36,001 bases of DNA from the IMG/VR virus record IMGVR_UViG_3300037070_001073, positions 1 through 36,001 of that record. One strand, given 5' to 3'. The DNA is from a virus. The notes below the pieces were generated by a model. That model was not told where the DNA came from and ran no database searches. It saw only the letters and a program-made list of their open reading frames with translations. The first letter of the stretch is position 1, and each line of letters opens with the position of its first letter. Position numbers and translations under genes: made by a program. This document shows, piece after piece, positions 1 to 36,001 of the stretch.

Positions 1-1463
1 GATGCCGTGAGGGTGTGGCCGAAGCTCCCCGTTTGCATGTTCAGGATAAGAATCTTTGTTTCACCTTCTTGGAATTTGCGTATCCAATTGTTACGTTCTT
101 CGCTATCAGTAGCACCAATGATCTTACCGATGCGCTGGTCTACTTTGCGTGCCAGGAATTCTTCCAGATAGTAAGCAGTACGTGTGAAGCTCACCCATAC
201 GAGCCAGGGGCCATCATAGATTTCCATTAGTTCCGGCAGAGCATCCCATTTACCGCTTTCGTTCGTACCTTCTAAAAGAAAGGGGTTGCTGGCTAGTTGG
301 ATAAGGCGTACTACTTTGCTAAGATGGTTTTCTACTGTGACCTTTGTGCTGGCCGTGATGTTGCCGCTTTCATCTTCCTGATCCAAAGTGGTAGCTAGGT
401 CTACAGCCATCTCGTGATAAGCTTTTTCCTGCTTAGGCTTCATGGGTATATCTATTTCTTCGAATATCCATTCTGGTATGTCTAGCACTTCGCTTTGACT
501 ACGGGCAAAGTACACATCTTCAAAGCGTTTTTTAATCATATATTCAGCGTCTAGTTTGTTGGCGATTACTTGATTGCCCCAGGGGGATGGATTCACCATG
601 CAATACTCTTGAGCAAAACGCCAATAGGAACTGTAGGCTTTTGGTTTGAGGATATTGAACTGCGACCATATATCATCAATCATGCGATTTGCGGGTGCGC
701 CAGTCAGTTCCCAAACTCTGGGGATACCTTTGGCTAATCTTGCTACACCTTTGGTGCGCTGTGATGTACGGCTTTTGTACAGAATGCTTTCATCCAGTAT
801 AAGCAGGTCAAACTTCTTGGTTAGTAGGGTAGGAACCATCTTAATGGCTGTTTCAGGGTTGGTAATAAACCAAGTGATACGGCCAGGAACCTTATCGTCT
901 AAACCTTGTAATGTAGCTTTCTTGCCGTGATAGATAATGATGTTATAGTCATGTAAGCTGGATGCCCACTTTTCTATTTCGCTTTTCCACATATACAATA
1001 GTGAAAGGGGAGCTATGACCAGTACCTTTTCTACATCTGGATATAGTAGATTTACTGAGGTGATGCTACAGATTGTTTTACCCAATCCTGGACTAAGGCT
1101 TAGCATCGCACGTGGACGCTCAGTTAGAAACCCAACGGCTTCACGCTGGAATGGGAACAATGGAAGGTTTCGGATTTCAGGTATGGGTGTTACGAAGGTT
1201 ATAGTTCTGCGCCACTTGTTAACTTCTGGAGCAAGTAGCAACGGGCCAAGATTATCACGTAGCCAGTGTAAAGCTTCAAGACTAGTGGAGGCACGATAGC
1301 ATAAACCCAACGTAGGATTGTTAGCTATGAACCACATGCTGCCGTCTAGCAGCTTGAGTGCGGGATTTACTTTTGAGGGTACAAAGAAAAGAAAGTCTTG
1401 CTTTGTTTCAGGTAGGAAGGTAATTCTGCCAACATCTGGTGCTGGCGGTTGCTTTTCTTGCAT
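1..1463 (-). CDS. SNF2/SF2-family DNA helicase, 5' part of gene (runs off left edge)
   Basis: The visible 487 codons encode a superfamily 2 helicase of SNF2 type, expected to use ATP to move on or remodel DNA during phage replication or recombination. I read a Walker A motif SPGLGKT at residues 124-130, a DEAH-box equivalent LDES at 223-226, and TGAPANR at 254-260, which matches the SNF2 TGTPxxN motif III. The second RecA-like domain starts near residue 400, with a VWVSFTR segment and then GSFGHTLTA at the edge. The stop codon lies beyond position 1. The ATG at 1463-1461 is the first start after an in-frame TAG 24 bases upstream. A GAGAAAGG SD lies about 10 bases before it, in a small GCC/GGC hairpin. 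It is transcribed divergently from the late operon. The helicase class is secure; its exact role is inferred. Confidence 0.88.
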   Translation of the reverse strand, partial: MQEKQPPAPDVGRITFLPETKQDFLFFVPSKVNPALKLLDGSMWFIANNPTLGLCYRASTSLEALHWLRDNLGPLLLAPEVNKWRRTITFVTPIPEIRNLPLFPFQREAVGFLTERPRAMLSLSPGLGKTICSITSVNLLYPDVEKVLVIAPLSLLYMWKSEIEKWASSLHDYNIIIYHGKKATLQGLDDKVPGRITWFITNPETAIKMVPTLLTKKFDLLILDESILYKSRTSQRTKGVARLAKGIPRVWELTGAPANRMIDDIWSQFNILKPKAYSSYWRFAQEYCMVNPSPWGNQVIANKLDAEYMIKKRFEDVYFARSQSEVLDIPEWIFEEIDIPMKPKQEKAYHEMAVDLATTLDQEDESGNITASTKVTVENHLSKVVRLIQLASNPFLLEGTNESGKWDALPELMEIYDGPWLVWVSFTRTAYYLEEFLARKVDQRIGKIIGATDSEERNNWIRKFQEGETKILILNMQTGSFGHTLTA

Positions 1464-1523
1464 TCTGTCTCGGCCTTTCTCGGCGTACTATTTTATTGTG
1501 CTTGGGCGCACAACGTATTAAGT

Positions 1524-1552
1524 AGTATAGCACAGGCCGCACAATGGCGCAA
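1524..1552 (-). promoter_or_regulatory. Sigma70-type promoter for the leftward helicase gene
   Basis: Read on the minus strand, TTGCGC (1552-1547) is followed by a 17-base spacer and TATACT (1529-1524). The spacer ends in TGC, giving an extended -10 (TGCTATACT). It lies 61 bases upstream of the helicase ATG. The match and spacing are good, but promoter activity is inferred. Confidence 0.5.
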
Positions 1553-1590
1553 ATTGGCTATACAGCCACAATATACAGCCCATTTGCCAC

Positions 1591-1619
1591 TTTACAAATA
1601 CATTATGTTGTGCTAGGCT
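1591..1619 (+). promoter_or_regulatory. Candidate promoter for the rightward structural operon
   Basis: TTTACA (1591-1596), a 17-base spacer and TAGGCT (1614-1619), with an extended TGC just before the -10. It lies 33 bases upstream of the small terminase start. It shares the TGTGCTA core with the divergent leftward promoter. Between the two promoters is a short inverted repeat, TGGCT-ATAC-AGCCA, near 1555-1568. If the operon is a late one, a phage-encoded activator may also act here; that is not visible. Confidence 0.4.
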
Positions 1620-1651
1620 AAACCTAACACATTCATCCTAAGGAATCCCAG

Positions 1652-2125
1652 ATGATAAATCAAGCAGAATATCTGGAAGAAAGTATTGTAATTCTTGCAA
1701 TACGCAATCAGTTGGGGAATATGGCTCTGGCCGCAAAGGAACTTGGGCTGTCCAGAGGCGAACTTATGGATTATATGGTACATCATCCTGCTGTGATGGA
1801 TGCCAAAATCCAAGTAAAGGAAGCTGTAAAAGATAGAGCAGAAGATATACTAATTTCCCAGATGGAGACAGAGCCAGGTCTTCTAATGTTCTTTCTACGC
1901 ACTCAGGCAAAAGATCGTGGCTATGATACTTCCAAGAACCTTACAACCAATAACAATGTGCAAGTAAATGTGGATGCTCGCTCGCTCATTGCTGCAATGC
2001 GGAACGGCACAAAGGCTATAGATGACAAAGAAGCTGACGTTGCTGAGGAAGGCGAACTTCTCACAATCCCCTACCTTCTCGATGACGGAGTTGGAAGCGG
2101 AGGAGCTGGGGAAGTGCTACCATAG
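1652..2125 (+). CDS. terS: Terminase small subunit (TerS-like)
   Basis: This 157-residue protein sits directly before the large terminase. Residues about 15-45 form a helix-turn-helix-like segment (LGNMALAAKELGLSRGELMDY) typical of the DNA-recognition domain of small terminases. The stretch MFFLRTQAKDRGYD near residues 79-92 is a common small-terminase signature that follows it. The role is to bind the packaging site and load the large subunit for genome packaging. The SD TAAGGA lies 7 bases before the ATG. The last 104 bases overlap the large-subunit gene in another frame, so the acidic Gly-rich C-terminus is doubly coded. Identification rests on position and HTH; sequence conservation of TerS is always low. 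Confidence 0.72.
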   Translation: MINQAEYLEESIVILAIRNQLGNMALAAKELGLSRGELMDYMVHHPAVMDAKIQVKEAVKDRAEDILISQMETEPGLLMFFLRTQAKDRGYDTSKNLTTNNNVQVNVDARSLIAAMRNGTKAIDDKEADVAEEGELLTIPYLLDDGVGSGGAGEVLP

Positions 2126-3653
2126 TCCTGCCTACTTCATCCGAACCTATTGCTACATCTACGATACCGTAGATGCGGGTTGGGTTCCCTTTGAGCTGTG
2201 GCCCGCACAGATGGCTGCGCTTGACATCATCCACAACAATCAGCTATCCATCGTACTCAAGGCAAGGCAGATTGGTCTCACCTGGCTTGTTCTTGCTTAC
2301 GCTTTATGGTGCATGATTTTCAGGCCGATAGCATCTATATTGATATTTAGTAAGCGGGATATAGATGCTATCTACCTGCTCTCCGAGGATCGTTTGCGGG
2401 GGATGTATGATCGCTTGCCGGAATGGATGAAGGGTGGTCACACGGTCTTCACGGACAATGCCCATGAGTGGAGTATGGAGAATGAAAGCACAGCCCGAAG
2501 TTTTCCTACTTCTGCTGGGGATTCTTATACTGCTACTCTGGCTATTGTTGACGAAGCTGATCTCTCTCCTGACTTAAATTCGCTTCTTCGAGCAGTTAAA
2601 CCTACCATCGCAAACGGTGGGAAAATGATACTGCTATCTCGTGCCGATAAAGACAAGCCCATCTCTGACTTCAAGAAAATCTACATCGACGCTAAAGCTG
2701 GTAAGACAGCCTGGGCGCATATCTTCTTGCCCTGGTATGTCCATCCCCGTAGGACTCCGGACTGGTATGAGAAGGAGAAGGTGGATATTGAATCTCGTAC
2801 AGGAAGCCTTGACGACCTGTACGAGCAATATCCAGCGACCGATTCTGAAGCATTAAAGCCACGTTCGATGGATAAGAGAATCCCATATGAATGGCTTGCA
2901 GATGTTTACGAGGAGCTCGAAGGGGATGATAATATTGGGCTTCCTGGTCTTACTGTGTTTAAGCGACCTGAGGATGGGCATATCTACGTCATTGGGGCGG
3001 ATCCTGCAGAAGGAAATCCTAACTCAGATGATAGCTCTGCAACTGTTATGGATGTGGCTACTGGCGAGGAAGTAGCGTTGCTGGCCGAACGGCTGCAACC
3101 GAACACCTTTTCAGATTACTTGGAAAAGTTAGCTGGCTTCTACAATGAAGCTTCAGTTCTTGTAGAGCGCAACAATCATGGTCATGCTGTGCTGCTAAAG
3201 CTGGCAGAGGATGGCTTTGAAGGTACGATGAATGGCATGGATGGTCGTCCTGGATGGCTGAACACCACAAAGGGAAAGGCCATAATGTATACACATTGTA
3301 CAAAGGTTATACAAGAGAAAGACACGATTGTACACGCTTTTTCGACTTATCAACAACTTGCCTCTATAGTCGGTAGCACGTTAAAAGCCCCTGAACATGA
3401 ACATGACGACAGAGCTACGAGCTTTGCGCTGGCTCAGTGTGCTCGCATCATCATCCTCGGTGGGGACGTGATGATGGCATCTGCTCAGGTTGAGGGGCGA
3501 CGTGCTACACCAATGGAAGAAGTGACTATGGATGAATTACCTGTGGGGGCCGTTACGAGTAATCGGCGGGGACAAAGTAACTTCGTGCGTACTGTGCGGG
3601 TGATCAGAACATCAACGAGGGCTGTCCATGCGCCTACATCAAATTTGGGATAG
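2022..3653 (+). CDS. terL: Terminase large subunit (ATPase and nuclease)
   Basis: This is the 543-residue motor that drives DNA into the prohead and cuts it. The ATPase domain shows a Walker A variant KARQIGLTW at residues 80-88, a Walker B VDEAD at 176-180 and a coupling segment near LLSRAD at 204-209. The RNase-H-like nuclease domain shows GADPAEG (D327), VERNNHG (E382) and HDDRA (D462, D463), the usual acidic triad. The ATG at 2022 has AAAGG six bases upstream and gives a 104-base overlap with terS. An in-frame ATG at 2082 would keep the conserved part but has no evident SD. The stop overlaps the portal start by 26 bases, consistent with coupled translation. Confidence 0.93.
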   Translation: MTKKLTLLRKANFSQSPTFSMTELEAEELGKCYHSPAYFIRTYCYIYDTVDAGWVPFELWPAQMAALDIIHNNQLSIVLKARQIGLTWLVLAYALWCMIFRPIASILIFSKRDIDAIYLLSEDRLRGMYDRLPEWMKGGHTVFTDNAHEWSMENESTARSFPTSAGDSYTATLAIVDEADLSPDLNSLLRAVKPTIANGGKMILLSRADKDKPISDFKKIYIDAKAGKTAWAHIFLPWYVHPRRTPDWYEKEKVDIESRTGSLDDLYEQYPATDSEALKPRSMDKRIPYEWLADVYEELEGDDNIGLPGLTVFKRPEDGHIYVIGADPAEGNPNSDDSSATVMDVATGEEVALLAERLQPNTFSDYLEKLAGFYNEASVLVERNNHGHAVLLKLAEDGFEGTMNGMDGRPGWLNTTKGKAIMYTHCTKVIQEKDTIVHAFSTYQQLASIVGSTLKAPEHEHDDRATSFALAQCARIIILGGDVMMASAQVEGRRATPMEEVTMDELPVGAVTSNRRGQSNFVRTVRVIRTSTRAVHAPTSNLG

Positions 3654-5124
3654 ATTCTATGAGATCTTTGCTGATGTCTCCCGTGATTTGGGACGTAGCT
3701 TCAGCCTTATCATCCGCAGAAGTTCTACGATATGGCGTACTCCCACCTATAGTTGGGGACGTAGTGACTACGACTTCTGGACTAGAGCTTACTACTGTAA
3801 GGTGGCCGGACTTGAAGTCTCCGGTCTCTTCATCAGACCTATCGTGCATAAGATACCCGCATGGGTGTTGGGGAGCCTTCCCGTGTTCCTGCTTAAAAGC
3901 AAGCGAACACAGAAAAAGCTAGATGAATGGTTTGCTCTACATCATGAAGATATGATGCGTGCTTATGAAGGAAGCTTGAAGCATGGGGATGCCTTCTTCG
4001 TAATTAATGCAGATCGTAGTGTGACCCTTGTGCCGCCTAACTGCGTAGACCCAATAGTGGACGATGCCGACTACGGCAAGAGGATAGGCTGGCGCATAAG
4101 ACAAGTGTTCGCTCATCCTGAAGATGGCTCTCTCAAAATGACCGTAACGGATGAATACTATATAGATCGTAGAGTGCATAGAGAAGAGTTTTCCAACGGC
4201 ACAATCCGAACGAAAACTTATCCCAATCTTATAGGAATCATTCCCGTAGTTCACGTTGCGAACCACCCAGGGGAAGGTGAGCAGTTCGGGCATCCTGAAG
4301 CTGAAGCTCTTCTTGATTTGCTACATCGTTACGGACAGATCTTGGAGGCTTCAGTGGAGGGGAACATCTTACAGGGTAGACCAACTCCTGTGATCTCCTT
4401 TAACACGGTGCAAGATCTTAACGCTTTCTGGCGTCGCTACGGCAGCAAGACTTCTACAAAGCTCCCTGATGGGACAGCAAGGGAATCTGAGAGCATTAGT
4501 ATCGACATGTCAGATGTTCTGACGCTCAGTGGTGCTACGATGGATTACAAGAGTCCAGGAAGTTTTGCTGATGATGCTGTTAGGATCTTAGGTCTGTTAT
4601 TTTATTTGATCATTGAGCATCTGGAAGTGCCAGAGTTTGTGTTTGGAAATGCAATCGAAGGAAGCAAGGCTTCTGCCGAAACACAAATGCCAGTGTTTGA
4701 AGTCTTCATCACGGCAAGACAGAAAAGTTGTACTCCTTGGATCTTAGATGTGTGCCGTATTGTACAGGCGTATGAAGAAATCATCTCCCCTGAACGGCGG
4801 GAAGATCCTGTGTTGCAATGGAATAAGCTCACGCAAAATGGCCGTATGGTATTGGATGCTGTGAATTGGGCTTTCGGAGAGGGCTTGCTAGACGAGAAGA
4901 CAGCACTTACCCTTCTTCCAATTGATATAGAAAATCCCGAAGATGTGCTGAAGAAAGCAAAGCGGGATGCAGAATTACGGCAAGTCAACGAAGAAGCTAA
5001 GATGGAAAGAACGTTGAAGATGCAGAACGAGAATGCACCTGATCCTGGCCCAACGCCCAACGGCGGCAAGAAGCTAGGTGAAATGGATGAGTCTCTCAAG
5101 AGGGATTTGGAATTATTAGTTTAG
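3628..5124 (+). CDS. Portal protein
   Basis: This 498-residue protein follows terL, the usual place of the portal, whose dodecamer forms the DNA channel at one capsid vertex. It has an N-terminal region with several aromatics, a central segment with RYGQILEASVEGNILQGRP around residues 232-250, and a charged C-terminal tail from about 455 onward (KKAKRDAELRQVNEEAKMER, then PDPGPTPNGGKK). Length and layout fit SPP1-gp6-like or DUF1073-like portals. It starts inside the end of terL with GAGG eight bases upstream. The exact portal family is not certain; the assignment leans on gene order as well as sequence. Confidence 0.82.
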   Translation: MRLHQIWDRFYEIFADVSRDLGRSFSLIIRRSSTIWRTPTYSWGRSDYDFWTRAYYCKVAGLEVSGLFIRPIVHKIPAWVLGSLPVFLLKSKRTQKKLDEWFALHHEDMMRAYEGSLKHGDAFFVINADRSVTLVPPNCVDPIVDDADYGKRIGWRIRQVFAHPEDGSLKMTVTDEYYIDRRVHREEFSNGTIRTKTYPNLIGIIPVVHVANHPGEGEQFGHPEAEALLDLLHRYGQILEASVEGNILQGRPTPVISFNTVQDLNAFWRRYGSKTSTKLPDGTARESESISIDMSDVLTLSGATMDYKSPGSFADDAVRILGLLFYLIIEHLEVPEFVFGNAIEGSKASAETQMPVFEVFITARQKSCTPWILDVCRIVQAYEEIISPERREDPVLQWNKLTQNGRMVLDAVNWAFGEGLLDEKTALTLLPIDIENPEDVLKKAKRDAELRQVNEEAKMERTLKMQNENAPDPGPTPNGGKKLGEMDESLKRDLELLV

Positions 5125-5142
5125 GGGGAGGAAGAATACAGA

Positions 5143-5613
5143 ATGGCAATTTCAAAAGAGAACGTTAAGTTGGAACAGCGTTTGGTAAGGATTCAGAATA
5201 AAGTTGCAGAACTTATTGCAAAAGTAGATGCGCTTTTGGGGGATCGTAAGAAAGATGTTGTGTTGCCGAAGCCTGAGCCGGAACCAGAAGCTTCATCAGC
5301 ACCACCTTATGCCATCAAGCCAGAACAGCTTCCGGCAGAAGGCACGATTGAACCGCCTGTGGTTCCGGCAGAAGGCATGACGCCAGCAGAAGCGGAAGCA
5401 GCAGAAGAAACTACACCTGTAGATCCTGCGACAATCCCGCCGCCTACAACCCCTGTGCCGGAAGATCCAAACAATCCTAAGACAGAGGAACAAAAGCAAA
5501 AGGAAGCGCAAGAGAAGTCAGATGCAGAAGCCGCTTCCGCAGAAGGTACATCGGAAACAACTCGTAGACAACCACCTTCTGTACCGCCACGTTCTACACG
5601 ACCTGCACAATAG
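5143..5613 (+). CDS. Pro/Glu/Ala-rich protein of the head module, unknown function
   Basis: This 156-residue protein has a short amphipathic N-terminal helix (residues 1-40, likely coiled coil: EQRLVRIQNKVAELIAKVDAL). A long disordered segment follows, rich in Pro, Glu, Ala and Thr, with repeated PAEG motifs near residues 64, 75 and 80. The C-terminus is basic (TTRRQPPSVPPRSTRPAQ). A strong SD GGGGGAGGAAG precedes the ATG. It lies between portal and prohead protease. It could be a head-associated or scaffold accessory protein cleaved by the protease, but no family is recognised and the function is unknown. Confidence 0.7.
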   Translation: MAISKENVKLEQRLVRIQNKVAELIAKVDALLGDRKKDVVLPKPEPEPEASSAPPYAIKPEQLPAEGTIEPPVVPAEGMTPAEAEAAEETTPVDPATIPPPTTPVPEDPNNPKTEEQKQKEAQEKSDAEAASAEGTSETTRRQPPSVPPRSTRPAQ

Positions 5614-5621
5614 GAGGAGCT

Positions 5622-6785
5622 ATGGAAGAAGGGGAAGTCTTCTCTGGGATATTCCAAGATACTCTTCTGATTGCCGAGTTCAAAGGCGGTATGCCAGATG
5701 TTCCAGTCTACAAAGATATCGATATACAGGAGCTTACTGGCGGAGAAGAAAAGCCTGTCTTTGTCACGCTCCCGATTGGCAAGGCTAATGCTAAGTCGGG
5801 AAACCAAAGATACTACGATGAGGCGTTTTTGGTTGAGCTTGAGAAGCAGGTACAGGAGCTCAAGCCCATAGGATTGATGGGGCATCTCTCCGAAGATCAG
5901 CGTGCTTTTGCTTTTCCCGCCGAAGCTGTGCATTGGATTGGTACACTTAGGATGAAAGAGTATCTTCTGGGAAAAGGCTACGTACCATCTGGTGATTCCC
6001 GTCAGCGTTTGCAGAGGTATCGTGCAACGCAGAAGAAGATTGCTACCAGTATAGATGCTAGAGGTGATGGCGTCTGGAGTGAGCAGCTAGGGGCTTACAA
6101 GATGATAGCCTCTACGTTGGTGCTTAATCAGATCGATATTGCACCTGCTGATCGTGCAGGGATTGGAGATCTGTCTGCCGTACCGTTGCTAACACAGGAG
6201 ATGGTACAGTCAGATTGGAATACAGGTACTATTACGGTCAGGAAAATTGTAGAGGAGAAGAAGAAAGTGACTGAAGAAGAAAAGAAACAAGCCATGTTGG
6301 AGATGACGGCAGCAGATGCTAGTGTGTTGCCGGAATCAGTACGTGCCGCTATCATCCAAGAATATTCTAGAGAAATAAAGGAAGCACTTGGATTGACAGA
6401 TGGGAATATTTTGGATGCGGTAAAAAGCATCCAGGCGAAGGACGCTGCTCGTGAGAAAGCAGCGGTATCATCCCGTATTTCTGAGATGGCTACTACGGGC
6501 GACAAGGCGATCAAGATTGAAGCTGTGCGGGAAATGGTCATTGACATGGTGGAAGCCAAGAATCCGCTCACCGTTGCAGAGGCAGAGAAGGCTTACGCTG
6601 AAGTCTTGGAAAAGCCTTCAGTGAAGAAAGCTCTTGATCTGGCTCTCCAGGAAAGCATGGGGCCAGCCCAGACCACGCCTGTTCAGAATCAAAGTGGGAA
6701 TACGGCAGGAACAGACCCGAAGATGAAGGGTAAGTGGTTCACGCTTTCTCCTGCACAAAATCTTCAGCAGAATTCACAGGGATAA
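5622..6785 (+). CDS. Prohead maturation protease with fused scaffold-like C-terminus
   Basis: Residues about 25-190 resemble the T4 gp21-type prohead protease fold: LPIGKANAKSGNQRYYDE near 50-67 is the usual GxxxNxRxY entry region, H88 in the MGHLS motif is a candidate catalytic His, and S143 in ATSIDARGDG matches the S-x-R-G catalytic Ser region. Residues about 205-345 are charged and mostly helical, as expected for a scaffold core. The C-terminus (QTTPVQNQSGNTAG) is Gln-rich. Fused protease-scaffold proteins are known in several phages; the protease would free itself and trim capsid proteins during expansion. GGAGGAGCT before the ATG supports the start. The protease call is fairly firm, the scaffold part inferred. 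Confidence 0.75.
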   Translation: MEEGEVFSGIFQDTLLIAEFKGGMPDVPVYKDIDIQELTGGEEKPVFVTLPIGKANAKSGNQRYYDEAFLVELEKQVQELKPIGLMGHLSEDQRAFAFPAEAVHWIGTLRMKEYLLGKGYVPSGDSRQRLQRYRATQKKIATSIDARGDGVWSEQLGAYKMIASTLVLNQIDIAPADRAGIGDLSAVPLLTQEMVQSDWNTGTITVRKIVEEKKKVTEEEKKQAMLEMTAADASVLPESVRAAIIQEYSREIKEALGLTDGNILDAVKSIQAKDAAREKAAVSSRISEMATTGDKAIKIEAVREMVIDMVEAKNPLTVAEAEKAYAEVLEKPSVKKALDLALQESMGPAQTTPVQNQSGNTAGTDPKMKGKWFTLSPAQNLQQNSQG

Positions 6786-6797
6786 GGGGAGGATATA

Positions 6798-7178
6798 ATG
6801 TCCGGATTACTTTCGTACTTTGACAATGATGGTAAGGCTGTCAACGTCACCCTCACCGCTGCGGTGGCGAAGGGACAAGTTGTAGTGGCACAAGGATGGG
6901 TAGGTATTGCAGAATCCAATGGTGCAATCGGTGATACGATTGCCATTGCCATTGATGATCGTGCCTATCAGATTACTGTTCCTGCCGCACTTTCAGTGAC
7001 GAAGGGAGCCATCGTGTATCTTACGTTGGCTTCGGTGACTGGTCATACGCCACAGGATGCAGCCTATGTTCTTGCACCTGCTGCCGGAACAGTGGCATTC
7101 TTTAAGGCAATGGAAGCCAAAGATGCCAACAATGTTGTAGTTGGTAGATTGCTCGCTGCCAATTCTTTAGCTTCGTAA
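6798..7178 (+). CDS. Capsid decoration / stabilisation protein (DUF2190-like)
   Basis: A 126-residue, Ala/Val/Gly-rich beta protein. The pattern of an N-terminal VTLTAAVAKGQVVVAQG followed by GDTIAIAIDDRAYQITVPA and KGAIVYLT is typical of the small capsid proteins annotated as DUF2190, which bind the capsid surface or fill its trimer positions. Its place between protease and major capsid protein is the standard location. GGGGAGG lies six bases before the ATG. No odd features. Family membership is from pattern recognition only. Confidence 0.75.
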   Translation: MSGLLSYFDNDGKAVNVTLTAAVAKGQVVVAQGWVGIAESNGAIGDTIAIAIDDRAYQITVPAALSVTKGAIVYLTLASVTGHTPQDAAYVLAPAAGTVAFFKAMEAKDANNVVVGRLLAANSLAS

Positions 7179-7221
7179 TTATCAACTCACAACAATTTTT
7201 GTTTGCATAGGAGAGGAAGAA

Positions 7222-8232
7222 ATGGGCGTAATCTACAACGGTACAAATGCTCGCAAGGAGCAGCCGTATTATCAATTTGAGAAGGGCTTTGATCTCAGCC
7301 GAAGTCTCAAGGAAGTACGTGTCAATGGACAAAGCGTTTATGAGTTCATTGGCTCAGATGACTTTGCTGCCGATTGGTATACACGGGTCACGTATGAAGT
7401 CAATGCTGGTCGTCAGCGTGTACCTACCGTATACGAACCAATCTACGATGTCATCGTAGATGCTTCGCTGCCGGAAACCCTTAATCTCAAGAATTGGGGG
7501 CCAGGTGGCTTCGTATTCGAGGAAGTCTTTGAAGGTGGTGAAGTTAAGTTTGGACACATCACCACAGCGGAAGTCACCGTATCGCAGCGTCAGTTCGGCG
7601 TCGGGCTAGAGTATAGCAAGAAGTTGATGATGTTCAATCAGCTTTGGCAGATTGCTCGCATCGAGCGTGCCGTTGGGGAAGCGCACAATGCCTTGCTCAA
7701 TCACATGCACTTGCAGCCAATTTTGAACTATACTTATCTTGCGGCCAACCAATCTGCTGCTGTTACATCGGGTGTCACTACCACAGAAGACTGGTTCCTT
7801 ACTTTGGAATCCGCAATTGTAGCGGCACAAGCTGATACAGTGAACCCACGACCAGGCCCGTATGTTCTACTCTGCCATCCGGCCCAACTGTTTATGATCC
7901 AACGTATGTTGAATCGTGTACCGCAGGAAGGCTTTGCGCTGGATTCATCGGCTTCCTCACAGGTTGGGGCCGTCATCGGGTATTCGGGATGGAGTGGGAC
8001 TCGTGGTAAGAAGACTGTTACCTATCCTGGTGTGACTTTGGGAAAATCATATCTCATCAGCACCACTTACCGAGGTGATGATTTTGTTTCTTTGGTGAAG
8101 CAACCGCTGGAATCTGCACAAGGTAACGCAGACGTTAGCCGCTTCATTATGGATCAGATCGTATGGGATGTATGGTTGGGGATCTACGCCAATCCGTTGC
8201 GTTCCGTTGAAGAGATCACCTGGCCTACCTAA
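7222..8232 (+). CDS. Major capsid protein
   Basis: This 336-residue protein lies just after the decoration gene, with one of the strongest SDs in the window (AGGAGAGGAAG, five bases before the ATG), fitting a product made in hundreds of copies. The sequence has the layout of an HK97-fold capsid protein: an N-terminal arm (residues 1-60), a glycine-rich E-loop-like stretch near 95-120 (WGPGGFVFEEVFEGG), a long central helix near 150-172 (WQIARIERAVGEAHNALLNH), and a C-terminal part ending in a FIMDQIVWDVWLGIYANP segment. It may be the mature form directly, since no obvious cleaved delta domain is seen. Assignment rests on context plus fold-like features. Confidence 0.85.
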   Translation: MGVIYNGTNARKEQPYYQFEKGFDLSRSLKEVRVNGQSVYEFIGSDDFAADWYTRVTYEVNAGRQRVPTVYEPIYDVIVDASLPETLNLKNWGPGGFVFEEVFEGGEVKFGHITTAEVTVSQRQFGVGLEYSKKLMMFNQLWQIARIERAVGEAHNALLNHMHLQPILNYTYLAANQSAAVTSGVTTTEDWFLTLESAIVAAQADTVNPRPGPYVLLCHPAQLFMIQRMLNRVPQEGFALDSSASSQVGAVIGYSGWSGTRGKKTVTYPGVTLGKSYLISTTYRGDDFVSLVKQPLESAQGNADVSRFIMDQIVWDVWLGIYANPLRSVEEITWPT

Positions 8233-8240
8233 GAGGAGAT

Positions 8241-8624
8241 ATGGCTACATCATTAGAGCAACAACGGCTTCGTATGGATGTAGGTTTTTTGGCAGATGAT
8301 GTTCTTTCTCTGCCGGATGCGACAATTGATGCTATCTTCGTAGAAGCAGGGGAGAGGTTTGAAGATCCTGCTTCTATCTTGATCAGTACACGTGTGATAA
8401 CGTTGCGGCGCATGGTGATGCAAGCGGCTAATGAAGTAGATTATACGCAGAACAACACGACTGAGAAGGCCAGCCAGAGATACGATCATCTGGTGCGTGA
8501 ACTGCGTAGATGGGAGAACTTGCTTGAAGACGCCGTCTCCGCAGAAGCGGGTGCGGTCAGATCTGGGAAGCCTATGCAGATCCCTCCTAGAGTTAAGGAA
8601 TATCCAAGAGGCTATGTATGGTAG
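8241..8624 (+). CDS. Head-tail connector candidate
   Basis: This 127-residue mostly helical protein follows the major capsid gene, where the adaptor that docks below the portal is usually encoded. The N-terminus MATSLEQQRLRMDVGF and the helical pair around residues 55-100 (LRRMVMQAANEVDY, then SQRYDHLVRELRRWENLLEDAV) fit the short helical-bundle adaptors of HK97 gp6 or SPP1 gp15 type. AGAGGAG lies close to the ATG. The next gene starts inside its last codons. The role is inferred from position and helical content. Confidence 0.6.
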   Translation: MATSLEQQRLRMDVGFLADDVLSLPDATIDAIFVEAGERFEDPASILISTRVITLRRMVMQAANEVDYTQNNTTEKASQRYDHLVRELRRWENLLEDAVSAEAGAVRSGKPMQIPPRVKEYPRGYVW

Positions 8625-9001
8625 ATCTATCGACCTGGATTACGAAGCTATACAAAACTACGAGATCCAACGAGATCGATACTGGGATGAAAGCGGCAGA
8701 GGCATCTCGGAGAATCTCCGCAAGACCATCTCAGGCAGTCTTCCGTACTCCCAATGGTACAAGACTTGCTTCGCAAACCGTGAGGATTGAATCGGATAAT
8801 ACAGCGACGCCAGGTGAAAGCACAGCAGGAAGCGCACCTGTACGCAAGGTCATTGTATACGGTATTAAGAACCATCCTACATTACCCAACACGGATATGA
8901 AGGAAGGTTATGTGTTTGTATATGAAGGCGATGAATACAAGTGCGTGGATGTAATCACTACCAGAGGCGAAATCCAGGGTATTTGGGAAGCGACCGGCTG
9001 A
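8618..9001 (+). CDS. Head-closure or connector protein candidate
   Basis: A 127-residue protein whose start overlaps the previous gene by seven bases; AAGAGG sits six bases upstream. The N-terminal half is basic and probably disordered (RRISARPSQAVFRTPNGTR). The C-terminal half, from about residue 75, looks like a small beta barrel (RKVIVYGIKNHPTLPNTD, then GYVFVYEGDEYKCVDV). A beta-barrel stopper protein (SPP1 gp16 type) would be expected at this place in the order. No family was recognised directly. Confidence 0.55.
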   Translation: MVDLSTWITKLYKTTRSNEIDTGMKAAEASRRISARPSQAVFRTPNGTRLASQTVRIESDNTATPGESTAGSAPVRKVIVYGIKNHPTLPNTDMKEGYVFVYEGDEYKCVDVITTRGEIQGIWEATG

Positions 9002-9180
9002 TGACGAAGCAGCAGAGGCAGAAGCTAGAGGTCTTGGTGGAAAGTAAAGATATAGACATCATCCGAGAGCTGATCTTGCGAGAATACGGATTTGTGGCAA
9101 CAGATTTATATATCAAAGATCTTATTGTCTTTGTAGCTGAGATGCTGGATGGGCGTGATGATAGAAACACTGACTTCTAG
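9001..9180 (+). CDS. Small conserved-position protein, unknown function
   Basis: A 59-residue helical, charged protein (MTKQQRQKLEVLVESKDIDIIRE at the start, split here as one helix). Its ATG shares a base with the TGA of the preceding gene (TGATG), so translation is probably coupled. A longer in-frame reading from 8941 exists but lies inside the upstream gene and has no SD. It may be a neck or connector accessory factor. Nothing more specific can be said. Confidence 0.55.
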   Translation: MTKQQRQKLEVLVESKDIDIIRELILREYGFVATDLYIKDLIVFVAEMLDGRDDRNTDF

Positions 9181-9646
9181 TACAGTTCCAGCTATCGCCA
9201 TTGAAAGCATGTTCACAACACGCTTGCAGGAAGATGCTGCGCTGGAAGCTGTGGCACTAGGGGGAATCTACGCTTATACATCATTAGGACATCAAGGTGT
9301 CCATCGTGATGCTACGCCACAAGCCTATGATGTGGATGGCTATTTGCTGCCGATCATCATTTGCAAAGCCCGTTCACCGATTCCTAATCCAGCTATCTAC
9401 GACCCTATAGAACGGGTGGTTGGTCAGAGCAGGGTAGTAGAATTTTGGATGTATCAATGGGTAGGCTATGACATCATTGAAGTCATGGATAACTACATCT
9501 TTACCATCATGCAAAGTTATGCTTTTCCCAATTACTATCCTACGCAATGGATGTACACTACAGGATTGCTGGTAGATCCAGGATCGCTGAACGGTGCTTC
9601 CATGATGCGCTCTGATTACTTAACAAGGAAGTTGCGCCGTCCATGA
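9149..9646 (+). CDS. Tail terminator / tail completion candidate
   Basis: A 165-residue alpha/beta protein in the slot where tail terminator or tail-completion proteins lie (after the head connectors, before the tail tube). It starts 32 bases inside the preceding small gene. Features include an LGGIYAYTSLGHQGVHRD segment near residues 37-54, which may be a loop and strand pair, and a VDPGSLNGASMMRSDYLTRK tail. Its last codon and stop overlap the next start (ATGA). A second ATG at 9158 is possible. Function is inferred from order only. Confidence 0.5.
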   Translation: MGVMIETLTSSTVPAIAIESMFTTRLQEDAALEAVALGGIYAYTSLGHQGVHRDATPQAYDVDGYLLPIIICKARSPIPNPAIYDPIERVVGQSRVVEFWMYQWVGYDIIEVMDNYIFTIMQSYAFPNYYPTQWMYTTGLLVDPGSLNGASMMRSDYLTRKLRRP

Positions 9647-10785
9647 GAGTGAACTGGATTAGTTACTATCTGAATCATGATGGCTATGGTAGATTTTCCA
9701 GTCGCTTAGTGTGGGCGATGCAGCAATGGAGAATGGATGTGCTGCCGTTGCTTTGTGAAGATATTGACAGACCGCAATGGATGCTGAATCAAATGGGTGT
9801 CAATTGGGATGATTTTACCATCACATGTCATCTTCCTAGATTCGTGCGGAAGATTCCTGGTAAGGGAAGACACTGGCTCTATACCATGTGTGAGACTACT
9901 ACCATCCCCAAGAGTACGGCAAGACTGTTAAATAGCTGTGGATTGGATAGGATTGTTGTGCCGTGTCAGCACAATCTGGAAGCCTTTGCAAACAGCGGTG
10001 TGAAAGTTCCTATATCTATTGTGCCGTTGGGTACAGATCCTAAGGAATTCCCTGTGCGTGTGCCAGACTTCAAACGTCCCTATACCTTCCTTACCATAGC
10101 AGATAGAGGAACTCGTAAAGGGTGGCAGGAAGTCTATGGGGCTTTCTACAAAGCCTTCGGCAGCAAGAGTACAGGGGAACAGAATGTAAGGCTCATCATT
10201 AAAAGCACGCCCAGGGGCAATCCGCTATTGCAACTTCTACGAAGAGCAAAGGATTGGGATCCACGCATCATCATCGACATAGGGATCTACTCGAACATGG
10301 CTGACTTCTACGCACAAGGTGATTGTCTTGCGTTGCCTTCCCGCTGTGAAGGATGGGGGATGCCACATCGTGAAGCTGCCATGATGGGTCTTCCTGTGAT
10401 TGTGCAACAGTACGCAGGATTAGATGACGGCAACACAGACAAGTGGGCCATCATCGTGCGTGGTGGTAAGATACAACGTGTACCATCCAAGCGTAAAGAA
10501 GATAGCGGGGAATGGATGGTAGCGGATGAGCATAAAGTAGCAGATGCTATGCAGTTCTGTTATTATGCGCCGGATAAGGCAGAATTGATAGGCAAGGAAG
10601 CAAGAGCTTGGCTATCAGAACATCAAACCTATAGAGATGCTGCTGCCGGAATGATTGAACTAATGCACGATGAGGGAGTATCTGATGCCATCAAGATCGG
10701 GAGTGTACGTAGAAAATCCCAAATCTCTAACCAAAATGGGAGAGACAACCGAGTTGTTCCTGCAAGCGACTTTCGTAGCGGGTAG
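9643..10785 (+). CDS. Glycosyltransferase, GT4-like (GT-B fold)
   Basis: This 380-residue protein would transfer a sugar from a nucleotide-sugar donor. The C-terminal Rossmann domain carries the GT4 signature PSRCEGWGMPHREAAMMG at residues about 230-248, with the E-x7-E pair (CEG and HRE) that binds the donor. A VPLGTDPKEF segment near 126-135 and FLTIADRGTRKGW near 147-159 are the usual link between domains in this family. It overlaps the gene before by four bases and the gene after by about 100. It lies inside the head-tail module, which suggests a virion protein or the phage cell-wall target as acceptor, though the acceptor cannot be read from sequence. The last ~30 residues are basic and overlap the next gene. 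Confidence 0.88.
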   Translation: MRVNWISYYLNHDGYGRFSSRLVWAMQQWRMDVLPLLCEDIDRPQWMLNQMGVNWDDFTITCHLPRFVRKIPGKGRHWLYTMCETTTIPKSTARLLNSCGLDRIVVPCQHNLEAFANSGVKVPISIVPLGTDPKEFPVRVPDFKRPYTFLTIADRGTRKGWQEVYGAFYKAFGSKSTGEQNVRLIIKSTPRGNPLLQLLRRAKDWDPRIIIDIGIYSNMADFYAQGDCLALPSRCEGWGMPHREAAMMGLPVIVQQYAGLDDGNTDKWAIIVRGGKIQRVPSKRKEDSGEWMVADEHKVADAMQFCYYAPDKAELIGKEARAWLSEHQTYRDAAAGMIELMHDEGVSDAIKIGSVRRKSQISNQNGRDNRVVPASDFRSG

Positions 10786-11089
10786 AAAAGAAGCGGTAAA
10801 GATAGCAGCAGAAATGGAGCTATGGGCAAAGGATAACGCACCCTGGAAAGATCAAACGGGTGAAGCTCGTAAAGGTTTGAAGGGTTGGGTAGATCCTTCT
10901 GGTGGTCCAATCGGTACGATTGTACTACAGCACAATCCAGAGCTGCATTATACTATCTGGTTAGAATTAGCACATCAAGGACGCTATGCTATTTTGACTC
11001 CAGCTCGCGATTATTGGGGGCCAAGGATTAGAGTATCTTTGCAAAGATTAGCAAACTTAGGATTTGTAACATTAGGAGAGGAAGAATAA
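10685..11089 (+). CDS. Neck / minor tail protein candidate (HK97 gp10-like)
   Basis: This protein of about 134 residues contains a helical N-terminal part (ELFLQATFVAGRKEAVKIAAEM) and then KDNAPWKDQTGEARKGL near residues 49-65. The W-x-D-x-T-G-x-A-R segment is a hallmark of the HK97 gp10 / minor-tail group, followed by LHYTIWLELAHQGRYAIL. I chose the ATG at 10685 because GAGGGAG lies six bases upstream; the ATG at 10670 lacks an SD. The gene begins about 100 bases inside the glycosyltransferase gene. Confidence 0.72.
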   Translation: MPSRSGVYVENPKSLTKMGETTELFLQATFVAGRKEAVKIAAEMELWAKDNAPWKDQTGEARKGLKGWVDPSGGPIGTIVLQHNPELHYTIWLELAHQGRYAILTPARDYWGPRIRVSLQRLANLGFVTLGEEE

Positions 11090-11090
11090 G

Positions 11091-11663
11091 ATGCCGTTCG
11101 ATCAGGGATCACCACAATTTGGACTTAACGATGGGAAGATTGCTACTTGGAATGCGGGGACGCCTCCCACCTATACACCTCCTGCTGGTACAGACATCAT
11201 GTCTATCCAGATGGGTTCAGTGTCGATGGAAGTTATTTCGGCTGTGCTTACAGGCGATGATACACAAACTGCAATTTCTGCTTCCGCTATCGGTGGCACA
11301 TTGCAACTTAGATGGGGTGGTTTGAATTTGGATATGCTTGCCGTCTTGACGGGGCGTACCGTCACGTCGGGTACTTCCAGCATGAAAAGTATTCGTATTG
11401 GTGGAGGCCAGAAGATGCCATATGTGGGTATCATCGTTAAGGCACTTTCTGCCGAGGCTGGAGATACTTGGCTCTTCTTGCCCAAGACCAAGATTACGTC
11501 TGCTTTCACACTGGCACAGATGGAGTATGGTACGTTTACTATCCCAGAAGTCACCATGCAAGTGGTCGATGATGCTAGTTGGGGTGCGATTAACGTAATT
11601 ACACATCCAACAGACGTGCCTATCACAGCCTTCCCGCCAGCCGGAATCGTTGCGAATCCGTAG
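11091..11663 (+). CDS. Major tail tube protein
   Basis: A 190-residue, beta-rich, Gly/Thr/Ala-rich protein placed right before the tail assembly chaperone genes, the standard slot of the tail tube protein that polymerises around the tape measure. The N-terminus (MPFDQGSPQFGLNDGKIATW) resembles tube subunits, and there is a run of predicted strands over residues 40-180. A strong AGGAGAGGAAG SD precedes it, like the one before the major capsid gene, matching a high-copy structural product. Confidence 0.72.
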   Translation: MPFDQGSPQFGLNDGKIATWNAGTPPTYTPPAGTDIMSIQMGSVSMEVISAVLTGDDTQTAISASAIGGTLQLRWGGLNLDMLAVLTGRTVTSGTSSMKSIRIGGGQKMPYVGIIVKALSAEAGDTWLFLPKTKITSAFTLAQMEYGTFTIPEVTMQVVDDASWGAINVITHPTDVPITAFPPAGIVANP

Positions 11664-11677
11664 GAATAGGAGACAGT

Positions 11678-12166
11678 ATGATAATGGACGAATTGCCCGT
11701 TAGTTCAGGATCAGAGTGGCGTAAGAAGCGTGAACGGGGGGAGTTAATTCAACTCCCCTACAGTGGTTATATCGTACGGATCCGTACCGTCAGACCCGAC
11801 GAACTCTTGAAGTTGGGGAAGATACCGCAGGTCTTGACTACGTTGTTGCTGGAAGAGATCTACGGTAAGGGCGAAGAAGATAAGTACGAGAAGTTCCTTA
11901 CGGATTCCGAAACACCAGAGGAAGCTATGGCGATGCTGGAATCCTTGAGGGTAGTGTGTATGGCCGGACTCGTAGAACCGAAGGTAGTTGAGAATCCTGC
12001 GGCAGATAATGAAATCACAATTGATGATATAGATCTAGCAGATAGAGCCTATATCTTCCGGCTGGTGTTCGCACCTTCCGAAGCATTGTCCAGGTTTCGT
12101 TACGAACCGCCGTCAAATGTGGACGTTGTGGCAGACGGTGCAACAGACCCACAGCCGACCGTCTAA
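11678..12166 (+). CDS. Tail assembly chaperone, upstream (G-like) frame
   Basis: A 162-residue acidic protein located between tail tube and tape measure, the usual place of the tail assembly chaperone that holds the tape measure soluble while the tube grows. It contains an N-terminal beta part (GELIQLPYSGYIVRIRTVRP) and a helical middle. AGGAG precedes the ATG by five bases. The stop at 12164-12166 lies inside the reading frame that continues to 12473, so a programmed frameshift could join the two. Confidence 0.65.
   Translation: MIMDELPVSSGSEWRKKRERGELIQLPYSGYIVRIRTVRPDELLKLGKIPQVLTTLLLEEIYGKGEEDKYEKFLTDSETPEEAMAMLESLRVVCMAGLVEPKVVENPAADNEITIDDIDLADRAYIFRLVFAPSEALSRFRYEPPSNVDVVADGATDPQPTV
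12117..12166 (+). other. Candidate programmed frameshift window
   Basis: Both chaperone frames are open across this 50-base overlap. Going from the first to the second needs a +1 or -2 shift. A classical -1 heptamer would not serve. One option is at the stop itself, where GTC TAA A read +1 gives AAA (Lys) and goes straight into the second frame. No canonical slippery motif is present, so the exact site is unknown. Confidence 0.35.
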
Positions 12167-12473
12167 ATTGCTGTGCGTAAGAGATCCCCTGGTAGCCTAT
12201 CTATTTGACGCTGCCGTAGTGACATTTGGCAACATCATAGAAAATGCAGTACAGGAACGCATAGAAGTTGGGATGGGTGATAAGAAGGAATGGAAGCAGA
12301 AGTATACATTGCAGCAGCTTCTGGATTCTAAATTCAAACTTCCTACAGATAAAGAGGAAGTTGCAAAAGGTAGAAGCAATGATCCCTTCGCAGGGGGTGG
12401 TCTTGCTGCCGTATTAGCTATTGCTGGACAACAAGGTAGCGGAGTTAAGAAATGGGAGTATAAGCCAAGCTGA
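12117..12473 (+). CDS. Tail assembly chaperone, downstream (T-like) frame
   Basis: This frame overlaps the end of the previous gene and ends at the tape measure start (TGATG). The body from about residue 20 (RDPLVAYLFDAAVVTFGNII) looks genuine; residues before it come from the overlap zone and have a non-natural composition (MWTLWQTVQQTHSRPSK). No SD is evident for the ATG at 12117 or for the TTG at 12168. It is therefore probably made only as a C-terminal extension of the upstream frame through a +1 (or -2) shift, as in many siphophages. The length and position fit the T domain of G-T chaperones. Confidence 0.55.
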   Translation: MWTLWQTVQQTHSRPSKLLCVRDPLVAYLFDAAVVTFGNIIENAVQERIEVGMGDKKEWKQKYTLQQLLDSKFKLPTDKEEVAKGRSNDPFAGGGLAAVLAIAGQQGSGVKKWEYKPS

Positions 12474-15400
12474 TGAGCGATCTTCCTGGGGGTAGTGGCG
12501 ATAATCCTGAAATCAAATTTATAATTGATACTTCTGACTCCAAGCGTGCCATCATTGATATGACAGCTTTGGGGAAGAGTGTCAAGGCAAGCATGGCGGA
12601 AGCCGATGCTTCTGTTAGATTGGTTTCTAAGAGTTTGTCGGTATTGACTGCCAATGCTAGAACTCAATTAGAAGCAGCAAAGGCAATCACGGCACAAGCA
12701 CAAGCAGCGGGGAAGGCACAAGTTTTACGAGCAGATACTCGTAGAATTTCTGCGACAGGTGTTGCCGCTACAGCTAAAGCAGATGCTAAAGTTATTGCCG
12801 ATCAATCGGCACAAGCAACGGCGAAAGTGCTTGGTCATCAGAATCGGTTAACACTTAATAATAGAGCTAATAATGCGATACGGGTAGCCAATAATAATCA
12901 AGCCAATAAGATCATTTATCAAAGTAATAACACTGTACATCAGCAGCAGATGCAAGCTGCGAAGAGCTCGACTGCGGCTCACACAGCTAATGCGAAGGTA
13001 GCCGTAGCAACACAAAAGCAAATCCAAGCAGCTATAACTTCTACAGGTAAGGTACAAGCTGCGATCATAAGCTCCAATAGTAAAGCTGCTCAAGCTGCGG
13101 CAGCAACAGCTATTTCTTTACAGAATCATCAACAACGTATCGCCTATGCTACATTCCAGCAACAGAATCGTATGGCGATGGCGCAACAGCGTCAAGCTGC
13201 TCGCGGTGGTGGTGGGGGTGCGGGTGGTGCGGGTGGTGGTGGTTGGGGTGCGGCGTGGGGTACTAGTGGGTTATTGCAAGGTTTGGGTACACTAGGCAAG
13301 GCGGTTGCAGGGGGTGGTGGGGCCGGACTGTTAGGTGGCTTGGTTGGATTAGGTGCGGGTGGATTTGCGGGTGGTGCGATTGTAGGACAGATCACCGCAC
13401 TTGTTAAAAACTTCTCTGATGCCGCTGTTGCTGCTGATACGATGACGGCAGCATACTCACGTCAGGCGGTTGCAGCTAGATCGTTGGCAGGTAGTCAATC
13501 CCAAGTTAATAGCTTATTGGTACAGTACGATGAAGCTACAGGCGGTATCCTTAGCAAACAGAAGCAACTGGAAGGTGTTACCAAGCTCCTTAGTGTAGGC
13601 TTTGCCGATACTTCACAAGAGATAGAGAAGGCGGCAAAGAGTATACGTGGGATCTCCCTAGCCACAGGTAAACCGCAAGATGCTGTAGAGAATGATCTTA
13701 TCTTAGAGATGTTCTCGCAACGTGGTATGCGTTTAGATCAGTTGGGCTTGCAGTACGATGTAGTGCGGGAAAAGCAAGAAGAAATGATGAAGGCTAATTC
13801 CCAACTAACAAAGCAGCAAGCCTATCAAAACGCTGTACTAGATCATGCGGTTGAACGTTATGGGAAACTAGCTGATAGTGCCGCCGGACAAGCAACGGCG
13901 GTAGAAAAGTTATCTGCAGATTATGAAGATCTTGGGCTATCAATTGGTCAAGCCTTTAAAGTTCCTATAGATCATATTGCTGGGATGCTCAACAAAGATG
14001 TCAAGGCAATACAGAGTACAGTTAATGAGATTAATCGGGTAACCCCTAATGAAATCAGGAGAACGGGGGATGTTCCTGGGGGTGTTTGGGAAGGGCAAAC
14101 AGGAGAGCATAGTTTAGCAGAAGCGCAAGCTATCAAGCTCGGCGCAGAGATGGAAAGAGCTGCTTTAGAAGCAGGTCAATTTAACTCTGCGGTCTTGGGG
14201 GCCGTACCGACGGCAGAGCAATTAGCAGATGCCTTTGCTAAAGTAGATGCTGCAATTAAATCTGCTGGTATTTCAGTTAGAGCGTTACGAGCGCAGCAAG
14301 CTCTGGCTACGGGTACAGGATTCGGTTTAGGCAAAGGTTTAGATTACGATCCATCTGCTATGATGAAAGGTCCTAGTGGGCCTACGGCAGATCAGATAGA
14401 TGAAATCGTGTCTTTTAATGCAGAGCGTGATGCTATAAATGCTCAAGCTAATGCAGATATCTTATCTGAAAATCGTAACTATTTCCGTAGTCGGGCTAAG
14501 GCAGAACGGGATTATCAAGAGCAGGTATCGGAGGAAGCGGCTGATTTTGCTAGACAGCGTGCTCGCGATAACGCACACTTTGCTGCCGATCTCGCAGATG
14601 CAGAAAAGGAAATAGCCGAGAGCAGGATCAATATCCAAAATGATTTGGCTAAATCCTTAGCTCGTTTAGCTAGAGATCATAATCGCCAGCTTGCAAAATA
14701 CCAAGAAGACTTAGAAGAAAATATTGCAGATGCCCGTAAAGATGCAGCAAAACGAGAAGAAGATGCCATTGAAGATTTCAACGAAAAGCAAGCCGAAGCT
14801 CGCGAAGACAGCGGCAAGCGCATCTTGGAAATGGAAGAAGACTTCAAGCGGGAACAGAAGCGTGCTGCTGAAGACCACAATGATGCTATCCTAGACGCTG
14901 CTTCTCACTTGGATGCCGCTGCAATCTACGCCGAACAAAAGGCTTTCTTCCGTAAGAAGCGGCAAGCAGAGGAAGATCAAGCACTTGCTATTCAGAAGGA
15001 AAAAGAAAGACTTGCCGAAGAACTTGCTGAAAATGAAGAAGCCCACAGTAAAACTTTAGAAGAGCTAAAAGAAAATCTGCAAGACGAGATTGATGAGCAA
15101 AATAAAGCGCATCAGAAGCGTGTAGATGATGCTAATGAATCTTATGAATTGCAACTCAAAGATCAACAAGATGCTGCTGCCGAACGTTTAGAGGAGCAAG
15201 GTAAAGAAGATGCTGAGCGTCTGCAGGATATGAAGGACGCACATATCCTTAGACAGAGCGAAGAAGATATTGATCGTGGGATTAGATTAGGTAAAGATGA
15301 AACGCAACACAATGCACAACTACTAGAAATGGATAGGGTGCATGGTGAGCGCATTACGCAAATCGGTACGCACGCTGGCGAAGAACTGACAGCTCTGAAT

Positions 15401-15958
15401 ACGGCTCACAAGCAACGTCTATTGGATTTGAATTATGCTAATGGTGCTTGGCAATTAGCAGAAACCAGAGCTAGAAATATTGCGCTGGCCGAACATAAAA
15501 AGTTTTTAATGGAAGATCGCCGTATAGCATCAGAGGCAAGACGTGATGAGCTAAAAGAAAAAATCGCAGAAGCTATTGCTATAGGTGCTGATTTTAGCAA
15601 ATTACAGGCGATGCTAGAAGCTCTAAATACAACCATCGGTGGTTTAGATTCTTCTATTGAAACGCAACAAGGCGTCATAGACGCATTACCGAAGCCCGAA
15701 GACGTACTTATCCAAACGGGTGGTGGTACAACAGGAACTTCTAGTACAGATCAAACCATAATTACAGGTGAAGGCAGTAGTTATGCGATAACACCCTCTT
15801 CCAGGACTGGCGGGGGTGGGACTCGTACTAGCAATATACGAGTAGATCCTGGTGCTATCGTAATCCATGCGCTGCCAGGAATGTCGGTGGCTAGTTTGGG
15901 TGATGAATTTGATGCTAGATTGTTACAACTTCTAAGAAGGGTAGCGCAAGCAGGATGA
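12473..15958 (+). CDS. Tape measure protein
   Basis: At 1161 residues this sets tail length; at roughly 0.15 nm per residue the tail would be near 170 nm. Order of regions: an Ala/Gln-rich N-terminal half (residues 55-245) with almost no acidic residues; a Gly-rich hydrophobic stretch at about 245-310 that could insert in a membrane during DNA entry (RGGGGGAGGAGGGG first); a helical middle; a long heptad coiled coil at about 656-1000 rich in Glu, Lys, Arg, Asp and Ala; and a Gly/Thr-rich C-terminal end. The ATG overlaps the TGA before it. Hydrophobic and coiled-coil content plus position make the call firm. Confidence 0.93.
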   Translation: MSDLPGGSGDNPEIKFIIDTSDSKRAIIDMTALGKSVKASMAEADASVRLVSKSLSVLTANARTQLEAAKAITAQAQAAGKAQVLRADTRRISATGVAATAKADAKVIADQSAQATAKVLGHQNRLTLNNRANNAIRVANNNQANKIIYQSNNTVHQQQMQAAKSSTAAHTANAKVAVATQKQIQAAITSTGKVQAAIISSNSKAAQAAAATAISLQNHQQRIAYATFQQQNRMAMAQQRQAARGGGGGAGGAGGGGWGAAWGTSGLLQGLGTLGKAVAGGGGAGLLGGLVGLGAGGFAGGAIVGQITALVKNFSDAAVAADTMTAAYSRQAVAARSLAGSQSQVNSLLVQYDEATGGILSKQKQLEGVTKLLSVGFADTSQEIEKAAKSIRGISLATGKPQDAVENDLILEMFSQRGMRLDQLGLQYDVVREKQEEMMKANSQLTKQQAYQNAVLDHAVERYGKLADSAAGQATAVEKLSADYEDLGLSIGQAFKVPIDHIAGMLNKDVKAIQSTVNEINRVTPNEIRRTGDVPGGVWEGQTGEHSLAEAQAIKLGAEMERAALEAGQFNSAVLGAVPTAEQLADAFAKVDAAIKSAGISVRALRAQQALATGTGFGLGKGLDYDPSAMMKGPSGPTADQIDEIVSFNAERDAINAQANADILSENRNYFRSRAKAERDYQEQVSEEAADFARQRARDNAHFAADLADAEKEIAESRINIQNDLAKSLARLARDHNRQLAKYQEDLEENIADARKDAAKREEDAIEDFNEKQAEAREDSGKRILEMEEDFKREQKRAAEDHNDAILDAASHLDAAAIYAEQKAFFRKKRQAEEDQALAIQKEKERLAEELAENEEAHSKTLEELKENLQDEIDEQNKAHQKRVDDANESYELQLKDQQDAAAERLEEQGKEDAERLQDMKDAHILRQSEEDIDRGIRLGKDETQHNAQLLEMDRVHGERITQIGTHAGEELTALNTAHKQRLLDLNYANGAWQLAETRARNIALAEHKKFLMEDRRIASEARRDELKEKIAEAIAIGADFSKLQAMLEALNTTIGGLDSSIETQQGVIDALPKPEDVLIQTGGGTTGTSSTDQTIITGEGSSYAITPSSRTGGGGTRTSNIRVDPGAIVIHALPGMSVASLGDEFDARLLQLLRRVAQAG

Positions 15959-16326
15959 GCAACTATCGTGTAGCTTTAGGCCAAGATGTTGCGCTGGCTT
16001 CTCTAACTTTGATGAATCCACAACCTATGAGTCCTGGGGTTAAATTTACTCGTAGATTAACTTTTGGGGATGGCTCAGTATTAGATCAGGGTCTATATGC
16101 AGAGTGGATTTATAGTGTAGTAGACACAGATACACAGCTATCTGCAATTTTAACGCCTATGGGTTTGATGGCCGCACAATCTGCGCTTGTAACGATCAAT
16201 ACACGGAATCAACATTACGTATACAAAAGATATAATGGCATGGCGATTCGCCCAGAAGCTAACTGGGAAAACTATTTTGCTCGTAACATTACAATCATCA
16301 TTAGAAACTTGGTGGTGTTGCCGTGA
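15955..16326 (+). CDS. Small tail-tip protein, unknown family
   Basis: A 123-residue beta-rich protein whose ATG overlaps the tape measure stop by four bases (ATGA). Its own stop overlaps the next start. Aromatic-rich segments such as NTRNQHYVYKRYNGMAI and a WENYFARNITIIIRNLVV end suggest strands that pack in a tail-tip assembly. Genes right after the tape measure usually encode the distal tail protein and hub; this one is shorter than most distal tail proteins, so the role stays open. Confidence 0.6.
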   Translation: MSNYRVALGQDVALASLTLMNPQPMSPGVKFTRRLTFGDGSVLDQGLYAEWIYSVVDTDTQLSAILTPMGLMAAQSALVTINTRNQHYVYKRYNGMAIRPEANWENYFARNITIIIRNLVVLP

Positions 16327-18218
16327 CGTTGCGTCTTTACATGCACAAGCCTAAAGTCATCATGCGTGCTAGGATGAATCAGAATCCGGCTGGTCTTGTG
16401 TATCCACAACCAACGTTGCAATTTGATACTGTGACTGTAGGTGATGTCACGCTCTTAAAAGAGAGCATGACGGTACTAATAGGTTCTGCGCCAGATAAAC
16501 ATGATTATGGTATGTTACGTTACAGATATATGGATCCAGATTTTCCTACTACGCAGATGCACGTAAGTCGCTATTCGCAAGGTATAGGTATTGGGGAAGC
16601 GAAGATAGTAGATAATTCTTATATCACAGTGTTGGAAGATTATCGTGTATGGGCGAAGATTCCCTACTTTGCGGGTGGGGCGATGTGGAAGGATTATGAC
16701 ATTGGGGCTTATTTGAACAATGGCAAGCCACCTGGAGTTCCCAATGGTGGGCCAGGGACGGCAGGGACAATAGATCCAGGAACAGGTAGGCTGGAAGTAG
16801 CTTTTGATTCTAAATCTTTTATCCATGATGTAGCTATGTCTCCTGCCGTATCTGTTCCCCAGAATCACATATGGGAATTTCCTGCAACCGCTACTATCGT
16901 TGCCGGAAGTATATCTTCCCGACAGGTGACGGTACGTTTTCTTCCTGGCTTTTATTATGTGTATCTGACGGTACATAATTGGGGATTGAATCATGCTGAA
17001 ACTCAGAAGATCCCCATCTTTGCTCGTGATCCTAATAATGATTTATCTACTACCAAATTCCAAGTAGTGTCGCACAGTCAAGATCAAATAGGACAAGAAC
17101 TGGTAATAGATTTCCCTAATGATCTTCCCCGTAGCACCTATTACGATGGCTTTCTAATGATGATGTGGGATGATGACATCACCTATGTTCCTATTCTCAG
17201 GCGACATATGCAATTTATAGGATGGCATCAAGCGGATGAAGTATCTTTGCGGGTAGAACCTACAGCAACCCTAGATGAAACTAGATTGCACTTCTACGAT
17301 GCTGGTAAACGCTTGACAATGCTACCTGGCTTCACCGTAGTTATGGAATATAATTCTGCTGGCGGAGCAGATTGGTCACAGAGCGAATTTTCTAACGTCT
17401 TATATTATGTGTGGTTCTTGCTACATTATCATACAACTGTGCTGGAAGTAGCTGATTTCTATGACTATACCCACAGTCTTGCCGCTTTCGAGTTCACTGT
17501 ATTAGGTAGCGATAAGCAGAACGTTTCAGCACAAGTACAGGAACTTGCTACTAGAGTATGTCCTGACTATAAGATGACTTGTAATAAGCAGGGTCAGTTG
17601 AAGATGATACCGGATCTTAGTCTTACGGAAGAAACGGTGGGCCGTCCCACTACAGTGATGGAATCCATTTATGATAATATGTGGACGAGCATCACATGGG
17701 GCTATTCTCATCAACCAAAAGTAGGACAAATCCAAACTAAATCCCTGATCTCATCGCATGGCTATATCATGATAGATGCTATTGAAACTCTGGAAGTTGT
17801 AGCTTGTGTTGCCGGAGGTTCGCAATATGGACAAGGTGAACAACTAGTTGAAACAGGTGAGATGATTGCTTTTAATGCCAATGATCTTAGGATCACTGAA
17901 GGTCATCGTTTTGCCAAACTCAATCGATTGTATGAACCTTTTACGATTACTGTACCTTACGAGATATTAGATCCTGATGTGGATGTAGGAGAAGCTAAGT
18001 GGGTGAATCTTACTATTGGCGATGAACTTCATCCCATTCGGGAATCTACGGGCTTCTCGCAGATACGGGGTGTAATCACCGAAATGAGTACGCAGTATGA
18101 ATATACTGATACAGGCTTGAGCCGTACCGTTACCTTGAAGTGGGAAATGGAAACCAGTGGTCATCCTGCTGTTGCTGTTACCTTGTGGCCGGACGCACCA
18201 GAGGAAGGGACAGTATGA
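16323..18218 (+). CDS. Tail tip / hub-like structural protein with PKD-like domain
   Basis: A 631-residue protein in the place of the tail hub. Residues about 157-245 look like an Ig/PKD-type beta sandwich: a VAFDSKSFIHD start, HIWEFPATATIVAG and then FYYVYLTVHNWG, which carries the Y-x-V-x-L-T-V strand. Residues about 385-560 resemble the hub of late-control/baseplate proteins, with ELATRVCPDYKMTCNKQGQL. The start is a GTG overlapping the previous TGA (GTGA), with a weak GGTGG upstream. An ATG at 16341 is an alternative. The hub role is inferred from order. Confidence 0.6.
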   Translation: MTLRLYMHKPKVIMRARMNQNPAGLVYPQPTLQFDTVTVGDVTLLKESMTVLIGSAPDKHDYGMLRYRYMDPDFPTTQMHVSRYSQGIGIGEAKIVDNSYITVLEDYRVWAKIPYFAGGAMWKDYDIGAYLNNGKPPGVPNGGPGTAGTIDPGTGRLEVAFDSKSFIHDVAMSPAVSVPQNHIWEFPATATIVAGSISSRQVTVRFLPGFYYVYLTVHNWGLNHAETQKIPIFARDPNNDLSTTKFQVVSHSQDQIGQELVIDFPNDLPRSTYYDGFLMMMWDDDITYVPILRRHMQFIGWHQADEVSLRVEPTATLDETRLHFYDAGKRLTMLPGFTVVMEYNSAGGADWSQSEFSNVLYYVWFLLHYHTTVLEVADFYDYTHSLAAFEFTVLGSDKQNVSAQVQELATRVCPDYKMTCNKQGQLKMIPDLSLTEETVGRPTTVMESIYDNMWTSITWGYSHQPKVGQIQTKSLISSHGYIMIDAIETLEVVACVAGGSQYGQGEQLVETGEMIAFNANDLRITEGHRFAKLNRLYEPFTITVPYEILDPDVDVGEAKWVNLTIGDELHPIRESTGFSQIRGVITEMSTQYEYTDTGLSRTVTLKWEMETSGHPAVAVTLWPDAPEEGTV

Positions 18219-21200
18219 ACGAAAGCGAAATCTTAAGAACTTTAGATCGTATCTGGGAACGTAGCAATGTACGTACTACAATCTATGGACGGTTGGGTAA
18301 AGAGGGCGGCACAGTAGAAGATATTGAAGTGCGTGGGCGTCCTGGCTATGTGTACGTGTCAGTAGGTGATCTGGGCGATCAGGGTCTTAACATAGCAAAG
18401 GATAAGGTAGGTGTTGCCAGAACCATCTTTCAGCAAGTTAAGATGCGACGTGAACTTGGTGAACTTGTCATCTACGAAGCCTCTGCCTATCAAGGCGGTA
18501 CAGGAACTGGAGATGTGGGAACAGGTGGTGGCGTCACTAGCTTTTTTGCGTTAGATGAAGTAGATCCTAATGATTGGGATAATGGCGAAGTACCTACCTG
18601 GGATGTAGCTTCTGGAACTTTCAAACCTATGACGCCTGGAGAGGGCGGCGCAGGGGGAGGAAGCTATCTTCCTGGGGATGGTATTATCTTTGCCGGAAAC
18701 GTCATCCAAGCTAAAGCTAATACAGATCGTGGTATTATTGTAGATAGTACAGGTATCGGCGTCTTTGCCAGCATCAATGGCGGTATCGAATCTGATTTTG
18801 TGACCCATACAGGACTTCGTCTCAATCTTCATTCAACGGCTAGCGGTCTTAGTGTAGATTCCACTGGTTTACGAGTAGGTGCTGGTGATGGAATTGCGAT
18901 TAGCGGTTCCACCGTAACGGTGAACGTACCACAAATCTACAATCCTATGGCTGGTCTTACACATGTAAGCGGTGATCTGGAAGTTAAATTAGGTACGAAT
19001 AGTGGATTAGAATTTGGATCAGGTGGTGGTCTTTTATTTGGAGATGGTGATGGTTTGCTATCCACAGGTAACGTCACTAATGTTGTAGTAGATGATCTGA
19101 TGGGGCAAGGGCTGGTTAATGATGGTAGCAACAACTTCAAAGTCCTGTTCTCAGAATATCCCCCTGCCGGAATGGGTTACGGCAACTATGATGGAATCTA
19201 TGTAGGCGAGGGTAAGGGTATCCTTGTCTATCCTGATCATATAGAAGTAAAGCTATCTACCATTGAATTAGATGGTATGCAATTTGATGCAGAAGGTGGG
19301 CTGTTCATTGGAGATGGTGATGGCATCAACGTCAGTGAGGGGGCCGTAGCTGTAGATGTAGTGGAACTGATTAGTCCATTGGTGTATGGCATAGGACATG
19401 ATGGGCTTAATAATTTTGTTGTAGAGCTGGAACCCAATTCAGGTCTAAGATACAATGACCCTTCCGGCAAGCTAGAACTTGGTACGCCAGGAGATCTTAC
19501 TGTACACTCAGAGAGTATACTTATTGACGATACGCATTATCATCATGTTGCTACTTCTAGCAATCCTGGCCCAAATGAACAGATAATGGCTACCGACATC
19601 TACGGTGGCTTTATTTTTGACACTAACTTATTAACTGTAGATGCAGCTAATGATCGTATTGGAATTAACACATTTCCTGAGAACTTGTCTGGTGCTGCCG
19701 CATTGGATGTATTGGTAGATAACTTAGATGACATCACGCAACGTCTACGGCAGAAACAAGATCAACGTGGGCGCATCTGGCGTGTAGAAGATTATACTGG
19801 TCAAGAGCTTATTGTATTGGATTCCGTAGGAGATCTGCAAAGCGGTAATCCTGGTTTTGTTTCAGGGATGACAGGTTGGCAAATATCCCATACGGGAAAT
19901 GCAGAATTTAATAACATCTGGGCTAGAGGTGAGCTTCATGCTACCGTCTTCGTCAAAGACGAGATCCATGCCACAGGTGGAACCTTCATGGTGGCTACAG
20001 CAGCAACCTTCTATGAAGATTGCATAATCACCGATGTAGGTGTAGGTATAGATTCTTTCTGGGTAGATAATAATAGTATTGTGCCGGATGGTGAGGGGCC
20101 GTTGCAGATTGTTAGTACCAGCGCAAATTTCTTAGGAACTGAACTTACGATTGAAACGGCAGGGAACGTCATCAAATTAAATCATCCTCCCTCTGGCCCC
20201 GCTACTTACTTCCAGCAAGGTGAAATTCTTAGAGTCAAAACTGAAATCAACGAAGTAGATAATCCACTACGATTGGCCGATGTATGGTTGGTGGTGAATC
20301 AAGGGGATGTGCATGATGATTACGGTAGCTATAGTGTAGATAAGGTATCTGGTAGTGATTGTACAATTCCTAAAGGTACGGCAATTGTAACTTACGGACA
20401 AGTAGGAGATGGCGCAATTCTGATGACCTCTGATTGGCGTCCGGCCAGCAATGATGATGGCTATGCTCCTTACATTGACATCTTTACTACAGGTGAAGCA
20501 CCCTGGACAGGTGAGCTTGGTTCTATCATTCCGCATGTGCGCTTAGGTCAACTCAAGGGTGTTGGTCTTCCTGGGGTATCGGGCATCAATCGGTTTGGCA
20601 TGATTGCTGGTAGTGATCTTTCAGATGCAGCCAGTGGCTATCTTATAGCATCAGGTGAAGGCGTTGAGCTATACAAAGGCTTGATTCGGGTACATAATGG
20701 CGCAAATCTTACTGGTCAGTGGGATCAAAATGGGAATTTCAAATTAGGTAAAAATGTAGGACAATCCGCAACTACTGGATTTGAAGTAATCACAACGGCA
20801 GGGCATGATGATGAAGGGGATGTTTATATTGGAGATAGGGAAGGTACACACTATCTACATTGGGATCAATCTAATGGTACGCTATTAGTTACAGGAAGTC
20901 TACAAGTGGGTGGTGGTGGGGGATATGCTACCACAGTTTATGTAGATGAAGCAATGGATGATGCTGTAACAGAAGCTAATCTATACACAGATGGTGAAAT
21001 TGGCGGTATTCTGGGAGCGAACAACGTCTATACAGATAGCCGTCGCCTGGTGGCTGTGGATGGTACGTGGAGCAGTACAGCGTATAATAAGGTCAAGTGG
21101 GTGAGCGCAAAGGCATACTTTGCCAACCAGACTTCCCGCACCATTACTAACAGCATTGCAGGTGATCTGACGGTTGCTGTGGGCCGTACCTATCTGTATG

Positions 21201-23665
21201 TAAATCTAGATCAGGTAGGTAATCTAACAATCATTCCTGTGACGAGTGCGGCCACACTTATCCAACCCTCCTATGTGGTGATTGCCGTAGTAGATGTAGG
21301 AACTAGTACAGCTTCTACCGCCAGAGCAGCCATCAACATTATCGTGGGTAGCACTTACATCACAGGAGCCAACATCTTTACAGGTAGTATCTTGGCCTCA
21401 AATATTGCTGCCAATGCGATTGATACCGGATGGCTTGCTGCCGGAGCCGTGACCGCCAATGAAATTGACGTGAACACCCTAAGTACGATTAACGGCACAA
21501 AGATACAACGGATTGAAGGAGTTCTTCTTTCGGCTGCTAGAATAGCAGGACAAGCGGCTACGAACTTAGTATCTTGGGGTGGCGTAGGAAATACTCTCAG
21601 AGTCACATTGGCAAATGGAGTGGTGATCACAGTAACGGCCAGCAGCCGTACGATCACGGGATTAGAATATGCCTATGTGTTGAATAGGACATCCAATGCT
21701 ACGGTTGCTTTGCTCTGGTATGATCCTCTAGAACCAGCGATTGATACACTACCATCTAACGCTGTGGTGATTGCGGTCTGTCAGTCGGGGCCGGAAGCGG
21801 CTACTGCGGTGATGGTCAATGGTGGCGTTATCATCTCAGGTAGCAACATCATTGCTGACAGCATTACGGCAACACAGATAAAAGCAAGATCTATTACCGC
21901 AGGTCTTATTGCATTGGATACTATCACATCAGCAGAATTGAATGATAGCGTCTTTACCGATGTAGAAGATAATGCGACCAATGCCGCCATCGCCTCATTA
22001 GATTTGGAAACTATTGTAGGGATATCAGGTAAGATCTCTGCGGATGGCACAGTTCCTACACCCGTATTGGGTAGATTCTCCTGGCCTGCTCTTACGGTTA
22101 GATACAAGACGGGAAGAACTAGCAGCATCACAACAGTTGGTTCTCCTTATGATATGGTAGCAACTGCATCTACAGCTAGAGTTTATTTTAGCATAAATCC
22201 TCAATTATCTTCTACTGCGATGGTAATGGATGAAACTTTGTCTGGTGTCCCTGCCGGAAATATCATCATCGCCGTTGGGGAACGGCAAACCACAGCATCA
22301 TCTGTGGCGATGGTATACGGTGGTGTGGTGATTTCGGGTAACAGCATTGTAGCAGGAAGCATCACAGCTACGCAGATCAATGGTGGAACCATTACCGCAG
22401 ATAAGGTAGATTCTAATTTCTTTACTAGTAGTCAGGATATAGCGGCGGGACAAGCCACAGCGGAAATCTATAAGAATACGATTGTATCTTGTAGTGGTGC
22501 TTTGGTAGCAGATCCCAATACTAATGGGAAGATTACTTGGCCTGCGATGACCATACGGTTCGCAAATAATTCGACCAGAGTAGTTCCAGCTTCTACGGCT
22601 ACAGTCTTTCATAACATAGATACTGTAGGAGCTAGAGGTTATTTTTGGGTAGTTCCTGGGGAACCTGCTGCTACTACATTACACGGAACTACAACATCTA
22701 CTGCTGTACCGAATGACGGCGTCATCATTGGTGTAGCGGAACGGGGTGAAACACATACTAGTGTGACGATGACTTATGGTGGTACGATTATCTCTGGCAA
22801 TCACATCATGACAGGGAGCATCACTGCTGGCGAGATTAGCGCAGGAGCAATTGATACTCTACAACTTGCTGCCTTTGCTGTGACGGCTGGCAAGATAGAA
22901 GCGGATGCTGTAACAGCAGATAAGATTAATGTTGTTAATCTTGAAGCAGTGAAGGCTCTTACGGGAAATCTTACTGTCAATGGCTATCTTAACGTAAGTG
23001 GCTCTGCCGCAAAGATATATTCATCTACAAAAACTACTTTTGGCTCTGCTGTAGCTGGCTTCTTCATGGGGTGGGATACGGTAGGAGCAGATGCTTACAA
23101 ATTTGCACTAGGAGATGCTAACAATTACTTCAAATGGACCGGAACTGGCTTTGATACCAGATGGGAAGATGCTTTTAAAATCGTGCCGTCAGGTCCCAAT
23201 GGTGAATGTTTCTACATTGAGCATCCTAGCTCTAGTGCTAGATATGTTAGCATTGGCGCATTGTGGAACTACAAAGGACTAGATTGGTTACGAGTATTAC
23301 CTAATCTTTATGTGGACAATGCTTATTGTTCTTTCCTAGAGAGTGTTGAAATAACTCTTGCGACGACAGCTCCTGCCAATTTCACGGCAATGAGATTTGA
23401 ATCTGCCAATGGTTCCTACGGCAACACCTTAGACTATCAAGGTGCTTCTGGAACACTTGTTTTTAACGGCACTCTTACGGCTGGAGTTTCAATGATTGCC
23501 GGCTCCATGATCAACTCGGGCAACACATTCAGAATTGCTGGGAGTAGAACACCCCCTAGTCGCACATCTTCTGGAAATGTAGGGGAAATTTGCTGGAACG
23601 GGACATACCTGTACATCTGTACGGCAACCAACTTTTGGTCGAAGATATTACTTGAACCACTATAG
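18215..23665 (+). CDS. Central tail fibre / receptor-binding tip protein
   Basis: This 1816-residue protein is the largest in the window. The order is: an N-terminal attachment domain (residues 1-110); a glycine-rich beta-spiral-like shaft (about 150-440) with repeated G-D-G-I/L turns and short alternating strands such as SGLSVDSTGLRVGAGDGI; a mixed middle part (440-930); four divergent ~150-residue repeats (936-1573); and a C-terminal region ending in GEICWNGTYLYICTATNFW, a typical fibre-tip fold. The segment VTADKINVVNLEAVKA near 1565 is typical of siphophage central fibres. AGGAAGGG precedes the ATG, which overlaps the stop before it (ATGA). It most likely contacts the host receptor at the tail tip. 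Confidence 0.85.
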   Translation: MNESEILRTLDRIWERSNVRTTIYGRLGKEGGTVEDIEVRGRPGYVYVSVGDLGDQGLNIAKDKVGVARTIFQQVKMRRELGELVIYEASAYQGGTGTGDVGTGGGVTSFFALDEVDPNDWDNGEVPTWDVASGTFKPMTPGEGGAGGGSYLPGDGIIFAGNVIQAKANTDRGIIVDSTGIGVFASINGGIESDFVTHTGLRLNLHSTASGLSVDSTGLRVGAGDGIAISGSTVTVNVPQIYNPMAGLTHVSGDLEVKLGTNSGLEFGSGGGLLFGDGDGLLSTGNVTNVVVDDLMGQGLVNDGSNNFKVLFSEYPPAGMGYGNYDGIYVGEGKGILVYPDHIEVKLSTIELDGMQFDAEGGLFIGDGDGINVSEGAVAVDVVELISPLVYGIGHDGLNNFVVELEPNSGLRYNDPSGKLELGTPGDLTVHSESILIDDTHYHHVATSSNPGPNEQIMATDIYGGFIFDTNLLTVDAANDRIGINTFPENLSGAAALDVLVDNLDDITQRLRQKQDQRGRIWRVEDYTGQELIVLDSVGDLQSGNPGFVSGMTGWQISHTGNAEFNNIWARGELHATVFVKDEIHATGGTFMVATAATFYEDCIITDVGVGIDSFWVDNNSIVPDGEGPLQIVSTSANFLGTELTIETAGNVIKLNHPPSGPATYFQQGEILRVKTEINEVDNPLRLADVWLVVNQGDVHDDYGSYSVDKVSGSDCTIPKGTAIVTYGQVGDGAILMTSDWRPASNDDGYAPYIDIFTTGEAPWTGELGSIIPHVRLGQLKGVGLPGVSGINRFGMIAGSDLSDAASGYLIASGEGVELYKGLIRVHNGANLTGQWDQNGNFKLGKNVGQSATTGFEVITTAGHDDEGDVYIGDREGTHYLHWDQSNGTLLVTGSLQVGGGGGYATTVYVDEAMDDAVTEANLYTDGEIGGILGANNVYTDSRRLVAVDGTWSSTAYNKVKWVSAKAYFANQTSRTITNSIAGDLTVAVGRTYLYVNLDQVGNLTIIPVTSAATLIQPSYVVIAVVDVGTSTASTARAAINIIVGSTYITGANIFTGSILASNIAANAIDTGWLAAGAVTANEIDVNTLSTINGTKIQRIEGVLLSAARIAGQAATNLVSWGGVGNTLRVTLANGVVITVTASSRTITGLEYAYVLNRTSNATVALLWYDPLEPAIDTLPSNAVVIAVCQSGPEAATAVMVNGGVIISGSNIIADSITATQIKARSITAGLIALDTITSAELNDSVFTDVEDNATNAAIASLDLETIVGISGKISADGTVPTPVLGRFSWPALTVRYKTGRTSSITTVGSPYDMVATASTARVYFSINPQLSSTAMVMDETLSGVPAGNIIIAVGERQTTASSVAMVYGGVVISGNSIVAGSITATQINGGTITADKVDSNFFTSSQDIAAGQATAEIYKNTIVSCSGALVADPNTNGKITWPAMTIRFANNSTRVVPASTATVFHNIDTVGARGYFWVVPGEPAATTLHGTTTSTAVPNDGVIIGVAERGETHTSVTMTYGGTIISGNHIMTGSITAGEISAGAIDTLQLAAFAVTAGKIEADAVTADKINVVNLEAVKALTGNLTVNGYLNVSGSAAKIYSSTKTTFGSAVAGFFMGWDTVGADAYKFALGDANNYFKWTGTGFDTRWEDAFKIVPSGPNGECFYIEHPSSSARYVSIGALWNYKGLDWLRVLPNLYVDNAYCSFLESVEITLATTAPANFTAMRFESANGSYGNTLDYQGASGTLVFNGTLTAGVSMIAGSMINSGNTFRIAGSRTPPSRTSSGNVGEICWNGTYLYICTATNFWSKILLEPL
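21022..22935 (+). repeat. Four tandem divergent repeats inside the tail fibre gene
   Basis: Repeats begin near 21022, 21490, 21990 and 22470. Each codes for a beta-rich block of about 150 residues that ends in a shared pattern: VVIAV or VIIGV, then GGVVISGN or GGTIISGN, then xIxxGSITATQI and a TADKV-like segment. Copies 2, 3 and 4 are clearest; copy 1 is most divergent. Third-codon positions have drifted, so this is an old duplication with protein-level conservation. Confidence 0.75.
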
Positions 23666-23673
23666 GAGAGAGC

Positions 23674-24051
23674 ATGAGCAAGCAAGAAGTAGGACGACCA
23701 CTTACGGAAGCACAGCGACAGCATCTGATGCAGCTTATTGCTGATATGCGTGTATCAAGTGCTAGATTGGAAGCTTCCAAAACAATTATGGAAGCGCAAA
23801 TTGAATCTGCACAGAAAGAATTTGATGCGGCACAGATGAACGCTAACGCCTTCCTGCGATACTGTGGGCTAGAGCATAAGATCACATTCGATGATGGGCA
23901 ATGGCGTTTTGATGAGCAACTGATGTGCTTCGTACGGAACTTGCCATTAGAATCCATACCTAATCCTAATCATGATGTGGTGGTGGGGCCGGAAGATGTG
24001 CGTGAGGTTGTGAAGGAACGGCAAGCACAGCCAAACGGAACTGGAGGCTAG
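23674..24051 (+). CDS. Coiled-coil protein between the fibre genes, unknown function
   Basis: A 125-residue protein with a strong helical coiled-coil segment (residues about 12-62: AQRQHLMQLIADMRVSSARL first). A short beta region (KITFDDGQWRFDEQLM) and an acidic, disordered end follow. It is preceded by GGAGAGAG. Position between the two fibre-like genes suggests a fibre assembly chaperone or a trimerisation partner, but there is no direct evidence. Confidence 0.55.
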   Translation: MSKQEVGRPLTEAQRQHLMQLIADMRVSSARLEASKTIMEAQIESAQKEFDAAQMNANAFLRYCGLEHKITFDDGQWRFDEQLMCFVRNLPLESIPNPNHDVVVGPEDVREVVKERQAQPNGTGG

Positions 24052-24052
24052 G

Positions 24053-25042
24053 ATGCCAAGTACAATTCGGGATCTCTCTGAATTGACTACTGTAGATAAC
24101 AGTGATTTCCTGCTGGTCAGTGATACATCGGATGTAGTCAACAGAGATAAGCGCATCACCCGTTTGAATCTGGTAGGCACGAACATCACAGGTGGCGGGA
24201 GCATCAATACAGGGGGCTTCAACGCTACGATTCCAGCCAGCGGCAATGTAGTGATGAAGACGACTGTGGCTCCTTCTGCTGGTGCTGCCGTAAGATGGGC
24301 CGATGGCAACACGATTGAAGGGGCTGGTGTTCTGCATGACATGATGGTACGGAAAGCAGCCGTCGGATCAGCTACAACAGATCAATTGCTTGCCTGGAAT
24401 GATTCTGTGAATACCGTCAAGAGTACTGGAATTCCGATGGGGGATGTAGTAAAGCGCATCGGTACGGTCACTACGGCAGGTCATGTTCCGCAGTTTCATG
24501 ATGACAACACCATCAAAGGAACGTTGATTCCCTACACTGATTTGGTACTTCGTACTGGAGCGCAGAGCATCGCTGGCGTCAAGACGTTTAGCAACGTTCC
24601 TGTATTTACGCCTGGGATCAACGTAGGTGGTGGTACGAACAACATGACCTTTTATGATAGCGGTTCTTTCACGCCCATTTTTAACTTTCCAGGTGGAGCA
24701 GGTGGTCATACGACTAGCACGATGACAGGAGCATACGTGCGGATTGGCACGATGGTCTTACTTGAACTGGATTGCCGTCTTACTTCTCTTGGGACAGCTA
24801 CGGGCCAAATTAGATTCGATGGTATGCCCTATCCACCTTCGAGCAATAGATCCATTGGCACAGTACGCTGGACAAATACGGGGTCAAATTTTGTCAACAT
24901 GATCGTGCAAGCGTCGTCGGGGCTGCTTATGCTCTATGGGATTACCGCCGCCTCTGCAACACTGGCAACGGTAGTGAATACAACGCATCTCACAAATACG
25001 TCAACGTTCTTAGTCAGTGTATGTTACGTCTGTGCAGCTTAA
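24053..25042 (+). CDS. Second tail fibre / receptor-binding-like protein
   Basis: A 329-residue protein with a fibre-like composition: rich in Gly, Thr, Asn, Val and Ser. The N-terminus TIRDLSELTTVDNSDFLLVS is a recurring attachment segment in phage fibres (a DxxxLxxxDxLLxVD-type motif). Residues about 170-190 (GAQSIAGVKTFSNVP) match the G-x-Q-x-I-x-G-x-K-T-F motif common in fibre shafts. The C-terminal ~120 residues form a beta-sandwich-like head (FYDSGSFTPIFNF onward) that may bind the receptor. GGAGG lies five bases before the ATG. Confidence 0.8.
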   Translation: MPSTIRDLSELTTVDNSDFLLVSDTSDVVNRDKRITRLNLVGTNITGGGSINTGGFNATIPASGNVVMKTTVAPSAGAAVRWADGNTIEGAGVLHDMMVRKAAVGSATTDQLLAWNDSVNTVKSTGIPMGDVVKRIGTVTTAGHVPQFHDDNTIKGTLIPYTDLVLRTGAQSIAGVKTFSNVPVFTPGINVGGGTNNMTFYDSGSFTPIFNFPGGAGGHTTSTMTGAYVRIGTMVLLELDCRLTSLGTATGQIRFDGMPYPPSSNRSIGTVRWTNTGSNFVNMIVQASSGLLMLYGITAASATLATVVNTTHLTNTSTFLVSVCYVCAA

Positions 25043-25061
25043 TTCAGCGAGAAAGATTGTG

Positions 25062-25379
25062 ATGGAAAATCAAGATGTAGATCAAGAAGCTAAAGATTAC
25101 GCTGCTAAGAATGCAGCGACAACTCAAACGGAGGCTACCACGATGGCGATGACCACAGCAGAAGTAGACGAATTTGTTCTGTCGGGGCAAGATCTTCTTA
25201 CTAATCTGGCTACGGCAGCAGAGAATCTATTGAAGTTTTCGGATAGCTTTGAACAACGTGGCGGCACACCTGTATTCGGAAATGATGCTCTGGAGATTGT
25301 GTACATCAGTAACGGTTTGCAGATCTTTCTTACACCTGAATATCGAGCTACGATTGCTAGATTACGTACAGACATCTGA
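25062..25379 (+). CDS. Small acidic protein downstream of the fibres, unknown function
   Basis: A 105-residue acidic, helical protein (start MENQDVDQEAKDYAAKNAAT). The ATG at 25062 has GAGAAAG six bases upstream; a longer reading from a GTG at 25017 has no SD and overlaps the fibre stop. A central amphipathic helix (EFVLSGQDLLTNLATAAENL) is visible. It is the last gene of the structural operon. No family was recognised. Confidence 0.6.
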   Translation: MENQDVDQEAKDYAAKNAATTQTEATTMAMTTAEVDEFVLSGQDLLTNLATAAENLLKFSDSFEQRGGTPVFGNDALEIVYISNGLQIFLTPEYRATIARLRTDI

Positions 25380-25385
25380 TCTCAT

Positions 25386-25414
25386 TTGCAAAATCTGCTT
25401 TTAAGCTGTATTCT
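25386..25414 (+). promoter_or_regulatory. Candidate promoter for the lipoprotein/membrane pair
   Basis: TTGCAA (25386-25391), 17-base spacer, TATTCT (25409-25414), 23 bases before the lipoprotein ATG and just after the last structural stop. Both boxes match the sigma70 consensus in four of six positions. It would let the two envelope genes be made separately from the virion operon. Confidence 0.4.
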
Positions 25415-25437
25415 ACAAGATATATAAGGAGATAATC

Positions 25438-25824
25438 ATGTCTAAATTAATCGTATTTCTGATGAGCATTTCGGCGATGTTCGTAGTCACGAGCTGTCTT
25501 CTACGAACTGATTTTGATCCAGCAAGATTGGCAGAATTGCATTGGATCACGCCTCCGGCAGAAGAAGTTGTCATCTCGCAGCCCATTGCAACGCCTGATG
25601 CTACAGAAATCGCTATCGAAGAGGCCGTAATTGAAGCAACGATGGTTACGACGCCCGCCCCAGAATGTCTTCTCAAGGGAAATATAAACTCACGGGGCGA
25701 GAAGATCTTGCACTCCCCAGGAGGAAGTTCCTATGATCGTACAGTCATAGATCCTGAGCGTGGAGAGCAATGGTTCTGCGATGCGGCATCTGCAATTTCT
25801 GAAGGATGGCGTGAAGCACAGTAG
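25438..25824 (+). CDS. Lipoprotein with C-terminal sunset domain
   Basis: A 128-residue protein with an N-terminal signal: a hydrophobic helix (LIVFLMSISAMFVV) followed by TSC with Cys at residue 20, a lipobox-like end. A low-complexity Glu/Ala/Pro linker (residues 35-75) follows. Residues about 76-126 match the sunset domain: CLLKGNINSRGEKILHSPGG, then YDRT, then ERGEQWFCDAASA and GWREA. This small domain is common at the C-terminus of bacterial secreted nucleases. Here it would be tethered to the outer face of the host membrane. Phage lipoproteins often block superinfection, which is one plausible role. TAAGGAG precedes the ATG. Confidence 0.8.
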   Translation: MSKLIVFLMSISAMFVVTSCLLRTDFDPARLAELHWITPPAEEVVISQPIATPDATEIAIEEAVIEATMVTTPAPECLLKGNINSRGEKILHSPGGSSYDRTVIDPERGEQWFCDAASAISEGWREAQ

Positions 25825-26033
25825 TGATCTCCCTGATCAGATTGGAAAAAAATGCGATGCTAAACTGGATAATCTTCATCGTGGTTGCGGTTCTTTTAGT
25901 CACGGGAATTGAGTATTTTTCAAGATCATTTCCCCCTCCCTGGCGTATGCTTTCATTGGGCCTCATCGTTCTGATTCTGGTCATCTGGCTCTTGGGTCTG
26001 ATGGGATATGTTCCCCTTCCTATGCCACGATAG
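25824..26033 (+). CDS. Small two-helix membrane protein (holin or immunity candidate)
   Basis: A 69-residue protein with two hydrophobic helices, about residues 14-31 (WIIFIVVAVLLVTGIEYF) and 42-61 (LSLGLIVLILVIWLLGLMGY), joined by a short basic-aromatic loop. The GTG at 25824 overlaps the preceding stop (TAGTG); an ATG at 25857 would remove 11 residues and leave both helices. The size and topology fit a small class II holin or a membrane partner of the lipoprotein. No endolysin gene is next to it, so the holin call is weak. Confidence 0.55.
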   Translation: MISLIRLEKNAMLNWIIFIVVAVLLVTGIEYFSRSFPPPWRMLSLGLIVLILVIWLLGLMGYVPLPMPR

Positions 26034-26035
26034 AT

Positions 26036-26067
26036 CAAAAAAAATCCCCAGGATTGCTCCTGGGGAT
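26036..26067 (-). terminator. Rho-independent terminator of the leftward accessory block
   Basis: On the minus strand a perfect 10-bp stem, ATCCCCAGGA / TCCTGGGGAT, with a 4-base loop is followed at once by eight T residues. It ends transcription arriving from the right-hand genes at the convergent boundary. On the plus strand the same hairpin lacks a T tract, so it is weak in that direction. Confidence 0.88.
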
Positions 26068-26080
26068 GTGGGGCCGGACT

Positions 26081-26248
26081 CTACTTAGTTGCTTCCTTGA
26101 TCAATTTAATAGCATCGTTGATTCCAAGAATAGCTCCTGTGTTCAAGCCTTTCTTATAAGCGAAAGTTTCGTTGATCTGCTCTGCCAGAATCTCAGCTTT
26201 ACGCTTCTCCAGTTCCTCTAGCAGTTTCTTCTGCTCTTCTTTATTCAT
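26081..26248 (-). CDS. Small helical protein, 55 residues
   Basis: A clear ATG at 26248-26246 with GAGGATC just before it and a TAG at 26083-26081 define a 55-residue gene. The sequence begins MNKEEQKKLLEELEKRKAEI, a charged coiled coil, and ends in a more hydrophobic segment (GAILGINDAIKLIKEATK). The last part resembles the ending of the next gene upstream (AFNEAIYMIKELVKQ), so they may be paralogues. The function is unknown; a small regulatory or anti-host protein is possible. Confidence 0.68.
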   Translation of the reverse strand: MNKEEQKKLLEELEKRKAEILAEQINETFAYKKGLNTGAILGINDAIKLIKEATK

Positions 26249-26278
26249 GATCCTCTTATTCCCAGAACTAAAAACACG

Positions 26279-26306
26279 ATTATAAACAATCCTACCAGGA
26301 TACTAA
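26279..26306 (-). promoter_or_regulatory. Candidate promoter for the 55-residue gene
   Basis: On the minus strand TTAGTA (26306-26301), a 16-base spacer and a perfect TATAAT (26284-26279), 31 bases before the gene start. The -35 is weak (3 of 6) and overlaps the stop of the upstream gene. Confidence 0.4.
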
Positions 26307-26530
26307 GATGCAGCAGTACCCACAGATTCCACCTGATCTGCGGATCCATTACCGTTCTCCTGCTTGACAAGTTCCTTGATCATGTAGATGGCCTCGTTGA
26401 AAGCATAGACTTCACCCTTCAACTCATTGCTTTCCAACTTGGTGCGAGTTTTACCAATCTTAGCACGACTTTCGGCAGCACGTTGTTCAAGCTGGCTGAT
26501 CAATTGACTTACATTTATTCCGTTAGACAT
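26303..26530 (-). CDS. Small helical protein, 75 residues
   Basis: A 75-residue charged helical protein with a long amphipathic N-terminal segment (residues 7-38: VSQLISQLEQRAAESRAKI first) and a second helix AFNEAIYMIKELVKQ near 43-57. The C-terminus is polar. The ATG at 26530-26528 has CAGAAAG about ten bases upstream. Its second helix resembles that of the 55-residue neighbour. No family was recognised. Confidence 0.6.
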   Translation of the reverse strand: MSNGINVSQLISQLEQRAAESRAKIGKTRTKLESNELKGEVYAFNEAIYMIKELVKQENGNGSADQVESVGTAAS

Positions 26531-26581
26531 GAGATGCTTTCTGAGCAGTTTATGGACATACTCAGGTCTAGATTAGTTAGA

Positions 26582-26902
26582 TCAGTTAGGTTTCAACTCT
26601 GGTGAGTTGTAGGTAGATATGAAGCCAATAAGATCTCCGCATCGTACTTGCACATAATACAGAGGCTTCTTATTGGTCTCCTTTACGTAAGGACTTCCTG
26701 TGGTGTAACACACAGTAGATTCGTGGACAAGCGTATAGGATAGGAATTCATCTCCTATGATTCTCCAAACTTTCACATAGCCATCACTGAAGGATGTAGC
26801 TTTCAAGTGAATCATATTAGCGGGTGACAAAGCGTGGGAAATCATAGTCATTGTTAGTCCTATCGCTAGAACTATGATTGCGATTTGCCCGACAGCTTTC
26901 AT
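26582..26902 (-). CDS. Secreted or membrane-anchored small protein
   Basis: A 106-residue protein with an N-terminal hydrophobic helix (residues 4-24: VGQIAIIVLAIGLTMTMIS), either a signal peptide with a SHALS-like cleavage region or a membrane anchor. The rest is a small beta-rich domain with two cysteines (VCYTTG near 63 and VRCGDLIGF near 86) that could form a disulfide outside the cell. The function is unknown; envelope exclusion is one option. The SD AAGGAAA lies in the loop of a small hairpin. Confidence 0.6.
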   Translation of the reverse strand: MKAVGQIAIIVLAIGLTMTMISHALSPANMIHLKATSFSDGYVKVWRIIGDEFLSYTLVHESTVCYTTGSPYVKETNKKPLYYVQVRCGDLIGFISTYNSPELKPN

Positions 26903-26907
26903 GGCAG

Positions 26908-26924
26908 CAGGATTTCCTTTCCTG
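26908..26924 (-). promoter_or_regulatory. SD-bearing hairpin of the 26582 gene
   Basis: On the minus strand CAGGA and TCCTG arms close a 7-base loop AAGGAAA that holds the SD, six bases before the ATG. This is the same idea as the SD hairpins of the other right-hand genes, but with SD fully in the loop and other arm sequences. Confidence 0.5.
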
Positions 26925-26930
26925 ATATAA

Positions 26931-26962
26931 AGGAGTCCTAGGATTGGTATCCTAGGACTCCT
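26931..26962 (-). terminator. Terminator after the zinc-ribbon gene
   Basis: A perfect 14-bp stem, AGGAGTCCTAGGAT and its complement, with a 4-base loop lies just past the stop of the 347-residue gene. On the minus strand it is followed by TTTATATC, a short T-rich run. The stem is symmetric, so it could act both ways. Confidence 0.75.
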
Positions 26963-26978
26963 GTCTTACCAGCGAAAG

Positions 26979-28022
26979 CTAAACCAGCTCTTCGTCGCTA
27001 TATTCTTCGTCTTGCTCTTCCTCGTAAAGCTCATCCTCTTCTGTTGGTGCGATGCCTTGTGCCATGACCATGCCTTCGCCATCACCATCCTCAACTGGCG
27101 TCATAGCTGCACCTCTTGCACCCTTACGACCTGCTCCTGTCGCACGACTGCCAGCAGTCTTGGCCTTCTTTTCCTTCACAGGCTTGGCAAGGTCATCGAA
27201 GTGGTTGAGAATATCCTCATCGAAGAACCAACCCTTGCGAGCTCCCACGAAGTAAGGCGTCCACACACTTCCACGACCCCCGAGAGGGTCGTGCCGGAAG
27301 CGGTCACCGCCCATTGCCTGTGCGACGCGACCAGGCCCGTATCCAGCAGCTTTAGCAGCGGCAAAGACCTGCTTGACCGGAATAATGGTGATGGTCAATT
27401 GCTTCACCTGCTCATCGTTGAGAGTACGACTGGCTTTGTACTCTTCCAATGAGCGACGCTTGCTCAGCTCTTCACCAACTACGATCTCAAACTCCTCATC
27501 CGTAAGACCTTCCAACTTCGTAGCATTAAAGCCTACGTTCTTGGCAAGCTGACGGAAGCAGAGTGGACAGATCCCACGTCGCACGATAGTATTGCGACGA
27601 ACGGGATTGCCGCAGACGACACAGATAACCTTTTCCGCTTCCGGAATGGGGTTGCCTTCTTCATCGAGCTCTTGTACCTTCGGTTCAGTTTCCACTTTAA
27701 CACGCCTCGTCTTTCTTGGTAGCATTACCTGAACGACTTCCTCTTCACTACTGGAGTCGGTAGAAGGCAGAGTATCGACATCATCGACATCTACATACTC
27801 TTCCTCCTCTCCAGTTGACAACTTTATCTGGAACTCACCTAGAGTACCATTCTTGGAGGGGAGAAGCGTTGCTCCTTCGGGAAGGTTTGGCCGTACATCG
27901 GTCTGCTTGATTCCCAGTTGCTTGGCCGCAAAGCGAACGGTGACGTACTCACCATCTGCATTCTTAGCGGCAACCAGGGCCTCGATTTGACTGGCGATGC
28001 TGGGCTGAACTTGGTCTGACAT
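26979..28022 (-). CDS. Zinc-ribbon protein with acidic linkers, unknown function
   Basis: A 347-residue protein. An N-terminal helical part with an HTH-like segment (residues 15-50: RFAAKQLGIKQTDVRPNLPE) is followed by an acidic linker (70-95). A zinc ribbon has C134 and C137 (CVVCG) and C152 and C155 (CPLC). A C-terminal module at about 215-290 (AAKAAGYGPGRVAQAMGGD, then VWTPYFVGARKGWFF) precedes a basic stretch and a very acidic tail ending DELYEEEQDEEYSDEELV. The combination suggests nucleic-acid binding. The ATG at 28022 has AAGAAAGGA upstream, partly paired in a hairpin. A consensus promoter lies 51 bases upstream. Confidence 0.75.
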   Translation of the reverse strand: MSDQVQPSIASQIEALVAAKNADGEYVTVRFAAKQLGIKQTDVRPNLPEGATLLPSKNGTLGEFQIKLSTGEEEEYVDVDDVDTLPSTDSSSEEEVVQVMLPRKTRRVKVETEPKVQELDEEGNPIPEAEKVICVVCGNPVRRNTIVRRGICPLCFRQLAKNVGFNATKLEGLTDEEFEIVVGEELSKRRSLEEYKASRTLNDEQVKQLTITIIPVKQVFAAAKAAGYGPGRVAQAMGGDRFRHDPLGGRGSVWTPYFVGARKGWFFDEDILNHFDDLAKPVKEKKAKTAGSRATGAGRKGARGAAMTPVEDGDGEGMVMAQGIAPTEEDELYEEEQDEEYSDEELV

Positions 28023-28026
28023 TGTA

Positions 28027-28044
28027 TAATCCTTTCTTGGATTA
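28027..28044 (-). promoter_or_regulatory. SD hairpin of the zinc-ribbon gene
   Basis: Minus-strand RNA: TAATCC, loop AAGAAA, GGATTA. It is a perfect 6-bp stem; the SD AAGAAAGGA runs through the loop into the 3' arm. The start codon follows four bases later. It should lower ribosome access unless opened. Confidence 0.6.
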
Positions 28045-28072
28045 CTAAATTGGGGTAGGTACTACAGGATTT

Positions 28073-28101
28073 ATTGTAACATGAATGGGTCGGCTTGGCA
28101 A
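28073..28101 (-). promoter_or_regulatory. Strong candidate promoter for the zinc-ribbon gene
   Basis: On the minus strand TTGCCA (28101-28096), a 17-base spacer and TACAAT (28078-28073), continuing as TACAATAA. The -35 lies inside a GGTCGG...CCGACC hairpin (about 28086-28114) after the HNH gene. A near-identical arrangement is found at 31245-31273. Confidence 0.6.
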
Positions 28102-28129
28102 ATTTCCGCACCGACCAATCCGTTATACA

Positions 28130-28594
28130 CTACTTCTTGTAAGTCTTGTATCTTACAATTCTATTGATTGTGCTATAAGATACATTAAGGCTATCAGCAA
28201 TATCTTCAACTGATTCTCTACTAGATCTATCTCTTATATTACTGATTTCTTCTGCTGAAAACTTAGATAACCATTGTTTTTCTCCGGCAACATGTAGAGA
28301 TACATGTTTCTCATGCTGCATAATTTCAAGATTAGAGAAATGATTATTCTGGGGATTTTCATCCTTATGGTGAACAACATAGTCTTTTGGGATTTCCCCC
28401 ACAAAAGCCTCATAGACTAATCTATGGATTGTATGAGTTAGTTCCCATCCAGCTTTGTTAAGTGCAATAGTCTTGTGGCCGTATTCAGGTGTATAGACTT
28501 TTCGTAACTTGTCTGGAGTTCGTAGAGATTTTATATCCCCATTTTCCGACACTTGGTAGTATCCTTCATACCCTACAATATCTTTCCATTCCAT
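28130..28594 (-). CDS. HNH homing endonuclease (NUMOD4-HNH)
   Basis: A 154-residue site-specific endonuclease of the type that spreads itself between phage genomes. The N-terminal NUMOD4 segment is MEWKDIVGYEGYYQVSENGD. The HNH core is YVVHHKDENPQNNHFSNLE at residues 72-90, with H75-H76, N83 or N84 and the expected spacing. The C-terminal helix-turn-helix (residues 128-150, VEDIADSLNVSYSTINRIV) reads DNA. I start at the ATG 28594-28592, where NUMOD4 begins, rather than at an upstream GTG (28600). The genes on each side look complete, so it is free-standing and not inside a visible intron. A structured leader precedes it. Confidence 0.92.
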   Translation of the reverse strand: MEWKDIVGYEGYYQVSENGDIKSLRTPDKLRKVYTPEYGHKTIALNKAGWELTHTIHRLVYEAFVGEIPKDYVVHHKDENPQNNHFSNLEIMQHEKHVSLHVAGEKQWLSKFSAEEISNIRDRSSRESVEDIADSLNVSYSTINRIVRYKTYKK

Positions 28595-28653
28595 ATTCAC
28601 TTAACTTTCTTGGTGGCTGTATTACCCTAGTTTGGGCAAGTGTAAGTTGTTAA

Positions 28654-28778
28654 CGTAGGGTACTACTTATAAGGGGTATAACATAGTTTTACAGCGCATA
28701 GCATAAGGTTTTACACCCCAAATAAGGGGTGTTTTGCCTATACCCTACGCTGTAAATTTGCACATTGTAGTGTGCAAA
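28654..28778 (-). other. Structured RNA leader region upstream of the HNH gene
   Basis: Several nested and competing pairings occur in about 125 bases: TTTGCACA / TGTGCAAA (28757-28764 with 28771-28778); TTTACAGCG / CGCTGTAAA (28688-28696 with 28748-28756); ACACCCC / GGGGTGT with loop AAATAA (28713-28732); and CGTAGGGTA / TACCCTACG (28654-28662 with 28741-28749). The last competes with the second, so two folds are possible. No named riboswitch or intron core was recognised. Confidence 0.55.
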
Positions 28779-28814
28779 CAAATAGCTCCCATTTTCATGA
28801 GAGCTATCTGTTTG
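28775..28814 (-). terminator. Terminator-like hairpin after the 28825 gene
   Basis: A 14-bp stem, CAAACAGATAGCTC with GAGCTATTTGTTTG on the minus strand (one G-U pair), 12-base loop, lies ten bases past the stop. It has no T run, so it may be a processing or stability hairpin. Its 3' arm shares four bases with the TTTGCACA hairpin of the next leader, so only one can form. Confidence 0.55.
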
Positions 28815-28824
28815 AACATACAAA

Positions 28825-29088
28825 CTAACGAACGTAAACAGCCCATTCCCGCAGAGCCGAGGCTGTCCCCGGATCTGTTGCAGCTAGATCCTCTAAGGTG
28901 CGCCATGTGCCATCCGGTCGTTGAGAATAAGCTTCTAGCGGCGCATTGGTGCTTTCCGCCTCTTTAAGTTGCTTATCGATGAAATACTGTTTACTATCTA
29001 CGAATACACACCACGCTAGGATGTAACGGTACTTCTTTTCTAGCGGTGTATATCCTGACTTGTGGGAAGGTCTTCCTGAGCGTGGCAT
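28825..29088 (-). CDS. Small basic protein, unknown function
   Basis: An 87-residue protein with a basic N-terminus (MPRSGRPSHKSGYTPLEKKY) and a segment DLAATDPGTASALREWAVYV near residues 68-86. This last part resembles DLAATEPEIYSNLVAYVKKC in the 34542 gene. It lies three bases after the DUF932 gene stop, probably in the same transcript; its SD is weak (GAGG about 14 bases upstream). No family was recognised. Confidence 0.58.
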   Translation of the reverse strand: MPRSGRPSHKSGYTPLEKKYRYILAWCVFVDSKQYFIDKQLKEAESTNAPLEAYSQRPDGTWRTLEDLAATDPGTASALREWAVYVR

Positions 29089-29091
29089 GGT

Positions 29092-30123
29092 TTAGGTATG
29101 CGCCTCGATACTGAACTGGAACAGTTGCTCGTAAGCCAACTCTTTGGTCTTGCTGCGATCCCCAAAGAGCGTATTCCACTGACGGCTATCCCCGATAGGG
29201 CCAACTGTAGGACGATAATCTTCGATTTCTACAACTGCATTGTAGAGACCCCATACCGTACCCTTCAGCACGTCGCTATCCATGCCCATCCCCTCACCTT
29301 GCCAATCTTCCATTACACGCTCCCGCCAGTTAGCCTTCGCCTTCACGTCGGCTTCATAAGCCTTTTCCCGCCGTTCCATAACGCTTTGGTCAGGAACATA
29401 GGAAGGCTTACGAGGATCCACGTAGATGCGCTTGAGAGCATCTTCTGCTTGCTCATCGTCGATAGTAGTGGAAGCCATGTAATTGAAGGTTACGGCCAAC
29501 GCTTCGCTCTTCTTCTCGGCACGTTGCACAATGCCCTCCATCCAACCAGCCAGACGGCTTTCGACGTCCTTATCGTGGATGATTCTGAAACTCTCGGTAC
29601 TGGCAGATTTCGCTGCGATCAGCGTGTTCTGGCAGACCACACGTACTGGCGTAACACGAACTTGAATTGCGCCATCACCGTATGGGCTGTGCAACAAGAG
29701 ATAAGAATCAACCTCATCCGCTACGCTACCCTTTCCCATAATCTGAAAAGAGGGTAACTTTGTGGTGATGAAGATGCTTTCACCTTGCCCCAGAACACCG
29801 AGCGTTTCAACGGGCTTCTTGGTAGATTCATCCCAGATTTCACAAGTGCGAAGGGGATCTACCATTGTGTACTCCGGCCCAACAATCCCAAAACTGCGGA
29901 AGTTGTTGTCGTCAGGAAGTGGGTGGCGAGTGATCACACGGTTCGGTAATTCCAACTTAATGTTACCGACCTTTGTGAAGACAGGTTCCAGAGTCACAAT
30001 GTATGGTTGCATCCCATTGAAGATCTCTGTTGCCGTCTGTTCCTCTTCCCCGATCTTCCCTAGTCCGTGCCAAGCAGGTTGGCGAAGGGAGTAGAAGCGT
30101 TCGTTGAAAAGATTGTGAGCCAT
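29092..30123 (-). CDS. DUF932 (TIGR03299-type) phage/plasmid protein
   Basis: This 343-residue protein matches the DUF932 group, found widely in phages and plasmids and of unproven function. The N-terminal signature RQPAWHGLGKIGEE is typical (the family has a conserved pAWHglG motif). Downstream, NRVITRHPLPDDNNFRSFGI, a GQGESIFITTKLP segment and SPYGDGAIQVRVTPVRVVCQ (the conserved RvVCqNTl region, residues about 154-175) all fit. The C-terminal part ends with GDSRQWNTLFGDRSKTKEL. The ATG at 30123 follows AAGAAAGGA. The family call is firm; the role is not known. Confidence 0.9.
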   Translation of the reverse strand: MAHNLFNERFYSLRQPAWHGLGKIGEEEQTATEIFNGMQPYIVTLEPVFTKVGNIKLELPNRVITRHPLPDDNNFRSFGIVGPEYTMVDPLRTCEIWDESTKKPVETLGVLGQGESIFITTKLPSFQIMGKGSVADEVDSYLLLHSPYGDGAIQVRVTPVRVVCQNTLIAAKSASTESFRIIHDKDVESRLAGWMEGIVQRAEKKSEALAVTFNYMASTTIDDEQAEDALKRIYVDPRKPSYVPDQSVMERREKAYEADVKAKANWRERVMEDWQGEGMGMDSDVLKGTVWGLYNAVVEIEDYRPTVGPIGDSRQWNTLFGDRSKTKELAYEQLFQFSIEAHT

Positions 30124-30129
30124 GATGTA

Positions 30130-30208
30130 GTTCCTTTCTTGAAACCAAATAGTTTTTAATCGTGTAACATATTTACACGATAAGTTGCACCATCATGGAT
30201 GATGCAAC
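30130..30208 (-). promoter_or_regulatory. Three-hairpin leader of the DUF932 gene
   Basis: From 5' to 3' on the minus strand: a GTTGC...GCAAC hairpin with inner CATCAT pairing (30208-30184); a perfect 8-bp hairpin TCGTGTAA / TTACACGA with loop ATATG (30180-30160); and the SD hairpin GTTTC / GGAAC with loop AAGAAA (30145-30130). The first closely resembles the hairpin at 34141-34165 (both flanked by TAGG and TTAT). Confidence 0.6.
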
Positions 30209-30218
30209 CTACGTGGAA

Positions 30219-30476
30219 CTATGCTGCCTGATCTATCCAAAGGAAGAAGTCAGATTGTGATATAAGCGGTGAGCGGAACATTAGCACTACATCATATTCC
30301 GTTGGCACAATTGCATCTACTGTATTCAGATACTTATAGTTAGTATGAGCTATAACTGAATCTATATATGCTTGCGTATAGATACAGCACTCATCCCAAC
30401 TTCCTGTGAAGAGTGTTTCTGTACTGTCATCTTTATCTGACTTATAAAGTACATCATAGGGGTTAGGGTAATTCAT
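30219..30476 (-). CDS. Small protein of a right-arm paralogous group
   Basis: An 85-residue protein (start MNYPNPYDVLYKSDKDDSTE). The pattern VLYK...ETLFTGSWDE...YTQAYIDSVI...FFLWID parallels two genes at 33189-33470 and 33473-33703, so I place them in one family. The ATG at 30476 has AAAGGA eight bases upstream and lies 14 bases inside the previous gene; the ATG at 30485 is too close to the SD. The fold may be a small alpha/beta domain. The function is unknown. Confidence 0.6.
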   Translation of the reverse strand: MNYPNPYDVLYKSDKDDSTETLFTGSWDECCIYTQAYIDSVIAHTNYKYLNTVDAIVPTEYDVVLMFRSPLISQSDFFLWIDQAA

Positions 30477-30864
30477 CTTCTGCATCCTTTACATCTCTTG
30501 CAAGACTAAGATCGATTTCAATTTCTTCCTGGGTTTGTTGCCGCCGAATCAACTTAACGAGCTGACCAGAATACTTAGGAAGAAGTGTGTAGAGCCAACC
30601 TAATTGTTTCATGCTGAAGGTTTGCTCTCGCAGAGCTTGCTGCGCTAGGGATGTGAGAAACTCCTGATCCTGTGGAGAAAATCCCCATCCATTGCTTATA
30701 TGGTAGGTAGGAACTTCCTTTTCAGTATCCGTTTGTTCATCATATAGTGCCAGCAGCGCACGTCTTGCCCAATGTGGATGGGATTCCAGCTTGTGGCGGA
30801 TGTACTCTTTGAGCTGTGCATCCGTCATGTTGCGGTATGCAGGGTGGATTGCGACCTTTCGCAT
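30463..30864 (-). CDS. Hypothetical protein, 133 residues
   Basis: Starts MRKVAIHPAYRNMTDAQLKE and is mostly helical, with QLKEYIRHKLESHPHWARRA and QTFSMKQLGWLYTLLPKYSG, which resembles the small helical parts of some phage DNA-metabolism accessory proteins. The ATG at 30864 lies one base past the preceding stop, with GGAGG nine bases upstream. A longer reading to 31077 would overlap the upstream gene and has non-coding-like composition. The function is unknown. Confidence 0.6.
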   Translation of the reverse strand: MRKVAIHPAYRNMTDAQLKEYIRHKLESHPHWARRALLALYDEQTDTEKEVPTYHISNGWGFSPQDQEFLTSLAQQALREQTFSMKQLGWLYTLLPKYSGQLVKLIRRQQTQEEIEIDLSLARDVKDAEDELP

Positions 30865-30865
30865 T

Positions 30866-31180
30866 CTAGTCATCCTCCGCCATGTGCATATCATTCCATT
30901 CCGCCACATCGCTATCCTCATCATCATCGCTGCCAGTTGCACTTTCGATGAAGTCATTGCATTCATCGCAACGAAGATTGTAATCCTCCCAGTTAATTTC
31001 GTAATCTGTAATGATGCGATACTCGTCATCTTTGTCTTTCCACGCACATCTAGGGCAAAGCACATTGTTCTCTTCATCTATATAGAACAATGGATAGCCT
31101 CCAGGCCATGCGTAGGCAGGAAGATGATCATCCGCAGCCATTTGATCCGTAATTAACTTTTGGATCTTGGGATTAAACAT
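30866..31180 (-). CDS. Hypothetical zinc-finger-like acidic protein
   Basis: A 104-residue protein beginning MFNPKIQKLITDQMAADDHL. It has two Cys pairs, CPRC near residues 42-45 and CDEC near 71-74, a plausible zinc site, and an acidic tail (SDDDEDSDVAEWNDMHMAEDD). The ATG at 31180 has AAGAAAGGA upstream; a longer reading to 31228 would start inside the leader. Its promoter and terminator are described separately. No family was recognised. Confidence 0.62.
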   Translation of the reverse strand: MFNPKIQKLITDQMAADDHLPAYAWPGGYPLFYIDEENNVLCPRCAWKDKDDEYRIITDYEINWEDYNLRCDECNDFIESATGSDDDEDSDVAEWNDMHMAEDD

Positions 31181-31183
31181 TGC

Positions 31184-31201
31184 AGTTCCTTTCTTGAAAC
31201 T
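31184..31201 (-). promoter_or_regulatory. SD hairpin of the 30866 gene
   Basis: Minus-strand RNA: AGTTTC, loop AAGAAA, GGAACT, a 6-bp stem with one G-U pair. The SD AAGAAAGGA spans the loop and 3' arm, and the ATG follows three bases later. Confidence 0.6.
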
Positions 31202-31244
31202 AAGACTATGCTTTCTCGGCCTTGTCACCGTCTCCGTGATACTT

Positions 31245-31273
31245 ATTGTACCATAGAGGGAGCATTACGGCAA
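31245..31273 (-). promoter_or_regulatory. Strong candidate promoter for the 30866-30463-30219 genes
   Basis: On the minus strand TTGCCG (31273-31268), a 17-base spacer and TACAAT (31250-31245), continuing as TACAATAA. The -35 overlaps the 3' arm of the preceding terminator-like hairpin. The same architecture appears at 28073-28101. Confidence 0.6.
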
Positions 31274-31298
31274 ACACATCTTTTGGGATGTGCTGCCG
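31268..31298 (-). terminator. Terminator-like hairpin after the 31315 gene
   Basis: CGGCA...TGCCG outer and CACATC/GATGTG inner pairing with one internal mismatch form a strong hairpin about 17 bases past the upstream stop. No T run follows; it overlaps the next promoter. Confidence 0.5.
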
Positions 31299-31314
31299 GA
31301 CTCTGCATTCTACT

Positions 31315-31572
31315 CTACTCAGGCCAGCGGGGGCTAGAGACAGGAGTGTAGCTTTTCTTCAGGACGGGACGATGTTGCGGCAGCACAGGTGAAGACGCAA
31401 CAGGACGATTTCTGTTTTCATTTTCTGCTAGTATCAGTAATGCAAATACAGGAAGTATGCCAAAGCAGAGACCTATGAAGAACCACAGCACAGGTCCTCT
31501 GTTTTGATTGCTTGCCAGTACCGCACAGATTATAGAGCAGAGCAACAACAATACCAGAACAATTAACCACAT
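31315..31572 (-). CDS. Small membrane protein
   Basis: An 85-residue protein with two hydrophobic helices, about residues 2-19 (WLIVLVLLLLCSIICAVL) and 28-47 (VLWFFIGLCFGILPVFALL), and a Pro/Ser-rich cytoplasmic or periplasmic tail (PVLPQHRPVLKK). Its SD is weak (AGAAAGAG well upstream). It has the look of a small phage membrane factor such as an immunity or holin-like protein, but it is far from any lysis gene. The function is unknown. Confidence 0.6.
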   Translation of the reverse strand: MWLIVLVLLLLCSIICAVLASNQNRGPVLWFFIGLCFGILPVFALLILAENENRNRPVASSPVLPQHRPVLKKSYTPVSSPRWPE

Positions 31573-31595
31573 CTTACTTACTTTTCTCTTTCTTA

Positions 31596-31877
31596 CTAAC
31601 CTGGGAACAGTAGTTCGTATTCTTCCATTAACTCATCTTCGTCCCACCAGCCTTCTTCTACATCGTCTAAATGTAGGGTAATGGCAAGGCTCAGATAGCT
31701 AAGTAAGCGTTCTATTTTCCAGCTTACGTTAGTCGATTGATGCGGCGGGAACAAGGGTAGATAGGCATCTGCTACTGCATCCCGTAGATTCTTAAGAATA
31801 TTATTCTCGTATTCCTGACGGGCTGCTTTTTGCAAGTCATCCCGTTCCCACTGATCCTGTTCTTCAATTTCTGTCAC
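31596..31877 (-). CDS. Hypothetical acidic helical protein, GTG start
   Basis: A 93-residue protein that starts at a GTG (31877) with AGGAGA six bases upstream. It is acidic and helical (EQDQWERDDLQKAARQEYEN at the start). An amphipathic middle segment (WKIERLLSYLSLAITLHL) precedes a strongly acidic C-terminus (EEGWWDEDELMEEYELLF). The small gap to the upstream gene suggests co-transcription. No family was recognised. Confidence 0.6.
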   Translation of the reverse strand: MTEIEEQDQWERDDLQKAARQEYENNILKNLRDAVADAYLPLFPPHQSTNVSWKIERLLSYLSLAITLHLDDVEEGWWDEDELMEEYELLFPG

Positions 31878-31889
31878 GGTGTTCTCCTA

Positions 31890-32171
31890 TTAGAATGGTA
31901 GATTGTAATAAACCCAACGCTCTGATGTGCGTTCTCTTACGGCGGCAAGGAATTCAGTTTCATCCATGCTGAATAACTCGAGCAAGGTTTTCTTCTTGCT
32001 CTCGTTAGTTCTCACAATTCTATGCCAACATTCAGCAGGAGCATGATAAGCTCTACAATCTTCCCAGCTTTGCTGTTCTGATCTAGAGATTTCTAATAAC
32101 CTACTGGCTATCCAAGATAGTGTATCATCCGCTTTGCCGTACAGCGTATCTTTGGAACAATTACGCAACAT
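31890..32171 (-). CDS. Hypothetical protein, 93 residues
   Basis: A helical protein starting MLRNCSKDTLYGKADDTLSW. I use the ATG at 32171 because GAGGAGA lies nine bases upstream; it overlaps the previous gene by 11 bases. An earlier ATG (32201) lies deeper in that gene. It contains RTNESKKKTLLELFSMDETE, which suggests a charged helix, and CRAYHAPAECWHR with two Cys. No family was recognised. Confidence 0.6.
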   Translation of the reverse strand: MLRNCSKDTLYGKADDTLSWIASRLLEISRSEQQSWEDCRAYHAPAECWHRIVRTNESKKKTLLELFSMDETEFLAAVRERTSERWVYYNLPF

Positions 32172-32400
32172 GGAAGGGAATCTCCTCATCAGAGAACTCA
32201 AATCCAGACTCGTTATTGTATTCTAGCACATCGTGTAGATTACCATTTTCATCTTGGTAGAAGATACATGCTACCAGATAATCTGGGTTTTCTTGGATGA
32301 GCTGCCAAAGTCTGACCAGCGCATGTTGGAGTTGGTAGAACCATTCTCCATCATGATCCTTGGCTTCATCTACCTGGAACTGTAGATCGTATGTAGCCAT
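32161..32400 (-). CDS. Hypothetical protein, 79 residues
   Basis: Starts MATYDLQFQVDEAKDHDGEW at the ATG 32400, with AGAAAGGA close upstream (a longer reading to 32475 lacks support). It holds a WFYQLQHALVRLWQLIQENP helix and a C-terminal acidic part (YNNESGFEFSDEEIPFHVA). The beta-helix-beta layout is like several neighbours. The function is unknown. Confidence 0.6.
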   Translation of the reverse strand: MATYDLQFQVDEAKDHDGEWFYQLQHALVRLWQLIQENPDYLVACIFYQDENGNLHDVLEYNNESGFEFSDEEIPFHVA

Positions 32401-32404
32401 ACTA

Positions 32405-32501
32405 TTCCTTTCTGGAAATATAATGCAATCTGGTCTTGGAACCAGCCTTCGAGTGAAGGGAGCATTACGGCCCACCCATCATATGATATGGGTGTGGCCG
32501 T
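32405..32501 (-). promoter_or_regulatory. Leader with terminator-like hairpin of the 32161 gene
   Basis: From 5' to 3' on the minus strand: ACGGCC...GGCCGT outer and ACCCAT/ATGGGT inner pairing (32501-32467), a small CCTTC/GAAGG hairpin, a CTGGT/ACCAG hairpin, then the SD hairpin TTCC / GGAA with loop AGAAA (32417-32405). The first is the likely terminator of the 32515 gene. Confidence 0.5.
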
Positions 32502-32514
32502 CCTCTGCAATTAC

Positions 32515-33012
32515 TTAGCTTTCTTTTTCCACTTCCATCATTTCTGTGCCATCTTCACAGATGACCTTGTAGGTCTGCTTGGTGACTTGCACCAATTCAG
32601 TTTTGCTTTCTACGAGAATACGCTTGCACGTACCTTCCACCAATCGTTCAGCATCCATGATCAAGGTCAAGGAAATATATTCCTCGTCCAGATAGCGGCT
32701 GTAGTTCTTGGTAAGTGTGCCGTTATCGTTCTGATATTGACTACCGAACTTCCAGCCAGAACCGAGTGCCTTGCGTGCCGCAATCATATTGCTTTTAGAC
32801 CACGGAACATATAAGGTGATCCCGTAGGTTTCAATATAGATGCGAGTATCGGTAGGCAACCAGCTCTCATCGATTAAGCGTGCCGCTTGCTTCACAAAAG
32901 TGAGGCGTGCCTTTTGCCGAGCCAGATAATCTTCCTGGCTCTTAATGGCATTGGCGATCAGCCCATCTTTCTTAAGACGGGGCAGCTTGATCGTGGATTG
33001 TTGGGTGTTCAT
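32515..33012 (-). CDS. Hypothetical protein, 165 residues
   Basis: Starts MNTQQSTIKLPRLKKDGLIA at the ATG 33012 preceded by AGAAAGGA. A basic N-terminal part (QKARLTFVKQAARLIDESW) is followed by a beta-rich middle (RIYIETYGITLYVPW) and an acidic tail. It is one of the larger unknown genes of the block. No family was recognised. Confidence 0.62.
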   Translation of the reverse strand: MNTQQSTIKLPRLKKDGLIANAIKSQEDYLARQKARLTFVKQAARLIDESWLPTDTRIYIETYGITLYVPWSKSNMIAARKALGSGWKFGSQYQNDNGTLTKNYSRYLDEEYISLTLIMDAERLVEGTCKRILVESKTELVQVTKQTYKVICEDGTEMMEVEKES

Positions 33013-33016
33013 GTTT

Positions 33017-33097
33017 GGTCCTTTCTGAACCTGATATTGTTGTTTGTGCATCTATTCGCACACCAAATGCTACCATCCATCACGTGATAGCATCTGG
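33017..33097 (-). promoter_or_regulatory. Three-hairpin leader of the 32515 gene
   Basis: Minus strand, 5' to 3': a 12-bp hairpin CCAGATGCTATC / GGTAGCATTTGG (33097-33063, G-U pairs allowed), an abutting TGTGC / GCACA hairpin (33062-33045), and the SD hairpin GGTTC / GGACC with loop AGAAA (33031-33017). Confidence 0.6.
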
Positions 33098-33104
33098 TTT
33101 GCGC

Positions 33105-33182
33105 CTAAACCTTACGGCCCCACAATAGACATAGGATAACTACAATTGCGAGTATTGCAAATTCCCATGGGATGGGTAGCAT
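33105..33182 (-). CDS. 25-residue single-helix membrane micro-protein
   Basis: An ATG at 33182 lies six bases after the stop of the 33189 gene, with AGGAAAAT before it. The product is MLPIPWEFAILAIVVILCLL followed by WGRKV: one hydrophobic helix with a positive tail, a classic layout for small phage membrane peptides. It ends at a TAG at 33105. The size is below usual gene-calling limits. It could be chance, but SD, spacing and helix together favour a real gene. Confidence 0.5.
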   Translation of the reverse strand: MLPIPWEFAILAIVVILCLLWGRKV

Positions 33183-33188
33183 ATTTTC

Positions 33189-33470
33189 CTATTCCTTATG
33201 TTGATATTTATAACTGTGAGGAAGTTGTAAATTCTTAACCCATAAGTGGAAGGCATAACCTGGATTATCGTTGCGATAGAAGTATATGCGTGCTATCCGA
33301 AGATCAACATCTGGGTCTTTAACCAACCGAAAATCTGGTGTATGGTTGCCCATTCTTTGGATTGCATCCACAAAACCTTCATAGTAACCGATAGCCTTGT
33401 CTCTGCTGCCAGCAAACAAGACTTCCGGATCACTGTTGCCGTCAGCTTCTTTGTACATTACGTAGTGCAT
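33189..33470 (-). CDS. Small protein of a right-arm paralogous group
   Basis: A 93-residue protein (start MHYVMYKEADGNSDPEVLFA). It shares the pattern VMYK..PEVLFAGSRDKAIGYYEGFVDA..IYFYRND...FHLWVKN with the 30219 gene and more weakly with the 33473 gene. The ATG at 33470 lies two bases past the stop of the preceding gene. The function is unknown; a small alpha/beta fold is likely. Confidence 0.6.
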   Translation of the reverse strand: MHYVMYKEADGNSDPEVLFAGSRDKAIGYYEGFVDAIQRMGNHTPDFRLVKDPDVDLRIARIYFYRNDNPGYAFHLWVKNLQLPHSYKYQHKE

Positions 33471-33472
33471 TT

Positions 33473-33703
33473 TTACTCTTCGTCCTTCCATTCTTGCTCG
33501 GTCAGAATATACAGTTGGATGTGTTGGCCGTTACCATCAACGAGATTGTAATAATCTTTATGGTAGGTAGCATAACTTCGCCAACCCTGGCTCATGAGAG
33601 CTTGCTTATAGCCCATCTGAAATGTGCGTAAGCGGTCATGTGCGCCAAATTCTATCGGGCGTGGAGCTTCCGAATTCTTGCGCTCTAGTAATATGTACTT
33701 CAT
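33473..33703 (-). CDS. Small protein of a right-arm paralogous group
   Basis: A 76-residue protein starting MKYILLERKNSEAPRPIEFG. The N-terminal layout (KYILLERK...PIEFGAHDRLRTFQMGYKQAL) parallels the two other members of the group. The ATG at 33703 has AGAAAGGG in a hairpin upstream. The next gene starts two bases past its stop. The function is unknown. Confidence 0.6.
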   Translation of the reverse strand: MKYILLERKNSEAPRPIEFGAHDRLRTFQMGYKQALMSQGWRSYATYHKDYYNLVDGNGQHIQLYILTEQEWKDEE

Positions 33704-33708
33704 TTTGT

Positions 33709-33793
33709 ATCCCTTTCTGGAGATTTCATATGACGATTACTGTACAGCAATCCTGTACACTATACGGCACAACAGATGGGGGTTGTGCCGTAT
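33709..33793 (-). promoter_or_regulatory. Three-hairpin leader of the 33473 gene
   Basis: Minus strand, 5' to 3': a perfect 12-bp hairpin ATACGGCACAAC / GTTGTGCCGTAT with an 8-base loop (33793-33762), likely terminator of the 33805 gene; a 7-bp hairpin TGTACAG / CTGTACA with loop GATTG (33759-33741); and the SD hairpin ATCTC / GGGAT with loop CAGAAA (33724-33709). Confidence 0.68.
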
Positions 33794-33804
33794 CGTGTGC
33801 GTGA

Positions 33805-34080
33805 TTACACTTCTTGCGATACAGGGGTAACGGTGGCAAACTCGAAGGTGTTAACCATATAACAGATTATGCCGTCTTCTTCGTTTACGTATTCGTAAAC
33901 CTGATAGCTACCCATGCCGTCTGATCGCAAGAATACCAACGGGCAATCCCATCCATCCACTGTTACTATGATTGTACCATAGCCAGCCATCGGATGTACG
34001 GCAAAGCCCATATCCCCATCCCCTTCCACGAATTGGTCTTCGTGTAAGCGGGGTACGGCAACCACTGGATATTCTAACAT
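33805..34080 (-). CDS. Hypothetical protein, 91 residues
   Basis: Starts MLEYPVVAVPRLHEDQFVEG at the ATG 34080, preceded by AGAAAGGA at about ten bases. A longer reading to 34164 runs through the leader hairpins and is rejected. It is a beta-rich small protein (TIIVTVDGWDCPLVFLRSDG), Gly-rich in the middle. No family was recognised. Confidence 0.6.
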   Translation of the reverse strand: MLEYPVVAVPRLHEDQFVEGDGDMGFAVHPMAGYGTIIVTVDGWDCPLVFLRSDGMGSYQVYEYVNEEDGIICYMVNTFEFATVTPVSQEV

Positions 34081-34087
34081 GCGGGGT

Positions 34088-34165
34088 AAGTCCTTTCTGA
34101 ACTTTGCTTTGTTTGCTTGCTGTGCCAATCTGCACAATAAGTTGCACAAATCTTGTTTATGCAAC
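34088..34165 (-). promoter_or_regulatory. Three-hairpin leader of the 33805 gene
   Basis: Minus strand, 5' to 3': a GTTGCA...TGCAAC hairpin (34165-34141), a TGTGC / GCACA hairpin with loop AGATTG (34136-34121), and the SD hairpin AAGTTC / GGACTT with loop AGAAA (34104-34088; one G-U pair). Confidence 0.65.
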
Positions 34166-34184
34166 CTATGTACAACTTAGCTTC

Positions 34185-34436
34185 CTATGTCCAGCGGCAA
34201 TGCTTCTCTGTGCCGTAATCAAACATTACAATGTTATTTTCTTCTGAATCATCTTCAGGGTTCTCTTCGTCTATGTAGGTAATGGTCAGATCAATACCAA
34301 CCAACTTGCTAGGTATATTTTCCCAAGTTTTAATTTGGTCTGCTGCGATGTGCAACGCTGTGGGAAAATCCATTACTTGTTGGGTAGGCAATTGAAAACT
34401 CAGATCACCACTTACCGCAGCTACGATGTGATACAT
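34185..34436 (-). CDS. Hypothetical protein, 83 residues
   Basis: Starts MYHIVAAVSGDLSFQLPTQQ. It contains a helix (FPTALHIAADQIKTWENIPS) and an acidic loop (DEENPEDDSEENN) before a C-terminal strand. The beta-helix-beta layout recalls the small paralogous group nearby, but sequence similarity is too weak to assign. The ATG at 34436 has CAGAAAGG upstream. Confidence 0.6.
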   Translation of the reverse strand: MYHIVAAVSGDLSFQLPTQQVMDFPTALHIAADQIKTWENIPSKLVGIDLTITYIDEENPEDDSEENNIVMFDYGTEKHCRWT

Positions 34437-34441
34437 TTTAT

Positions 34442-34527
34442 AAAGCCTTTCTGAACTTTGTTTTGTGTGTTACTTACCAGATTGTAAGTAAAGGTAACGG
34501 CCCACCCATCTGATGATGGGCCGTACC
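34442..34527 (-). promoter_or_regulatory. Three-hairpin leader of the 34185 gene
   Basis: Minus strand, 5' to 3': a strong hairpin TGGGCCGT / ACGGCCCA seen from the plus strand at 34493-34527 (likely terminator of the 34542 gene), a 7-bp hairpin TACTTAC / GTAAGTA with loop AATCTG (34490-34471), and the SD hairpin AAAG / CTTT with a one-base bulge around AGAAA (34459-34442). Confidence 0.6.
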
Positions 34528-34541
34528 CTTTGCCTACAAGA

Positions 34542-35024
34542 TTAACTTGCGTACCTACCCACAATTTTTTCTGCTTCTTTTAGGGTAGGTTTCTTGCCTT
34601 TTGCATCGCACTTTTTAACGTAGGCTACCAGATTGCTATAAATTTCTGGTTCTGTTGCAGCCAGGTCACGAAAATCCCACCTTAGCCGCTCTGAAATACT
34701 ACCTAGCTGGCGTAGATATTCTACACTGTAGGTTACAGGTACATCGTCTTCCGATAGGCTGCCATCTGACATACTAACTGCTGGCGGCACAAACACATGA
34801 TCTAGCCATATACCCTGCACTTCACAATCTACATTGGGGTCCATCCGACCGCACCAGGGTTCTACTGTTACGCTGCCCGCCTCAGAAATTTGTACTTGCT
34901 GCCGTATGCAAAACAGGTCAGATCTGTTCCAACCTGTTTGGGCGCAGTAGATTTCTGCACTTTGTGCATCGGCAAAGCGTACCGTAGTAATTCCATCGGT
35001 AGCAACCCATGTATCCATAAACAT
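34542..35024 (-). CDS. Hypothetical protein, 160 residues
   Basis: Starts MFMDTWVATDGITTVRFADA at the ATG 35024 with AGAAAGG eight bases upstream; a reading from a TTG at 35066 would extend into the leader. The middle has VTVEPWCGRMDPNVDCEVQG. The C-terminal part is helical, with DLAATEPEIYSNLVAYVKKC (about residues 126-145), a segment shared with the 28825 gene. No family was recognised. Confidence 0.62.
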   Translation of the reverse strand: MFMDTWVATDGITTVRFADAQSAEIYCAQTGWNRSDLFCIRQQVQISEAGSVTVEPWCGRMDPNVDCEVQGIWLDHVFVPPAVSMSDGSLSEDDVPVTYSVEYLRQLGSISERLRWDFRDLAATEPEIYSNLVAYVKKCDAKGKKPTLKEAEKIVGRYAS

Positions 35025-35056
35025 TGTTGTGCCTTTCTGATTTGTAATTGTTTTAT

Positions 35057-35108
35057 TGTACAGCAATCCTGTACACTATGCTACACCAGTATTGTTTTCT
35101 GATGTAGC
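35057..35108 (-). promoter_or_regulatory. Two-hairpin leader of the 34542 gene
   Basis: Minus strand, 5' to 3': GCTACATCA / TGGTGTAGC hairpin (35108-35080) and TGTACAG / CTGTACA with loop GATTG (35075-35057), continuing as TACAATAAAA. The second hairpin is identical to that at 33741-33759. No clear SD hairpin here. Confidence 0.6.
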
Positions 35109-35117
35109 CTAGTTTAC

Positions 35118-35453
35118 CTATTGCCTTTTAGCTAATTCGGAAGTAAGTAAGCCTGTTGCGTCACAATCTAGGTCAACCAGCCAGTCACTCAGATAAGCAA
35201 GTAGGTGGTTAACCGTTTCTTCTTGCGTGTACGTACCACCATCTTGTTTTGGGTAGCAACGTACCATAGCGGCAAGAAATTCTGCATATACAAAATCTGG
35301 TACTACTTGCCCTACGGCAGCACATATTTCGGAAAATGGTAAAGTCCGAAGATACGCTAGGTAGGGTTCGTATTCTGCATATACAGGGGCAAGCAGATTG
35401 TGCAACTTTGCGCTGTTGATTGCATGTTGCGCTTGCTCTTCAGATGTAAACAT
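35118..35453 (-). CDS. Hypothetical protein, 111 residues
   Basis: A helical protein (MFTSEEQAQHAINSAKLHNL start), with VYAEYEPYLAYLRTLPFSEI and a C-terminal LAYLSDWLVDLDCDATG region. CGGAGG lies six bases before the ATG, a standard SD rather than the AGAAAGG type. No family was recognised. Confidence 0.6.
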   Translation of the reverse strand: MFTSEEQAQHAINSAKLHNLLAPVYAEYEPYLAYLRTLPFSEICAAVGQVVPDFVYAEFLAAMVRCYPKQDGGTYTQEETVNHLLAYLSDWLVDLDCDATGLLTSELAKRQ

Positions 35454-35480
35454 ATTGCCTCCGATTTGATTTTAGTTTAT

Positions 35481-35533
35481 TGTGCAACAGATTTGCACAC
35501 TATGCAGCACAAGATTTGGTTTGCTTATGCTGC
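35481..35533 (-). promoter_or_regulatory. Two-hairpin leader of the 35118 gene
   Basis: Minus strand, 5' to 3': GCAGCA / TGCTGC hairpin (35533-35504) and TGTGCAA / TTGCACA with loop ATCTG (35499-35481). Both flanks (AAACTAGGC before, ATAGTGT between, ACAATAAA after) match the leader at 35057-35108 while the stems differ. Confidence 0.62.
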
Positions 35534-35551
35534 CTAGTTTGCAGATTGTGG

Positions 35552-35788
35552 TTAGGTAATTTGTACGTATGGGTCAGATTTACTGGTAGTAATATGTGGT
35601 ACAGCATAGATTTGGTAGGTGTACAATGTTAGGCTAAAGTAGATGCCATTATGCAGTACATCTATTTCTACTTGTTGCTGTGCTTCAGATTTAAGGTTAG
35701 GGTGTAGGTACGAGATTATACCTGTGGTAAGTGTACCGTTAACATTAATCTGAACTTGCTTACCTACGTACATATTTTTGCGTTTCAT
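35552..35788 (-). CDS. Small beta-rich protein, possibly KOW/SH3-like
   Basis: A 78-residue protein starting MKRKNMYVGKQVQINVNGTL. The Y-V-G-K-Q-V-Q-I-N-V run followed by GTLTTGIISYLHPN is typical of a small SH3/KOW-type barrel, which often binds RNA or DNA. The remaining part is beta-rich. AAAGG lies about seven bases before the ATG. It is the first gene of the block at the right edge and follows a repeat array. Family assignment is tentative. Confidence 0.58.
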   Translation of the reverse strand: MKRKNMYVGKQVQINVNGTLTTGIISYLHPNLKSEAQQQVEIDVLHNGIYFSLTLYTYQIYAVPHITTSKSDPYVQIT

Positions 35789-35804
35789 GTTTTGCCTTTG
35801 CTTG

Positions 35805-35960
35805 AGATTTGTGTTGGTAAAACTGCTAGATTTGTTTTTGCAAAACTTCTACAGATTTGGTTTTACAAAACTGCTGTAGATTTTGCTTACAGATTTTGCT
35901 TGCAATTTTTGCTTACCAGATTTGGTTTGCAAAAACTGCAACGAGATTGTGTTTTGTAAA
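35805..35960 (-). repeat. Degenerate ~25-bp tandem repeats near the right edge
   Basis: AGATTT-type cores begin at 35805, 35828, 35853, 35878, 35891, 35918 and 35944, giving spacings of 23, 25, 25, 13, 27 and 26 bases. The unit reads roughly AAAACTGCTACAGATTTGG followed by TTTTGC. Each unit has a small palindrome (GTTTT-x-CAAAAC type), so units can fold as hairpins with an AATCT-containing loop on the minus strand. The stretch is AT-rich, has no gene and lies upstream of the 35552 gene. Confidence 0.65.
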
Positions 35961-36001
35961 ACTGCTACCCCACTTATTTTTGTTGGGTGGGTGGGTGTCC
36001 C

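Follow-up and report, generated by a model that had tools for sequence, protein, structure and literature searches.

The window analysed here is the whole 36,001-nucleotide stretch of the viral record IMGVR_UViG_3300037070_001073 (IMG/VR). On its minus strand, between 28 and 35 kb, eight of the nine leaders with the SD AGAAAGG carry a stem of 5–7 bp closing on the GG. The hairpins share one layout, in which a 5′ arm is followed by a loop (N)AGAAA and by a 3′ arm that starts with the GG of the SD. The loop is 5 or 6 nt long with a variable first base, and 6–12 nt separate the hairpin from the start codon. The features are as follows.

1473–1484, minus strand: 3-bp version, GCC-GAGAAA-GGC, before an SNF2-type helicase gene (1463 leftwards)
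26908–26924, minus strand: hairpin of a different design, CAGGA-AAGGAAA-TCCTG, with a purine-rich SD-like run all in the loop, before ORF 26582–26902
28023–35551, minus strand: intergenic gaps (93–176 nt) before hairpin genes; in nearly all, the SD hairpin is preceded by a long stem-loop (H1)
28026–28045, minus strand: SD hairpin GTAATCC-AAGAAA-GGATTAT, 7 bp, gene 26979–28022 (zinc-ribbon-like protein)
28073–28101, minus strand: predicted sigma-70-type promoter TTGCCA-17-TACAAT with TGn, upstream of gene 26979–28022
30128–30147, minus strand: SD hairpin TGGTTTC-AAGAAA-GGAACTA, 7 bp, DUF932 gene 29092–30123
31183–31202, minus strand: SD hairpin TAGTTTC-AAGAAA-GGAACTG, 7 bp (outer pair U·G), gene 30866–31180
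31245–31273, minus strand: predicted sigma-70-type promoter TTGCCG-17-TACAAT with TGn, upstream of gene 30866–31180
32403–32420, minus strand: SD hairpin TATTTC-CAGAAA-GGAATA, 6 bp, gene 32161–32400
33017–33031, minus strand: SD hairpin GGTTC-AGAAA-GGACC, 5 bp, gene 32515–33012
33709–33724, minus strand: SD hairpin ATCTC-CAGAAA-GGGAT, 5 bp, gene 33473–33703
34088–34104, minus strand: SD hairpin AAGTTC-AGAAA-GGACTT, 6 bp, gene 33805–34080
34442–34459, minus strand: SD hairpin AAAGTT-CAGAAA-GGCTTT, 6 bp with two U·G pairs adjoining the loop, gene 34185–34436
35032–35040, minus strand: the exception, an AGAAAGG leader with TC/GG only (2 bp) and no extended stem, gene 34542–35024

All of the hairpins listed in a first-pass annotation of this DNA are present at their annotated positions, with some corrections of detail. 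Those at 32405 and 34442, described as shorter, exist but are both of 6 bp with a CAGAAA loop, and the stems of the leaders at 28036, 30138 and 31193 reach 7 bp, longer than had been given. One AGAAAGG leader, the 2-bp case at 35038, had been missed, and the structure at 26908–26924 had been called related although its SD lies wholly in the loop. The 3-bp version before the left-edge helicase gene was correctly recognized: its GCC/GGC stem is preserved in relatives, with differing loops (GAGAAA, CAGAAA, ATGAAA and AGGAAA).

The hairpins are restricted to genes that follow gaps of 93–176 nt and are absent at operon-internal and plus-strand virion genes, and their placement is confined to the ribosome-binding sites of non-structural genes. 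Across this group of uncultured phages, almost all early genes behind a long gap have one. As the first-pass annotation had described, the plus-strand virion genes use AGGAGG-type sites, mostly AGGAG or GGAGG, without such a stem. The linker upstream of the hairpin contains 45% A and 11% G. The H1 elements upstream of the SD hairpin are long imperfect stem-loops (z −2.4 to −6.4); they occur in nearly every gap, and a consensus sequence for them was not established. The early RNase III sites of phage T7 are imperfect stem-loops that occur in one early intergenic gap after another, each followed by the SD of the next gene. We liken these sites to the H1 stem-loops only, not to the SD hairpins, and cutting of H1 is hypothetical. 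The predicted promoter at 28073–28101 is kept in five of five orthologs and is also present in the related record L096. An arrangement of one promoter per gene was considered and was convincing for two families only (2 of 10 window gaps).

In the window, the eight stems of at least 5 bp among nine leaders compare with 2.43 when the 5′ arms were dealt among the leaders (0 of 20,000 dealings reached 8). Shuffling the flanks around a fixed SD, a control that the first-pass annotation had proposed, did not match the observed stem frequency either (0.25 expected). About 45 more leaders came from four relatives with a DUF932 protein 75–96% identical. When one leader was kept per ortholog family (n approximately 23), 15–17 had at least 5 bp against 3.1–4.8, and in the most conservative test, with one leader per arm-similarity cluster, 4 had at least 5 bp against 0.65 (P 0.0004). 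Close paralogy cuts the number of independent cases, to eight arm clusters under the strict rule (single linkage). Leaders of the AAAGTTC and GTTTC types recur and are probably copies. The same SD in 78 other loci (90 leaders) had stems of at least 5 bp in 4 cases against 2.1 dealt, and such a stem family was not seen there; this control set took in five leaders from the related records L096 and L098, without which its stem count falls. A stem is missing from roughly a fifth of the AGAAAGG leaders.

The search for covarying pairs in related phages gave a covariation score of 0.556 against 0.264 for shuffled leaders. In four of the six stem pairs both bases have changed, none of 500 shuffles attained the observed covariation and pairing scores, and the pairing signal was lost when the register was slid. 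Across 78 cells for the two pairs nearest the loop, the base opposite the SD G is C or T in 77, and T accounts for 32 of these. Further, orthologous genes at 59–90% identity have arms that differ and still pair. The gene at 26979–28022 has orthologous leaders with AAACC/GGTTT (relatives L006–L008) and GTTCC/GGAAC (L009 and L096), and the DUF932 gene has TGATTTC-AGAAA-GGAATCA in L009. The family of gene 32161–32400 has TACC/GGTA (L006 and L007) and AAGTTC/GGACTT (L008); orthologs of gene 32515–33012 have GGTTTC/GGAACC and AGATC/GGTCT, that of gene 33473–33703 has AGTTCT/GGAACT (L009) and those of gene 33805–34080 have AAAGTT-CAGAAA-GGCTTT. Even the exceptional leader of gene 34542–35024 has AAGTT/GGCTT in its L008 ortholog. 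Stem sequences vary among the genes and pairing is retained, so that the fold itself appears to have been preserved by evolution. Overall, compensatory changes in excess of shuffled and slid controls support the first-pass view that RNA pairing is kept by selection. Judged from the aligned leaders, the conserved feature is pairing together with predicted exposure of the loop, not the arm sequence. The upstream leader of gene 34185–34436 is also found before a different gene in L007 (at 3630), with GGACTT; the same leader thus precedes different genes in the window and in L007, and cassettes therefore appear to be exchanged at the leader boundary.

An Rfam scan returned no family at the gathering score, and a nucleotide search of named phages returned no match. 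Pattern scans of IMG/VR with the commonest hairpins recovered the same records and isolated matches without a hairpin family. Whether the hairpins extend to related phages had been left open by the first-pass annotation: they are present in the close relatives, and DUF932 relatives at approximately 48% identity or less have AAAAGGAG-type sites and no stem. Three further relatives, G003 (98% terminase identity), G009 and G010 (80%), have records that lie largely outside this region; the few A4GGG leaders of G009 form small stems and are not numerous enough for a statistical test. In a contig search for the host, the nearest matches were a Methanothrix bin (46%) and Flavobacterium (33–34%), too distant to name a host.

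The predicted stability of the hairpins has a median of about −4.1 kcal/mol and lies mostly between −1 and −7, the strongest at −7.0. Over 54 leaders, the median predicted unpaired probability is 0.95 for the loop and 0.03 for the GG. Opening is predicted to cost 4.0 kcal/mol in the native leader and 2.7 with the arm of another leader; on average, arm dealing shifts this cost by only approximately 0.9 kcal/mol. The MS2 coat hairpin likewise holds an SD, and its stability sets initiation; it differs in serving a single gene of an RNA phage, with the start codon inside and a wild-type stability of −7.9 kcal/mol (PMC9894550). It starts to lower translation at roughly −8 to −9 kcal/mol, and variants at −6.6 to −7.9 kcal/mol give 80–100% expression (PMC9894550). 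On predicted energies, the early-gene hairpins do not reach this strongly SD-sequestering range. Because their predicted stabilities fall below the MS2 repression threshold, the hairpin by itself is probably not an off-switch and would tune or position initiation.

The explanation we prefer, to which we give about an even chance, is that the SD hairpin is a structure-selected ribosome-landing start element with AGAAA exposed in the loop and the GG weakly held. Every early cassette of the phage group would bear one small start hairpin. The 30S subunit would bind the upstream A-rich, G-poor unstructured stretch; when an SD is structured, ribosomes can make use of a single-stranded standby site upstream of it (PMC3936740). 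The 3′ end of 16S rRNA (CCUUUCU, an assumed tail) would nucleate at the AGAAA displayed in the loop; the stem, weak and mostly U·G at its second pair, would open and let the GG join the SD duplex. Exchangeable early cassettes would gain a self-contained start site independent of neighbouring sequence, and an SD accessibility lowered by approximately 1 kcal/mol would act as a mild, uniform brake. Tolerance of a 5- or 6-nt loop and unconstrained arms are what a ribosome as reader would predict. Against a landing pad, a purely helpful pad need not be paired.

MS2 coat protein and T4 RegA are repressors that act on their target messages. A translational repressor encoded by the phage and binding RNA could correspondingly use the hairpin as its operator, or the hairpin could belong to a switch on all early messages; the protein would clamp the weak stem and so shut all the SDs at one moment. 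We regard this as possible but rather unlikely. Many early genes with one structural motif, of variable stem and constant AGAAA loop, fit the usual pattern of a loop-reading protein; the stems are too weak to repress alone, so that a clamp would be needed; and the motif is limited to one gene block. The constancy of the loop is, however, already accounted for by the SD, the loop varies in length and first base, and the AAAAGGG loops of a more distant relative argue against one strict sequence-reading repressor. Of the control over the whole block that the first-pass annotation had suggested, the restriction to one block is supported; a phage RNA-binding repressor is a candidate only, and a family search matched no early protein to an RNA-binding family. 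A 347-amino-acid early protein was considered as a repressor and set aside on a low-confidence predicted fold (pLDDT 59.5, pTM 0.30); in a PDB profile search, its resemblance to the uS14 zinc ribbon was non-significant (E 0.19). T4 RegA and RegB also act on early ribosome-binding sites across the phage, but RegB needs an unpaired GGA, and the sections of the source used here describe no covarying hairpin family (PMC3014915). No RegA or RegB homologue was found among the early proteins scanned.

A role in mRNA fate, as a 5′-end stabilizer or endonuclease site alongside long intergenic stem-loops that RNase III would cut as it does in T7 early mRNA, is unlikely. The long imperfect stem-loop in nearly all hairpin-gene gaps and the cleavage of early-message SDs by RegB (PMC3014915) would suit it, but the GG that RegB requires unpaired is paired here, and a pure stabilizer would not need to take in the SD itself. 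Very improbably, the arms are inverted repeats that act in the DNA, as binding sites or as joints for recombination during cassette exchange, and the RNA hairpin is a by-product. Leaders are swapped between genes and genomes, and the ESAS repeats of cluster K bear promoters (PMC11373665); however, freely varying arms leave no common site except AGAAAGG, the T partners of the SD G (32 of 78) pair in RNA only, and a convincing promoter stands in so few of the gaps. That a few ancestral leaders were copied, with pairing under no present selection, would explain the recurrent leaders but has next to no probability: the orthologs keep different yet paired arms, arm dealing, shuffling and sliding do not reproduce the pairing, and the same SD lacks the stem in other loci.

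The hairpin family resembles the start-associated sequences (SAS) of cluster K mycobacteriophages, as far as the consulted portions of PMC3203893 describe them. Both lie on ribosome-binding sites of non-structural genes only, the SAS 3–7 nt before the starts, and both follow gaps, of >50 bp for SAS genes and 93–176 nt in the 28–35 kb block. Pairable symmetric outer arms flank the SD in both (GGG/CCC around AGGAG in the SAS, −3.4 kcal/mol), with a linker directly upstream that is A/C-rich in the SAS. Further-upstream inverted repeats accompany half of the SAS, compared with the long stem-loop in nearly every gap here; these ESAS, at approximately half, are 17-bp repeats with a fixed consensus and a SigA-like promoter. 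Unlike the near-invariant 13-bp SAS, GGGATAGGAGCCC, the family described here keeps AGAAAGG alone constant while its arms vary and covary; it has the GG in the stem and AGAAA in the loop, with no sequence relation. The examined parts of Anaya and Pixie hold 27 exact SAS copies and one with an exchanged outer pair (CGG/CCG). Pope et al. 2011 (PMC3203893) noted the GGG/CCC symmetry, proposed no hairpin in those portions and could not tell whether SAS act alone or bind a factor. The SAS of Microbacterium cluster EF, GGGAAAGGACCCC, is likewise found at ribosome-binding sites of non-structural genes (PMC7302621) and folds as GGG-AAAGGAC-CCC (−3.6 kcal/mol), with one variant in which CCTC pairs with GAGG; unlike the early-gene hairpins, it is constant in sequence, holds the SD all in the loop and belongs to different phages.

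By comparison of leader sequences, then, the early-gene hairpins are SAS-like start elements with covarying arms, a covariation that SAS lack, and their architecture is shared with the SAS of unrelated actinophages. We suggest, tentatively and with some doubt, that unrelated phages (this group, cluster K and cluster EF) may independently have set the SD in a weak hairpin of approximately −4 kcal/mol after an A/C-rich landing stretch, selected for structure, with a common reader (the ribosome or a widespread protein) and uniform, co-regulated translation of cassettes. The function of cluster K SAS has been unsettled since 2011, and constant arms cannot reveal covariation. This phage group is a natural experiment: its leaders, dozens of them, have altered arms that still pair, and the proposition that the hairpin is the element becomes directly testable. 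The findings suggest that translational start cassettes used throughout a phage genome can evolve with structure as their only defining feature.

An exact AGAAAGG lies 6–11 nt before the start codon in 10 minus-strand leaders, nine of them in the 28–35 kb block and the tenth at the SNF2-type helicase gene truncated by the left edge of the window. As the first-pass annotation had claimed, this SD is held in hairpins: eight of the nine block leaders have a 5–7-bp stem starting at the GG of the SD, with a loop of 5 or 6 nt (AGAAA or NAGAAA), and the ninth (35038) has TC/GG pairing only. Two hairpins previously described as shorter are in fact 6 bp long in the CAGAAA-loop register. When 5′ arms were reassigned ("dealt") at random among these nine leaders, 2.43 were expected to have a stem of 5 bp or more, compared with 8 observed (0 of 20,000 deals reached 8). 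With the SD kept in place and its flanks shuffled, the expected number was 0.25, refuting equal stem frequency in shuffled leaders, a test set beforehand. The sample comprises five or six related records, in which paralogous leaders are non-independent cases; taking one leader per ortholog family from the window and four relatives, stems were found in 15–17 of ~23 (3.1–4.8 expected) and, under very strict grouping by arm similarity, in 4 of 8 groups (0.65 expected, P 0.0004). An AGAAAGG SD does not bring the hairpin with it, because 90 such leaders in 78 other loci (1.33 Mb) had a mean stem of 1.2 bp, near the dealt value of 1.1 bp.

Apart from its DUF932 and HNH endonuclease genes, the block (26.3–35.8 kb, minus strand) holds small unknown genes, and it would comprise the early genes, judging by gene content and orientation. 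The window is an IMG/VR virus record of 36,001 bases, and its plus-strand genes at 1–26 kb include terminase, portal and capsid; the hairpin was not found at these virion genes, as previously held, or at operon-internal minus-strand genes, and the genes that bear it follow gaps of 93–176 nt. A nucleotide search found no DNA-level similarity of the window to named phages. In the DUF932 protein, identity to the window is 89–96% for the phage records L006, L007 and L008 and 75% for L009. Orthologous genes in these relatives have different arms but keep the hairpin.

Stem arms ahead of orthologous genes
26979–28022, minus strand: window TAATCC/GGATTA; L006–L008 AAACC/GGTTT; L009 and the further related record L096 GTTCC/GGAAC
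32515 gene: GGTTC/GGACC, GGTTTC/GGAACC, AGATC/GGTCT
33473 gene: ATCTC/GGGAT, AGTTCT/GGAACT

At stem pairs 3–5, U-A, A-U and G-C are all found, with C-G also at pair 3 and G.U once in total. The covariation score of 37 distinct leaders was 0.556, compared with 0.264 ± 0.024 when shuffled and at most 0.316 in slid registers. In 6-nt-loop leaders, 91.7% of cells were paired (biased upwards by picking the subset for that loop) compared with 67.4%. The two loop-proximal pairs, in which G is fixed by the SD, have a pyrimidine partner in 77 of 78 cells (U in 32); because U.G pairs in RNA and is a mismatch in DNA, a structured RNA is favored over a palindrome in the DNA. Among the open-licence papers searched, none was found to describe SD hairpins that covary throughout the early region of a phage. 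The hairpin was not found in DUF932 relatives at 48% identity, and in a relative with 80% terminase identity a few leaders of A4GGG type form small stems (e.g. ACCC/GGGT), too small a number for statistics and perhaps an older form.

The stems have a predicted median stability of −4.1 kcal/mol (strongest, −7.0; 37 °C), with predicted unpaired probabilities in context of 0.95 for the loop and 0.03 for the GG, and opening the SD would cost ~4.0 kcal/mol compared with 2.7 with a foreign arm. The table in PMC9894550 of the De Smit and van Duin MS2 series gives 80–100% expression at −6.6 to −7.9 and a drop at −9.5; against these figures, from a different host, such weak stems should not act alone as an off-switch. 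The linker directly upstream (45% A, 11% G) is a plausible standby site (cf. PMC3936740). Together, the predicted weak stems and a standby-like linker favor a start element with the ribosome itself as its reader. The loop would make first contact with the CCUUUCU tail of 16S rRNA, which is established in many bacteria and assumed for this host. The main rival, an operator for a translational repressor, would likewise let stems vary if the protein read the loop; however, loop length varies, and no recognised RNA-binding protein was found among the early proteins scanned. The earlier proposal stands for selection on RNA pairing, and its RNA-binding repressor is the less favored reading.

According to PMC3203893, cluster K mycobacteriophages carry 11–19 copies of GGGATAGGAGCCC, the start-associated sequences (SAS), at non-structural gene starts after long gaps; their upstream partners (ESAS) hold promoters (PMC11373665), and Microbacterium cluster EF has GGGAAAGGACCCC at equivalent places (PMC7302621). 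In the genomes compared (Anaya, Pixie and AnnaSerena), cluster K and EF elements pair GGG/CCC around the SD (−3.4 and −3.6 kcal/mol, predicted in neutral context), with another fold predicted for some AnnaSerena copies in real flanks. Rare SAS variants keep pairing through CGG/CCG (CGGATAGGAGCCG; Pixie, L154:5519) or GAGG/CCTC around GAAAGGA (AnnaSerena, L183:28572), and others have one pair broken. Because their sequence departs from that defining SAS, the present hairpins are not members, but both kinds of element occupy the same position before the same class of gene, after gaps of similar length, and have pairable arms, an A-rich linker and similar stability, and as far as anatomy tells the present hairpins would work like SAS.

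Nearly every gap ahead of a hairpin-bearing gene (28023–35551, minus strand) also folds into a long stem-loop (z −2.4 to −6.4) with arms that differ per gap, often built of 4–5 bp below a one-base mismatch and ~10 bp above it; these may be RNase III sites, insulators or operators. Two gene families have a conserved sigma-70 promoter 40–70 nt ahead of the start.

Features of the gaps and block ends
35025–35117, 33704–33804, 34081–34184 and 30124–30218, minus strand: example gaps with long stem-loop
28073–28101 and 31245–31273, minus strand: TTGCCN-17-TGNTAYAAT promoters, also in orthologs in L006–L009 and L096
35800–36001, minus strand: AT-rich, repeated units like AAATCTG and GCAGTTTTGTAAAACC, ahead of the block's first gene
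26930–26961: AGGAGTCCTAGGATACCAATCCTAGGACTCCT, a strong and symmetric hairpin where the 26979–28022 gene ends, possibly a bidirectional terminator separating the two operons

The 347-aa early protein encoded by the 26979–28022 gene has a zinc ribbon (C-x2-C...C-x2-C) and is conserved within the phage group. No family assignment in Pfam or PHROG passed the cut-off, and its resemblance to uS14 is weak and non-significant.

An identical leader stands before different genes at window 34451 and L007:3630 (3′ arm GGCTTT versus GGACTT, each pairable); L007:4204 and window 34098 are a further pair with identical upstream leader, and such pairs join different genes or 3′ arms. One leader before different genes points to early cassettes having been swapped at the hairpin boundary.
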